Assembly: GCA_019915135.1 (NCBI GenBank)
Contig: JAHLMK010000006.1
Coordinates: forward strand, 2,170,001-2,234,000
Reading direction: 5' to 3'
Origin: Strobilurus pachycystidiatus
Lineage: Eukaryota > Basidiomycota > Agaricomycetes > Agaricales > Physalacriaceae
Length of the DNA stretch: 64,000 nucleotides
Shown: positions 1 through 64,000 of the stretch, in pieces
Numbering within the stretch: position 1 is the stretch's first letter
Layout of the letters: each line of letters starts with the position of its first letter
Program-made: the position numbers and the translations under genes
The notes under the pieces: generated by a model
What the model was told of the DNA's origin: nothing
Database searches by the model: none
Seen by the model: the letters and a program-made list of their open reading frames with translations, nothing else

Positions 1-2
1 AC

Positions 3-479
3 AAAGCCGACACAGGTTTCAACGACGATGCCCTCATCTCCCTCCTACGCCACCAGCTGGACTCCTCTCTGGTTGAACGCATCACCGAAATGGAGAATAT
101 CCCCGAGACCTACGATGCGTACAAGAAGTTCGCCACTCGATTCGACGCTAATCGAGGCACGGCCCCCACCCAGGGATACAAGAACCCTGCCCCCTTCGTT
201 TCCAAAAACTTCCCGCGTCCTAGTACTACGACAGTAATCAACAATCCCCCAGCCACCGGAATCACCTACGGAGGAAAAGGCGAACCCATGAGCATTGACA
301 GAACGCGAGGCGCGGCCTCGTTAAAATGCTACAACTGCGGGAAATCCGGGCACTTCGCGAGGAATTGCACGGAGAGACGCGAATCCGTCAAGGGACTCGT
401 AGAAGGTCTTAGCAACGAAGAACGAGAGGATCTCGCTCAGACGCTGCAGGAGCAGGGTTTTGGCGCGGGACTGGAGTGA
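3..479 (+). CDS. Gag polyprotein, C-terminal part (capsid end and zinc knuckle)
   Basis: The frame is open from base 3, so the start lies outside the window. The visible part covers the end of the capsid-like region and one CCHC zinc knuckle, CYNCGKSGHFARNC, at about nt 330-371. That knuckle is the nucleic-acid-binding motif of retroelement Gag and would package element RNA in cytoplasmic virus-like particles. The frame ends at TGA 477-479. It overlaps the pol frame, which lies in the -1 register, and a canonical slippery heptamer with a downstream hairpin sits in the overlap. Identification is firm; the N-terminal extent is unknown. Confidence 0.88.
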   Translation, partial: KADTGFNDDALISLLRHQLDSSLVERITEMENIPETYDAYKKFATRFDANRGTAPTQGYKNPAPFVSKNFPRPSTTTVINNPPATGITYGGKGEPMSIDRTRGAASLKCYNCGKSGHFARNCTERRESVKGLVEGLSNEEREDLAQTLQEQGFGAGLE

Positions 480-499
480 AGAGCGAGTCTTCCAGTCCC
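455..499 (+). promoter_or_regulatory. -1 programmed ribosomal frameshift signal between gag and pol
   Basis: In the gag frame the codons cag-ggt-ttt give the heptamer G GGT TTT (455-461), which fits the X XXY YYZ rule for -1 slippage. After a 5-nt spacer, GGGACTGGA (467-475) can pair perfectly with TCCAGTCCC (491-499) across a 15-nt loop. The pol frame is open from shortly after a TAG near 412, so a slip here joins gag to pol. Function is inferred from the layout. Confidence 0.72.
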
Positions 500-3400
500 C
501 CTTCCTCGGGTCCATGGACCAATCGATTCAGTAGTCTACTTGTTGAAGCCAGTGACAGTAGTAACGAACAATCCGATCCCATGGACTTCGACGAACCAAA
601 ACCCTCGCGTGAAAGAAAGAACAAAATAGCCAAAAAGGGAAGTTCGCGGATCAAACCCATCAAGCACGTCCGCGGGACCCTCCCTTTCATCTGGCACGAA
701 ATGCAGGTTAACCCCCGCCAAGCTCTCAAAGTACTCCGGAAATACGCTCGGACTGATAGGGAGTCCGAGGTCACCCAGGAGGCGGTCCAGGACATCTTGG
801 GCCTGGACTCCCGCCACGCCCAAGCAGCTATCCAGGAATTCCGACAACCTCGTCGTTGGATTCGATCTACACGCCCGGGGCGCTGTATGAAAATCCCCAT
901 CACCCTCAAATTCCTGAATAGTGGCAAGGCCCTCACTGTGGTCGCCCTCATCGACTCCGGAGCCACCGGAGCCTATGTCAATCGAGACTTCGCCGAAAAC
1001 GAAGGAATGGACACCCAACGACTGCCACGCCCCATCGCTGTGTCCAACGTCGACGGAACCCCCAACAATAACGGGCCAATAGAGCAGATCGTGGATCTGC
1101 GGGTCGTAACCGACAACGAACACGAAGATGTTTTCACGTTCGCAGTGACTAACACCGGCGACGTCGACATTATCCTGGGGTACGAATGGCTGAAAAAGCA
1201 TAATCCCGAGGTCGACTGGGTCAAGGGAACCCTGGCGTTCACGAGGTGTCCGCCAGAGTGTCAACGACGCCAGGCTCGCCGCGTATGGCGAGAAGAAGAT
1301 GAAGAAGATCTCGAGGAGGGAGATCGAATTCTAGTCGTGAAGATGTGGGACGACCCGCAGAATAGGTACGGGCAAAGAAAGCTCGACGCGGAACGAATCC
1401 GCGCTTTCGCCACTAAATCGACCCAGTTAGCGGGGGACCAAGCAAAAGCTAAGGGCGAGGCGCCCTTAGAAGAACTCGTTCCCCCGCAATATTTAGAGGA
1501 ATTCCGACGGGTGTTCGAGAAAACCGAGTTTGATCGGTTGCCGGAGCGTAGGAAGTGGGACCACGCTATCGAACTTAAACCCGACGCAACGGAGTTCAAG
1601 GGGAAGATATACCCCCTCGCCCCCTCCGAACAGGTGGAACTCGACAAGTTCATCGAAGAACACCTCCAGTCAGGGAGAATCCGCGTCTCCAAATCCCCCT
1701 ACGCCTCTCCATTCTTCTTCGTCAAGGAGAAAGACGGGCGCCTCCGCCCCATCCAAGACTATCGCCAGCTCAACACCATGACGGTGAAGAACTCGTACCC
1801 CCTTCCCCTCCTCTCCGACGTCCTTCACAAACTACGAAACGCTAAGCTGTTTTCTAAACTGGACGTTCGGTGGGGATACAACAATGTCCGCATCGTCGAA
1901 GGCGACGAACATAAAGCCGCCTTCATCACCAACCGAGGACTCTTTGAGCCTCTAGTCATGTTCTTTGGACTAACGAATAGTCCGGCGACATTCCAGACCA
2001 TGATGAACGACCTGTTCCACGATTTGATCTTGCGCGGCAAGGTGATCGTATACATGGACGACATCCTGGTGTTCACCGAGGGCATCGATGAACATCGACA
2101 GGTTATGAAGGAGGTCCTACGCATCCTTCAAGACAACAATCTCAGCGTACAAGGATCCAAATGCGATTTCGAGAAATCAGAAGTGGAGTACCTGGGACTG
2201 ATTGTGGGGAACGGACAGTTCCGTATGGATCCTGTCAAAGTCGAGGGTGTTAGGGCGTGGCCCACACCCAGAACCGTCAAAGAGGTCCAATCCTTCCTCG
2301 GATTCGCCAACTTCTACCGGCGGTTCATCGAGGGGTTTGCACAGGTAGCAAAGCCCCTCCACTCCCTCTCGAAGAAGGATATCCCCTGGAGATGGGGAGA
2401 TGCGGAGGAGGAGGCCTTCGCGGATCTGAAGGAACGAATCACTTCGGAACCCATCCTGCACTTCCCAACACAAACGGGTCGCTACCGCATCGAGGTGGAC
2501 GCATCGGAATTCGCAACGGGCGGCGTCTTAAGCCAGGAGCAAGACGGCAAGACGGTCCCCATCGCATTCATGTCCAAATCACTGAGTCCCGCGGAGCAAA
2601 ACTACGACATACACGACAAGGAAATGTTGGCCATCATGAGAGCCCTGGCCGACTGGAGGCATTACGTTCTCGGAGCACCGGAACCAACCCTCATCCTGAC
2701 GGATCACAAGAACCTCGAAGTTTTCATGCAGGCCAAGAAGCTTAATCTCCGCCAGGCACGGTGGTCACTCGATCTGGCGGAATACAACTTCACGCTGGTT
2801 CACCGCCCGGGGGCGCAGAACAAAAAGGCCGATCTCTTGTCGAGACGACAAGGACATGAGAGGGGGGCGGACGACAACCGCGACACCGTATTACTCAAAA
2901 AGGAATATCTCAGCCGCATCTTCGCCACGCCGATCTTGATCGACGATTATAACCATATTTGGGCAATGGATGAAGTCACGATCGCCACCGAGGGGAACGA
3001 CTTTATGGACCGAATAATCGCCGCGAAGGACGAGTGGGAGGAGAAAGTGAAGAAGATGGTCGGGAAGACCGTAGAAGATAAGGGAGGATACCTTACCAAA
3101 GAAGGACTACTCTATGTCCCGGCCAACCGCACACTACGCCAACGAATCATGCGGCAACATCACGACACCGCAATAGCGGGCCACCCTGGACGATTCCGAA
3201 CCACGGAGTTAGTGCTACGGAACTATTGGTGGCCCGGACTATACGCAGACGTGGCGCGTTATTGTAACGGATGCCTCGACTGTCAGAGGACCAAATCGTC
3301 CCGACAACTCAAAGTCGGACAACTGCAACCTAACGAGATCCCCTCGGCGCCCTGGCAGCATATCAGCGTCGACCTAATCGTCGAACTCCCCGAGTCCCTC

Positions 3401-4771
3401 GGATACGACTCCATCATGGTAGTGGTCGACCGATTTACGAAGATGGCAAGGTTCATGCCCACCACCACTCACATTACGGGAGAAGGAGCAGCGAGGCTGT
3501 TCCAGGATCACGTCTGGAAGGACTTCGGATTCCCGATAAGTGTCATCAGTGATCGAGGAGGCCAATTCGTGGGCCAGTTCACCACGGCACTATACCAAGG
3601 ACTTGGCGTCAAACAGCGAGCATCCACCGCGTACCATCCACAGACAGACGGACAGACGGAACGTATCAATCAGGAACTGGAACAGTACCTCCGCGTCTTC
3701 ACCAATCACCAACAAAACGACTGGGCATCCTGGCTGTCCCAAGCGGAATTCTCTTATAACGACAAAGCCAGCTCGTCTACGAAGAAATCCCCCTTCCAAC
3801 TGATGTATGGCATCAACCCGCTTCGAGGCACGGAACCCCGCACCGCCACCCGGAACGAGAGTGCGGACGAGTTCGTCACTCGCCTGGACAGGGCTCGGGA
3901 GGAAGCTCGCGCCGCCCTGACGGCCGCCGCCGCCACTATGAAGAGGTTTTACGACGAGAAACGACGACCGGATCCGGACTACAAAGTCGGGGACAAAGTA
4001 CTTCTCGAGACCACCAATCTCAAGATCGATCGTCCCTCTATGAAACTCGCCGATAAATGATACGGGCCTTTCAAAGTCCTGAAGAAGATCGGTAAGGCAT
4101 CGTATCGCATTCAACTCCCCGCCTCGTTCAAGATACACAATGTCTTCAACACGGTTTACCTCCGACCCTACATCGAAGGACTCCCTCACCAGACCTATAC
4201 GCGACCCGATCCCGTCATCGTGGATGACGAGGAACAATGGGAAGTCGAGAAAATTGTGGGGCACAAGAAGTTCCGTGGACGGACCCAATACCTCCTCAAA
4301 TGGAAAGGATACCCCCTAGAGGAGAACACTTGGACGTACGAAGCGGATATTCAAGCACCGGCCCTTCTCCGGGCTTATAAGAAGAGCGAAGGGATCGTAG
4401 CCGACGTTCTACCAGCAGGGAGTCAGTCCCGATCGCAGCGTCGCGCTAAGATTCGCGCCATGGGGACATGCGCCTTGAAGAGGGGATATTGTCATGACTT
4501 GACTGCGCCACCGACGCCTAGCCGATCGAAGGTGACGCCTGCGCGGGCGGGAGCGACGGTATCGCGCCCATCGTCGGGATCTATCCGACGGCCGTCCGAC
4601 GGTAGCACATGGTGGCGGAGCTCGGCCGACGGGAAAGCGGGATCGGGCGGGATAGGGCGCGCTCCCGACCAATCACGGGCGGGATGGCGCGATGACTCGT
4701 GCGATGACTCGGGAATGAGTCAGAGGGGCGCACCCGCGCCCATCGGGCGTCGGGCGTCGGGAACTGTATAA
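476..4771 (+). pseudogene. Pol polyprotein (PR-RT-RH-IN-chromodomain) with in-frame TGA
   Basis: The frame runs 476-4060 (1194 codons) and continues in the same register after TGA 4058-4060 to 4771. Visible domains in order: aspartic protease motif LIDSGATGAYVN (~nt 947); reverse transcriptase with YMDDILVF (~2051); RNase H with EVDASEFATGG (~2491); integrase with an H-H/C-C zinc region (3160-3290), catalytic SVDL (~3365), ISDRGGQF (~3545) and the DDE-type core; then a chromodomain with WEVEKIVGHKKF and LLKWKGY (4235-4310). In relatives the codon after LADK is normally Trp, so TGA most likely replaced TGG. The chromodomain, which directs insertion to histone-marked chromatin, would be lost unless the stop is read through. 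No other lesion was seen, so the copy looks young. Confidence 0.9.
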
Positions 4772-4908
4772 AAGAGTCAGTAGTCAGTAGAGTAGTTCTT
4801 CAGAGAACCGTTGTCTTTCCCCCGGGATTCAATACACCACCCTTTACACCGCTCTCCAGTCGTTGCCTCGTGCGCCCTCGCTATAGACGAATAGGCCCGA
4901 CGCTGACA
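4490..4908 (+). repeat. 3' LTR of the Ty3/gypsy element
   Basis: It starts TGTCATG just after the purine-rich run and ends CGCTGACA, giving short TGTCA...TGACA ends. A TATA box (TATAAAA, 4767-4773) lies in the U3-like part, followed by a pyrimidine-rich leader. The 5' LTR is outside the window, so the boundaries rest on the terminal motifs alone. Confidence 0.65.
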
Positions 4909-5409
4909 CATACCGGCTTATACCATCTCTTGTTTGTGATACCCCCACTCTGGGATTTTGATCGCGTCGTTCGTTGTGATCGGCGCGTCGCGTATGTTTA
5001 ACGAACACGTACTAGTGGTGACGGCTAATGTTCCTGATTTGCGTGATGGTCGATCGCGCCCGGGGATATTCTGTTGTCTAACTTATCCTTTAGGACCAGG
5101 TGTCCGAATGATGCGAGTGCTCGTTTCGGAGGTGTTCCTGCGGGTATGCCGATGGGTGATGGATGCTCGCCTTTGCCGGGAGGTGGCGTAGCGTTTCATA
5201 GTGTGGGGATCGCTTATTGGCGAAGGTGGTTGTCTTTCGACCGGTGGATCTGGATTTTTATTACGACAGTCCTCGACTGTATTTCTCTTCCGAAGAGAAT
5301 GAGCTACGCTGCTTGGCTCGAAACTTGTTCTTCGGTCTTCCCACCGCTAGTTTCCATTTCACGTCAGGACCCTCCTCCACGAGGAGATCCATGGTATCGT
5401 CTGGGTGGT
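4909..5409. other. No recognised gene
   Basis: Short plus-strand frames here encode nothing recognisable. The segment lies between the LTR end and the minus-strand ORF. It is probably the truncated 3' side of the element that contains that ORF. Confidence 0.35.
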
Positions 5410-6432
5410 TTATTCCTGGTTCGTGCGGAAAGGTTTTCCGTTGTCGGAATAGAGTACGGGGTGTTGAAAGAGAATGAGTCCTCGATCCAAGGGTTGGACG
5501 GGGTTCGTGGATTTCTCGAATTCCACTCCGTATAGGAGACGTAGGTGGTGCGGGGTGTTGCAAGTTTGTTTTGCGCTGTATAGATGCACGGCCCAGGGGT
5601 CCAGGGTGAGGGAAGGGGGGTGGTAGAACACCGTGAGATCTAGGCATGGCTCGGTATAGAATGTCGGGGTTCGTATACGTCGTAGTGGCCCCCGTAGATA
5701 TCTTGCCTGAAGAAGGCATAATCCTTCTTTCGTGTGTCGAGATAGATGTTGGGGGGTTCTCCACAGAACTTCCATACATCGTGCCATGATGGGGATATGT
5801 CCGTTCGCCAGAGACCAAAGAAGAACCCAGTCTTCCTCTAGTCCCAGCAACCTATAGACCACGTCTATGACCCATGCAGCTCTGCCCAGAAGGCTCCGGT
5901 ATTGAGTAGGACCTGATCGTACTGTTGGTTTGAATTCCGCGATGTGGATGGTCAACTCCCTAAGGAGGGAGAGTACTCGATGTTCGGTTCTGCGAGCTCG
6001 TACAAGGGGGGGGATAGTGTCGGAGGTTGTGGTGATTGGAGGCGTTACCCCAACGCCGGGGGAGGGGGGAGGTTCCGATGTAGTGGTACGTGGGCAGTAT
6101 AGAGACTTCGTCCTATTGTTACGACCTGGTCCCGCCGTGACATGGACTCGCTCATGAGAGACTACCCCTGTAGTCAACCCATAGCTTTCCTGCGAGCGTA
6201 CCACGTACATCCTCGTATTGTGCTCGACTGGTCGTACTGTACCAGTCGTAGGATCCCTCGATGGTCGCACATCCATCTTGTCAGAGACCGAGATACCGTA
6301 GGAACCTAATCCCAAGGTACAAGGCTCGCCGCCGGACCTAGTCCCAGGTGTGGCGTCGGAGAGCCTTCTCTCGTCGGGGTCCACGACGTTGACGGAGGTA
6401 TCGAAGGGAGACATGTGGGTGAGTCCTACCAC
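5410..6432 (-). CDS. Uncharacterised 340-aa ORF, possibly part of a decayed retroelement
   Basis: I do not recognise this protein. The frame is long and single-exon, has no clear domain, and is rich in Arg, Thr, Ser and Pro with a Leu/Trp-rich second half. On its own strand it is preceded by an A/T-rich TATA-like stretch around 6520 and by G/C-rich DNA at 6590-6720 that resembles in composition the U3 of the neighbouring gypsy LTR. It is followed by the gypsy LTR. This layout would fit the first ORF of a second LTR element cut off by the gypsy insertion, but no zinc knuckle or polymerase motif supports that. A chance ORF is also possible. Confidence 0.3.
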   Translation of the reverse strand: MVGLTHMSPFDTSVNVVDPDERRLSDATPGTRSGGEPCTLGLGSYGISVSDKMDVRPSRDPTTGTVRPVEHNTRMYVVRSQESYGLTTGVVSHERVHVTAGPGRNNRTKSLYCPRTTTSEPPPSPGVGVTPPITTTSDTIPPLVRARRTEHRVLSLLRELTIHIAEFKPTVRSGPTQYRSLLGRAAWVIDVVYRLLGLEEDWVLLWSLANGHIPIMARCMEVLWRTPQHLSRHTKEGLCLLQARYLRGPLRRIRTPTFYTEPCLDLTVFYHPPSLTLDPWAVHLYSAKQTCNTPHHLRLLYGVEFEKSTNPVQPLDRGLILFQHPVLYSDNGKPFRTNQE

Positions 6433-7303
6433 AGAGAGCTCAGAGTGCCCAACGGAGTTGTATGGGGGAAAACTGGTTAAGGACGAAGTCTGAGTAGCTA
6501 GTACAGCGTTGTCTCTGTATTTATATTAATCCCATGCTTGCTCATCGCTCCTTTTCTCGAAGCTTCTACCACATACTCCTGATGCGTCGGGAGTGGTCCG
6601 ACGCTGCGGATGACGGAGATCCCGACATCCCGATGACCGCCCGACAGATCGATGACCGCCCATTGGTCGGGAAGGCGGGTTTGGTCGGGTACCGACTCCC
6701 GCCTGACTCACGCGGCCTAAGTATATTCCCGGGGTGTCTTACACCATGTGTGCTCGCTCCAAAGTGTATCCGGGAGGGCGGTAAGCCCGACAAGGGCGGG
6801 ACTTCAGGATCCCGGTTCTGTCGCCATAAGGGATCGAACCCTCAACCCCTTGATATATCTCTCCGCATCTTCCGGTGTGGCGCTGGTTCGTATAGCCGTA
6901 GTGTCAGGACGCCAAAGTGTGACCAAAGTGGAGGGCCTTGATCTACGGTGAGGCCACATCATGACAACGCTGCCTACCTGTTCAGGAAACACAACCAAAA
7001 ATATGAATGCTCTGTCCGTCATCCAGCGGACCAGGGAAAATTGCCTGTGCAGGGAGAAAAAAAATTTGATGCATTGGGAGCATTGAGTCGGGGAGCATTG
7101 AGTCGGCAAGGATGCCCTAGCGGGAGTGTGTGAGGAGGTTGAGAGAGCGTTTTGTAGAGATATTGGTGGTTTGTATGCGCGTGAATAACGGAATTTGCAA
7201 GGCAAAAAAGCGAAATCGGCTGGTAACGGTTGCGTGCAGCTGCCGCTCCAACAAATTCAGATACCGCTAAGACTTTGAATATACTATATATCCCAGCCCA
7301 TGA
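6433..7303. other. No gene; LTR-like G/C-rich tract and tRNA-like B-box fragment
   Basis: 6520-6760 is a G/C-rich tract with repeated CCCGACCAAT-like words on the minus strand and a TATA-like ATATAAATA. At 6822-6880 the minus strand contains a TPsiC-arm-like GAGGGTTCGATCCCTT and a weak acceptor pairing, but no anticodon arm, so it is not called a tRNA gene. A short direct repeat of GGGAGCATTGAGTCGG lies at about 7076-7105. Confidence 0.4.
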
Positions 7304-7601
7304 CATCAGGAAACGCCTTATGGGATCCAAATATTCATAAGCACGTGTATCGGAAACAGTGGTTTTAAAGCTGACAAAGTACTTCCAACTGCCCAAAGCA
7401 CTTCAAAGTGTATTGAAGCAGGTGTCATCTGTACAACCAGCTGGAAGTACTTGAACACATCTGAAAATACTATCAAACAAGTGTAAACTCTCCAACTACT
7501 CTATAATGTATCAATTCACGAGCTTTCTCGCCATTTGTATTCAAGTTCTTGCAAATACTTCTAACTATGTAAAAGTATCTGATAGAAAGTTTACATCCTC
7601 C

Positions 7602-8381
7602 TCAATGGATTGCTGTGCCCGCCTTCATTTCTTGTCGGCGTAGGACCTTTGTCTTGTTGAGGATTTCATGACATAAATAGTGCCAATCTGTGTATTGTTC
7701 GGGATACTGTAGTTTTCCTTGACGAGGTAGAGCATCAGGGTCAAGACTACAGAGTGCATCAGTCACAGTCTGTAGCAAAAGGAAGAATACATACTGGTAG
7801 CGTTTCACACCACTTTGGCCGCGCAGGCGCCCACGATGCTTTGTGCGGTAATTGGCTGCATAGCCACGCTGTTGAGCACGCGCTTTCTCTCGTTCTGCTG
7901 CAGACATTCTCTCGCGACGTCTATGTATAGATGAATAACGTACACCCAAAGCAAATTTGAATACGTGCTGTCGGGCCGCAACGCGCTTCTTCTCGCGTTG
8001 TTCATCGGCATGTGCCTTCTCGTAACGCTTTTCGGTGTCTCTTTGTCTTGCGCGGTCAGCAATGGTGCTCGGCATGTGCAACGGCGGCGGCGTGATGTAC
8101 AGGACAATGTCCGAGGGTGCGGGGATGACGAGAGCAGGTGGTGGTCCAAATCCAACATGCGGAGTGACCTGCCGATGTAATAATAGAGATGACGCAACGT
8201 GCACGGACCATGCACCGTGTTCGTTCAGAATGACTGGGTGTGCAAAGGATGGTGGGTTTGTGCAAAGGGACGGAAGGCATCGATGGAACCAGAATGAAAG
8301 AGGATAAACTATTGTTCGGTGCCGTATTCGTGCTGGGTGACGCTGGCTGCACAAGTATGCGGCCCGCATCTCGCCCGGCAT
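7602..8381 (-). CDS. Basic hypothetical protein, likely element cargo
   Basis: This is not assigned to a named family. The central part (from about residue 105) is very rich in Arg, Glu, Ala and Lys, as in the AAEREKARAQQRGY stretch, and is probably a basic alpha-helix. The C-terminus has a short Trp/His/Leu segment (YTDWHYLCHEILNK). A start at MPSTIADRARQ is as likely as the first Met, because the N-terminal third looks like a non-coding translation. It is the only convincing ORF inside the 7304-11353 element, so it may be cargo. Similar small Arg-rich proteins are common in Agaricomycete genomes (from memory, not searched). Confidence 0.4.
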   Translation of the reverse strand: MPGEMRAAYLCSQRHPARIRHRTIVYPLSFWFHRCLPSLCTNPPSFAHPVILNEHGAWSVHVASSLLLHRQVTPHVGFGPPPALVIPAPSDIVLYITPPPLHMPSTIADRARQRDTEKRYEKAHADEQREKKRVAARQHVFKFALGVRYSSIHRRRERMSAAEREKARAQQRGYAANYRTKHRGRLRGQSGVKRYQYVFFLLLQTVTDALCSLDPDALPRQGKLQYPEQYTDWHYLCHEILNKTKVLRRQEMKAGTAIH

Positions 8382-10859
8382 GATAGCAGCCCTCGCGTCT
8401 GTGCTGCTCGGCGACCATATCAGAAAGGCAGCATGGAGTGCAAGGGTGGTGGGATGGAAGAGAGGAGGAGGGTGGGTAGATAATGTATGCTGCCCCCGCT
8501 TTGAGCGGAGGGCTTACGTGGCACATTTGCACTTGTCGGCGCTCGAGTCAGCCTGTGGGCGGCGTTGCATTGGTCGAATACGAGTATCCGGCCTGAGAAC
8601 ATTGTCAGTGGAGCAATGAGACGACGGCGGCTCTATTGCCGTCGACGTCGATCGAATAGAAAAAAAAACAGATAGCAGAATGGGAGAAATACGCACTAGA
8701 TGCCTAAGATCCCCGCCCCCGCGCTTGACGCATGCTCACCGGCACGGCTGAGCAGATCATTTTCGTGTTCGTCGTCGGGCGGGACACTGCTCGATGTCAT
8801 GCGGCCGGCTTGACGGGCTTATGCGTCCAAGTTGTTGTCGATCTCCATGACAACGGCCATGGCAGTGCCTCCACAGCGTCGGCCTCAATGATCCCGGGGT
8901 CGCAAGTTGTCCTGGGCGTGTCCGTGGCGATGGTGGTGGTGGTGTGAGGGCAAGTCGACAAATCCAAACATGGTTCGGATTCACGGTCCGTGTCGCCGGC
9001 GCCAAATCTGGCGGACAGCGACGACAATAGTAGCGGAGTGTGAGGTCTAGGAGACTGAAAATTGGCGTGCACGGTCCTGTGACATGTGGTAAGCCATCTT
9101 GTGAGTACAGCAAAAATGTGAGACAGAAGATTTACCATCTAGTGCAAGTCACTCGAACTCAATGTTTGAGTGTTTTTGACGGCCAGTGCTATGTGAGATG
9201 GGCGTCGGCTGCTCCGATTTCACGCTAGAAAGACGGTATATAGTGTCTAATGTCTCCTCTGAGTATATTAAAGCGAGCAGGTGGATGGGAGCAAGCTGCA
9301 GCGAACCCCTGGTTGGATGTTGGATGGGGAACTCACCACGTAAGGTGAGTTCCCGCCCTCCGCTAAACGTAGCCGTCCGAATATACCTGGATGTCCTTGA
9401 TATACAGTAATACCTTATTTTCCGGTGGCTCCGATGCCACCCCGATGCCCTCGACGTCCTTCCCGAACAACGTTGAGGTCGTTCCGTTCACGATCTGGCA
9501 AACGCCGGATCATGATCAACCGCTCCTGGTTGTCGTTCGCTGCCTCTTACCATTATGGCACGTCAACGCCGACGTGCCATCCAACCCCAGACTTATGTCT
9601 GAGGTCTCTCTACTTTTTTTGGCCCTCTCCTGCTTGCATCTGGACCACCGCCAACGTCCCCACGGCTACCGATAGCCGTGGATGACGTTCTCAATTCTTC
9701 TAGCGCGTCAGCCGACGCCGACGCCGCCCTTGAAGCACAGGGCGATGCCGAAGACGGAAAGCCTCCCAGATGCAACTTCCTGGGATGGCTGGGTGTAGGA
9801 GCAGCGCTGGCGAGGTACAGGGAGCAGGAGTGGGGGCAGAGGCGGGACGGCGGGCTGAGATAGCCGCGACGGCAGTCAAGCGGGACGGCAGCGCACCGGT
9901 GCGCCATCCTTTTATCTTATTTCATTCATTCATTTTCTCTTTCCCCGTCGCCCCCACCCACTCCCCAATTGTCGCCAAGTCGAGATGCCGCCGGCCCACA
10001 AGGCCACGTCAGCCTCACGTGCCGGTTGGTTTAAATTTCGATTGTCCGCTTTTACCTTTTCATTCTCTTACCACCACAATCCGTTTCAACTCCTCGGCCT
10101 CAACTCACTCGCTCACGACGACTGAGGCCCAGCGCCCAGCTGTCCTCCCTTGCTGAGGCCTAGCGCCCAGCTCTCGGCCACTGGTGGTGATGCCTAGCGC
10201 ACACCATTTCACGACGCTCGCTGCCTCAGAAGCCAGCAATCTGGCGTCCCCGTCTGGTGCGTGCTTCCTTTCGTCTCTAATTTGTCTTATCAACTTAGTT
10301 GGCCTATGGTGTGATGGGATTGACATAGCGGGTATGGCCGCCGTTGAGAATGAGCAATGCAGGACCGCACCACGCAACGACTGGGCAGCAAGACAAGCAG
10401 CACGACGCTACCGGACGAAGAACCCGACATCAATCCACTCGAGCTCAACAAACGAGGACGAGCGCCACACACGAGGACCAGGATGCGAAAAAAGACCGAC
10501 ATACGATGTCGAGCGGACCGCACGAGGACGCGACCTAGGACCGGGACGACAAACAAGGACGAGCACGACGAATGAGGACGAGCATGTCCAATAAGGACAA
10601 GCACAGCAAACATGGGAGGGACGGACGAGGACCAGGATGGCAATCGAGGATGAACCCGACACACAAGATTGAGCATATTGCACAGGCATCCGGACGAGAC
10701 CCCTGGCAACACACAGGACGAGCACTGTCACGCGACGGGCCATGACGAGGCTGGGCACAATGATCAGGATGTCGAGGAGCACTCACAATGAGCCCAACAG
10801 TCAGACACGTCACCGAAGGGTGGTATGCTCGCAGAGCTACTTATCTACCAACTATCTAT
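8382..10859. other. Element interior with no convincing gene
   Basis: G/C-rich DNA inside the 7304-11353 element. 10420-10640 contains a degenerate run of ACGAGGAC-like words on the plus strand. 10095-10190 has two near copies of a CTGAGGCC...GCGCCCAGCT word. Frames here are repeat-driven and lack recognisable domains. Confidence 0.4.
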
Positions 10860-13296
10860 CACTACGTAGTTGAGCCATGTAACAATTGAGAACAATTTCA
10901 TGTCTTTTATCATTCATTTTTTGGATCAGAATTGGTTGTAGCCGTACTTTTCTAATGCTTGGTAGTGCTTTGTGAAGGGTTTGTTAAGTGTTTTGACAGT
11001 CTTTATGCTTAGCTTACATGAACTTTGTTGTTACTTGACAAGCTCTACGAAAGCCCTGTAGAAGAGCTTTACTAGAAGGCTCATGGACACACTTATTTTA
11101 TAAGGCTTGACAAGCACTATGAAAGCACTACAGCAGGGCTTTACACAAAGGTTCATGGCAACACTGGCTTATTTGTGCACATGAAGGACTTCCAAAGCTT
11201 TCACAAAGCTATTCAAAGTGTCTCATAGCACTTCAAAGTCTTTGTCTATCTTAACCTTTAGTTGAAGCATTTTGGTTGCTTTGGGGCTTTTAGAACTTGA
11301 AAACACCTTGATTCTCTTTAAATTGCTTCGATTCCATAAGGCGTTTCCAGATGGACGGCCGTCAGCAAAGCTCTGTTGTGTATATTGAAAATATCATACT
11401 GGAACTGAAACCCCCGCACTGCTAGCTCCTCTCAGCTGGGAGAGATATGGTGCCAACTCTTTCCAGGTACAACAAGAGATAGCGCTCCCATAACCGCCGT
11501 GTCAATCCTTGACCCATGGCTCCCAGTGCACCATAGCATCTTGATAGAATTTATGCAACACGGGAGCATTGTCAGCTTTGAGAAGCCCGTTTATATTCAA
11601 GAGAGTAGAGAGCCATAAGTTTTGAGATCAAAGAACGGCATGTGCCCCAATAATCTTGAGGCATGACTGTCGTTTCTTGTCCAACATGAACAGGAATCTG
11701 CACAACAGAGCCAGATTTGACGGTTCAAGAATGTAGTCTATAGTTTTGGCAAACACAGTAGGCGATGCGAGGGATAGAGACTCCAGTCCATTTAGGTATG
11801 CGCTTGCCAACAAGGCATAGAACACAATCTCCATGCGGTGATTGATCACATCATCACCAGTTGGAATCACAGCGTTGGCGCCTCGAGGGAGATCCTTCAA
11901 CCATTCTCTGGTGCACATTTCTGCGTATATGGTGATGCTGAGATCTGACTGCTTTTTGCCTGACGCTTTGAGAATGTCTGCAACCAATTCCAGCTGATCA
12001 GTGCCAGGAAAGTCAGCCAGAGGAATGGCTGAGATCATTCTAAGCTGTGTACCAGCTTGAGACGCATGTTCCAGAAATATGCTGTAAAGATCCGGCTCCA
12101 TGACAAGTGTCCGGAAGAAGACCCGAAGAGCGGCCTCCAAAGCTGTGGATGACAACAACTGTCCAAAGCCTTCTGACACCACGATGTTAACCAGACTGTC
12201 AAATATGGCTCGGACAACACAACAGTGGCGGTCCAAGATGCGGCCATCACCCTCGATCCCAAGGTATACCATGCAAAGATGAAGAACACGGTCCATGATA
12301 GATTTATCAGTGGATGCGCGGCACGCAGCATGCAAGACTGGAGATTGCAGCACAGCAAGGATGAGACAGATGTTGGAAGGAAGTTCATGGTATGCCTCGG
12401 TGATGCAACAATGTGAGTAAGCGTTCTGCAACACAAATTCGCATATCAAAGGTCCCATGAAGGAGGTTAAGGCTTTGGAAAAAGGAACCGGACAATCTGT
12501 TCTGGGGAGGTCGAGTACTTCCAGGGTAAAGTTGTCATATTTTGTAGGAGATCGATGTACCCAAAGCTTTGGTCGACGGAGGGGGAAGGATCTCAGTGGG
12601 GCCCGGGTAGGTCTATTGTCACAGACAATACTCTCGTCGTGACAGTGCTCAATGATACATCCAAGCAATCCTTGCCAGATAGGAGAGTCGGCCTTGTCGA
12701 CGTCCAACCACAAAGTTCCGGGTATCAAGGCATTCTGAAGCAACTTGGCCCAGATCATAACGTCTAAGCTATCGCTAGCCGTGCCGCTCAATTGCTTAGC
12801 CAGAAAGGCAGCGGCCTTTGGGGTCTTGTCAATGTCAAGGAGGACAGAAAGTGAGCCTTCGTAATCGCTGGTATCAGATGTGATCGATGGCGTAGGAACG
12901 TCGAGGTAGGGCATATGCGGCTTTGTACGGAAACGAACCAATGCTCGGTATAGACGGCCATAGGCTGCCTGTCGATCGGGTGTCTGATATTCGGGCATTT
13001 TGAGGAAATCGGAAATAGTTTTGTCGATGGATGGAAACCTCTCAGCGACTGATTTCAACATATGTAGCGGCATGATGCTCAACGCTTGTAAGACTGCAGA
13101 CTGGACCGTCGAGTTTGAAGCTGAGATCTCGAACAGCCAAGAAAGAGCACGAGAGTCCATTTCGCTCGCCTTCCCCTCGACTGCCTTCTGCTCAACTGCC
13201 TTGAGTGACAATATCGGCAAAATCACGATTTCAGGCTCCGGGACGTCCGTGTCAGGAATGGAGGGCAGTGGCGATTCGACGGATGCACCACGTTGA

Positions 13297-15020
13297 GGGG
13301 CCAGTAGATTTTACCGTGACCGTGAATTCACGGTCACGGTAAAGTGCCACGGTAGCACGGTAGATAGTCAGTGTCACGGCCTTGAGGAGGGAGCAAGAGC
13401 TCATGAGGTCAAGTAGCAGTCCTAGACTAGAGAAGTAGGACGTCGTCAACGAGAGCGCCGTGTGTCTTGAGAGTCGAGACTATAAATCTATTCCCGGGTT
13501 GCGAGAAACAAGTACTTGATGACAATAATGAAGCATCTGCAAGGCATGGGGCTTTGTGTTTGAAGTGGGATGAGTACAGAGATGATACATACATGTTACT
13601 AGTCTGGGTAAGTAGGCAAAAGAGTCTCGTGTCCAAGAAGTCGGAACGTCAACTTATTGACGGTCCCATACGTAGAGTCCCTGTCGATCAGCCGTGACGC
13701 ATGCATGGCATTGACTCACATTGATAAGATCAGACTAAGTAAAGGCAATGCCCTAGGTTGTTTCGATGCAGCACGTTGTGGCTGTAGGTAAATATGGACC
13801 ATTGGCATGCTGAGGTGAACGGAATGGAGTGATCAAACCGAGCGGTGGGTCATCAGGGTCCAATGGCCGGTGCCGTGATCACGGTAGCTCACGGCTGCGG
13901 CCACGGTAGTGCCACGGTACTCACGGTAGCAGTGTCACGGCCGTCACGGCCTCACTGCCCACTGCTCACTGCCGCATGGTAAAGTACTCACTGCCACGGT
14001 CGCCTCACGGTAGCACGGTAAGAGACACACGGTACCTAAACATGACTTGATCTCATTCAAGCTGGACGACCATTTAGCACTCAACGCGGATATTGTCTTT
14101 GCCTCTTCGGGTACAGAAACGACAGTTCCAAACGGACTCGAGGGGTAGAAGACCTCAGGTTAGGAGGAAGCCGGCCTTTGTCATCTGAACACATAGAGCT
14201 CGACGTTTAACGGCGTCGCTTGATGCTACTAGTAGAGTTGAGTAATAATTCAATGAGAACGAAGGTGCCCTCTCGAAGACAGCAGAAGCGCGGAGAAGAG
14301 GATTGGGAGTTGATCCTGCCATGATCCTACAAGACAGAAGCTGGTGAGCGCTTTAGCGGTGTACAAATGGTCCGGGGCATGTACTGCAGGCCCTTCATAG
14401 ATTGGACTTCCACGTGAGCTCAGAACATGCAGAGCGCCGTGAATTCGAGCAGACGTGCTACAGATACAGCAATTAACAAGAACAATTTGCCAGGTTGTTC
14501 CGAGAGCTGAGCGGAGATTTCCTTCATTGCAAGACGGTCGATGTATTGATGGATCTGAATCAAGGTGCGCGTCAATTTAGAGATGTTGTACGTACTCGGC
14601 ATCTGACGCGACTACGGATCATATCCCACCTTACCTTCAGACCAGCAGTCTTGAAATCAATGTCATACTCACTGGGAATATCGTCGACGGACGATCAGAG
14701 CACGGAGTCAGGAGGAAACAGATTGTCATTGAGCTCTACTTACTATACCATGATCTCTCATTTCTTACTTGACTCGCAGCTCCCCCTCCCGCAGGCAACA
14801 TCCGCACGGATGTACTCACGTCCTCTTTGACATCGTGTCCGTCCTTCAAATACGACGACACTGATCATGACCCTAGTCTAGGATCAGGATGTCGCGTATA
14901 TCTCACGGGACCAGGGTAAACCCTCACGGTAATCTACGACCCTCACTGCCACGGCCACGGTAGCACGGTCACGGTAATCACGGTAGCAGTTTCACTGTCA
15001 CGGTAAAATGTACTAGCCCC
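13297..15020. mobile_element. hAT-like non-autonomous insertion with 8-bp target duplication
   Basis: Ends are GGGGCCAGTAGATTTTACCG at the left and, reversed, GGGGCTAGTACATTTTACCG at the right (18 of 20 identical). The flanks CACGTTGA (13289-13296) and CACGTTGA (15021-15028) are a perfect 8-bp target duplication, as made by hAT-type transposases. CACGGTA/TACCGTG words are clustered inside both ends and again near 13870-14040, typical of subterminal transposase-binding repeats. No transposase ORF is present. Confidence 0.85.
13310..13343. repeat. Palindrome of TACCGTG/CACGGTA units
   Basis: TTTACCGTGACCGTG, then AATT, then CACGGTCACGGTAAA: a perfect palindrome inside the left end of the hAT-like insertion. 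It would form a cruciform or a symmetric protein-binding site. Confidence 0.75.
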
Positions 15021-16128
15021 CACGTTGAGCACTGGGTCGTCGTAAATGAGAGGCGAGATGAGAAGAGGCTAATTGAATGTAACAGAGCACAGAATGGGTA
15101 TAGTGGGTGAGGGGAGTTTTGTAAGGGCAGTTTGGACGAAAAATAGGGAGGAGGTTCGTGCCAAAGTAAACTGCAAATGCTAATGAACCAAGGACATCGA
15201 TCACCAACGAGGAGGGCGTACTAAGACCTCTCAGATAGACAATGAGCCCAGCAAAGAAAATCCCAAGCGCAATGTGCATCAGAACTGGCAGAATGCCGAT
15301 GATCACAGGCACATGCCAAGCTTCGAGACTGTCGAAGCGGTATTGGCGGACGCGGCTCCGACTGCGTGGAGTCCCAGATGGTAGGACAGTGTACTCGTGG
15401 ATCCAGCTCTTCATCAAGGCGGCGAAGAGCGCGGTTGTTAGGCTCAGAGCTAAGCTCGTGAACCAGAGCGCGTTGACCCAGACGTCAGAGAGTGACGGGT
15501 CTGCAGTGGATTGGCTGTTGAGATTCGAGCGAGGAACATCCTCGGCAGGCGTGCTCTCGGCGATGGAGCGAACGAGGTCGACAAGTTCGTGGAGAAGACT
15601 AGCGGTGATTGTCGTCGGGTCAACCTTCAGACTCTGGCTGGTCTGGCCAACGAACGTGGAGACAACGGAAGAGAAGAGCGCGGCCTACAAGGGGGAGATC
15701 AGGAGCCGCATCGAAAAAGCAATCATCTACACTCACAAAAACAAGCAGGACGTCTAGAGCGTCTTTCCAATTCTCGACCATATCATTGTCGTACTTGAGT
15801 GCTTCGTCGCATAAAATCTTCCACACAGTAGCATGCTCGCCCATCTCCTGGAAAGGGGGATCCTCGCCATATTTGTGATAGTCGAAGGGATCGTTTCCTA
15901 TGTGTGGCGTAAATTCGTGGAAGCGTAGCAGGCGGTTGAGGGAGAAGTACCTTTGGCAGTATAGGGATTGGAAAGTTTGATCGAGAAGATTTTGCGCCGC
16001 CGTCCGTCTGACTTCTCGGCAACGTACAGCGGTATAGCCTTCTGGCCCGCCTCCAATACCAGCTCGATCTCTTCCTCCTCATCGCAGTCTGGGTTCATCG
16101 TATTTCGGGATGAGTGCTCGTCTGACAT

Positions 16129-17315
16129 AGTTAAAGTCGTAGCAGTTGTAGAGATTGGTGCTGTGTAGATTCCGTGGCTATGGTTAGGACAAGGCGTTCA
16201 CCCGGGTGCTGATGGTCATATATTGATGATTCGCGAAGGTGGTGTGCCTGGGTTAGTGCTTGAGAATGATGGGGAGAAGCGAACGGTAATATTTCCCACG
16301 CCCGCTTCATCAGCACAGGGTCTGGACTCTGACAGGGCAAGAGCCTGAGGTTAGGCTCGTGACCATCCGCTTCTTCCACGTGGCTGCGCTTTTCACGTTT
16401 GCGAAGCGGCTGGTCGCACTGAAGCCGGATTTGGCTGATGCACCCAATTCATCCCCAGCACTTTCATTCGGTTTCGTCTCGAGCTCCCAGAAAATGTCAA
16501 AAAGTTCACTAAATGAAAGTTGCTTATTTTTGAATTTTGAGAAACTTTTATTTAAGGCAAAAAACAACTTTTCTGAGATGTATATTTGACCTGAAGATAA
16601 CCAAAACACCCCAGACAAGAGCTCGAGAGACGAAGTGGTTCACCTAAGAAAAAAACTTTTTTTTTCACTTAACAAAAGTTGCTTAGATTTTGAAAATACA
16701 CAACTTTCATTTAGTGAAGTTTTTCACTTTTTATACGAGGTAGAGACGCTACGAAGAAAGATTTCAGGATGATTTGGCGGCATCCGCCAAATCCGGCTCA
16801 AGTGTTTCCAGCCGGTACACAGTAAGTAAAGCGAAGCACGTGCTGTGGACCGAGGTGGTCGCGAGCCTAGCCTGAGGTGGGCGTGCTGTCACTGTTGTGT
16901 GGCGCACGCTTGAGCCGCTTACGAACGGTAGGGCCGCAATCAGCTCATGCACATACATCCTGTAGCGGTGCGTAGGACGATTGCCCTTGCAGACCACTGC
17001 AGCGATGGGAACTGCCTGAGCGAGTGCCTAGAAGGGTGCCACAAGTTTGCACGAAGTCTTTGGCGCCGGGCGGACCATGTTTTGATACTGTTTTGGATAT
17101 GTACAGGTTGTGTATCCCCAGGCGCCCACAGGGTCTTATCCGATCACCTATGACGTCTTTCGTCTCCTTGAGCCACGACATCCATCATCCTCCCGTGAGG
17201 CAGCCATTGAGTCCGCCGTTGTGTGTGTTTTCATTGACTCGTGTGTCCGTAGTATCCTAACCAAAGATAGATATCTCTTTCTGCCACATAATCAACGCTG
17301 TGGCGACACGACGAC
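16129..17315. other. Non-coding; contains a foldback repeat
   Basis: No gene seen. The upstream side of the DUF6535 gene and of the 17316 gene both lie here, so their promoters should be within this 1.2-kb divergent region. The middle is occupied by an imperfect inverted repeat (separate entry). Confidence 0.45.
16360..16870. repeat. Imperfect long inverted (foldback) repeat
   Basis: The left arm (about 16360-16540) and the right arm reversed (about 16870-16690) share GCCGGATTTGGC with flanking similarity, and CACTAAATGAAAGTTG. Translations of the two outer arms are related (LKPDLADAPNSSP versus LEPDLADAAKSS). The centre is A/T-rich. No target duplication was identified. Confidence 0.55.
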
Positions 17316-18248
17316 ATGGGTTCCTCGACATCATTGTTACCAAATGACACCCCTCCCGCTTACCATGACTCAGAAAGAGAAGGTCTCCCGGGCAGACCCA
17401 GCGAAGATGATGTCGCCTCTCTTCGAGCTATGTTCATAAATCATATCGGCATCCCTCCAGAGCTAATCGAGATCATCCTCGATTTGGCAGCATACTGGCC
17501 GTCAGTGCACCGCACGCGCTTCCTTGACGCTACATTCCGAGCGCAACCACGTCCGGGAGGCACATCCCCAATGGCGGAGTGGTGCTATCTTGTCTCTCCG
17601 CCTGTTCCCTCGACGGCACGCTTTGTGAAGGCTGTGACGTTCAGAATAGAGAGCCACGACCAAGGATGGGGTGGTGAACCACACGACAGAGGTCTTTCGG
17701 TTATATTCTACGAACGGGAACAGGCACTTACATTCACGCCAGGGACACTCAACGGCTCCTGGACGTGGTTCGAGGCTGCTATCGTTCGTGGCGCACCTTG
17801 GTGGCTTTCAGATTTAGAGGGCCCGGATGGCCTTCCGGTGGATCTCTACGCTGAAGGTACTGGACAATCGGCCGCGGCACGCGCCGCCGCCGCCGCTTGT
17901 GAGGTTCAACATCCTATCTTGGGGCGCAGTAGATGGCATGTCACCACGAATGTTACGGCAAAGAGAGAGTACACAAAACAGGTCATCTCCTGGAGAGGAG
18001 ACGATGAGCAAGACGTGGATGACGGCGATGTTCCATCTGAAAATCTTCATGTACGGGGTATAGTGGGACGTCAGGCAGATTTTGTCAATCGGATTCAGCC
18101 AGGCGACAGAGTCGCGCTTTTGGCGATGGCGAAGGTGTGCACGACATTATCTCATCCATTTCTCAAAAGTCAAGCTGAGTCGGTTTAGTTTCAGATGTGG
18201 ACAAATAACATTCGACGCGCGGTGGTAGAAGTTTACTACTCGATGTAG
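17316..18248 (+). CDS. Conserved fungal protein with SHDQGWGG motif
   Basis: One intron (18135-18188, GTGTGC...TTAG) joins 17316-18134 to 18189-18248, giving about 292 residues. Without the splice the frame would end at 18188 with an atypical tail; with it the C-terminus ends EVYYSM. Near residue 48 there is a short F-box-like segment, IPPELIEIILDLAAYWPSV. The core has KAVTFRIESHDQGWGG and SWTWFEAAI, a motif set I recognise from uncharacterised ascomycete and basidiomycete proteins, then WHVTTNVTAKREYTKQVISW and IQPGDRVALLAMAK. No enzyme motif is visible. Function is unknown; the F-box-like start could suggest a ubiquitin-ligase adaptor. Confidence 0.75.
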
Positions 18249-19819
18249 TCCTCAGTTTGTTCATCTACGATGTGCTCGACATCTCGTAAGAGGCCAACGC
18301 TGGCCGCTATTGACGGAGCGTTGACAGTTGCGCTGACCTGTAGTAGAATGGTACGCATCAGAGGCCGCCATTCGTGTGGAGATCACCGTCGGCCCGCTTC
18401 GCGATTCACCCGCCGCAACAGATTGATATGAGCGAAGTAACGCAATTGATGCCATGATGTACCGTCGATATCCTTCCTGTATCTTTCCTAGGCGCTGCCC
18501 GCCGTGTAGAGTGAGGAATAAGACATCAAATCTTAATCATTCTCTCACGCGTCCCACTGGCACCGCTCAGGGATTCTCTTTGAGATAGATCGCTGAAGGA
18601 ATTACTGATATTCTTGGTGCTCTAGGACTCGGCCAGTGATCTGTCCATCTGGCCCAACACGAGAGCCTGTCAGGTACGAATGGAGGTCGTTTCGTAACGA
18701 ACGCTTTCTCTTCATCGTTGCCGTGTAAGCAAAGAGACACTTGTCGGGAGACTCAGGATAATCCGTAGCGCAAAGCCGCGGAATACATGGATTAAAGGAC
18801 AATTTTCGCACCCTGTTCTAGATGAAAGCGTCAATGGGGACCATTCGTTCGTTAGAATTTGCGACTAGTGTTGGTGAGTCGGCAAGGTCAGGGTCAGAAA
18901 TTCTAACCAATGTAGGCTACGAGCGGGCAATGTTGACCTGGGGCTACGAGATAGCTCTTTTGTCCAGGCCTTTGGGTGCGCTCAAAGGCTGATGCACGCT
19001 GGGAAGCTGCCAGAATCCAGGGACTCCACTGACAGTTTCGTACGGGGACGTTCGTTATCAATTTTTGCGAGCAGCTGGAAAAGTCCGATTTCCTCAAGCT
19101 AGGCGGCGCAAGAGCTCTAGGTCTCGCACATCTGTGAACCTTTTCGCAGGCAGAGATTTGACTGGTCGCATGTCCGACCATCAGGCTCCGAATCAACGAT
19201 GGGACGAGACCAAAAGAACATACCGCAGCTTGATCGGCAAGATATGAGTCTCAGCTATGGATCATGGCCCGTCCATGTCTGAATATATTACAATTTATCA
19301 GTTCGACGGGGTCGGGAATGGATGGACTATGAATGCTCTCGTAAGCTTGATGCGTTTGCGCCCGGATCGAGTGCCGATCAGATTCATAACGCTTGACGCC
19401 CGACCGCCATCACGATACATGAGCAAGTTGAATTCGAGCTGCCCAGAGCACGAGAACCTAACGATTCTGCAACCGCTTTTGCACTGGTGACGCGTCGACT
19501 CTCAGGAACGACCGCGACCATTGAATGAAGCTCCACGTAGATTTACCTCCCCCTCCCACACTGTCCAGCTCCAGCCTTGATAACCTGTTGACGTATCATC
19601 TCAAAGCTGGGACATCTCCTCCGCCAAGTCCACAATGGCCTACCCGGCTCTATATCTGAATACTCCCTCCATCGGAACGGGGTCTCGCCTCATGATAAAC
19701 AGCGGGTGGATGTCAATGGGCCGCTGTTGAATGGTGGGCGAGCGACATAGTATTTGACTGGCGAGGTATGGATAAATTTGAGACGCGTCCTCAGCATTTT
19801 GTGCTAACGTTAAGCCATC
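18249..19819. other. No recognised gene
   Basis: Only short frames with no domain. The final few hundred bases are the presumed promoter of the permease at 19820. Confidence 0.4.
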
Positions 19820-22538
19820 ATGGACGAGAAGAAGTCGCAGGTTACCGCTGATACAGTCTCGCATACGGGTAGCGACCACACCGCCGTCGAAACACCGAGG
19901 GAGAGGAAGAAGATACAGATCTATGACCCTTCGAAAGAATCGGTATGGACGCGTATTGGCCTTTCACCGGAAAGTTTCAAGCGCGCGCCAGGTCCGACTG
20001 GGTTTGTCGATCATGTCCCGCATTCTTGTCGTACGCTCATTTGCGGTGCAGAGAGCAAGTCGTTGCCGGCAATGCCAACCCCGACGACATCGAGGGAGAC
20101 ATGCCCATTCTTCAACCGAAGATGAAAAGCCGCCACCTCAACATGATTGCTGTCGGTCAGTCGTCCTTCAGGAATTTCGTACTCGCCTTCTTGGATACTC
20201 ACTACGTTCATCAACAGGCGGAAGTATTGGTACTGGTCTTTTCGTCGGTTCAGGCTCAGCGCTCCACAATGGCGGTCCTGCTGGTGTCCTCATTGCCTGG
20301 ATACTCATCGGAGCCATGTTGATCAACGTTACTCAGGTAGACTCTCCTTCCATACCTGTGTTCACAGCTAACCTTGAATCGCAGGCTCTCGGAGAAATGT
20401 CCATTGTCTACCCCGTTTCTGGTGGTTTCTACACCCTTGCCATTCGCTTCCTCGACCCGTCATTTGCTTTCGCTATGGGCTGGAACTATGTCTTCCAATG
20501 GGCTGTCGTCTTGCCCCTTGAAATGACAGTGGCGGTCACAACAGTGCAGTACTGGACTGATGACTTAGGCGTGGGTGGTTGGGTAACGATCTTCTGGGTG
20601 GTCATCAGTAAGCGTAAGACCCTGTTAGCCTTCACAAGTCTGACAAAAGTATTTGCCAAGTGTTCGCAAGTCTATTCGGTACACTTGGTTTCGCAGAAGA
20701 AGAGTTCTGGTCTTCGTGCTTGAAGCTGCTGGTGGTTCTCATGTTCATCTTCGTGGGCATGTAAGCTCAGTTCTTCTGGGTTTCTGATCCTGCTGCTCAT
20801 CGAGGCAAATTACACAGTATATGCTGTTGTGGTGGCGGACCCAAGAGCGGTGAATATGGCCATTACGTGGGTGGCAAGTACTGGAGCGATCCGGGAGCAT
20901 TCGCCAATGGGTTCAAGGGCGTCTGTGCTGTGTTCGTGACTGGCGAGTGTCTCTGGAGTTTCGACTTGAATTTCAGTATTGACAAAAGCGTTCTCTCTAG
21001 CTGCCTTCTCGTTTTGTATGGTCATGTCTCACGATGACTTTCATATAATCTGACGTGTTTTGTCTCTTGTAGCTGGAACCGAACTCGTCGGCCTCGCGGC
21101 GAGCGAGACTAAGAACCCTCGTGCTGTTATGCCAGGTAAGCTGCCGACCTTCTCTGTATGAAGATCCGTACGCTTACATAAATCTAGGCGCCGTCAAGGG
21201 AACTTTCTGGCGTATTGTAAGTCGTTACTTTCCCTGAGATCCGGTGAATTAATGATGGCGTGCAACAGACGATCATCTATATCACGTCCTTGACTATCAT
21301 CGGCCTGCTCCTCCCCTACAACGAACCTCGCCTTATCGGTGGCAGCGGGTCTTCCGCCTCGCCGTTCGTTATCGTTCTCTCGCATGCGAACATCAGTGGT
21401 CTGGATCGTAAGTCACCGATTGCGTACAGCCTCGGTATCTCGAGCTCAATCGATTCATTTCAACGTAGATCTGGTCAACGCGACGATTTGCATCTCAGTC
21501 ATGTCCATCGGTCTCTCCTGTGTGTACGCCGGCTCTCGTACCCTCACTGCGTTGGCGGAGACTGGATTTGCGCCCAAGATGTTCACATATGGTATGGACC
21601 ATGGTCATCCTTCGCTGCTCATCCCATTCAATCACGATGGCATTAGTCGACAAGTCTTCTCGCCCGCTCTACTCTGTCATTGCCATTTTGGCCTTCGGAC
21701 CTATCGCCTACGCTAACTGCTCCAGCGATGGTGACACCGTCTGTAAGTCCTCATCCTTCAGCTGCGTCAGTTCCTGTGGACATTTACAACCTCACAGTCA
21801 AATGGCTCCTTGCGCTGTCTGGTCTATCCACGATCTTTACTTGGATGGCCATCTGCTTGTGCCAGTACGTGTCGTCTTACAATATATCGCGTCTAACACT
21901 ACCCTCACACCACACCTTAGCATTCGCTTCCGCGCCGCATGGAAAGCGCAAGGCCATTCCCTCGAGGAGCTTCCCTTCCGTGCCATGGGTGGCGTCTGGG
22001 GATCTTGGTTCGGTGTTATCCTCAACGGTCTCGTCTTGATAGCCCAATTCTACGTCGTACGTGGATCCGTCCTCTCGCCTCTTTCCACCTCAATCCTCAC
22101 CTATCAAAGGCTGTCTTCCCCGTCGGAAAGTCTGTGTCGGGCCGTGCTGCCGCAGATTCGTTCTTCTGTAGGTTTACTGCTGTGTTGAACCAGACTATGG
22201 GTACTGAGTACACTCACAGCCGCATACCTCGCCGCACCTATCATGATCGCCTTCTATATCTTCGGATACGTATGGAAGCGCCAACTGCCCAAACGCGCCC
22301 ACGAGATCGACCTAGATGTTCGTACTTTTTTCTTCCTTCACAGCTACCCACAGTAACGATGTTGCTTTCTCAGTCTGGTCGCAAATCTTGGCTTACAGTA
22401 GAAGAAATGAGAGCGGTATGTTCTCATTGTTGCAAAGTCATAAGTGATGCTGACGACTGTCACGACTTTCAGTATCGTGCGGAACGCAAGCTGGCGCCAT
22501 GGCATGTCCGGGTGTATCGTATTTTGTTCTCAAACTAG
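19820..22538 (+). CDS. Amino-acid permease (APC superfamily, fungal YAT type), copy 1
   Basis: Plasma-membrane proton/amino-acid symporter by family. The product starts [11 protein letters not shown], has a cytosolic tail ending [18 protein letters not shown], and enters TM1 with the YAT signature [13 protein letters not shown]. Further conserved parts are [53 protein letters not shown] and [18 protein letters not shown]. It ends [12 protein letters not shown]. About 13 short introns split it; joins I followed (such as 20609-20651, where the 3' AG precedes TGTTCGC) keep frame. No lesion was seen. It forms a tandem pair with the copy at 23362, with matching intron positions, so the two arose by duplication. 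Substrate cannot be told from sequence. Confidence 0.9.
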
Positions 22539-23361
22539 ATCATGATCACTCACCTCAGCTACCCTCCTTCCCGTCTAGTTTCCTCTCATCTCCTCGCTCA
22601 TCCCTAAATAGTTTCGTGAGACGTACTTGGCACGTCTATAATGTGGATCGTCCTGTAAATATTGTATCAACTCCAATAAAAATTGTGAAAACGAGCAGTG
22701 AAGTCGGACTCAATGAACGGTATGCATACGTGTGGCCATTTCCATTGTGAGTCAACGTCTACACCTCGGATGACTGATGGGCGGAATAGCAGAGAAGGAG
22801 AAAGAATATCCGGAGGCATATTCGAAGCAAAGAAAGAACCGCACAACAGGGAAATCGTTGAGGACCACCGCGCCAGGCGGGACAAAGAGGTAGCGCGCCG
22901 AAGCGTAAGGTTCAAGGAAAGTCCGAGTCCTCAGTCTGTGAGTCACATATTCGAATTTACCGAACGAGTTGAAGGCAGTCAAACAAGCACTATACCAGTT
23001 GTTGTTGTTGTTGTTGTTGTTACACGGCAGTGGTCCACGGGACCTCTTGGCGGCAGTGTCAGTGAGTCTGGCAGTGGCAGTGGCACTGGAACTGACAACA
23101 CCTAAGCCCACGTGATTTTAATCTTCTTCCCGAACGTCATCATTGACCCCTATTGACTGGCGCATAATTCCGACGCCACTTAAGTATCAACGGCTCCACC
23201 TCATAAGTATGAAGCGGCCTTCTCACTCCCCTCCCATCAGCACCTGCTGTGAAGCCTTATCTTCTTGCGTCCCAGTATCCCCACTTGCTCTCTTGGTGGT
23301 GCCCACTGGATTTAATGCGACACGGCTCCCCACCTCTTGATACCCGAACATCATCATCGTA
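22539..23361. other. Intergenic, with (GTT)n microsatellite near 23000
   Basis: Lies between the two permease genes. A run of GTT repeats occurs at 23000-23022, followed by a GGCAGT-rich stretch to 23085. It should hold the 3' end of copy 1 and the promoter of copy 2. Confidence 0.5.
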
Positions 23362-26001
23362 ATGGACTCATCTGCTGAGAAGAGAAAGGCGGCTACCGCC
23401 GTCGACGCGAGCTCTGTAGGCGGGAGCGACACCATCAGCGAGAAGCCTAGAAAAGTACAAATCTACGACCCCTCCACGGAATCGAAATGGACGCGCGCAG
23501 GACTGACTTTTGAGAGCTTCAAACGCGCTCCTGGGCCGACTGGGCATGTCATGCTTCATCGTCTATCATCGTGGACCTCGTTGACTTTCGCTAGGGAGCA
23601 AGTCGTCGCCGGTCATGCCAACATTGATGACATCGAGGGCGATATGCCGGTGCTGCAGCCTAAAATGAAAAGCCGCCACCTCAATATGATTGCTGTCGGT
23701 GAGTCGCATTATGACGTCGAGACCGCCTCGACTTGATTCTCATAACGCGCCTTACAGGCGGAAGTATCGGGACTGGCCTCTTTGTAGGGTCGGGATCCGC
23801 TCTCAACGGAGGCGGTCCCGCCGGTGTCCTCATTGCGTGGATCCTAACCGGCGCCATGCTCATAAATATCACTCAAGTGCGCACTCCCCAACGACTCATG
23901 CACAACCTTTTCACTCACGAAATACAACAGGCCCTTGGTGAAATGGCCATCCTCTTCCCTGTCTCTGGCGGATTCTATACCCTCGCAAACCGATTTCTTG
24001 ATCCCTCCTTCGCATTCGCCATGGGCTGGAATTACGTGTTCCAATGGGCCGTTACACTTCCTCTCGAGATCACAGTCGCTGTTACGACGGTGCAGTATTG
24101 GACGGATTCCGTGCCTCCCGCCGCATGGGTGACCGTCTTCTTTCTTGCTATCTGTAAGCTCATGTTTCGGTATCGATGGGGTGCGTATGATTAATGAAGA
24201 CTAGTGATGGCAAGTGTGCTTGGTACGCTGGGCTTCGCGGAGGAAGAGTTTTGGTCTTCCTGTCTGAAGCTCCTGGTGGTCGTCATGTTCATATTTGTCG
24301 GAATGTAAGCGCTTGTGCCACTCTTTCTACGTTGATTCTCACTCGAACAGTATCTGTTGTGCCGGGGGTGGGCCTTCGAGCGGAGATTACGGAACCTATG
24401 TCGGAGGGAGGTATTGGTCGAACCCTGGAGCATTCGCAAACGGATTCAAGGGCGTTTGTTCCGTGTTCGTTACTGGTAAGCCCGTCCCTCTCTGGAGACA
24501 CTCATATCTCACACGACGCTCGCAGCTGCTTTCTCCTTTGGTAAGGCGTAATCACGCCCCGCCTACCATGTAGCTAATTGAGTCCCGTGCAGCTGGAACT
24601 GAGCTGGTTGGCCTCGCAGCTAGCGAGACAAAGAACCCGCGAGATGTTATGCCGGGTGCCGTCAAGGGAACTTTCTGGCGTATCGTGAGTACCTGGGCCT
24701 TGCCTCCGTATTCATCGAATCCTCTAAGTACTTTGACAGACTGTCATCTACATAACGTCTCTCACTATCATTGGCCTGCTCCTGCCGTTCAACGAACCGC
24801 GACTCATCGGGGGTAGCGGGTCTTCTGCTTCACCATTCGTCATCGTTTTGTCGCATGCGCACATCAGCGGTCTGGATCGTACGTATCCATCTGCCTTCCC
24901 TTCATCCACCAGCTTATCGCCATGCTTCTGATTTGATTAGACCTAGTTAACGCGACCATCTGCATATCGGTCCTTTCCATCGGACTGTCATGCGTCTACG
25001 CCGGCTCACGCACACTAACGGCGCTTGCTGAGACTGGCTATGCTCCCAGCGTGTTCAAATATGGTGCGTTGTCGTCCCTATCGATTGTGTGGTCACTGAC
25101 ATGATTCCATAGTCGACAAATCTTCGCGCCCACTCTGGTCTGTCATCGCAATTCTTATTTTCGGGCCCATAGCCTACGTCAACTCTTCCGCTGCGAGTGA
25201 TACCGTCTGTGCGTCGTCTATCACCATTCTTCGATTTGAGAGATTTGATTGAACTTTCGACAGTCACCTGGCTCGTCGCGCTCTCCGGTCTCTCAACTAT
25301 TTTCACCTGGTTGTCTATTTGTTTGTGCCAGTGGGTCCAATCATCCTTCTTGGTGACGTGCCGATCGAGTTGACGCTTCACCAGCATCCGCTTCCGTGCT
25401 GCTTGGAAAGCGCAAGGTCATTCGCTCGAAGAGCTCCCGTTCCGTGCTCTGTTCGGCGTCTGGGGCTCGTGGTTTGGAGCAGTTCTCAACGTCTTGGTGC
25501 TAATTGCGCAGTTTTACGTCGTACGCCTTTCTCTCAATTCGAGCTGTTACATCTGGTTTGACATGGAACATTATCACAGGCCGTCTCTCCCGTGGGCAAA
25601 TCGGTCAGTGGGAAAGCAGCAGCCGAGTCCTTTTTCTGTATGTCCTTGCCGTCTCTCCCTCTGTCCCACTGACACTCAGGAGTAGCCGCGTATCTTGCCG
25701 CCCCCGTCATGCTCGCGTTCTACATCGGTGGTTATCTGTGGAAGCGCCAATTACCCAAACGCGCCAGTGAGATTGACTTGGATGTAAGCTTCGGTCTCCT
25801 CTTTCTGTCTGTCTTCATGTTTCTCATGATGTACAGTCTGGACGCAAGTCATGGTTGTCGGTGGAGGAGATGCGGCAGGTACGTTTCTAGTTCTATGCCA
25901 CGTCAAGGGAGATTGGCTGATCGAACAATGAACAGTGGCGCGCGGCTCGCGCAGATGTACCGTGGTACGTCAGGACGTATAGGGTGTTATTCTCGAGCTA
26001 G
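23362..26001 (+). CDS. Amino-acid permease (APC superfamily, fungal YAT type), copy 2
   Basis: Paralogue of the 19820 gene in the same orientation with the same exon layout. It starts [14 protein letters not shown] and has [67 protein letters not shown] and [10 protein letters not shown]. It ends [12 protein letters not shown] at a TAG finishing at 26001. The first intron, which starts GTTTGT in copy 1, has GCATGT here (23544-23594, 51 nt), so it is either a GC-AG intron or, being 3n long and open, can be retained without breaking the frame. A plasma-membrane amino-acid uptake role is inferred from family. Confidence 0.9.
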
Positions 26002-26295
26002 AGAAATGCACATATATGACAGCGTACCGTTACTCAGTTTTATAATCATCTGTATTTTTGTAGCCGATTTTGCATCCTTGTATTTTTCCACACAACTGGC
26101 TAGCCATCTATCGCTCTCATGTCGAAGTTGCCCGACTCTGTATATGTCTGGAGAAACAGGATAGGTGGGTGGCGGCCCTGGTGGGCATTGTTGACGCGTT
26201 GACAGGCGGAAAACTTAGAAAGAAGTACCCTTACGTGATCGCTGATTTACATCTTACCTTCCATCGTCGCTTGACCAAGTACCATCATCGACACC

Positions 26296-27484
26296 ATGCC
26301 TGCTAGACCGGGATCCGTCAAAAAAGCGAAGCTCAGCAGGGAGAAGGCGATACACTCCTCGAGGAAATGGTTCCGGATCCCTGCTGGCGCTGGAAAATCT
26401 CTCTTACCATGCCTCCCAACCGAGCTGCTCCTCCTCATCGTCAATGCTGTGGTGTGGACTCCATCCTCGAGTGAAACGGGCCACTACACGGAGAAACACA
26501 TGGGAAAGTTGGACAGACTCTTCCGCCACGATGTACTCTTTGCTCTCTCACGGACGTGCCAGTCCCTGCGAAGCGTCGTGCTTGACATGACTTGGAACAC
26601 CTTTGAGGTGACTGTCTCCCATTACCCCGGTGGTACGCGTCCTTGGAAACACCTCCACGTCGCCCTAACCATAAGTTTTGAAGATTGGTCCATCGGGATC
26701 GCTGACGATCTCGAGCACAAATGTCGAGTCTTCAGCAAGCTGACACACTTGCATCCCATTACACGGTACGCACACAAGTCTGCATTCCACGGCAGCAGCG
26801 ACTCATCGTTCTGTCAATCAGGACCGTACACATCGACCTAACGCGTCGCCGGAGCGCAGAGATCTACCCCGTCTTCGTGGCCTTCCTGTCCACACTGACG
26901 CATGTGACGAAACTCATAATCGGCGACTCGCCTTGCCATATCACGACACACCTGAAGGCCCCGTTCGAAGACCGATCGTTCCCTACCATCGAAGAAGTGA
27001 TCCTCCCCACGCAAGCGCATAACATCCTCAATTGTTGCCCGAATGCGCGACGCATCACAGCCAACGACATGATGCGATATTCTACTAAGCTGGTCACGGC
27101 TATACGCGTGGCAGGTTGTCGGGATGTTGAGGAGCTCAGGGATTTTGATCTACAGGCAAATTCGTTGAAGAGTACGCATCCTGCTTTCACAGTGTATGGC
27201 CCTCAAGTTCACTCACGTCCTGCCCAGCTCTCGCAAAGATAGCTCCCAGACTTCGCCTCATCGGGAATGTATTGGTCGAAGATGCGTCCAACAACGTGAG
27301 TTCTTGCCTCAAACTAATCAATCGTCACGTCTGAACACTCGAACAGGACAAGATCCTGAAGCTCCTCAAGGCGTTCAATAGCCTAAAGGACGTTATCGCT
27401 CATCGCCGCACCAACAAGGACTTTGTGGCGGCTGCTAAGAGGCAGTACAGAGTCGAGCAGGCACAGTACGAGCACTGGAGATAA
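26296..27484 (+). CDS. F-box-like protein
   Basis: Starts MPARPGSVKKAKLSR. At residues ~38-50, LPCLPTELLLLIVNAV resembles the first helix of an F-box, followed by LFALSRTCQSLRSVV, the usual second part. F-box proteins recruit substrates to SCF ubiquitin ligases. The rest has scattered Leu-rich segments without clear repeats. Introns lie after SKLTHLHPITR (about 26767-26822), before the LAKIAPRLRLIGN segment (about 27170-27235), and after DASNN (about 27296-27347). The last exon ends KRQYRVEQAQYEHWR at TAA 27482-27484. Very many such genes of unknown substrate occur in Agaricomycetes. Confidence 0.7.
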
Positions 27485-29144
27485 GGTTTGGCATTCTGAT
27501 TTCTTGCTGGAAAGCTGTAAAGCTATGAATATCAATCACATTTCTTGGCGCACTACCTTCGGACACAACCGACAATCGGCGCAGTGCTTTTATTTCTGGA
27601 GGCCAGTACGATCAGCTTCTGGAGGGCAGGCCCGGTCGTCTGGAGGGAGCTTGAGCGATGGGGGAGTTTGGGATCACCTGGCTTACGGACGGGCGAGGTG
27701 AACGAGAAAGAAGACGCACGACGTCATGGTGGCAGCGTCGTCGCCGATGAGGGCGGGGTTGGAGACCATCTTTCTAGACGCCGGAAACTCTGAAGGCCGA
27801 AGCGCCAAATCGCAACGCTCGCGCGAAGAGCTTTCCTGGAGCTTTCTTAAAATGCTGGAGGGTACGTATCATGTATGAAGGGGCTTGAAGGCACCCAGTC
27901 CTGCTCGAAAGCACTTCGACAATGAAATGCCCATTGGGTACGTCCTAAGTCGTTACGGAAACGGTGTTCAAGTTCACCTTTTGAACGATTGTTATTGTTT
28001 TTGAAGGATCTGACGACATAACTCATTTGTGCATGATCCCCATTCTTGATGCAACCTTCTCCCTGTTGAATGAGGCCTTGTTCGGCGGTCATCAGGCCAT
28101 CCGCTACAGTATCCGCAGCGCCGCGGGCGTGTCGGGCAGTTCTTACTGAGTTACTCGCGGCGTCGGGCGGCAACCTCGTGTTCTCATTCGTTCTCCAATA
28201 TTCCCTTGATTCCACTTGCAAATCAGTGACCACTTAGCAATGTATACAAGCCTCACATGTACAGCATCATCGTCCCGAAACTCTACCTCATGCTACGACC
28301 ACCTGGCACTTTCGTGTTATCAGTTCGGACCTAACGCCTCCGTTCATACTACCTAGTACATCTACTTCGCAATCCCTATTGAGTATGTACTATATACGAT
28401 AATTGTGAGCGAGGTTTCTAGTCTCTGCCAGACAGGCCCTGGCATTTGTCACGGTGAAGCGTTCCGGTCAGGTACACAGCCACAAGAATTCTTCTCTTCC
28501 TCTTACCCTCACGATGTTGGCCCCTCTTCGTCCAAGTCACCCTGGGCTGCTTCAACCTGACTTCAACTGCGGAAACGGTTTTGATCCCATTTACCGGTGT
28601 CTCCAACCTGGCATGTTCTTGAAAAGTCCGATGTCGCCATCCCACACACATGGTGAAAGCTATCTGACACGCTGGCTTCACCTTATCGACGCACGAGCGC
28701 TAAACCAACACAAGTTGGATCGGCGCTCACGGTCGAGTCACGTCATCGACAATCATGATACGGTCTGCAACTTGTCAGGGAAAGCACTCATCTCCAACCA
28801 CATCGACGTACTCTTTTGCATACAATCCTCGATAAGCTTACGATAGAACTAAGCTTTCTGGGTGCACTATGAGCGAGGGAATTTGGCCAACAACAATCCG
28901 TCATATAGTCGTCGTGCCAAACACGCTTAGGACGATCTACGCGCGACATCGCCGTCTATGAGAATCTACTCAAGACCGACCGAGGCCGAACATGTCTGGA
29001 GTATTCTCCGAGCCACCTAATTTTCCTGAAAATCAGGGCCAGGTTCTTCGAGGGACGACGATGTGGGTGCTCGAACCGGTAGGTATAAAGCCTTCCCGCT
29101 CGGGTCGAGACTCGAGGCGTGATTGTTCTCCTTCAACCCCAATC
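27485..29144. other. No recognised gene
   Basis: Short frames only. The segment 27880-28230 has a 128-residue minus-strand frame with no recognisable domain and skewed composition. The promoter of the hydrolase gene at 29145 lies at the right end. Confidence 0.4.
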
Positions 29145-30380
29145 ATGTTTTCCTCTTCTTCCCTTCTTGTACATATTCTCGCTATCTCTTCATTCTTCCT
29201 TTCTTCCTCCACAGCCCGTCCTGCGGCTTCCAATTCTTCACGATGCGGACCTCAGACCGTCCCCACTGTCGGTGGTAGCTCTGATGCTGGTTGGCAGTCA
29301 CTTCCCAATCTCCAAGACGCGACGGTTTATCCCGATTGGAGTCTGAGCGGCGGCGCAGAGATTGTATGCATGCAGACCCTCTAGATTTGTCGGTCTTGCT
29401 CACTCAAACTCATCGCAGGCACTATATCTCTCCTCCCACCAAGACAAGAAGTCGATAACACGCGCTGTAATCATCAGTTCCGGGAAACAGAGAGACTGCT
29501 GGGCGCGTATGTGGCATCTTCTGCTTCGTCGAAATGTACCAGTGGTGTTGACGAATTGCGTATAGCTTGGGTATACGCCAATAATGCGCTCTACAGTGCC
29601 AACATAAATCCGAACCAGGTATCTATCATGTCGCCGTGCTGGTTCGACGAAGACGATCTCGCAGCTGGCGCAGCTAGCAGTAACCAGCTCCTCTACGGAG
29701 TGGACGGCTGGATGAGTGGGCATAAGAACCTCGCACCGGCCTCCATAACCGGGTTCAGCAGCTTCCAGGTCCTCGACGAACTAGTCGCATACTACATGGA
29801 TCGCTCGACCTTCCCCAAGCTCCAGACCGTCGTGGTCGCCGGGCACTCGGCTGGTGGGCAGCTCGCACAGCGCTACGCCCTCCTCCGTCCCGGCTCCACC
29901 GACCGCTTGCAGTTCTGGCTCGGCAATCCCGCGTCGTTCGCCTGGCTGGTCACCGACAGGCCTGTCCCAGACGCCGCATGCGACGGCGTTGATGAGTACA
30001 AGTACGGCCTGAACGGTTCCTTTCCAGAACATTACCCCACTGACGCGGAGGCTTTGGGTCGGGATGGGCTCGTTGCGCGATACAGAGAACGCAGTGTCCA
30101 TTATGCTTTTGGGTTGGAGGACCACGGGGTGGGCGACTCTCGCTGCCAGGCGTCTGTACAGGGCGCAGATCACCTTGCTCGCGGACAGAACTTCATTGCG
30201 ATGCTGCAAGGCATGGACGGTGGAATGCCATCGTCTCAAACAGTTGATTGGGTGGCCGGTGTGGCGCATAGTGACCAGGGAATGATTGAGAGCTCTGGCA
30301 CTATAGCAACGGTAAGTCGCGCATCGTTAATTATTGGGATGTTGCTCTGACGCTCTCTTGTTCAGTTTTTCGGATCATGA
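29145..30380 (+). CDS. Secreted alpha/beta-hydrolase-fold protein
   Basis: Four exons (29145-29363, 29419-29506, 29566-30311, 30366-30380) sum to 1068 nt, 355 residues, with all three joins in frame. The 59-nt second intron is needed to join two otherwise out-of-phase segments. The N-terminus (MFSSSSLLVHILAISSFFLS) is a signal peptide. VVVAGHSAGGQLAQRYAL contains the nucleophile elbow G-H-S-A-G, and DHLARGQNFIAML near the C-terminus holds a candidate catalytic His. The length and the secreted form fit a fungal lipase/esterase-like hydrolase; the substrate is unknown. The start at 29145 is preferred over an upstream in-frame ATG (28992) because it opens directly on the signal peptide. Confidence 0.82.
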
Positions 30381-30842
30381 TGATGATCACTTCTGGACGC
30401 ACATACGGTCACCTCAAACTCATTATTTTTTGCGACGTTAACCTTTATTTATTCTCAAATAAGTACGACGATATATGTTCCCAGGCGTTATCATATGAAT
30501 GCTTACTGCTTCTCAAAGCGATCGTGGTCGCGATATGAGTGCCTTCTGAGCTGTCTCCAATCCCGCTGCAGAAAAAGCGGAGTCTTCTATACACCCTTGA
30601 TCATATATGTAGAAAATCAGTACTAAAGAATCAACTGTCCTGGAGATGACGACTAACGTTTGAACCCTAAATGAGTGAGAATAAGTATAAATATGAGTAG
30701 ATGGAGGGGCCGATGAGTATGGATGTATGGTATGCAAGGAAATGGTCCCAGGATATACGACGAGCAAGCACAGGGGAGATGGATATGATACAACACAACA
30801 CAACACAAGGCGACCAACACGAAAAGGCAGAATCGGAGAGGG
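30381..30842. other. Convergent intergenic region
   Basis: Lies between the 3' ends of the hydrolase gene (+) and the membrane-protein gene (-). No gene seen. Confidence 0.5.
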
Positions 30843-32638
30843 TCATAACTCCATGCGGACGGGCCTCAGTGGTTTCTTTGGCGTCGGACCCGAATCCCTC
30901 CTCTGCTGAAGGAACTCTGGCGTCCTCGCCCCCAGTTCTCCCGCTCCCTCCCCATCAGAAGTCGTCCCGCTCAGACTCCTATCAAACCGCGTACCACTCG
31001 ACCTGTCCCTCGACCTATCCCGATCCCTATCCGAACTCGTCCCCCCGCTAGAGCTCCCCGCATACCGCGGCGGCAGCTCCACGACCTCTGTCCCATCCTC
31101 ATGATACACAGTCACCGGTGCGCGACCCCCATCGTGGTGCACGACATACACCTGTCCCCCTCCCCTAGACGTCCCGGTCTCAGCTACAGGCGACGTTGGA
31201 TGATGATCATCCCCTGGCATCCTGAACGGCTCAATTTGGTACTGCTCCGCCCCAGGCATCCGCGGCACATGGCCAGACCGCGTAGACCCCATGGACGACG
31301 ACGGGAGGAACTGGTCCATGCTCGGCGATGAAGGCCCTTGTCGTCGTCGGGATTTTCGTCTGAAGAGGAAGTAAGCCGCGCCTAGCCCGAGGAGGGCACC
31401 GATGATGAGTCCGCCAATCCCGATTCCTGCGGCGGCGCCAGTGGATACGCCAGAGGATGTGCTAGATCGTTATCAGATTTGGAAAATCACGACAGTGTTA
31501 GTGCCGCTTACTCGTCGCCTGTCGTCTCTCCCTGTGTCAAACACGCTCTATCGCCATTGCCCGAATGTAAGGGGCCGTATGACCATCGGTTGAATGCAGA
31601 ATCCACCACGCTGATGAAGAACGGCGACGCCCAGCTCAGATTGACCGTCCAATTGAATGTGCCGCCTGTTTCCGCGATGGTGTAATTCGCTGGTGGGTGC
31701 AGTGCGGGGGCGACCGTGACAGTGTAGGGGGGAGTGCCGTTCTTTGGCGTTAACGAGATATCCGAGCACTGCAACCGCAACCGAGTCTGTCAGCTAACGT
31801 ATTTGTGGCTAAGGACAAGTAGACGTACCGAATTTACCCACCCGTACATACTCAGTGGCCCGTCCTCCACCTGCGCGTCCACGTCCAGCGGTCCAAGCGG
31901 GAACGACGCATTCGCACACGAAACAGAATCGACAGTCGTGTTCGCGATTACTGTGTATAGCCCTTGACAGCCGCCAGTATACCCGTTTTTGTCCCACATG
32001 CATACTTGGTACTGCGAGCCTCATTAAAATACAGCAGCGATTGCTATAACGAAGGGAAGCGCACGATTGTTCCAGGTCCAAAGGGAACTTGCCAGTCCTA
32101 CATACATGTTATAAGTTGTGTCATGTTTGCGAGTGCGAGGACGTACAAATTGCAGGGCGCTCCCTGCCGCAACGGTGAATGGGAATACGAACGCACTGAG
32201 GCGATGTCAGGGTGTGTGTATAAGGATGCATGCAAGCTTGGTCGTGGACTGACGAAGTGAATATCTCCAGATAGTATGGCGCGACAGGACTAGGCCCCGT
32301 CGCCCCGCTCGTCCTGCTCCACTCGACGTTGATCGTCTCGCATTGGGCTGCAAAGCGCCTAGTAAGCGCCCATAAAAAGATGATAGCGCCCAGTCTTTTT
32401 GACGCGGGGAAGGGGAGGAACGCACCTGTGACGGGCACCGGCACAGTCTGCGAGTCGGGCGTATAGTCGAAAAAGAACGACTGAATGGGTGAATTTCGTG
32501 AGCGCCCATGCACACAAGCCGCCATACACAATAACGCACCTGGTCCATATAATCACCCGCTGCAGCCGCCATTCCCGTTAGCGCCAACAAGAGCCCCAGC
32601 CGGCATCCGAATCCCATAGCGCATCCGTGTCGTCCCAT
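30843..32638 (-). CDS. Single-pass membrane protein with glycine-rich TM and basic tail
   Basis: Multi-exon gene, start at 32638 (MGRHGCAMGFGCRLGLLLAL, a signal peptide). Two extracellular beta-rich segments follow. The first includes QCETINVEWSRTSG and the second CSDISLTPKNGTPPYTVTV and FNWTVNLSWASPFFISVVDS, with several N-glycosylation sequons. A Ser/Thr stretch leads to one membrane helix (AAAGIGIGGLIIGALLGLGA) followed by RRKSRRR. The cytosolic tail is Ser/Arg/Asp-rich with a DRDRDRSRDRSS run and ends RPVRMEL. This architecture is common among unnamed Agaricomycete surface proteins. No function can be assigned. A decayed second copy of its 5' region lies at 35.4-35.7 and 45.06-45.3 kb. 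Confidence 0.75.
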
Positions 32639-33168
32639 GGTGTGGGCGTGCGCGGTGTTTGAGAGGGCGCACCGCAGCCCGTCGTGTTGAGTGTTACTGA
32701 ATGAAACCGAGATGAGGGTTTGCCGCCGGGAGCCGAGACTTTTAGGTTTCAGGGCTGTGTAGACCAATGATCGATTCTCGCTCAGGCTGCGTGAATTCCG
32801 TCCTTCGCGCACTGGTGCGCGGGAAGGCGGGGCATGTTGATGGAGGTGAATTGAACGGTGGTGGTGGTGCAAAGAAGAAGGTGGTGAAGTGTGATGGAGA
32901 TGGACTGATCGCGTCGCGTGGAAAAATGCGTACGCTGTGCGTTGATGATGCAATGACAAGTGGCGGGAGTAGCCGCTTCTTCTGCTTTCGCAAATTCATT
33001 GGTCGCCGTGTTTTTGTGTACTATTTCTTCAATTTCTTCTCAACACTTTTGACTTCATTTCGAGCCCCTGCACAGCTATCCAATGGAACGGCCACACCCA
33101 AGACTCGGAGCTCTGTATAATCCAAATTGAGCAGATCGTGGCTGAAAGTGATTATCATTCCTTGCTGT
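32639..33168. promoter_or_regulatory. Upstream region of the membrane-protein gene (intact copy)
   Basis: Non-coding DNA upstream of 32638. About 270 bp of it (32700-32990) is duplicated in two pieces at 35580-35682 and 45064-45303. The site matching the MULE insertion point is at 32735-32743 and is uninterrupted here. Confidence 0.6.
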
Positions 33169-34778
33169 CTAGCCTCTAGGTACTGGTACATCCCTACTGT
33201 CGCCGAGATGGTAATTTATATTCACTCTGCCTTCGAAATCGTGATTTCTCAGAAGGTCTGAATTATCTAAACAGTAAGACACCACAAGCAATTGAAGCGA
33301 AATCGACAACTTTGTTATTTGACTAACCTGTGAGTATGGTACAGGCGGTGAATGCGCAGAAGAGCGAGAGGTCCCTTGCATGTCCGAATCAGCACCTGAA
33401 CCCCGGCCGCTCTGAGTCCAGACGCCGCCTCGGATACCGTGGCGCTGTTTGAAGTTTTCGACCCACTCAGAGATGCGATCTTCTGTGATGCCCAGCTCCT
33501 GAGCAATAAAGCGAGCTATGACGCTTATCCTATAATTGGTCAACGGTCTCGATTTCTGTAGCTTGGAGAGCCAAGCGACCATCTTTTCCTCGAACTCTGG
33601 AGACTGAGTGGGTCTGGCAGAATCAAGAGGGGGTTGCCAGCCTGAGTGCCGGTCTTCGTCAGCCAGAGTGGAGAGAAGCTTGAGCCAGTTTGCTTCCTGT
33701 TTCAGTATCAGGCTGACTGTGGCGCGTTTGCAGCCAAACTTTGCCGCGATATCTTCATGCCCAGCGGTTGGATATCTCGTGTGGAACTCGCAAAGGGCTT
33801 TGCGGTCGACGCCAAAAAACCGTTTTCTGCGCGCCTTGGCTTCCCTCTGTACATAACGTCCCACGTGCATCTTGCGAGTCGAGCCACGATGTGGATGCTG
33901 GGAAGATGCGCTACTCCCGATGCCAGGATGGTCCATGGCCAATGATGGTGGTGAATTTGAGACCATCTATGATGAGTATATCGGATCAGCGTGCAATCAC
34001 GGAAGGACCACAGTGAGATAAGCACCTCTTCCTCATCATCGACGTCCATGAATGATGATTCGTCGCGCCAATTCTCGATGCGGTCTCGTTCCAAAGCAGA
34101 GCCGGGAGGAGAGCCAGATTCCGCGTACACGGACGATGCGTCAGATTGTGATCCACGTGAATAGATCTCCTGCGATGTCCTTGTGTATCAGCGTAATCAG
34201 ATTGGGCATTATGGGACTGCTCACGTCGACGCAGTCGCGTAGGTCCTCGTTTGCATCCTGCGCTTCTCTCTTCTTCTTTCGAACGATCCTCCGCTTCTTG
34301 ATCTTGGAGGGGAGACGGAACCACGATTCGTCCTTGTACGCGAGGAGGCTTTGGCGGTACTCGGTGAGCTTTTCTCTTGATCTGTATGGTGTGGGGGTTT
34401 GACAGACGTTCCAATGAGTGAAAATGAGAGTGGCAACACGTACTCGGAGAGCCTGGAGTTGAAGTGATCCTCCTCGTGGAAGGATATCTCGCTGCCGTTT
34501 TGCGACGCGCTCTTGTATCGCTCGAGGGCCTTATCCGTTTCTGCCCTTTCCTCGCGGTGAGTAGACTCATGCCGCTGAGTGAATCCGGAGGATGAGGCTG
34601 CTTTTACCGCTGCGAGGGGGACGACGAATGCAGCAACAGCTTCAGCCATGTGGGGATGGCACAGATGACGGGAGGTGCAGAGCTGTGCGATGACATGAGG
34701 CGTCACATCGGATATAGCTTGCCGTCTCTTTACGATAACCTGGTTCTGCCATTCAGTCATTACGTATATCGCCGGCAA
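33169..34778 (-). CDS. CENP-B/Tc5-type HTH DNA-binding protein
   Basis: Exons join in frame through introns of GTACGT...CAG (around 34380-34443), GTGAGC...CAG (around 34172-34226) and GTGCTT...TAG (around 33967-34025). The C-terminal exon has two helix-turn-helix units. The first, around ALCEFHTRYPTAGHEDIAAK and CKRATVSLILKQ, resembles the N-terminal CENP-B/psq domain. The second, EFEEKMVAWLSKLQKSRP...ISVIARFIAQELGI...ISEWVENFKQRHGI, resembles the Tc5/CENPB-type domain. These bind DNA in centromere-binding proteins and pogo/Tc5 transposases. No DDE catalytic domain follows, so it may be a domesticated DNA-binding protein or a transposon remnant. The N-terminal part is low-complexity and basic. 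The start is uncertain (34778 or 34757), as is the C-terminal end. Confidence 0.65.
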
Positions 34779-35389
34779 ACATAAGTGCTACCTGTCGTTC
34801 GGATTGTAGCGCTCTCAATACTGCACGAATCCACAAATGCAAGCGATGATCTACGCGCCGCGCACGCCAGACGCGATTTCTTTCACGTGCAATACAAGGT
34901 GCAGTTTGCCTATGTGAAGTCTGGAGGGCGAGAAATGCGCGGTAGGCTGGGCGGAATGGGTGTTACATCAGAGGCGATACGTGTTCCAGAGTTGGAGTAG
35001 GATTTCGGTGCATACGCCCGCTTCGCAGGTGAGGGAAGGCATCGAGCTCGTCCGGCGGACGTTTGAGAGAAAGGCGCGTCAAGTGGCTCGAGAAGGACGT
35101 GGAGAGAGGGTGGAGAGAAATGAGAAAGCCCGGATATGAATGTGGCGATACTGGACGGTGCCCGTACGCGTCAAGCTCGATGCAGCTGAAAGAATAGTCG
35201 GAGCCGGTCGAAGAATCTACTATCATATCAGCACCGAACCATCATGCAACGAGAAACCAAAATTAACCTTATCCACCACCAGATCCTGGGATACGTCAAC
35301 GACGACACCACATCCGAGTCCACGTCCCCAGTCACGCCGAAATGGAGGAAGAGCACAATTATTTTGGGTCCCAAGGTGCCAGGCGTATT
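34779..35389. other. No recognised gene
   Basis: Lies between the start of the HTH gene and the decayed membrane-protein copy. Short frames only. It probably contains degraded intron and exon sequence of that copy toward its right end. Confidence 0.4.
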
Positions 35390-35682
35390 CATCTGATCGC
35401 GGAACGTTCCCTACCGCGACGGTGAATGGGAATCTGCGCGCACTGTTTTGGCGAATATTGTTAGGGCCCATTTACAGGAAGCCGCTATACACAACTATAC
35501 GCACCTGGTCCGTCTAGTCTCCCGCTGCAGCCTCCATTACCGCTATGGCCAACAAGAGCCCCAGACTGTGTGGTCCCATGGTGTGGGCGTGCACGGTGTT
35601 TGAGAGTGCGCATCGCAGCCTGTTGTGTTGAGTGTTACTGAAAGAAACCGAGATGAATTTGCCGCCGGGAGGCAAGACTTCT
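35390..35682 (-). pseudogene. Truncated second copy of the membrane-protein gene 5' end (left part)
   Basis: 35575-35640 matches the start region of the 32638 gene, including the context CCATGGTGTGGGCGTGCACG. The signal-peptide start is at 35579 (MGPHSLGLLLAIAVMEAAAG). Upstream sequence to 35682 matches the intact copy's promoter. A short exon-like match (GACGGTGAATGGGAAT) lies near 35418, but the remaining exons are missing or unrecognisable. The MULE begins at 35683, about 100 bp upstream of this ATG; the rest of the promoter copy continues at 45064. Confidence 0.75.
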
Positions 35683-35726
35683 GAGGGATCAGTACGGCCG
35701 TCTATTCCCCTGTGCCTATCGCTGAC
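35683..35726 (+). repeat. Left TIR of the MULE
   Basis: Begins GAGGGATCAGTACGG and contains the inner block shared with the right TIR, ending ATCGCTGAC. Confidence 0.85.
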
Positions 35727-36228
35727 ACAATCCGCCACGAAATGGTTCGAAAATGAGATTTGATAAGATCCCAACTCTTGGCAATCGGATCCGGCTGTCA
35801 ACCGGCCACAACTCGCCGTAGACCACTACCCGAATCGGACTTGATTCCATACTCGCCAGCTGCTCGCTTGCACCGCTGCTTCCACTGTCAACGTTGTCAA
35901 CTTGCGACAATTCCCAAGACTTCGCGACCCAAAAGGCGGTATTGCCCCAACTTCTGGAACTTTTACTCTCCGTAAGAGTCTAATTACACGGCCACCTCGG
36001 GATCCTCATGCTTATACAGGAATCTCTGTTTCCAAATCTGCCCCGGGGTCAACAAATTGGATCGCACTCACGTCAAGTGTGGCGATGAGTGGGCGTGGAA
36101 GCGGTGGCAGGCGGCGGGGGATCGCGAGGAGACTCCAGATCCAGGTGGGATGCGGTATGATTCTCTTGTCGGTAGCTTTGTACTGTCGCGTTGCAGCGCG
36201 TCCTGTATTCGCGTCTTTGCACAAGCCA

Positions 36229-39200
36229 ATGAATGTCCTTGACCTTCTCGATTCGTCGCCCCGTAATGCGCCCACTTTGCCCGCCTCGCCTCAAGTTGGG
36301 CCTCCTTCTCCCAGACCTCCTTCTCCTCGACCTCCTTCTCCTCACCCTCCGGCTCATACCGCTGCATCTCCTGCAAACAAAGACATTGCGCCACTCATTC
36401 GAAGCTTAGCGCGTTATTCCTCTTCGCACCATTCCATACATGCTTCTGCCTCACTCGAGCAATCCCTAGCCTCTCTGGTTGCAGCCCTCAGCCTATCCCC
36501 AGATCCAAGAGAAGATGCTGCCACCTCGGCTACTCTCATTGATGAAGCCGTCAATCCCCTACTCCCAGCTCTATTGCAGTCTGCTCCACCTTCCCCCTCC
36601 AAAGTCTACGACAACTATCCCATATCCAGTCGTACTACCCTCTCGCGTCTCTATATCTATGAAGATGTGAGCGCGTACATCGAGTATCCCGAGTCGCACC
36701 TTGTCCATCCAGTGGGGTACCTTTTTCGGCAGGACCCCGCCAATTGGCGCAACCCAGTTGAAGATTTTGCCTACAGCATGGGTTATCCTTCCGGTCAGAC
36801 GGTGGAGGGCGCCCATGTCTTTCATAATCTTCTTTTGAATGGGACGGGGGAGCCCGTTCCCTGTGCAGAAAGTCATGGTACATGTACGTTGCACGCTTCG
36901 CTGGTTTGACACTGCTTATTGACATGTCTTCTAGGTCAAGGTGTAAAAGTATGCCCCTTCGTATCTGAAGAGCTTTATGCGCAGCGTCATACGTCTGCCT
37001 CAAGACAAGACATTATGGACCGCCTATCCACAGACCGCGAGCATCAGCTGGCTATGGGGTCCCCCTCACGCGAGGTCTTTCTCAAGACCAGCGCGTTTAT
37101 CACTGGTCTTAGGCGTGAAGGTTGTCCAGCTCGTGAAGATGAACAACCGGATTGGTCTCCGTCGGAGGAAGCTGCCGTACTTGCCACCGAGTCCCGCAAC
37201 CAACAGATCCAGCGCGGATATCGTCCGAAACAGCCCAAATGCCGTGGGCGCATCTGTCTTGACTATGACGCCTCCGGACAACCCATCGTCCAGTAAGCTT
37301 TCCATTCAGCCTTGGCTACCTTTCTAATCGTCTCTCTTCTGTTATAGTTGCGAGTTTTTTGACCACAACTCAAGCCGCGACCACTACTTCTACTACCTTG
37401 ATGAAGCTCACGTTGATGTTGAGTATATCGAGGCTGTTTTGACTGGAGACACAGAGGAAGTTGAGGCGAGAGAGGCCTGTGCACAGCAACTTGGATATGG
37501 TCCACTTGCTGCTTGTAACACCGTCGCCAGCTCTGTTTCAAAACGACGCCACTGCCGTATGTGATTCACGCTTTGATTTTGTGTTTATTCTCAATGAGTC
37601 TTAGCCTTTGATCATTGAGACCCAGATACGGGACTTCTTCAACAGCACATGATGGAGCGGATCACCTGTGGTGTCAAGTTTAGAATCTTCGAGCCAATGG
37701 AGGACTTTCGCGCCCAGTGCCCTTACACTTTTATCAGTGTGGTAGGCGAGCACACCCATTTGCCTCCTCTTCCACTCAAAACACCTCCTCGAATACGCGC
37801 TGTTCTGTTCGACCTCTTCAGTCAAATTGGAGAGGATATACCTGACCTTACGCCTCGCCGTTTCCTCCGACACAGCATTGTCCGTGCTTTTCTCCAGAAA
37901 GCATATCCTACAGAGCCCATTCCGACGCTCACAAATCTTCATATCTCCCTGGCAAATCGTGCAAAGATAGGGATGTATATTCGACAGATAAAGGCCTCCA
38001 TCTATCCTGATGGGTCTGGATGGAACGGTTCGAGTTTTTCTCGGCTTTGATATCAGGAACTCACTATATCTTAGGCATGCTTCGTCTCTATCGAATTCAA
38101 ACTGAACAGTATCCTTGTGAGGCAAGGTACATTCGAACGGTCATTGATCACACTGGTCCGAGCGGGGAGCCCTATCGTATTATCATCTGCATGACAGCGA
38201 AAGGTAGTCGTCGCCTCCGGTCTGCTCCCTATCTCCAGATGGACGTTTCTTACAAGCGTATTGTGGGCTTCAAAGAGTTTGTGATAGGCGCTTGGGACCG
38301 TGAGTCCCATATGAGTAGGTTTCTTGGTCATCTACGGGTGCACACGCCAACACTTCTCCAGATATTGTATTTTGTCGGGTCTACGTCAACAGGGAGACTG
38401 CAGTCGTGCACCACAGGGTGTTTGAAGAGATTGACAAGCTTGTCCTGGCCGATACTGGGCAACCTATTCGCTGGCGGCATCTGGACGCCCTTTCATTGGC
38501 GGAATATCGAGGATGCATGCTCCAATTGATGGGTGATCAAGGTGGCGGTCAAGCTAAAGGTCAGTTACAACCATCCCTTGCCATTCTCCGCCTCATGACC
38601 CAAGGTCTCGGACTCTTTCTCAGGGAGAAAGCTCAGGGTGCAGACTATCGCGAAAAGTCAGATCTACATGAGCCTCACAGGCGTCTATCCGATCTCTCTG
38701 TCTGGGAGCACCTACACCGCATCTACAGAGTCTGCGCAATTCACTTTAGAAGGAATGTCGATGGCGCACAAGTTCCACAGTCCGTTCGAAAGGCTATGAA
38801 GGGCCTGATCCGCGTCGAACATCCGGACTGGGATGGGGCCATAGCCTTCATTGAAAGAGAAGGCGGAAAAGCAGGGCAAGGTGAGGACACTGGCACAAGT
38901 AGAGCGTTCGTTGACTGCTTTTCAGACTGGGTAGTGAATAAAATCAACAGTGGTTTCGTATTCCAGTGCATCTGTTGGCAAAACAGCAAGATTCCGCTTG
39001 AGATTTGGAGGGCCGGAGACCGGGATGACAACATGATTGAACAGTCTCACTCGCAGATTAATCTCAGTGGGCGCTATACCACTCTGGTCGGAGGTGTTGA
39101 GAAGGGTTACTATCATGATACAGTTCAGATAAACTCTATCGAGGTGAGGTTCTTCCTTTTGCTGTTCGAACAGATCCTCATTTCGAAATTAGATGGTTGA

Positions 39201-39648
39201 AACCTTTGGTATTAGACCGTCTTATGCGACCGGTCATCTCTCTGAGAACATGGCCCGTCGGAACAAACGCCAGAGTCAGTGACCACCTCCTTCCTGCCGT
39301 CTTACTGATGTCCATGCAGACGCCAAGCGCTGCAGTCGGTTCATTGGTGAAGATGAGGCCATTACCGAGCACAACGACAAGTTCGACGCAGCGGCAGAGC
39401 AGTATAGAACCAAATATCAAGACTATCTGGCGAAGCAGCGCCGACATGAAGCGCTACTTTCCCGACCGAGTCCTCCCCCGTCCGATGCTCAGGTGGAGAA
39501 GTCGAAGCAGTCCCTAATGAAAGTATGGAGCGGGATGGACAAGGCGTGGAAGGCCCTTGAGACCATCTCCAAGCGTTCGACCGCTCTCAAGAAGGGTTCG
39601 GGGCGGGTGGCACCTCAAACTATTGTAGATTACTTCAATGCCAACTAA
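36229..39648 (+). CDS. MULE-like DDE transposase with GCM1/WRKY-type zinc finger
   Basis: Multi-exon gene (exons 36229-36883, 36935-37292, 37348-37556, then further exons to 39648) with joins in frame. The N-terminal half has Cys/His-rich segments, CEFFDHNSSRDHYFYY and CGVKFRIF...CPYTFISVVGEHTHLP, typical of a WRKY/GCM1-like DNA-binding zinc finger. The C-terminal half resembles the Mutator DDE core: MDVSYKRIVGFKEF (first Asp), LMGDQGGGQAK (second Asp), YRVCAIHFRRNV, and DDNMIEQSHSQIN (Glu in the position of the MULE N-N-x-x-E-S-x-H motif). At intron 37557-37604 the nearest 3' AG would put TGA 37616-37618 in frame; the AG at 37619 avoids it. It belongs to a multicopy Agaricomycete family. Its place inside matching TIRs with a 9-bp duplication supports the MULE call. 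Confidence 0.68.
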
Positions 39649-40555
39649 ATCATTCCAGAATCATATTTATAGTTGTCTGCGGGTCAAAGACATTTGTCAC
39701 AAGTTTGCTAAGTAATTCGAGAAAAAGAAAAAGCAGGGAAGCAGGGAGATATGGTATAACAGAGACATGTCCCGGTATTGGGTCAGGAAATGGCCGTCGA
39801 GATCGCGAACGGGAGGACGCCACTCGCCACTCGCCTCCGCTGCACCCCCATTCCTCACCCTGCCCCACCCCCTTTGATCGCGTTCACGTTTGTCCTCGTC
39901 CTCCTCCCGCTTCGCAGTGCCGTCCTCGTCCTCCTCCTCCTGCACGTCCCCCAACGGACCCCCCACCCGCAAAATCGAATCGAATGAGGCGCTCATCGAA
40001 TGGCTCGACACAGACTCCCCTCGGAGCTCGTTCTCCAGCTCGCGGTTCCGCTCCTTGATCCAGTTACTGCGAGGTGTGTCGTGGGTTGAGAACCGTGCGC
40101 ATCTGAACGCGCTCGTCCTTGGACAGGTTGAGCGCTGTCTTGCCGGTGGATGCAAGCTTATTTACGAGCAGAGAATGAGACAGAGCTGGCCCAGGCTCGG
40201 CGCATCGAGCACAAGTCCGTTCAACATGGTGAAAGGCGACCAGGCAGTGACAGGGCCATCAAGCCACACGTGAGCGCGTGCAGGTTCACTCAACGCTGAC
40301 CCAGGTATGTTTTCCGTGACTTTCCTTTGTTTGTTTCCACCACATTGCGTTCGACGCGTCGTTGATTGCTGAGCCAGGTATAAAGGTGAGTCGTCACCAT
40401 CTTTCTCTCCCCACACCGCAGCAAGAGTGCTGACAGCAGATGCTGCAGCACTAGGCATTTACACCGGCTCGGCGTCACGAGCTGCTCATTGCACTCAAAG
40501 CAGCTCGCTGCAGCCTTCGGGCGCCCAACTGTCACTCACACCCGCCGCCGCTGCC
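39649..40555. other. Non-coding spacer with a possible captured gene fragment
   Basis: On the minus strand 40170-39700 a frame reads GKTALNLSKDERVQMRT, resembling the end of an ankyrin repeat, followed after a stop by IKERNRELENELRG and an acidic Glu/Asp-rich tract. It has no start or full domain, so it looks like a captured gene fragment. 40380-40555 should hold the promoter of the dioxygenase gene. Confidence 0.3.
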
Positions 40556-42545
40556 ATGGTCGCTCTCACGCGCCGGGCACTGGCGCACTTCGTCGCTCTA
40601 TTTTTTGCTGGGAAAGAGTGAGCAACCGCAGCCTTCGCCGCCCCGTCGTGCAACAAAAATTGATTAGCCTCCCCCCCCTCCCCCCTCAGAGCCCTGACCG
40701 ACTCCAGCGACGCCGACAACTCAATTTTCAATGCAGAAAGCATCAACCTCAATGTTGACCTTGAGGCCATTGCGTGGATTCGCGACCAGGATACCGCCAT
40801 GGAATCGCGCAACCGCGACCCCGCCGTGCAAGCCTTCGTCGACTACGCTCATGCGTCTAGCGACACTGCCTCATCCCCTCCAGCCGCTGGACCATCCAAC
40901 CATTTTGCCGCCTCGACCACGCGCCCCCAGAGGAAGCGTCCCCCCGTCAACACTCTTCGCCCTGCCGCCAAACGCCGCAAGACCGACGAAACACCCACAA
41001 TACCCGCGGTGCCATACACCAAGTGAGTTCACATTCTCTGTCACCACCATACTGCTGCGTCGACTTAACTCACTGTAGCACCGCTGACAAAGGGCTTTGC
41101 ATCCCCCCTCCCTCATTGCCCTGGACCGAAACCAAGCCCAAGCGCGGTTATTTGCGCAAACGTCGTTACAAGAGCAAAATCAACAGCGTTGAGGCGGACG
41201 ATTTTTGCGCTCAGGACAACATGAGAGTCGAGGATCTCCCGGCAAGCTCAACCAAGTGGCAGGGGACGCGGTTTGCAGCATCCGCGGCTCGTATCCTGAG
41301 GGCTATCCATAGTAGCGCTGAGGAGGTGTGGAAACATCTTCGTGGCATCACACTTGTTCCTTATCAAGGGTAAGCCCCCCCCCCCCCACTTCTTTCTCAG
41401 ACTTTCTCAAATGCTGCACAAGACGGGCAACTCGTCTCATGGATACCTCCGGAAGGCTCGTAATCTTTCGTTCGAAAGTGACGAACAGGGTTCTTAGCCT
41501 CATGCCCGACTTCATGAAGGAGGCCGCTGCCTTTGTCGAAACCTGCGACCCGATGTCTGAATCCGACAGGAATGCGAACCAGCGCGGGCGCCACTGGTTC
41601 TGCGTGGCGGGCATTGATCGCAACAACAAGAAGGTCAGAAAGTGTCACTCTTTCCTCGGCGCCGCCCAGATTATTCTTTAGGAGCCCGGGTTTTCGAAAT
41701 GGCACCAGGATAACAGCCCACACATTGCACATGCCTTTCGCCCAGGCTCAGCTTTCTCTCAGATCAGGTAAGCTCGCTCACACTCTGCTTCAAACATCTG
41801 AGGCCCTCAGTGAGATAGGTAACGATCTCGTTCATCAAGTGTTTCCCGGAGTGGCTACTCGATTCCAAGACGCCGCGCACAACATCTCTGGTCGATTCGG
41901 CATGGAGTTCTGGCCCCAGTTCGGTCTTTTTTGGAACTGGTGCCTCAACGCCAGCTTTGAGGGCGTCAAGCGCGTCTACTGTGACCCACATGTCGATTTC
42001 AAGAACGTCGCGCTCGGGGTTTGCATGATATTCGTTTATGGTAAGCATTACTCTTGAATTGTCGGTACTGCACTCAACTCGAACAGGCGTCTTCAATCAT
42101 AAAGAAAAGGCGTGGCTTGTAATCTGGGAAGCGGGAGTCTGCTTGGAGCTTCCTCCCGGAGTCTTCTTGTTGTATTCGTCCTCCCTGTTCTACCACTTCA
42201 ACATAGATATTCAAGGTGAGCCCTCATTTACTCGCATTGAATACAGGCTGAATGGGTTCCCAAGATTTGGAGTTTGTCGTGACCGACGGCGAAGAACCCA
42301 CACGCACCAACTCACGCCCGCTCAATGGACCGCCGTTGACTCGCCCAGAAGGGATATCAGAGGAAGACTGGGTGGCAGGGAACGGTCGCGGCTCCGTCGT
42401 CTGGTTCAATCAGGCATCCATGTTCCAGACGGCGGAGACAGGGTACCCAACGCTCAAAAGGGCTCGCAAGGCTGGGCACTCGGGCAATGCTGATTATGAG
42501 AAGTTTATGGAAGGCCCCCATGCAGTATTTCCCCGCTCCTCTTAA
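40556..42545 (+). CDS. TET/JBP-like 2OG-Fe(II) dioxygenase, MULE cargo
   Basis: Eight exons (40556-40617, 40690-41022, 41079-41369, 41423-41633, 41682-41767, 41811-42040, 42087-42215, 42265-42545) sum to 1623 nt, 540 residues, with every join in frame. The N-terminus is Ser/Pro/Lys-rich with a KRRK basic patch, a possible nuclear signal. The C-terminal half reads as a double-stranded beta-helix dioxygenase: iron ligands H-x-D in YCDPHVDFKN, then KAWLVIWEAGVCLELPPG, the distal His in SSSLFYHFNID, and RGSVVWFNQASM, whose Arg fits the 2-oxoglutarate-binding R-x-S...F-x-Q pattern of TET/JBP proteins. TET/JBP enzymes oxidise 5-methylcytosine or thymine in DNA. Basidiomycete members are known to be expanded with transposons, mainly KDZ elements. 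Family assignment is from motifs only. Confidence 0.55.
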
Positions 42546-42810
42546 TTATGGCACTCGTGTTCCATTAAAATATCATCCATTCTTAAAGTACCTACAAATT
42601 TAAGCGTTTCTACAAGCAGACCAGTGCGAATCGTAAGCGAATCATAAGCGTAAGTAAGAGTATGTTAAGCGATCGTTGTAAGAGAGCGAGTTCATCAAAG
42701 TCAAGTATCTAATATTCGTAAGGTGTTCAGTCTTGCAGGGAGCTAATCTTCTCATTTCATTCTAGAAGCGTGTCAGAACCAAGATTGCTAGGACCGAGGC
42801 GATGGGAGAC

Positions 42811-44661
42811 TCACTCAATAACAGACGGGTCAGCACAGTGCGAATCAAGTCCCAAATGTTCACCATGCGCAACGTGAGAGCGAATAAGGCCGCACTCATG
42901 GCACTGCTGGTACCCTGTCTTTAGCACCGCCCACATGTTGTCAGAGACGCCTGCAGAGGAGTTCCATAGGGCAAAGGCGACAGCGGTCTTGTCAGCGGAC
43001 ATCTCACTTGTGTATTGTCCCATATTGTCATAGGAGAGTTCTGGGGAGAAGTTGCGGTTAAGGAAGCGTTGGGCGTTGTCGGTATTCTGCGGGGCCCGCA
43101 AGACTATATGGCCGTTAGCGGAAAGATGGAACCAAGTCAGTGAAGGGCTTACTCAAGGTGGGGGTCTTCCTCGCATTACCACAGCAGCCCACTACTCTAT
43201 GCGAGTTGTATCCCGCAACGGAGAAGTTGCTTGCACAGACCATGCAGTATCTGTTGTCAGCAAGGATGTCCCGCCAAGTCTTGTACGTGATCCCGAATCC
43301 AATGAACCAGCGTAAGGCCTCGGACAGCTTGTCAAGTCCATAGTATGAGGAGAGGTTGGAGGCGTTGCCATCAAAAAGTTCGAGCTCAGAGACATAGGAC
43401 CCGACATAGAAAGGACTGAGAGGATGGAGCTCTGGCTCCTCTGCAGGAAGACGTTGTCAGCGCCAATGGCAAACTCAAAGCAAGGACAACTTACCCTGAT
43501 ATCGATCTGCCTGTTGGTCCAGCTTTGAAATGAACAAGTCGTCTGATGAATGTCAATAAGATCCTCCGTATAAGATGAATAGCGCTTACCGGAATTGGTC
43601 TTCCGCAACGCCAGCTGTGAATCAGACAGAAGTCGGTGGCCATTGGCTTCCGGACCAGAAGGCGAAGCCTGCGACACCACTTCGTCCTTGCAGGGCGTGA
43701 AGGAACCAACAAATTCTGTTGAAGCTGCAGCGGAGGGGCGCTTGACCGAAGGACCAGCGGAAGATGAGAACGGGACGGAAACGGGAGATGAGGGCGCTGT
43801 GGATGGGGAGGAGGCCATGCCAGAGACGTTGAGAAGACTATCATCAGCCTGAATGCTGGGCGAGGAGTGGCGCTCGGCCATGGTGATGTCCTCATCCTCC
43901 TCGTCATCCTCATCGTCTTCATTGTAGCTATAAATCCACTTTGAGTCCTGCAGCTCAACTAGAGTGAAGTTAAGTGAAAGATCAGAATGATTGGAGACAC
44001 GTCTTACTCCAACATTCACAGGTGTTCCCATCATGCGAAGCCTGTAAGACGTTGCGCAGGGTGTGGTCCAGGGTGGGAGGGTATACGTCCACACCTCTTC
44101 TAACCCGGAGAGCACAAGAGTCCTCGTCCCTCATTGGATTGGAGGCGTGTCGACACAGCAAGCGGTCCGCGGGAAAAGAAATCCTGTAGTCAATGGCCTG
44201 GAGACCAGCCGTTTGAGTGCGCCGTTTTGTCTTGGTGCTCCGAGGCCTGTAGAATGGTCATCAAGTGCGAATGATAGAAAGGAAGAAACAAGCAACCTTT
44301 CAATTTCGATGAATTGGCCTAAGGACTTGTCCCAGGAAAGAAAAACGTCGTCAATGAAGGCCTGGTTGCATCGACGGCGCGCTTCAGTGATCTCATCTGG
44401 TGTTGGGTCCAGAGAAGTCGGATCCAAGAAATTGTTGGAGCGTTGGCGGCGATTGGGAACCTCAGTGAATGGGGCGCGCAGATGTTCATGCGGGGCACGC
44501 CAAGGGCCCGAGGGAGGTTGCGACGCAGATGAGGAAGAGGAAGCACGACGGTCTACGGAGGAGGTGGAACTGGACCCGTAAGGGTTGTAGCGGGAGCTGC
44601 CAGTGGGCTGACTGCGTGAAGATTGGGAGGAGGAGGCTGAAGGCCTACGGTGCGGGCGCAT
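42811..44661 (-). CDS. Cys/His-rich hypothetical protein, MULE cargo
   Basis: Several exons; start 44661 (MRPHRRPSASSSQSSRSQ), stop 42811-42813. The N-terminal third is Ser/Arg/Pro-rich and probably disordered. The middle has ITEARRRCNQAFIDDVFLSW, then an acidic stretch and a Ser/Pro linker. The C-terminal part has two putative zinc-binding clusters, CMVCASNFSVAGYNSHR...CCGN and CHECGLIRSHVAHGEHLGLD. An intron (GTAAGC...ATAG) joins ARKTPTL to the last exon in frame. I do not recognise the family. It is convergent with the dioxygenase gene (3' ends 265 bp apart), inside the same TIRs, so it is mobile with it. It may be a DNA-binding partner, but that is only a guess. Confidence 0.6.
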
Positions 44662-45010
44662 GGCGGACTGCCGAGACGAGTACAAAAAAAAGAGGGAAAG
44701 AGGTGCCAGACCAGGTTCTTCATTCAAGTTGGAGGGTTTTTATGGCGCGTACTTGGGATCTCAGATGCGAAGTCATTGCAGGCCGCGCACTACTTTGCCG
44801 GATGCTCCAGCTCTCTCCTTCTAGCTCAAGTCAAGAGGTAAAGACAGAAAGTCAACTGCTGCTGTCATTCGATGTCGCGACAAGTACGCATCATTAAGAA
44901 TGCCAGCAACCGGCGCACGGGCAGCAACCGGAGCATCACAGATCAAGGTTGCTTATCTAGTGGTTCTATCTCTTGATCACTTGCTCCTGACCGATTTTGT
45001 CAGCCTCCAC

Positions 45011-45054
45011 GTCAGCGACAGGCACAGGGGAGTAGACGTCGGTAGTCTGGCCTC
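45011..45054 (-). repeat. Right TIR of the MULE
   Basis: Read inward from 45054 it begins GAGGCCAGACTACC and then matches the left TIR over the inner 28 bp with two differences. Confidence 0.85.
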
Positions 45055-45063
45055 AAGACTTCT

Positions 45064-45303
45064 AGATTTCAGGGCTGTGTAGACCAGTGAATCTGAGTGA
45101 TCGTCGATCGAGTCCCGCCGCGTGACTGCCGTCCTTCGCGGACTGGCGCGCGGGAAGGAGGGACATGTTGAAGGCGAATTCGACGTGGTGGTGGTCCTGA
45201 TGAAGGACGTACTGGGAATAGATCGTCGTGGAACTGCGTTCGTTGATCATGTAATGACTATTAACTTTTCCGGAGTTGGCCGGTCTTCGGCTTCTGCTTT
45301 ACT
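45064..45303 (-). pseudogene. Upstream region of the membrane-protein gene copy (right part)
   Basis: Matches 32744-32990 (shared words TTTCAGGGCTGTGTAGACCA and CCGTCCTTCGCG) in the same orientation. It continues exactly where the left part stops at 35682, so it is the other half of the promoter copy split by the MULE. Confidence 0.75.
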
Positions 45304-46231
45304 TGGTGGTGGGCAATCCCCGATTTAGGACCGGGATGTTTGCCGATGTTTGGATAGGATGGTTTCCTGCTAAATGGCGGAGGCAGATGGTGGTACATTT
45401 CCAGGCGGGTACACTTGCTTGTGCATGAACTTCCGGAGACAAAGTTGTCAGTAATAATAGTATCTGTAATTGACCCAACCAGATTATCGATGCTTTGTGT
45501 CTATCATGATTTACATAGGTATCACGGGCTACAGATATGATCTCAAAAATCTGACTGGGCATATTATAGATATAGGTCCCCTGATTGTTGAAATCTACTT
45601 TGCGCGCGGAGATCTCAAGCGAGACGCGTTGAGAGTGTACCGTAGTGATTGTAACACGCCGGCACCCGGACTGATGTGACAGTAATGTGACAAGTCATGT
45701 TTGCGTCGAGATAAGTGCATTCCACTGCACTTGAGACTTCTGAGATACATCGGGGCAGTAAAGAGGACTATTATATTGCATTTCCATACTATGAACTGGC
45801 AATGAGAGCTAGTTGGCCTCTTGAAGGGCATGTATCATCAGAATTCACGGTACAACCCATGCTTGGGCAGAAATAGGGCAGTTTCATTCGGATAGGAGAA
45901 TTTTGAGATAGAAATGTAGCAGCATTGAATTGGGGGCCAGAGCAGCACTCCAGTGACCCTCCAGAACGTCCAGAGAAAGATACCATTGCGGGCAATGTCA
46001 TGGCACAGGGAAGAGCTTCAAGTGAAGGAAGCAGACAGGGCAGAGGAGCTCAGATTGAAGCATGCATGTATTGTATTGAAGAATAGGTACTTATATCCCT
46101 GAAATATTGACAGTGTACGGGTTTGTGGCCGCGGACATTGGTCAAGTCGCGTTGACCACTCGATCACCGGTTAACTTTAGTCACCGGCTGACAAAGCTTC
46201 CCGGGCTCGAACCGAGGATTGCCCACCACCA
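45304..46231. mobile_element. Non-autonomous TIR element, copy 1 (7-bp target duplication)
   Basis: Ends in TGGTGGTGGGCAATC at the left and its exact reverse complement at the right; similarity extends weakly about 40 bp further in. CTTTACT flanks both sides (45297-45303 and 46232-46238). Internal sequence is related to copy 2 at 46418. No transposase ORF. Confidence 0.85.
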
Positions 46232-46417
46232 CTTTACTGGCAGCGACTAAACGTATTCATCCATCCGCGGGTTATGCTGTCCATACAAGCATCCTTCACT
46301 CAAACCCAGGTATTTATAGGAAGTTGATCTTCGATTCAATGTTTTTGTGACCGGGAACGCGTCCGTTGTCGATCCGAAGACGTTGCATGCCTCGCGGAGT
46401 GCAGTGGGACCCACAAG

Positions 46418-47054
46418 TGGTGGTGGGCAATCGTCGGTTAGGGCCCGGAGTGTTTGGCCTTGTTTGATACGAGTGTCCTCCCGCTAAGTGGAAGTGAACG
46501 GATGGTGGTACATTTTATTGCACGCACACTTGACCTCTCACAAACTCCCAGAGAGAAAGTTACTTGGTATCATATTATCTTTATTTTGCCCAATCAGAAT
46601 GTCTATATCTATTATACATCTGCAGTTACATACTTATCTGAAGATCCAAGGAAGTTATGAGAAACTTGATTGGGCATAACACAGATATGAATACCTTCAG
46701 CTCAAATTTCAATTTGTAGAGGAACAGCTGCAGGCAGCGTGCTATAAAATGTACCAAGGTGATTGTAACACAGCGCGCTGTTTTAATGTGACAATCGCGT
46801 GACCAGATCCAATTCGCGACAAGGAAAGAGCCATTTGGGCTTCTGGGACTACCGCATCATCAGTTCTTTTCCTCGGATTGATAAATAGATGAAATATGGT
46901 CTATTCTTGTGCCTAATTCAGGTGGAGTATGTACAAAGAAGGGGATTGCGGTCGTGGATATTGGCTGAGTCGCGTTGACCACTCGATCACCGGTTAACTT
47001 TAGTGACCGGCTGACAAAGCATCCCGGGCCCAAACCGGCGATTGCCCACCACCA
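46418..47054. mobile_element. Non-autonomous TIR element, copy 2 (7-bp target duplication)
   Basis: Same 15-bp terminal sequence as copy 1 at both ends. CCACAAG flanks both sides (46411-46417 and 47055-47061). It is shorter than copy 1 (637 against 928 bp) but shares both the beginning (...TTTGGCC/TTTGCC) and the end (GTTGACCACTCGATCACCGG) with it. The right TIR ends about 180 bp upstream of the NLR start codon, so it could affect that promoter. Confidence 0.85.
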
Positions 47055-47234
47055 CCACAAGCGCTCCATTTATGCATATCTGCTCAACGTGGCACTCTCG
47101 TGATCCCTTATCTTTTGGAGAAAACCCACCGGGTCTAGATGGCACCGCGTTGGATTGACGGATTGCATCGCCTACCCTTATGACCCGGGTTTCCTGCTCT
47201 GCTCCTCCGCCCATCCATCTCATCTTTGATACTC

Positions 47235-50200
47235 ATGCCTTCATTCAAAAGCATCGTTAAGTGGTTCACCCACGTCTTTCGCCGCAAGTCAGCGTCTAGG
47301 AAGTTTGCACACAATCAGCCTCCGCCCGCGCTGGACGAGCTATCCGCCCCTGCTGCTGTAGACGGGCAGACGTCGTCCTTCCAGCGAGCTCCTCTTGATA
47401 TACCTAAATCGGTGGACACGGTCATCTCCAACGGAGGCGGGCGCACAGTCAATAGCAGGATATCCGCCCCTGCTCAGGCAGATGTCCAAGAGACGTCTTC
47501 GCAGCGCGTCCTACTCGATAAGCCCAAACTGGCGGACGCGGTCATCTCCAACGGAGAAATCATCTTCAGCGCGCTCGATCAAACGGGAGCGCTGTTGCAG
47601 ACGGTCCCTTGGGTGGGACCTGTGGTGGTCGCGGTGCGAAAGCTCCTTGAAATCCACAAGGTCAGCAAACTGGGCTCTCTATCAAGTCGATGTGCTCACT
47701 GATCCCTTGCGTAGAACTACACGTCTGATCAAGAACAGGTTGCGCAGCTGGTCGGCAAATCCGAAGCTATTTGGAACACGATTGCACCAGTGCTCGAACA
47801 AGTCCAGGCTACCCGTCGTTCGGCTTTGCTCGACGATCTGAAGACCGACTTACTCGCTTACAAGGGGTCAGCATCTCTGTTCACGATCCAAAGCCGACGC
47901 TGACGTCCCATAGACTGCTTGACGACGTAGCCAACTACATCGAACAATACAAGGAACACACCATCTTCACGAAAGGCACCGCCCACGAGAAGTTCAACGA
48001 TGACTTCACAGTCCTTGATAAGGAGATGGACAAGTATCGCGAACTTCTCCAGGTAACTCGTCGCTCTAATTCAAGACTTTTTTCTAATCCATTGTCCCAC
48101 CAGACAAAATGCTCACTTGTGTCAATAGTGAAGGTTGACTATCTGCATGGCCAAGTGTTAGTGACTTTGTATCGGTCACATCTTCATATCTGACTCTGTC
48201 ATCTAGCGTTGAGGACAAACTCTTCGAATGGCTCGGAAGTCCTCCTGACGGGCGTTTCAATCTCATGCAGGCTCAAGAGGCACGGATGGAGAGCACTGGC
48301 AAATGGCTCATCCTGCATGATCAACGCTTCCTTGAATGGAAGAGGACTCCGGGGTCTTTGTTATGGATATCAGGGAACTGTACGTTGCACAACATAAGTT
48401 ACATGCAGTGACTGATTGTAATTATAGCGGGCACGGGAAAGTCAGTCCTCAGGTAGTAAAGACACTTCAGGCTGCTCCGACATTACTGATTCCTTCCCAA
48501 CAGCTCAAGCATCATTGACAATATCGATATTGATAAGAATATCCCACTGGCATTCTTCTACTTCAGTGTCAACAAGTCCAATAGCAGTAAGGATCACTTG
48601 AACCCAGCCATCCGGTCCCTTCTCTATCAGCTCTCTCGGTACACTCCTACTTCTCATCGCATTACAAGCGACTATTACCATGTGGCTGGTCGTGGCGGCC
48701 AAAAATTTCCTGCACACAATGTCATCCTTGAGATGCTGGAAAAGGTTCTCCAGGACCTTCCTGAAACATATATTGTCCTGGATGCACTTGATGAATGTTC
48801 TGCATCAGAGCATCAGCACTTGCTGGACTTCATCATGTTGTTGCACCAATGGCAAAATACAAGGTTGCATCTTGTGGTGACAAGTCAGCCACGGGATCCC
48901 TTCACAGCTTGTTTTTCGTCTATTTCGAAACAGATCAACCTAAATGGCAATCACTGTGTGTCAGACGATATCACTACCTTCATCACCAATCAGCTACAGA
49001 CAAATGATGATCTGAAGCATTGGTCATCAGAGCAGAAGCAGGAAATCATGACAACTCTCATAGAACGTGGAGCAGGCATGTAAGATCCCAATCATTGACT
49101 ATATCTTCTTTTCATCTGATTCTCTTTCTTCTCATAGGTTTCGCTTTGTTGCCTGTCTGCTTCGCGAGTTGGTGGAGTGTCATAACCAGAGGCAATTGGT
49201 TGTGGCTCTCTCACAGCTACCTCAGGATTTGAATGCACTATACGACCAGATTTTGTCATGCAACAGTAAAAACTATCACTGAGAGTTACACCGAGCTCTC
49301 CAATGGCTGTGTCTCTCCCTTCGAAGCATCACCATTGATGAGTTAAATGATGCTGCACTTACATTTGACACATCAACCTCTACGTGGCAATTTAATCCTG
49401 CCTTGCAAACTCAAAGTAGAATGCTGTTGACAAAAAAACTATCAAGTCTGGTTGTCATTATTGAAGAGGAAGATGAGTTTTCTAAAGAAAAAAAGAGGAA
49501 CATTGTTCGTAAAAATCTTTCCTAAAACTAATTCAAAACTGACTAAATTATCTAGGTCCAACTTGCTCACTCATCTGTTCGTGACTATCTTACAATTGGG
49601 GTCACCAGTCTTGCAAAGCAATATAACATTCATCCATCATCTGGTCATGACATGATTGCTCATACTTGTCTTGCACAGCTCTGTTACTTCAGAACAGGGG
49701 ATTGAAGTAACATTGATCAAATTCGAGACATAAAAGCTAATTTCAAACTTATGGAATATTCCAAAGATTACTGGTTGAAACATCTCAACCTCAGTGGATG
49801 TCAATCAGAGAGAATGGAAATGGCAAATTTACTCATGACACCTCAAAGTCCACAGTGGCATTTTTGGCATCAGTTACTTTCTTTTTGGGAGAAAGACCAT
49901 AGGTTTTCACTTCTACAATATGCAGCATACAATAATCAGCAGAATGTAGTTTATTCTATAGTTACAGCTGATTCAGTCAAACAGCAGATACTCAATGCTG
50001 CTCTTATTTCATCATCTGAGAAGAACAACAATGACATTGTCATTCTCCTTTTGCACCACGGTGCTGATGTCAATGCTCAAGGTGGTCAATATGGAAATGC
50101 ATTGCAGGCTGCCGCTCATCGTGGACATGCCACTGTTGTTCAAACCCTCATTGGCCATGGTTCTGATGTCAATGCTCAAGGTGGTGTATATGGGACTGCA

Positions 50201-51499
50201 TTGCAAGCTGCAGCTGCCAATGGACATGCTTATGTTGTTCAGACCCTTCTTGACCAAGGCGCTGATGTCAATGCTCAAAATTATAAATATAAGAGTGCGT
50301 TGCAAGCTGCAGCTTTTGAAGGACATGCTACTGTTGTTCAAATTCTCCTTGACCATGGTGCTGATGTCACTACTCAAGGTGGTAAATATAGGAATGCATT
50401 GCAGTATGCAGCTCATTATGGACATGCCAATATTGTTCAAACCCTTCTTGACCAAGGCGCTGATGTCAATGCTCAAGATGGTAAATATGGGAATGCGTTG
50501 CAAGCTGCAGCTTATAATGGACATGCTACTGTTGTTCAAATTCTCCTTAACTACAATGCTGATGTCAATGCTCAAGGTGGTTACTATGGGAATGCATTAC
50601 AGGCTGCAGCTTATAAGGGATATGCTCCTGTTGTTCAAATTCTTCTTGCTCAAGGCGCCAATGTCAATGCTCAAGGTGGTGAATATGGGAATGCATTGCA
50701 GGCTGCAGCTAATGGTGGACATGACACTGTTGTTCAAACCCTTCTTGCTCAAGATGCTGATGTCAATGCTCAAGGTGGTTATTATGGGAATGCATTGCAA
50801 GGCGCAGCTTCTCATGGACATGCCTCTGTTGTCCAAATCCTTCTTGCTCACGGCGCTAATGTCAATGCTCAAGGTGGTTATTATGGGAATGCATTGCAAG
50901 GCGCAGGTGCAGCTTGTTGGGAATATGCCTCTGTTGTTCAAACTCTCCTTGACCAAGGTGCCGATGTCAATGCTCAAGGTGGTGAATATGGGAATGCATT
51001 GCAGGCTGCAGCTTATTGTGGACATGACACTGTTGTTCAAACCCTCCTTGACCACAGCGCTGATGTCAATGCTCAGGGTGGTAACTATGGAAATGCATTG
51101 CAGGCTGCAGCTTATGATGAACATACCACTATTGTTCAAACTCTCCTTGACCATGGCGCTGATGTCAATGCTCAAAGTGGTGAATATGGGAATGCATTGC
51201 AGGCAGCATCCTATCAAGGAAACACAGATATTGTTCACATCCTCCTTGAGCACGGTGCTGATGTCAACATAATAGGAGGGCCTCATGAAACTGCTTTACT
51301 GGCTGTGGCAATAGGTCAGACAAAGAGAAATTGGTGGAGTAACGCTTATATAGAAGTTGTCCGTTTGTTGATAGCACATGGAGCTGATGTTGAGCCCGTG
51401 TTGGATTACTATTCCATACCCAGGGAAAATGAATGTCTTCCAGGAATTATGCAGATTTTACTGGATCACAAAGCAGCAAAAGGGGGTGAACAAGTTTGA
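47235..51499 (+). pseudogene. NLR-like NACHT/P-loop NTPase with ankyrin repeats, two in-frame TGAs
   Basis: Fungal NLR architecture: signal-sensing repeats on a STAND NTPase, linked in fungi to non-self recognition and programmed cell death. An N-terminal helical domain (MPSFKSIVKWFTHVFRRK ... VPWVGPVVVAVRKLLEIHK) is followed by a P-loop assembled across two introns (ISGNSGTGKS, exons around 48349-48379, 48428-48454 and 48504 on). Then come Walker B YIVLDALDEC (~48773), a helical region with VQLAHSSVRDYLTIG, and ankyrin repeats. Introns join in frame at all sites I followed, including 49505-49555. TGA 49280-49282 (after CNSKNYH) and TGA 49703-49705 (after YFRTGD) interrupt the frame between NTPase and ankyrins. 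The first probably replaces a Trp codon. The copy is likely a recent pseudogene, or expressed as truncated parts. Confidence 0.82.
50066..51259 (+). repeat. Twelve near-identical 99-bp ankyrin repeats
   Basis: Units of 33 residues follow DVNAQGGxYGNALQAAA and VVQTLLDxGA. Unit nine has two extra residues (ALQGAGAACWEYASVVQ). A degenerate thirteenth unit follows. Differences concentrate at a few positions (such as 8, 18-19, 22-23 and 30-32 of the unit), while the backbone is almost constant at DNA level. Confidence 0.95.
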
Positions 51500-52755
51500 G
51501 TAGTACACATGTTTCCACTAGTCAATAGTAAATACACATATTCTTGAGTTTATCTTTGCTGACTTTCACATTCAAGATTGCACTCATCTTTTGGTAAGTC
51601 TTTTCTTTACTCATCCCAATACACCATCTTTTCAAGCAGAGCATTCAAGATGATAAGGTAGCGTCTCAGTGGATAACTCAATGGTAAGTATATAACCTAT
51701 ACTTTTCACAAATATATATACTTACAACCTTAGGCTGTATACATCAGCTCCTCATATGCCTCAACATACTAAGAAAGTGCTGCACAAGCCCCTGCAGAAG
51801 GCGGATTAGCAACAGAGTTGAAGGGACATCACAACCAAGAATGACAGAGTCACAATGAGGAGCAGAATGAAATGAAAAAAGAGAACAAGATCAATTCACT
51901 CCCTTGCTTCAAACTCAGCCCAGCACCGTGCCCGTCCGCCATCTCCAACTGGCAAAAGTACTTCTCTTGCCTTGCTACTCGTCATCCTCCACCTATACTA
52001 TTTGGCTGGGAATTAAGATCGTGTAGGTGTTGGAAATGAGGCTGCAACAGTGTATGCACCCATGTAAAACTCCTGGGATTGAGAGTCGAGACTGAGAAGA
52101 GTCAAGACTCAAGCTCAGGTTTCTGCGTGAGAAGTCCCAGCCTGGGGCCTGGGCCATAGTCCTCCTCCAAACCTTCTATCTCCAAGGTCTGTGGTCTGAC
52201 TCTCAACACTTCCTCCTCTACCAGCGCCAAATGACTGCCTCTGCATTGATAGTGTGCATGACCACATTGCCCGTCAACATTTCAGGCTGCTGTTTGGGGT
52301 CCATCTGGTAGCGGTGTCATGATGCGTCTCCAGGCAGACCACTTGTCTCATCTACACAGCCACACGGCTCATTGCCACAGCCACAACTCTGGCTCACAAT
52401 GGCTGCACACGCATCTATGATCTATCTTCCATGCCACAGAAGCTCTACCGGGAAGTAAAGCAGGATGATGACAGAGTCTAGATGCATCAGGAGCTCTGGG
52501 AGCACCTGCGCATACTCTCATAGTGGATCAATGTGAACACCAGGGAACCGGTACTTGTCACAGTATGACAGTAGCTTCTCTTGGTCTTGGATCACTTCTC
52601 AGACCATTGCACACATTGTTGTAATGGCCACAACACTCAGGAACAGCTACAGCACTCAAGAAGGAAGCACACACAAGATACCACTACCAGGAATCGCTCT
52701 AGAGACTCGTGGAGTCATCTAGAGGTATATCTATTGAAGGAGAAGTCACAACACT
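51500..52755. other. No recognised gene
   Basis: 3' flank of the NLR gene, then low-information DNA with no frame over 60 codons that looks coding. It may include degraded repeat sequence; nothing specific was identified. Confidence 0.4.
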
Positions 52756-53356
52756 AGGGCATATTTGCAACGGCTGTTTTCGCCGTTTCAAAACTTTGAT
52801 CAAATCGTTTTGTTTCTCGCCGAGCTTGTGCCGGGCATTCGTGACTGATGTGACTCACCCGTTTGGGAAGGCGAAACCTGGCGGGACGCGTCGCGTTTCT
52901 CGTCCTTCCACTACCTGTCTGCCTTTGAACACTCCAGCGAGCATTCCCCGTTATCAAGAAAGAGTGTCAGAATCATCACGAAACACCCTATTGTCTTAAG
53001 TAAACTAAAGCTAAATGTACTAGATACATTCATCTACAAGCTACCAAAGTGACTTAAGGCTGTGAAAGCATCTGAAAGCATATGAAAGCATTTGACTCTC
53101 GTACTTGCGCTCGATAGCTATCAAGACATCTGTAAGCATCTTAAGCCATCTGTTTGTGAGACATCTATCATAAATCATGTATAATCAACTTCAAATTGAT
53201 GTATCTTATACATCAACCATAAAGTATCTTAACTCAATTACTCTCGCGCATACACTTTTAGGTAAGTTAAACTCACTTAATTATTTGTTCCCAATGACAT
53301 CTGTATCAAGTTGACTTCAAATACAATACGATACAACTTCTAATCTTTAGATATCT

Positions 53357-56300
53357 CTATGCTAAATATACAGTCTGGTATGTATAGAGACTAAGCCAAT
53401 TATTCAGGAAAAAATGATCACATGTATCTAAAACGGAGCTTGTCGAAATCGGAATATCCCATTGCTCAACAGAACATTTGGCCCAATCAGGCGTGAGATG
53501 TGCACTCTGTCGAACATTTGAAAGCGGAATGATGGACCAGTGACGTGTTTGACGGTCTGCAATGTAGGCCTTTGATAATGATGGCATGTGATGACTTCGT
53601 GCCCCCTTCTGTGTAAGAATAGGCTTTGTGTACCACTCGATATAAGCAAGTGCATCGCGCGGCCAGTGTGAAGGTGTTGGAACCAAGACTCCATGAAGCA
53701 AGAGCTTTGCGGGAATTTTGAATAGAACACGTATGCGGCCAACACGTGTGCCTGTAATTCATGAGAAGAGATTCAGCATCACAGAAAAAGCCTCACCGTC
53801 AAGACCAGCACTCTCCGCCTCATCACCTGTCAAGACAATCACTGCGTCAAACTGTCCACCATCCTGCGGATTTGCCTTGACCACGTCACGAGTCTCGAAG
53901 TCATCCGTGATCCCTTCGCGCCCAAACTTGAACGAATGATATATATCAACACCATCAAATGGTAGAGTTGTGTAATTGACTGCCAAGGCACCCAGTTTGT
54001 CGCGGCCCACAGCCTGGATATAGGCTAAGAGATGTGACGAGAATAAGGGAACATGATGCTGAGTGACTATACGGCGAAGAGGTTTATTGGAAATGCTGGG
54101 ATGCAGTGGTAGAAGGACTTTCTGCACACGGCCACTGGATTGAGGAGGTGGAGATTTTGGAGGGTCTGGTAACTTGGGCTTGGGCGCTACGGAAATAATG
54201 ATCAATCGATGTAATATTATGAACAACGAAAGACTTACCGATCTGTTTCTTAACCCATGTGGTATACCGTGTGAAGGCATGCACATTCTCTTTGCGCAGA
54301 ACCCACGTCGTCATCTGCGGATATTCATCCCGTTTATTTGACGCCCGCCAGCCCTTTTTCGAGAAGTCAATGTGAAGGCGCTCGAACATTTCAGTGTTGA
54401 AATTATTCGTTGCCCCAAACATGCGAATGGAGGCGACATAGTGACGTAGGGCATGGAATTTCGGAATGTTGAAGTGTTCACGAAGACCAACCTAGATATC
54501 ATCAGTATAACCTCGCAAGCTGTCAAAAGTGAAACATACATGGATGAAATAACTCTTGTTAGTGTCCCAAGTCTTGAGAGCGGTGTCCATGTACCCAAGC
54601 GTCTCGTCGTCGTGAGTCGAGTACTGAGCAAGGTAGATGAAATCGAGGATGGCGCGGCAAGCAGTAACACCACGGTCTGGTATATCTGAGCCGACTAAGC
54701 ACGCCAAAAGGATTTTGCCCATGTTCTTGCGCTCGGAACCACTGATCTGTGACAGTGCGCTGATGCCATTCTTGAAGTGACGAAGACCGAGGCCAGGAGG
54801 AAGGCAGCGAATACGGCGATCCATCTGTTCCTCTGTCATGAGGGTCTGACACCACTCAATCAGGTGTCTCAGGACGCCCTGATATAGCTGATGCAAGACG
54901 TCGGGCGTTGTACTGAGATGGAGGTTGGTGTAGGGGAGATCACGCCAGAAAGGCTCCGGGACATGGCCAGATACACCCTCTGCCATGCACGAGTCGAAAT
55001 AGGCCTTTGTAGATGCCGCGGAGTCCTTCGCATCAGACATGACACCCAACGTCCAAGCTGGGGTGCGCAACTCAAAAATCCCCTCATCTCCCAGCTCCGT
55101 CGCACCACATCGGCACTTTGGACAAGTCCCGTACTTCGCGCAGGTCACCAAGCACTGCTCGGGATAGTCGGCGACGTAGCTCGCCAGGATGGGATGAACC
55201 ATGCGCACAGCACCATCACCACTCGTCATCTCAACCCCAATCTTCCCGGCCTCGACGAGGGGTGCGAAAATCTCGGTCATCGCAGCGTGGAATAACCTCT
55301 GATACCGTGAGCGCATGGCATTCTTTGAGATCTGGCCTTTGCTGATTTTGTCGATGGGTAGGTAGGCAATCAAGATGCACGCTAGTTCGGATGGTTTGCG
55401 ACGGATATGACTGGGAATATTCCCGAGGGTGAGGTAAACTGGATAGGCTTGGCGACTACCCGAGAACTGGGTCAGCTGGGTCTTGTCCGTCGAGACGATA
55501 AGTGGCGCTACAGTATGACCACTGGGGATCTTATCCTAGCACACATGTCACTCGCGAGGTATTGAAGAGATCGAGGAGCAAACATACCTGCACAAAATGC
55601 CACCACTTCGCTGTCCACATCTCGTTGTACAGCCGACGATCCTGGCTCTTGTCGCTGAAGAGCGTGCTCGGTTTGTATACCAGATGTTGAGCTAATTCGG
55701 GGTCACCCCACAGCGACCGGATGGAGTCCAGAATATCACGGTGTCGTAGTGTGAACTTGTCGTTGGGGAGATCGGGGAAGGAGAGATGCTTCACCTTCCA
55801 ATCACCAGCGCGGCGAGGAAGGGCGTCCACGATCTTGTGTAGACCGCGGGTGCTGCTATATGAGAGGCCAAGTTTTTCTTTCACCTGCACGGGAGTACAT
55901 CAATATGGATGCGCACAAAGACCGTGAAAAACATACCCCTGGAATGTTCAACAGCTCATTGAAGGCATTATGCCCGATCCCTTCGTTGACCATCCACTGC
56001 GCTATCTGCCAATCCAGCTGTGACGCGAAAGGTCGATACCATTCCACACCATTCAAATCCGCCGCACCCTCACCATCCATGACAACATCTGCAGACACTG
56101 GCATCCCGAAAAGAGCGGCCCACTTCTCATGAACGTTCTCTGACATGCGCAAAATTGAGCCGGCAGTCGGGTGTTCGACAGACACGCGCTCAGTCGTCTC
56201 GTCGTCATCGTCGTCGTCTAGATAGCGCGCACGTCCCCCGAGCAGAGTCTGCATGCGGATTCTCTGAGTAGACGGACCCGGACCCGCCTGGCCGATTGCT

Positions 56301-56755
56301 GGCACGGCGTCAAGGGTTTCAAACACCTCCGTCGCTTGGGCGTGCTCCAGCCATTCGCGAAAAGCGCGCCCGGCGTCTTCGTCTTCCTCTATGTCGGCAT
56401 CCTCCTCCTCCTCCTCCTCCTCCTCGCCGTCGCCGTCGTCGGGCGGTCCCAAGTCAGCATCATCGACCATGGGGTCATCCTCTACATCGACACTCTGGAC
56501 ATCGCCCGAGCCATCCTCCTCCTCAACGGCTGCATGGAAATCGATGGCGTCCGGAAACGGGTTAGATGTAGAGGGAGCCGGCTCTTGTGTCACCGCGGCG
56601 ATGAGCGTGGCACCAGCTAGATGAGCGGGAGCTTTTGAGGCTGATATCCACGCTTTACAACTCGCAGCTTGGCGGAGGTGGCTGCGCATCCCCTTCAGCG
56701 TAGAGAATTCCCGTGAACAATCCGGGTTGTCACAGGGAATGAGTGCGCGGGCCAT
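53357..56755 (-). CDS. Plavaka-family (KDZ) transposase
   Basis: Starts at 56755 with a C2H2 zinc finger (CDNPDCSREFSTLKGMRSHL), which begins most Plavaka proteins, then a long Asp/Glu-rich linker and WYRPFASQLDWQIAQWMVNE. The core includes LRHRDILDSIRSLWGDPELA, AYPVYLTLGNIPSHIRRKPS, ACILIAYLPI, CPKCRCGA, LHLSTTPDVLHQLYQGVLRH, KFHALRHYVASIRMFG and NFNTEMFERLHIDFSKKGWR, all diagnostic for the family. The C-terminus has the usual SIIPLSNVRQSAHLTPDW and ends near 53357. Introns are short and joins I followed keep frame, so the protein appears complete. KDZ transposases have an RNase H-fold DDE-type core and move DNA by cut and paste. It is divergent from the two plus-strand companion genes. Confidence 0.9.
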
Positions 56756-58225
56756 GACTCGGCTTGGTTTGGAGAGGGTGGGTGAAAGTAGGCTACCAAA
56801 AGATCAGCGTCATGTACCGTAGGAATTATCTTCACTGACATTGAGAGGAGGGCGATGTTGGACGTCTCAAGGCAGCCCGAGCGACGATCGGAAACTTTGG
56901 AAAATGCATCAATTGCGGGCAAGGGAATGTCCTGACTGAGGCCACATACCGTCAGATACACGAGAGTGTGCGTACGAGGGACCAACCGAGGTGGGAAGTA
57001 GCTAGAGCAAGCAATCAGTATTTGCGCTAGCACGGGGAGCGAACAGTCCGACGGAAACGAAAAGGGCGTATCCCATACGGCCTTGCAGCGGGCGGGATAC
57101 GGAAGTGGAAGAGAAAGAAACAATTGAGGCGCATCCCCTATAAGGGCGGGATGGAGAGCCAAGAGGGAGAAGCAGAATGAATCCAAACTCACGCGAGCAG
57201 CGGGTACTAGGGCAAACCAGAATACTGGTATAGCAAAGAAAAATTGCGCAAGCCAAAGCACTCCTAGCCAGTGTCGACGGCGGATACGCGATGAGTGGCA
57301 GGTGGTGCGTGGGCCGGCAATCGTGACGGGCGGGGTACGGGCAGCGCACTTGTGCAAGACAGAGTGCGGGTAGGAGCACGTACTTGGGCAAGCCAGAGTA
57401 CGGTTGGAGAACGGAGTACTTGGGCAAGCCAGAGTACCGCGGTCGAGTGTCGATGTCGGAGGGGCGGCGAATGGCGGCTCCACGTCGTAGTGGCAGTGGA
57501 GATAGGCGGGCAGAGGGAGAAGGGACTTGGACTCGATTTGGCAGCATGGTCCGTGCGCCCGGACTTGGCCGAGTTGGCAATCGCAACCAGATCGTGATCA
57601 CCTCTCATCATCGATCCCATCAGTGCCTCCACCACCACTATTCGCACCACCGCCGCCCTCTCTTCAACGAGCCGCCCACCGTTCGCGCAGGGACTGCACG
57701 ACCTTGCGTCTGCGGTCTCTTGCTTCCACGACTTTGCGTCTGGGAGCGCTGCGAGCAGAATCACGGCCTTGTGCCTGTTCTGACTCTGCTGGTTCAATTG
57801 CCGCCACATCGGGTGGCACGTCGCCGTTGCCTCTGTGCAACCGCCTGTACAATCGTTGTGCTGTCTGCACTGCTGCCGCTGCCGCAACCACCTTGGTCGC
57901 CACCATCCCATCGCACTGCGCCGCTCACATCCGCTTTTCAATTGGCCACGTCAGTTTCACGACCAACGTTTCGTCAAGCTCTCATCGCTGCCGCCATTCG
58001 GTATGTAGCTTCCATTGCTATGCTGATTTCTGGACTTACATCCTCTATCCAGATTTAACAAATAGCACACCCTTTGCAGCGCCGTGCTACCTGCGCCGCT
58101 GCCGCCGCCACATCCGCTCCACAGATCAACGTTCGCCATCCTCCCAGCGTCCCTCCCATCCGGTAAGTCGCAATTCATCGCCATGACGAATCTGTCACTA
58201 ATCGCCGTATCTAGCCTCAACAATC
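56756..58225. other. Divergent intergenic region inside the KDZ element
   Basis: Separates the transposase start from the companion gene. G/C-rich, with a repeated GGGCAAGCCAGAGTAC word at about 57388-57440. Long frames on both strands here lack domains. It should hold both promoters. Confidence 0.5.
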
Positions 58226-60480
58226 ATGGTCCGTTCCTTCGAAGGTGTGCTTGGGCGCGTCTACAAAGATGAGGGAGTTTTCGTCACTACACCTAACGGC
58301 CACTACCTTCCCGCCGATCTCCTCCGCAACACCCGTCGCATTTGCCTGCGGCGAAATTGTTTCTTTGGCCAGGACGATCCTGCTCTTCATCCCCAGTACT
58401 TTGACGAGCGTGTGCCTCATCTTTGCTGCATTCCCGAGGTGGACGATTCACAGGTGGGAAGCCTCGCCTTCTGGTATGCCCCGTCCGAATCCGATTTCGT
58501 CCTCGAACCCAGTTCGACCGTCTCCAGCCAGATCGGACGCCTCGATCACCAGTGGCGTGAGCTGCTCATCGGTTCGGTCAAGAAGGCTTTGAAGAGCGTC
58601 AGGACAAAGCTCGCCGAGGAAGCCCACACAAAGGCGCGCGACGATCACACCCTCCGCACGCTACGAAGCCGACTTCCCTATTTCGTTGCCCGCCTTGATC
58701 TCCTCGCATCCTACCCGGAGACGTTGGCGGTGTATCGGCATACGGCTCGCCTTGCTCTGGAAATGCTAGCGCGGTTCACGTGGTTGACAGAGTTCCGAGA
58801 TCGCTACTATCGGAAAGTGTTGCCCCCGAAGGGTGGATTCCCCTCTACGAAGTCAATCGGCGCCCTCACAGAAGATATGTTGGTCGCCGAAAATTTGTAT
58901 CGAGTGAGTTTGCCGTTTGCCCCCCTCAAAATATAGCTAAGCTAATCATTGTCTACAGTGCGGCATACCCGTTTGGCTCGTGCGACCTCTCGACAAGTTA
59001 ACCACCTCGCTGTCGCAAAAGTGGCTGAGTGCCGAAGAGTCTTTCCCACCAGCCAATTGGCATGGTGACGGGATATGGGACGATGCCACCCCTCCTCACC
59101 CAATAGTTTTCACCGGCTCGTCGCTCGACATTGAGCGCTACCGCGCGATGTACAATCACTTGGTGACAATGATGTCCTCATACGCCTCTTTTGTCGGGCT
59201 CCATTCATCTCAGTCTCCGTCCGCTCCCGCGCCTTCCGCTGCTCCCGCCCTTTCGTCTGTTCCTGCGCCTTCCTCCGCTAAGCTCTCTTCGTCTTCGTCC
59301 ACTTCCAAACGTGAGTAGTATCCAATTTCTCCTCAGTCTCTAAACTAACAACTACTTCAGGCACAGATTCGCGCCCGCCGAAAAAGATGCAGCGAGTAGA
59401 GGCCGACCGCGACCGCGACCGCGACCGCTTCGTAGACGTCGAATCCAAGCTGATGCCCGCACCAATTCCCACTTGGGCGGAGGCGAGCAAGGCAGCCAGC
59501 AAGCTCAACCTCGTCTCTCACCAAACTCGTCAGCCCTGGTCGGGTACTCGGTCAGGCTATGCCCTCCCCGATCCCAACCTTCTTGTCAGTCCGAGCAGTG
59601 AGAAGACTGTTGCCGGTCAACTTCGTGTTCTTGTCAAACTGTGGCCGGTGCTGCTCTACCGCATGATGTCAATGTCCTGCGACGTCTTACGGCCCAAGGA
59701 TTGGCGGTCCATTTTGACACTCGAAACACATTCGGCTTCCGTCCAGGCCGGTACCAAAGCATCCACCATTCGGAGAGACATGGAAGTCATGTTGAACAAG
59801 TGCTTGTTAGAATCAAACAAGCAGGTGAGTCGTCTTTATCATAGACTCTTCGTAACATTTCTGATCTGAACCAGGGCTCCCTCAACCTCTCGAATCTTTC
59901 CTCTGCTCCTGTGACGTGGCGCGGCGCTACTCTGCAGCTGCAAACACCTCTCTCTCCTGACGAGACGCGGCCGATTCTGTGGGAACTTGCAGAGGTTGGT
60001 TTTCGGTGGGAGCTCCTTTCCCTCGACGAGGTTCTGTATGAACTGAAGACTTCCGGCCCCTCTGATAACAACGTTTGGGGACCATTGGAAGCAGACACTC
60101 GTGAGGATCGCGAAGCAGCTGTTCTCGGTGCTATTCCCTATTTTCGCTCTAGCGTCGTTCCTCTCTCGGGCGGCGATTGGAGCCAGGTCAACGTCGGATT
60201 TGCTGCTGGCAGTCCTGAGGAACGCCGTGAGAATAGTTTCGGTCTCTTCCAGGTGATGCGAGACTGGAAGTTGTCGCGCGAGATGCCCAAGTCGGTATGG
60301 AAGGCTGGGCAGACGCTGCGGGGACTGACTTTCAATGGCGATGATGGATCCGAGGACGGGGAAGTGGACGACTCCGGGGACTCTCTCAAGGATGCCGAGT
60401 ACCACGTTGCATATTGGTACATCTGTTGTTTTTGTGAGGTATTCAACCGACCGCCTGTTCTTCCGCACCGCCGTTTTTAG
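58226..60480 (+). CDS. Conserved Agaricomycete transposon-companion protein
   Basis: Four exons with introns at about 58902-58958 (GTGAGT...ACAG), 59311-59360 and 59825-59875, all joined in frame. The N-terminal part has WYAPSESDFV and ALEMLARFTWLTEFRDRYY, a Ser/Ala/Pro linker precedes KRTDSRPPKKMQRVEADRD, and the C-terminal part has ILWELAEVGFRWELLSLDE and VMRDWKLSREMP. I recognise this pattern from unnamed proteins that recur in Agaricomycete genomes, but know of no assigned function. No enzyme motif is visible. Its place inside the KDZ TIRs, head to tail with the DUF6532 gene, marks it as element cargo or an accessory transposition protein. Confidence 0.68.
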
Positions 60481-60920
60481 TTTAGTTTGCTTGTTGGCTA
60501 TCATCTTGACTTTTTTTTGCACTACGGCACACTGAACTCACACGCACTATGTACATTTATATATATATTCATTTCTTGCTGACAGTTTGCTCGAAACTGA
60601 GGGTTGTGTGGCGCCGAGGGTATAGGTAAAGGTAAGTTTTTTTTTTCTGCGATAATCATTTACTGACTCCCTCATGCATAGTATGACTGGCTGGTCGTAA
60701 GCGAGCACTGACTGATGCGGTATTGGTCCGTGCACACAACGTCAGGGTGGTGCTGGCCCGTGCGCCCAACGCTAGCGCCAGGGCAACTGCAACCCTGCCG
60801 GCAATGGTATATATACCACGCTGGCGTTTCCTCTCTCTCTTCATTCCTCCCACCTTCTCTCTTTTTCTATTTTTCTTCTAGTCCTCGTCATCGTCTCCCG
60901 CCACCTCTCTCTCTCTCTCT
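60481..60920. other. Intergenic, promoter of the DUF6532 gene
   Basis: Contains a near-direct repeat of GGTGCTGGCCCGTGC/GGTCCGTGCACACAACG words (60720-60775), a TATATATA stretch at 60809-60817 and a CT-rich run just before the ATG at 60921, as is common at strong fungal promoters. Confidence 0.45.
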
Positions 60921-62582
60921 ATGTCTGGACGTCGGAGGGGCGGTGCTGCCTTGCGCACACCACCCAGCTCTACCTCGACCGCTGCTGCCTTGCGCACAGC
61001 TGGTTCCGCCGGTTTGTCCGCCGCTGCCAAGAAGAAGGCCGCCGCGGAGAAGAAGGCCGCCGATGCTGTTGGTACGTCGTCAGTGACCATGCGGGATTTT
61101 CCTGATTGGTTCCCAGCTGTTCGCGAACGGCAGGCCGCTCTTCTTGCCGCCGAAGAGGCCGACGACGACAACGCCGCCCTTGAGGCTGGACTCGTCGGTC
61201 AGTTGGTCAAATGACATATATTCACCAAAATTAACCGTTCTCCAGCTGCCAACATCAAGGCTGCTGCGCCGATCGTTACCGAAGACGAAGAGGATGAGCA
61301 GGACAAGCTGCCGCCCTCTTCCGACGACGAGCGCGACATTCCGGTCGCTTCGAGCGACCCGCCAGATGACGATGATGACTCTTACGATTCGTCTGCTGTT
61401 GTGCGTGTATTACTCATCTTCAATGTCTAATGTAATGACTTTTACAGCTGATCTCCTCCGACTCCGATCCCTTCGTCACACCCGTCAAGAAGTCGACCCG
61501 CAAGCGCGGCCGTCGGGACGATGATGAATGCGACGACGCTCATGGCCGTCGTGGCAAGAACCCGAAGGTGACGGCATCGGATTTCACTCCCCGAACCCTT
61601 CGTCTGGGTCACAAGAGCAAGAAAATGCTTGTTCTCGCTACCGCGACCGAGACGCCTTACCCCGGCGCTCTCCAACGCATGACCCACGTTGCCGACGTCA
61701 TCAAGAAGGTGGCCACAGATCCCGCCGCCGAGTCCGGCCTCTTGGATACTTATGAGCGCATCGTCAAGATCCCCCAAGTTTTCGAGAACTTGGTGATTTG
61801 GGTAAGTTTTTTATTGTCCTAATACATGTGTCTGACTTATTCCTAGACGGCCTATTCACGCGGTGCTTTTATGAACGCACTCATGCGCGTGGCTCGGGAC
61901 AAACTCGGACTTTTGGGATTGCCGGGTACTCACAGCCCGACTGACCTTTCCGAGATTGTACTTTGGCTCGAAAAGTCAGAGGGGTGGAAGTTTGGAGAGC
62001 TGGATCTAGTTGTATGTTTGTCGGTGTTGCTAAGGTTCTTACTCACTTCTCCTTGCAGAAGCGCTCATTCAACAAGAAACTTCCATTTCGGGCCGATTTT
62101 TTCGAGGCAGTTGCTCGGACCCTCTTGATGGAGGGACGTGGCAAGGCCAACAGTGAGGTTTTTCGCCACCTCATTGAGCTTCAGTCCCTTCCCATTGTCT
62201 TCATGGCTTTGGAGATGACTGCCGTGAGTTTTCCCTTCTATTAGTTTATCATGTGACCTGACTTGGACTTAGGTTGAACATGCTATTTCGGAGTGGCGCG
62301 AGGGTACCCAACGTCGTTTGGATTTCAAGGAGGATGCCTCAGTCAGGTACTATCATCACATCGCCAGCCTCAAACATGTTCAGAACAAGGCTCCCACCTA
62401 CCTTGCCAACATCCAGGCGGAGCTGTTTAAGACTATGCTGTGAGTTTCACGCTTCATCCTTGTTTATGTGCTTAAGATTATTCAGCATCCACACCAACAA
62501 GACTTTCTTACTCGAAACTTCAGTCACTGGAGCCATGGGCGAACTTGACTTTGATGACCTTGAGGCCTCTGCTCAAGGTTAA
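60921..62582 (+). CDS. DUF6532 domain protein
   Basis: Seven or more exons; followed joins (61202-61249, 61401-61447, 61803-61846, the intron ending at 62059, and 62224-62272) are all in frame. The N-terminus is Ala/Lys-rich (LSAAAKKKAAAEKKAADAV), then an acidic stretch and a basic KKSTRKRGRRDDDE patch that could be a nuclear signal. The C-terminal part fits DUF6532: AYSRGAFMNALMRVARDKLG, KLPFRADFFEAVARTLL, LPIVFMALEMTAVEHAISEW and LDFKEDASVRYYHHIASLKH. It ends LDFDDLEASAQG. DUF6532 proteins are a large Agaricomycete family of unknown function. This one lies in the KDZ element with the transposase. Confidence 0.72.
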
Positions 62583-63568
62583 CGGTCTTTCTTTTCTTTG
62601 CTTTACTGCTCTTTTGGTGCATCTAAACATAGCTTATTATCATCTTATTACACCCTCTCTTTTTGGTATCAGCATCCTTATAATTCAGTAGATAGTCTTA
62701 GGTAGCTTTAGGTAGCCTGCATTGCAATACAATTATCGTTAGCCATCTTTTCATTGTTTGAGTTGATTCAAGATAACCAATTGGTCTTTTTGTAACACTT
62801 GTTGGAAACTTATAAGACACTGCATGAACCCAGTAGCTTCAACGCCTTCTCGGTGCGTCTTGATAGTACTGTGTAAACGTAGCGTAGTTTTTCACAAAGC
62901 CAGTATAAGTATAGCTCTTAGTAACAGTGGCTTTTGATTGCCTTACATGCGCTTTCTATAAACTTGATAGTATCTTTGAAAGCTGCTGAAAGTATATCCG
63001 CTATTAATAATTGCTTAAGGACGCTTATTACATGCTTGTATTGCGCTGACTGAGTTCCCGATAGTAGCTTATGATGCTCGTAATAGCATGGTTCCCATCA
63101 ACATTAGCTTATAAACACTTTGAGAGGGCTTGTTACATGCCTATGTTGCGCTTACTGAGTTCTCGTTAGTAGCTCATGATGCTCGTAATAGCATGGTTCC
63201 CATCAACAATAGCTTATGGATACTTTGAGAGTGCTCGTCACATGCCTATGTTGCGCTTACTGAGTTCTCGTTAGTAGCTCATGATGCTCGTAATAGCATG
63301 GTTCCCATCAACAATAGCTTATGGATACTTTGAGAGTGCTCGTCACATGCCTATGTTGCGCTTACTGAGTTCTCGTTAGTAGCTCATGATGCTCGTAATA
63401 GCATGGTTCCCATCAACAATAGCTTATGGATACTTTGAGAGTGCTTGTTACATGCCTATGAAAGCTTTTAGAAGATTTAGAGTTGCTGTTGCTGGGAACC
63501 ATGCTCACAATTGCTTTCGTAGCTTTTTGGCTTTCAGAGCTTTTATAGCTTTTAGATGCCTTCATTTA
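62583..63568. other. Right subterminal arm of the KDZ element
   Basis: A/T-rich non-coding DNA with many AGCTTA, AAAGCTTT and TAGCTC words in both orientations, plus a tandem repeat (next entry). The left arm (52990-53350) is similar in character but shorter and without the tandem repeat. Confidence 0.6.
63031..63465 (+). repeat. 105-bp tandem repeat, four copies plus partial fifth
   Basis: Units start CATGCCTATGTTGCGC at 63136, 63241 and 63346; a more diverged first unit starts at 63031, and a partial fifth runs from 63451. Each unit includes GATGCTCGTAATAGCATGGT, itself containing the inverted words GATGCT/AGCATG. Units two to four are nearly identical. Confidence 0.95.
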
Positions 63569-63598
63569 ACTTAAGGCAATAGGGTGTTTCGTGATGAT

Positions 63599-64000
63599 GA
63601 TGTATACCCACTCTAGACAAATCAGAGACCTATAATCTTGTATCAATGACCCATAACTTACTGTCAGTACTTGCATGTCATTTACCGGATATTTGTCTGC
63701 CCTTTATGGACCTGAGTCTGGCACGAATCAATTCGCGCTTTCATTGCCTAGTTTCCTTGCTTTTTTCACTGTCTCCGTCAATCTTGAGCGTCGGGAATGG
63801 GTCCTCTTCATTCGACCGGGGTGTGTTGCTTAATTCGGAAGGTCACATATGCTTGTTTGGGCAGAGCCGAATCTTTGCCATCAGCGCTTCGGATTTAGCG
63901 GACAACAGGCCAAAACCTCCGAAATGGCGGTTGCAAATATGCCCTACTAACACTCGACGCTTGGAGAGCCCCTGGACCGCAGGAGAAGGTTGTAGAACCA
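63599..64000. other. Flanking DNA, no gene
   Basis: Right flank of the KDZ element, containing the outer inverted repeat end at 63930-63945. No coding frame seen. Confidence 0.45.

What the first reader, a model, noticed from the sequence alone, without database searches (positions are those of the whole stretch)
35683..45054. Mutator-like element carrying a TET/JBP-like dioxygenase
Seen: 9-bp direct repeats AAGACTTCT directly outside ~44-bp inverted repeats, enclosing a MULE-like transposase gene, an intact 540-residue gene with HxD...H...RxS dioxygenase signatures, and a Cys/His-rich gene. Known: TET/JBP genes of basidiomycetes are linked mainly to KDZ elements (Iyer and colleagues' work on fungal TET/JBP). 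Inference: here the DNA-base oxidase travels with a Mutator-type element, which might use it to change the methylation of its own or target DNA. I am not aware of this combination being described, but could not search.
Basis: partly seen in the sequence, partly recalled or inferred. Interest (0 to 1): 0.92.

Follow-up and report, generated by a model that had tools for sequence, protein, structure and literature searches.

The report
Fungal transposon with exchangeable TET enzyme
A mushroom jumping gene carries, beside the enzyme that moves it, an enzyme of the family that erases DNA methylation marks, and a sister copy carries a different enzyme of that family in the same slot, as if the element needs one to escape being silenced.

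Summary
Confirmed and extended. Window 35683-45054 is a 9.37-kb DNA transposon: perfect 9-bp target duplication, inverted ends, an intact transposase (981 aa), a TET/JBP-fold dioxygenase (540 aa) and a Cys/His gene (535 aa). A relative of the dioxygenase folds best onto NgTET1, CcTet, TET2 and CMD1. The transposase matches no Pfam family, MULE included. DDE and CxxH residues, 9-bp duplications and a moderate structural match to the IS256 transposase ISCth4 make it Mutator-like; membership is not established. The genome holds 20 loci of this transposase; 14 have a TET-like gene within 6 kb, and none has a listed KDZ transposase within 6 kb. Two near-identical copies, each with its own 9-bp duplication, show that transposase and TET gene move together. 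The sister with matching ends and a 90%-identical transposase carries a different TET class in that slot, 86-87% identical to TETs of elements whose transposases are only 44-47% identical to its own. So TET cassettes are exchanged between elements. Kojima 2025 lists 11 TET-carrying transposon lineages, none Mutator-like. Differences between twin copies concentrate at CpG (13 of 22), as expected of methylated DNA. Self-demethylation is the likeliest role, but it is inferred.

The parts
35674..35682 (.). left target-site duplication AAGACTTCT
   Evidence: other copies show other 9-bp repeats at the same boundary
35683..35726 (+). left terminal inverted repeat, starts GAGGGATCAGTACGG
   Evidence: pair 80% complementary; shuffle control; 95% identical at C9:1674907
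36229..39648 (+). transposase, 981 aa, 10 exons, intact; D596, D673, C724xxH727, E811
   Evidence: 136 homologues, of which 120 listed; no Pfam family; relative P0006 matched to ISCth4
39655..42551 (.). exchanged segment: DNA similarity to the C9 copy stops 6 nt after the transposase stop codon (39654) and resumes 7 nt after the TET stop codon (42552)
   Evidence: coordinates converted
40556..42545 (+). TET/JBP-fold 2OG-Fe(II) dioxygenase, 540 aa, 8 exons; H388, D390, H441, R489
42752..44661 (-). Cys/His-rich protein, 535 aa, 7 exons, no Pfam family
   Evidence: relatives within 10 kb of 8 of 20 transposase loci
45011..45054 (-). right terminal inverted repeat
   Evidence: same end 92% identical at C9:1684268-1684356 and 88% at C16:46266-46346
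45055..45063 (.). right target-site duplication AAGACTTCT

Best explanation
It is a DNA transposon, probably cut-and-paste, with a Mutator/IS256-like DDE transposase that habitually carries a TET/JBP DNA-base dioxygenase as an anti-silencing accessory. SHOWN: the whole unit is bounded by a 9-bp target duplication. Transposase and TET gene move together. The TET slot is replaceable: the window and C9 copies, with nearly the same transposase and matching ends, hold TET genes of two different classes. INFERRED: the transposase cuts at the GAGG..CCTC ends. The TET protein oxidises 5-methylcytosine (perhaps another methylated base) on the element and nearby DNA, so that host methylation no longer silences the transposase gene or hides the ends. 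Any active TET would do, which is why cassettes are swapped between elements. The Cys/His protein is probably a DNA-binding helper, and its role is the weakest step.
Confidence: 0.62

Rival explanations
1. The transposase belongs to a so far unnamed DDE superfamily of Agaricomycetes, not to Mutator; the TET gene works as above.
For: No Pfam match for the window protein up to E 5; no transposase among the 25 of 57 weak families displayed for 48 relatives; no match to single MULE or KDZ proteins of this genome. An RNase H fold with a helical insertion is shared by several superfamilies (passages).
Against: 9-bp TSD in four copies fits Mutator (8-11 bp); the only DDE transposase in the 50 structural rows shown is an IS256 member.
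Confidence: 0.3
2. Passive hitch-hiking: the TET gene is captured cargo with no benefit to the element, kept because such genes are abundant in this genome.
For: 83 TET-like clusters (71 + 12) in 51.8 Mb, most not beside this transposase; MULEs tend to acquire host gene fragments (abstract start seen).
Against: 14 of 20 against 0.022 expected per locus; window and C9 copies both hold a TET gene in the slot although of different classes; the window gene is open over 540 aa with all catalytic residues.
Confidence: 0.2
3. The TET enzyme acts on the target site or on excision/integration chemistry (for example, exposing or marking insertion sites) and not on silencing.
For: Not excluded by anything here; the TET gene lies beside the transposase gene, mostly convergent.
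Against: By eye, no shared motif in the four 9-bp duplications; CpG differences between twin copies point to methylation of the element itself.
Confidence: 0.08
4. The window locus is a chance nest: a TET gene lying inside an unrelated old element.
For: The TET gene here points the same way as the transposase, unlike 12 of 14 loci.
Against: Perfect 9-bp TSD outside; the C10 locus also pairs this transposase family with the same TET class; the exchange borders lie within 7 nt of both stop codons.
Confidence: 0.04

Closest known systems
TET+ DNA transposons of fungi (Kojima 2025, PMC12730594; abstract, sections 4, 5, 10, 18, 23, 24 part 1 and figure legends read; supplements and the rest not)
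   Same: DNA transposon of a mushroom genome with a TET/JBP gene inside complete ends; TET genes passed between transposons; proposed anti-silencing role.
   [quoted passage not shown] the AG type is described there as showing no transfer between superfamilies.
KDZ transposons with TET/JBP (Kyakuja, Dileera, Zisupton)
   Same: Same genome holds many; C9-type TET clusters also lie near KDZ loci (20 of 71, a lower bound).
   Different: Window transposase has no PF18758 match; TSD 9 bp against 7 (Kyakuja) or 8 (Dileera, Zisupton); Kyakuja has no TIRs.
Mutator-like elements (MULE) and bacterial IS256
   Same: 9-bp TSD, TIRs, DDE with CxxH, extra genes, structural match to ISCth4.
   Different: No PF10551 or PF00872 profile match, and no SWIM or CCHC domain found by Pfam.
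CcTet of Coprinopsis cinerea (PDB 7w5p, 8jkk, 7vpn)
   Different: About 11% identity; the ungapped positions of G331 and D337 hold N and C.

Membership tests
TET/JBP dioxygenases | HxD...H iron ligands and a distal Arg for 2OG | tested here: met
   H388, D390, H441, R489; the corresponding H371, D373, H424, R466 invariant or at least 90% conserved in 56 relatives
TET/JBP dioxygenases | double-stranded beta-helix fold closest to TET members | tested here: met
   on relative P0123 (57% identical over the query region), not on the window protein itself
TET/JBP dioxygenases | Pfam PF12851 match | tested here: not met
   window protein none, 0 of 56 window-type relatives; 5 of 34 C9-type rows, best E 0.0036, while 3 of 34 match the general 2OG-FeII_Oxy_3 model, best E 0.0018. 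The family is placed by fold and profile, not by this model
TET/JBP dioxygenases | oxidation of 5mC or another methylated base in DNA | not testable with these tools
   needs an enzyme assay
AG type of TET (Kojima) | Gly/Ser at H+5 and Asp at H+11, as in CcTet | tested here: not met
   Asn and Cys at these ungapped positions in both TET classes (my count); a structure-based alignment could shift this
PE type of TET (Kojima) | HxE instead of HxD | tested here: not met
   HxD in the window protein, at least 90% in 56 relatives
Mutator-like elements | TSD of 8-11 bp | tested here: met
   9 bp in four copies; range from PMC6446971 (passages)
Mutator-like elements | terminal inverted repeats | tested here: met
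   the C1 and C13 copies show only GAGG..CCTC plus, in C1, a 16-bp subterminal repeat
Mutator-like elements | DDE triad with CxxH between second D and E | tested here: met
   at least 90% conserved in 94 sequences; window D596, D673, C724/H727, E811. Assigned by pattern and secondary structure, not by experiment, and shared with several other superfamilies
Mutator-like elements | MULE / IS256 sequence profile (PF10551, PF00872) | tested here: not met
   hhalign to single own-genome MULE proteins also nothing
Mutator-like elements | IS256/MULE-type fold | tested here: inconclusive
KDZ transposons | KDZ profile PF18758 | tested here: not met
   none of 20 loci has a KDZ row used within 6 kb
KDZ transposons | TSD of 7 or 8 bp | tested here: not met
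   9 bp in four copies; KDZ values from PMC12730594

The most novel reading that the evidence does not exclude
A Mutator/IS256-like or unnamed DDE transposon lineage, spread through Agaricomycetes, has a TET/JBP base oxidase as standard equipment. It treats that oxidase as a plug-in module: copies with nearly the same transposase hold TET enzymes of different classes, so elements of one genome share a pool of anti-silencing cassettes.
Probability: 0.55. Interest if true: 0.75.

Novelty: new variant of a known kind. Interest (0 to 1): 0.64.

Why it matters
It would add a twelfth transposon lineage to those known to carry TET enzymes. It also offers a natural swap experiment: two insertions with a 90%-identical transposase but different TET classes, and twin copies with separate insertion sites. 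That makes it directly testable whether a transposon uses a DNA demethylase for itself or passively carries one, and which TET class acts on which base.

Tried and rejected
Pfam on single exons and on the four full proteins gave no transposase or TET family. For 48 transposase relatives 57 weak families were counted but only 25 displayed, none a transposase; the 32 not displayed match one member each (by its sort order). For 34 C9-type rows, 5 hit Tet_JBP and 3 the general 2OG-FeII_Oxy_3 model, all weakly. Sequence and profile searches of the PDB gave nothing meaningful. Foldseek for the transposase found nothing; most rows of the second look match only its C-terminal coiled coil, and Hermes, P-element and Transib structures are not among the 50 rows shown, which excludes nothing. 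hhalign against MULE and KDZ is a weak test because one side is a single sequence. Window-type TET clusters beside Plavaka: by eye only the C7 one. I rejected 'chance nesting' and 'KDZ element' for the reasons in the rival and membership sections.

Literature: searches, judged from the rows listed (15 of 418, 15 of 104, 4 of 4, 10 of 45, 0, 10 of 13). None of the listed papers was seen to pair a Mutator-like element with TET/JBP; could match little because the phrase is printed with a slash. Iyer et al. 2014 is not held and is known here only through Kojima's text and recall. Kojima's supplements and the second part of its discussion were not read. The ISCth4 and Mutator papers were seen as passages only.

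Errors and limits of mine: loci on the minus strand were turned although the tool stores them in genome orientation; the identities quoted are not affected. In one search this spoiled the C10 TET value, redone (64%, 172 of 267). From I kept 34 of 77 rows and left out the window's first exon and 42 weak rows whose places are those of C9-type hits. From I left out second-exon rows of loci already listed, and the tool itself cut that list, so KDZ counts are lower bounds. That call also corrected the exchange borders by one base.

Full report
1. The observation. The three genes are open reading frames after removal of short GT-AG introns: transposase 981 aa, dioxygenase 540 aa, Cys/His gene 535 aa. 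These are my models, without RNA evidence.

2. Other copies. The window lies in a 51.8-Mb assembly of 61 contigs. A DNA search with the left end finds one other place, on contig C9; with the right end it finds C9 and a third place on C16. The C9 copy has the same ends and its own 9-bp duplication TGTTCATGC. DNA similarity covers the transposase (77%, with one break at window 38030-38145) and the Cys/His gene (67%), but stops at window 39654 and resumes at 42552: 6 nt behind the transposase stop codon and 7 nt behind the TET stop codon. In the C9 copy this slot holds another gene on the opposite strand, 480 aa, and beyond it reading-frame pieces that look like an alpha/beta hydrolase (recognised by eye). 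The C9 transposase has an in-frame stop near its end by comparison with the window model, so that copy is probably not autonomous. The C16 place keeps a TET gene, the Cys/His gene and the right end, without a detected transposase.

5. The pairing is systematic. The transposase family has 20 loci in this genome (clusters of the 67 matches); 14 have a TET-like match within 6 kb, against 0.022 expected per locus (P about 2e-19). Three pairs of these loci are near-identical twins, so the independent figure is 11 of 17. In 12 of 14 the TET gene points towards the transposase; in the window and at C3:856-862k it points the same way. Twelve are C9-type; two (window, C10) are window-type. Eight of 20 have a Cys/His match within 10 kb. 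None of the 20 has a KDZ row used within 6 kb.

6. They move together. The C1 and C13 copies differ at 3 of 4835 compared bases, their left flanks are unrelated, and each is bounded by its own 9-bp duplication: CTAAACTCG and CATGATGGG. The C1 element is 6582 bp and holds transposase and TET matches; no Cys/His match was found there. The C4/C5 twins show unrelated flanks at their left ends; their right ends could not be fetched.

7. Cassette exchange. C9 and window transposases are 90% identical in aligned pieces, yet their TETs belong to different classes. C9 and C1 transposases are 47% identical, yet their TETs are 87% identical; for C6:2453k the figures are 44% and 86%, on fewer residues. 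The window TET is 64% identical to the C10 one but 71% and 70% to two TET loci without this transposase, and lies in the opposite orientation to C10. TET genes therefore enter and leave the slot independently of the transposase. That they are exchanged between elements is my reading of these identities.

8. Methylation. The genome gives 7 matches to C5 DNA methylase at 6 loci. Of 22 differences in the three twin pairs, 13 are CpG transitions: 3 of 3 (C1/C13) and 5 of 9 (C4/C5), 5 of 10 (C2 pair). P is 8e-7 against the CpG share of bases and 0.0016 if that share is doubled. That is what methylated, deaminating copies would show; a generally higher CpG mutation rate in this genome was not measured. 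The element itself is only mildly CpG-poor (observed/expected 0.88), and the C9 copy is not CpG-poor at all (1.0). This supports methylation of some copies but says nothing of TET action.

9. What is known. Kojima 2025 describes complete TET-carrying DNA transposons of 11 lineages in fungi and proposes escape from silencing; MuDR is mentioned there only in the introduction, for other accessory genes. The kind is known; a 9-bp-TSD Mutator/IS256-like lineage with two TET classes in one slot is not in the text read. By ungapped counting neither TET class has the AG-type residues, and neither has the PE hallmark HxE. The PU type could not be compared.

10. Verdict. Real, with intact reading frames, in a mobile family; a new variant of a known kind. 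The mechanism (self-protection from methylation) is the best-supported but unproven reading.

Noticed in passing
L076 1076-1510 and 4648-6824 (G000:C9:826575-832323): A transposase over the Pfam MULE cut-off, SWIM-like at its C-terminus by eye, lies about 3 kb from a separate TET-like gene (HxDxxN class); possibly a second Mutator-TET pair.
   Followed up: partly
window 48000-52000: Strong CpG depletion (observed/expected 0.35, GC 0.43) next to the element, as in long-methylated repeats.
   Followed up: no
window 54849-55860 (-): A Plavaka transposase match (C6:2224849-2225860) in the same window.
   Followed up: no
L040 (G000:C7:1999844-2003656): A window-type TET gene lies beside a Plavaka transposase (C7:2003883-2004840, opposite strand), so this TET class is not tied to one transposon lineage.
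   Followed up: partly
L003 + L004 (G000:C9:about 1680800-1681850): Alpha/beta-hydrolase-like reading-frame pieces inside the C9 copy, perhaps a captured host gene fragment (by eye).
   Followed up: no
G000:C2:2338-2376k: Two inverted, 99.7%-identical transposase loci flank a stretch with several Cys/His C-terminal matches.
   Followed up: no
P0002/P0126, P0066/P0122 (Hymenopellis radicata), P0059/P0164 (Lentinula lateritia): Transposase and window-type TET relatives of the same species sit on contigs of identical length, hinting at linkage in other mushrooms.
   Followed up: no
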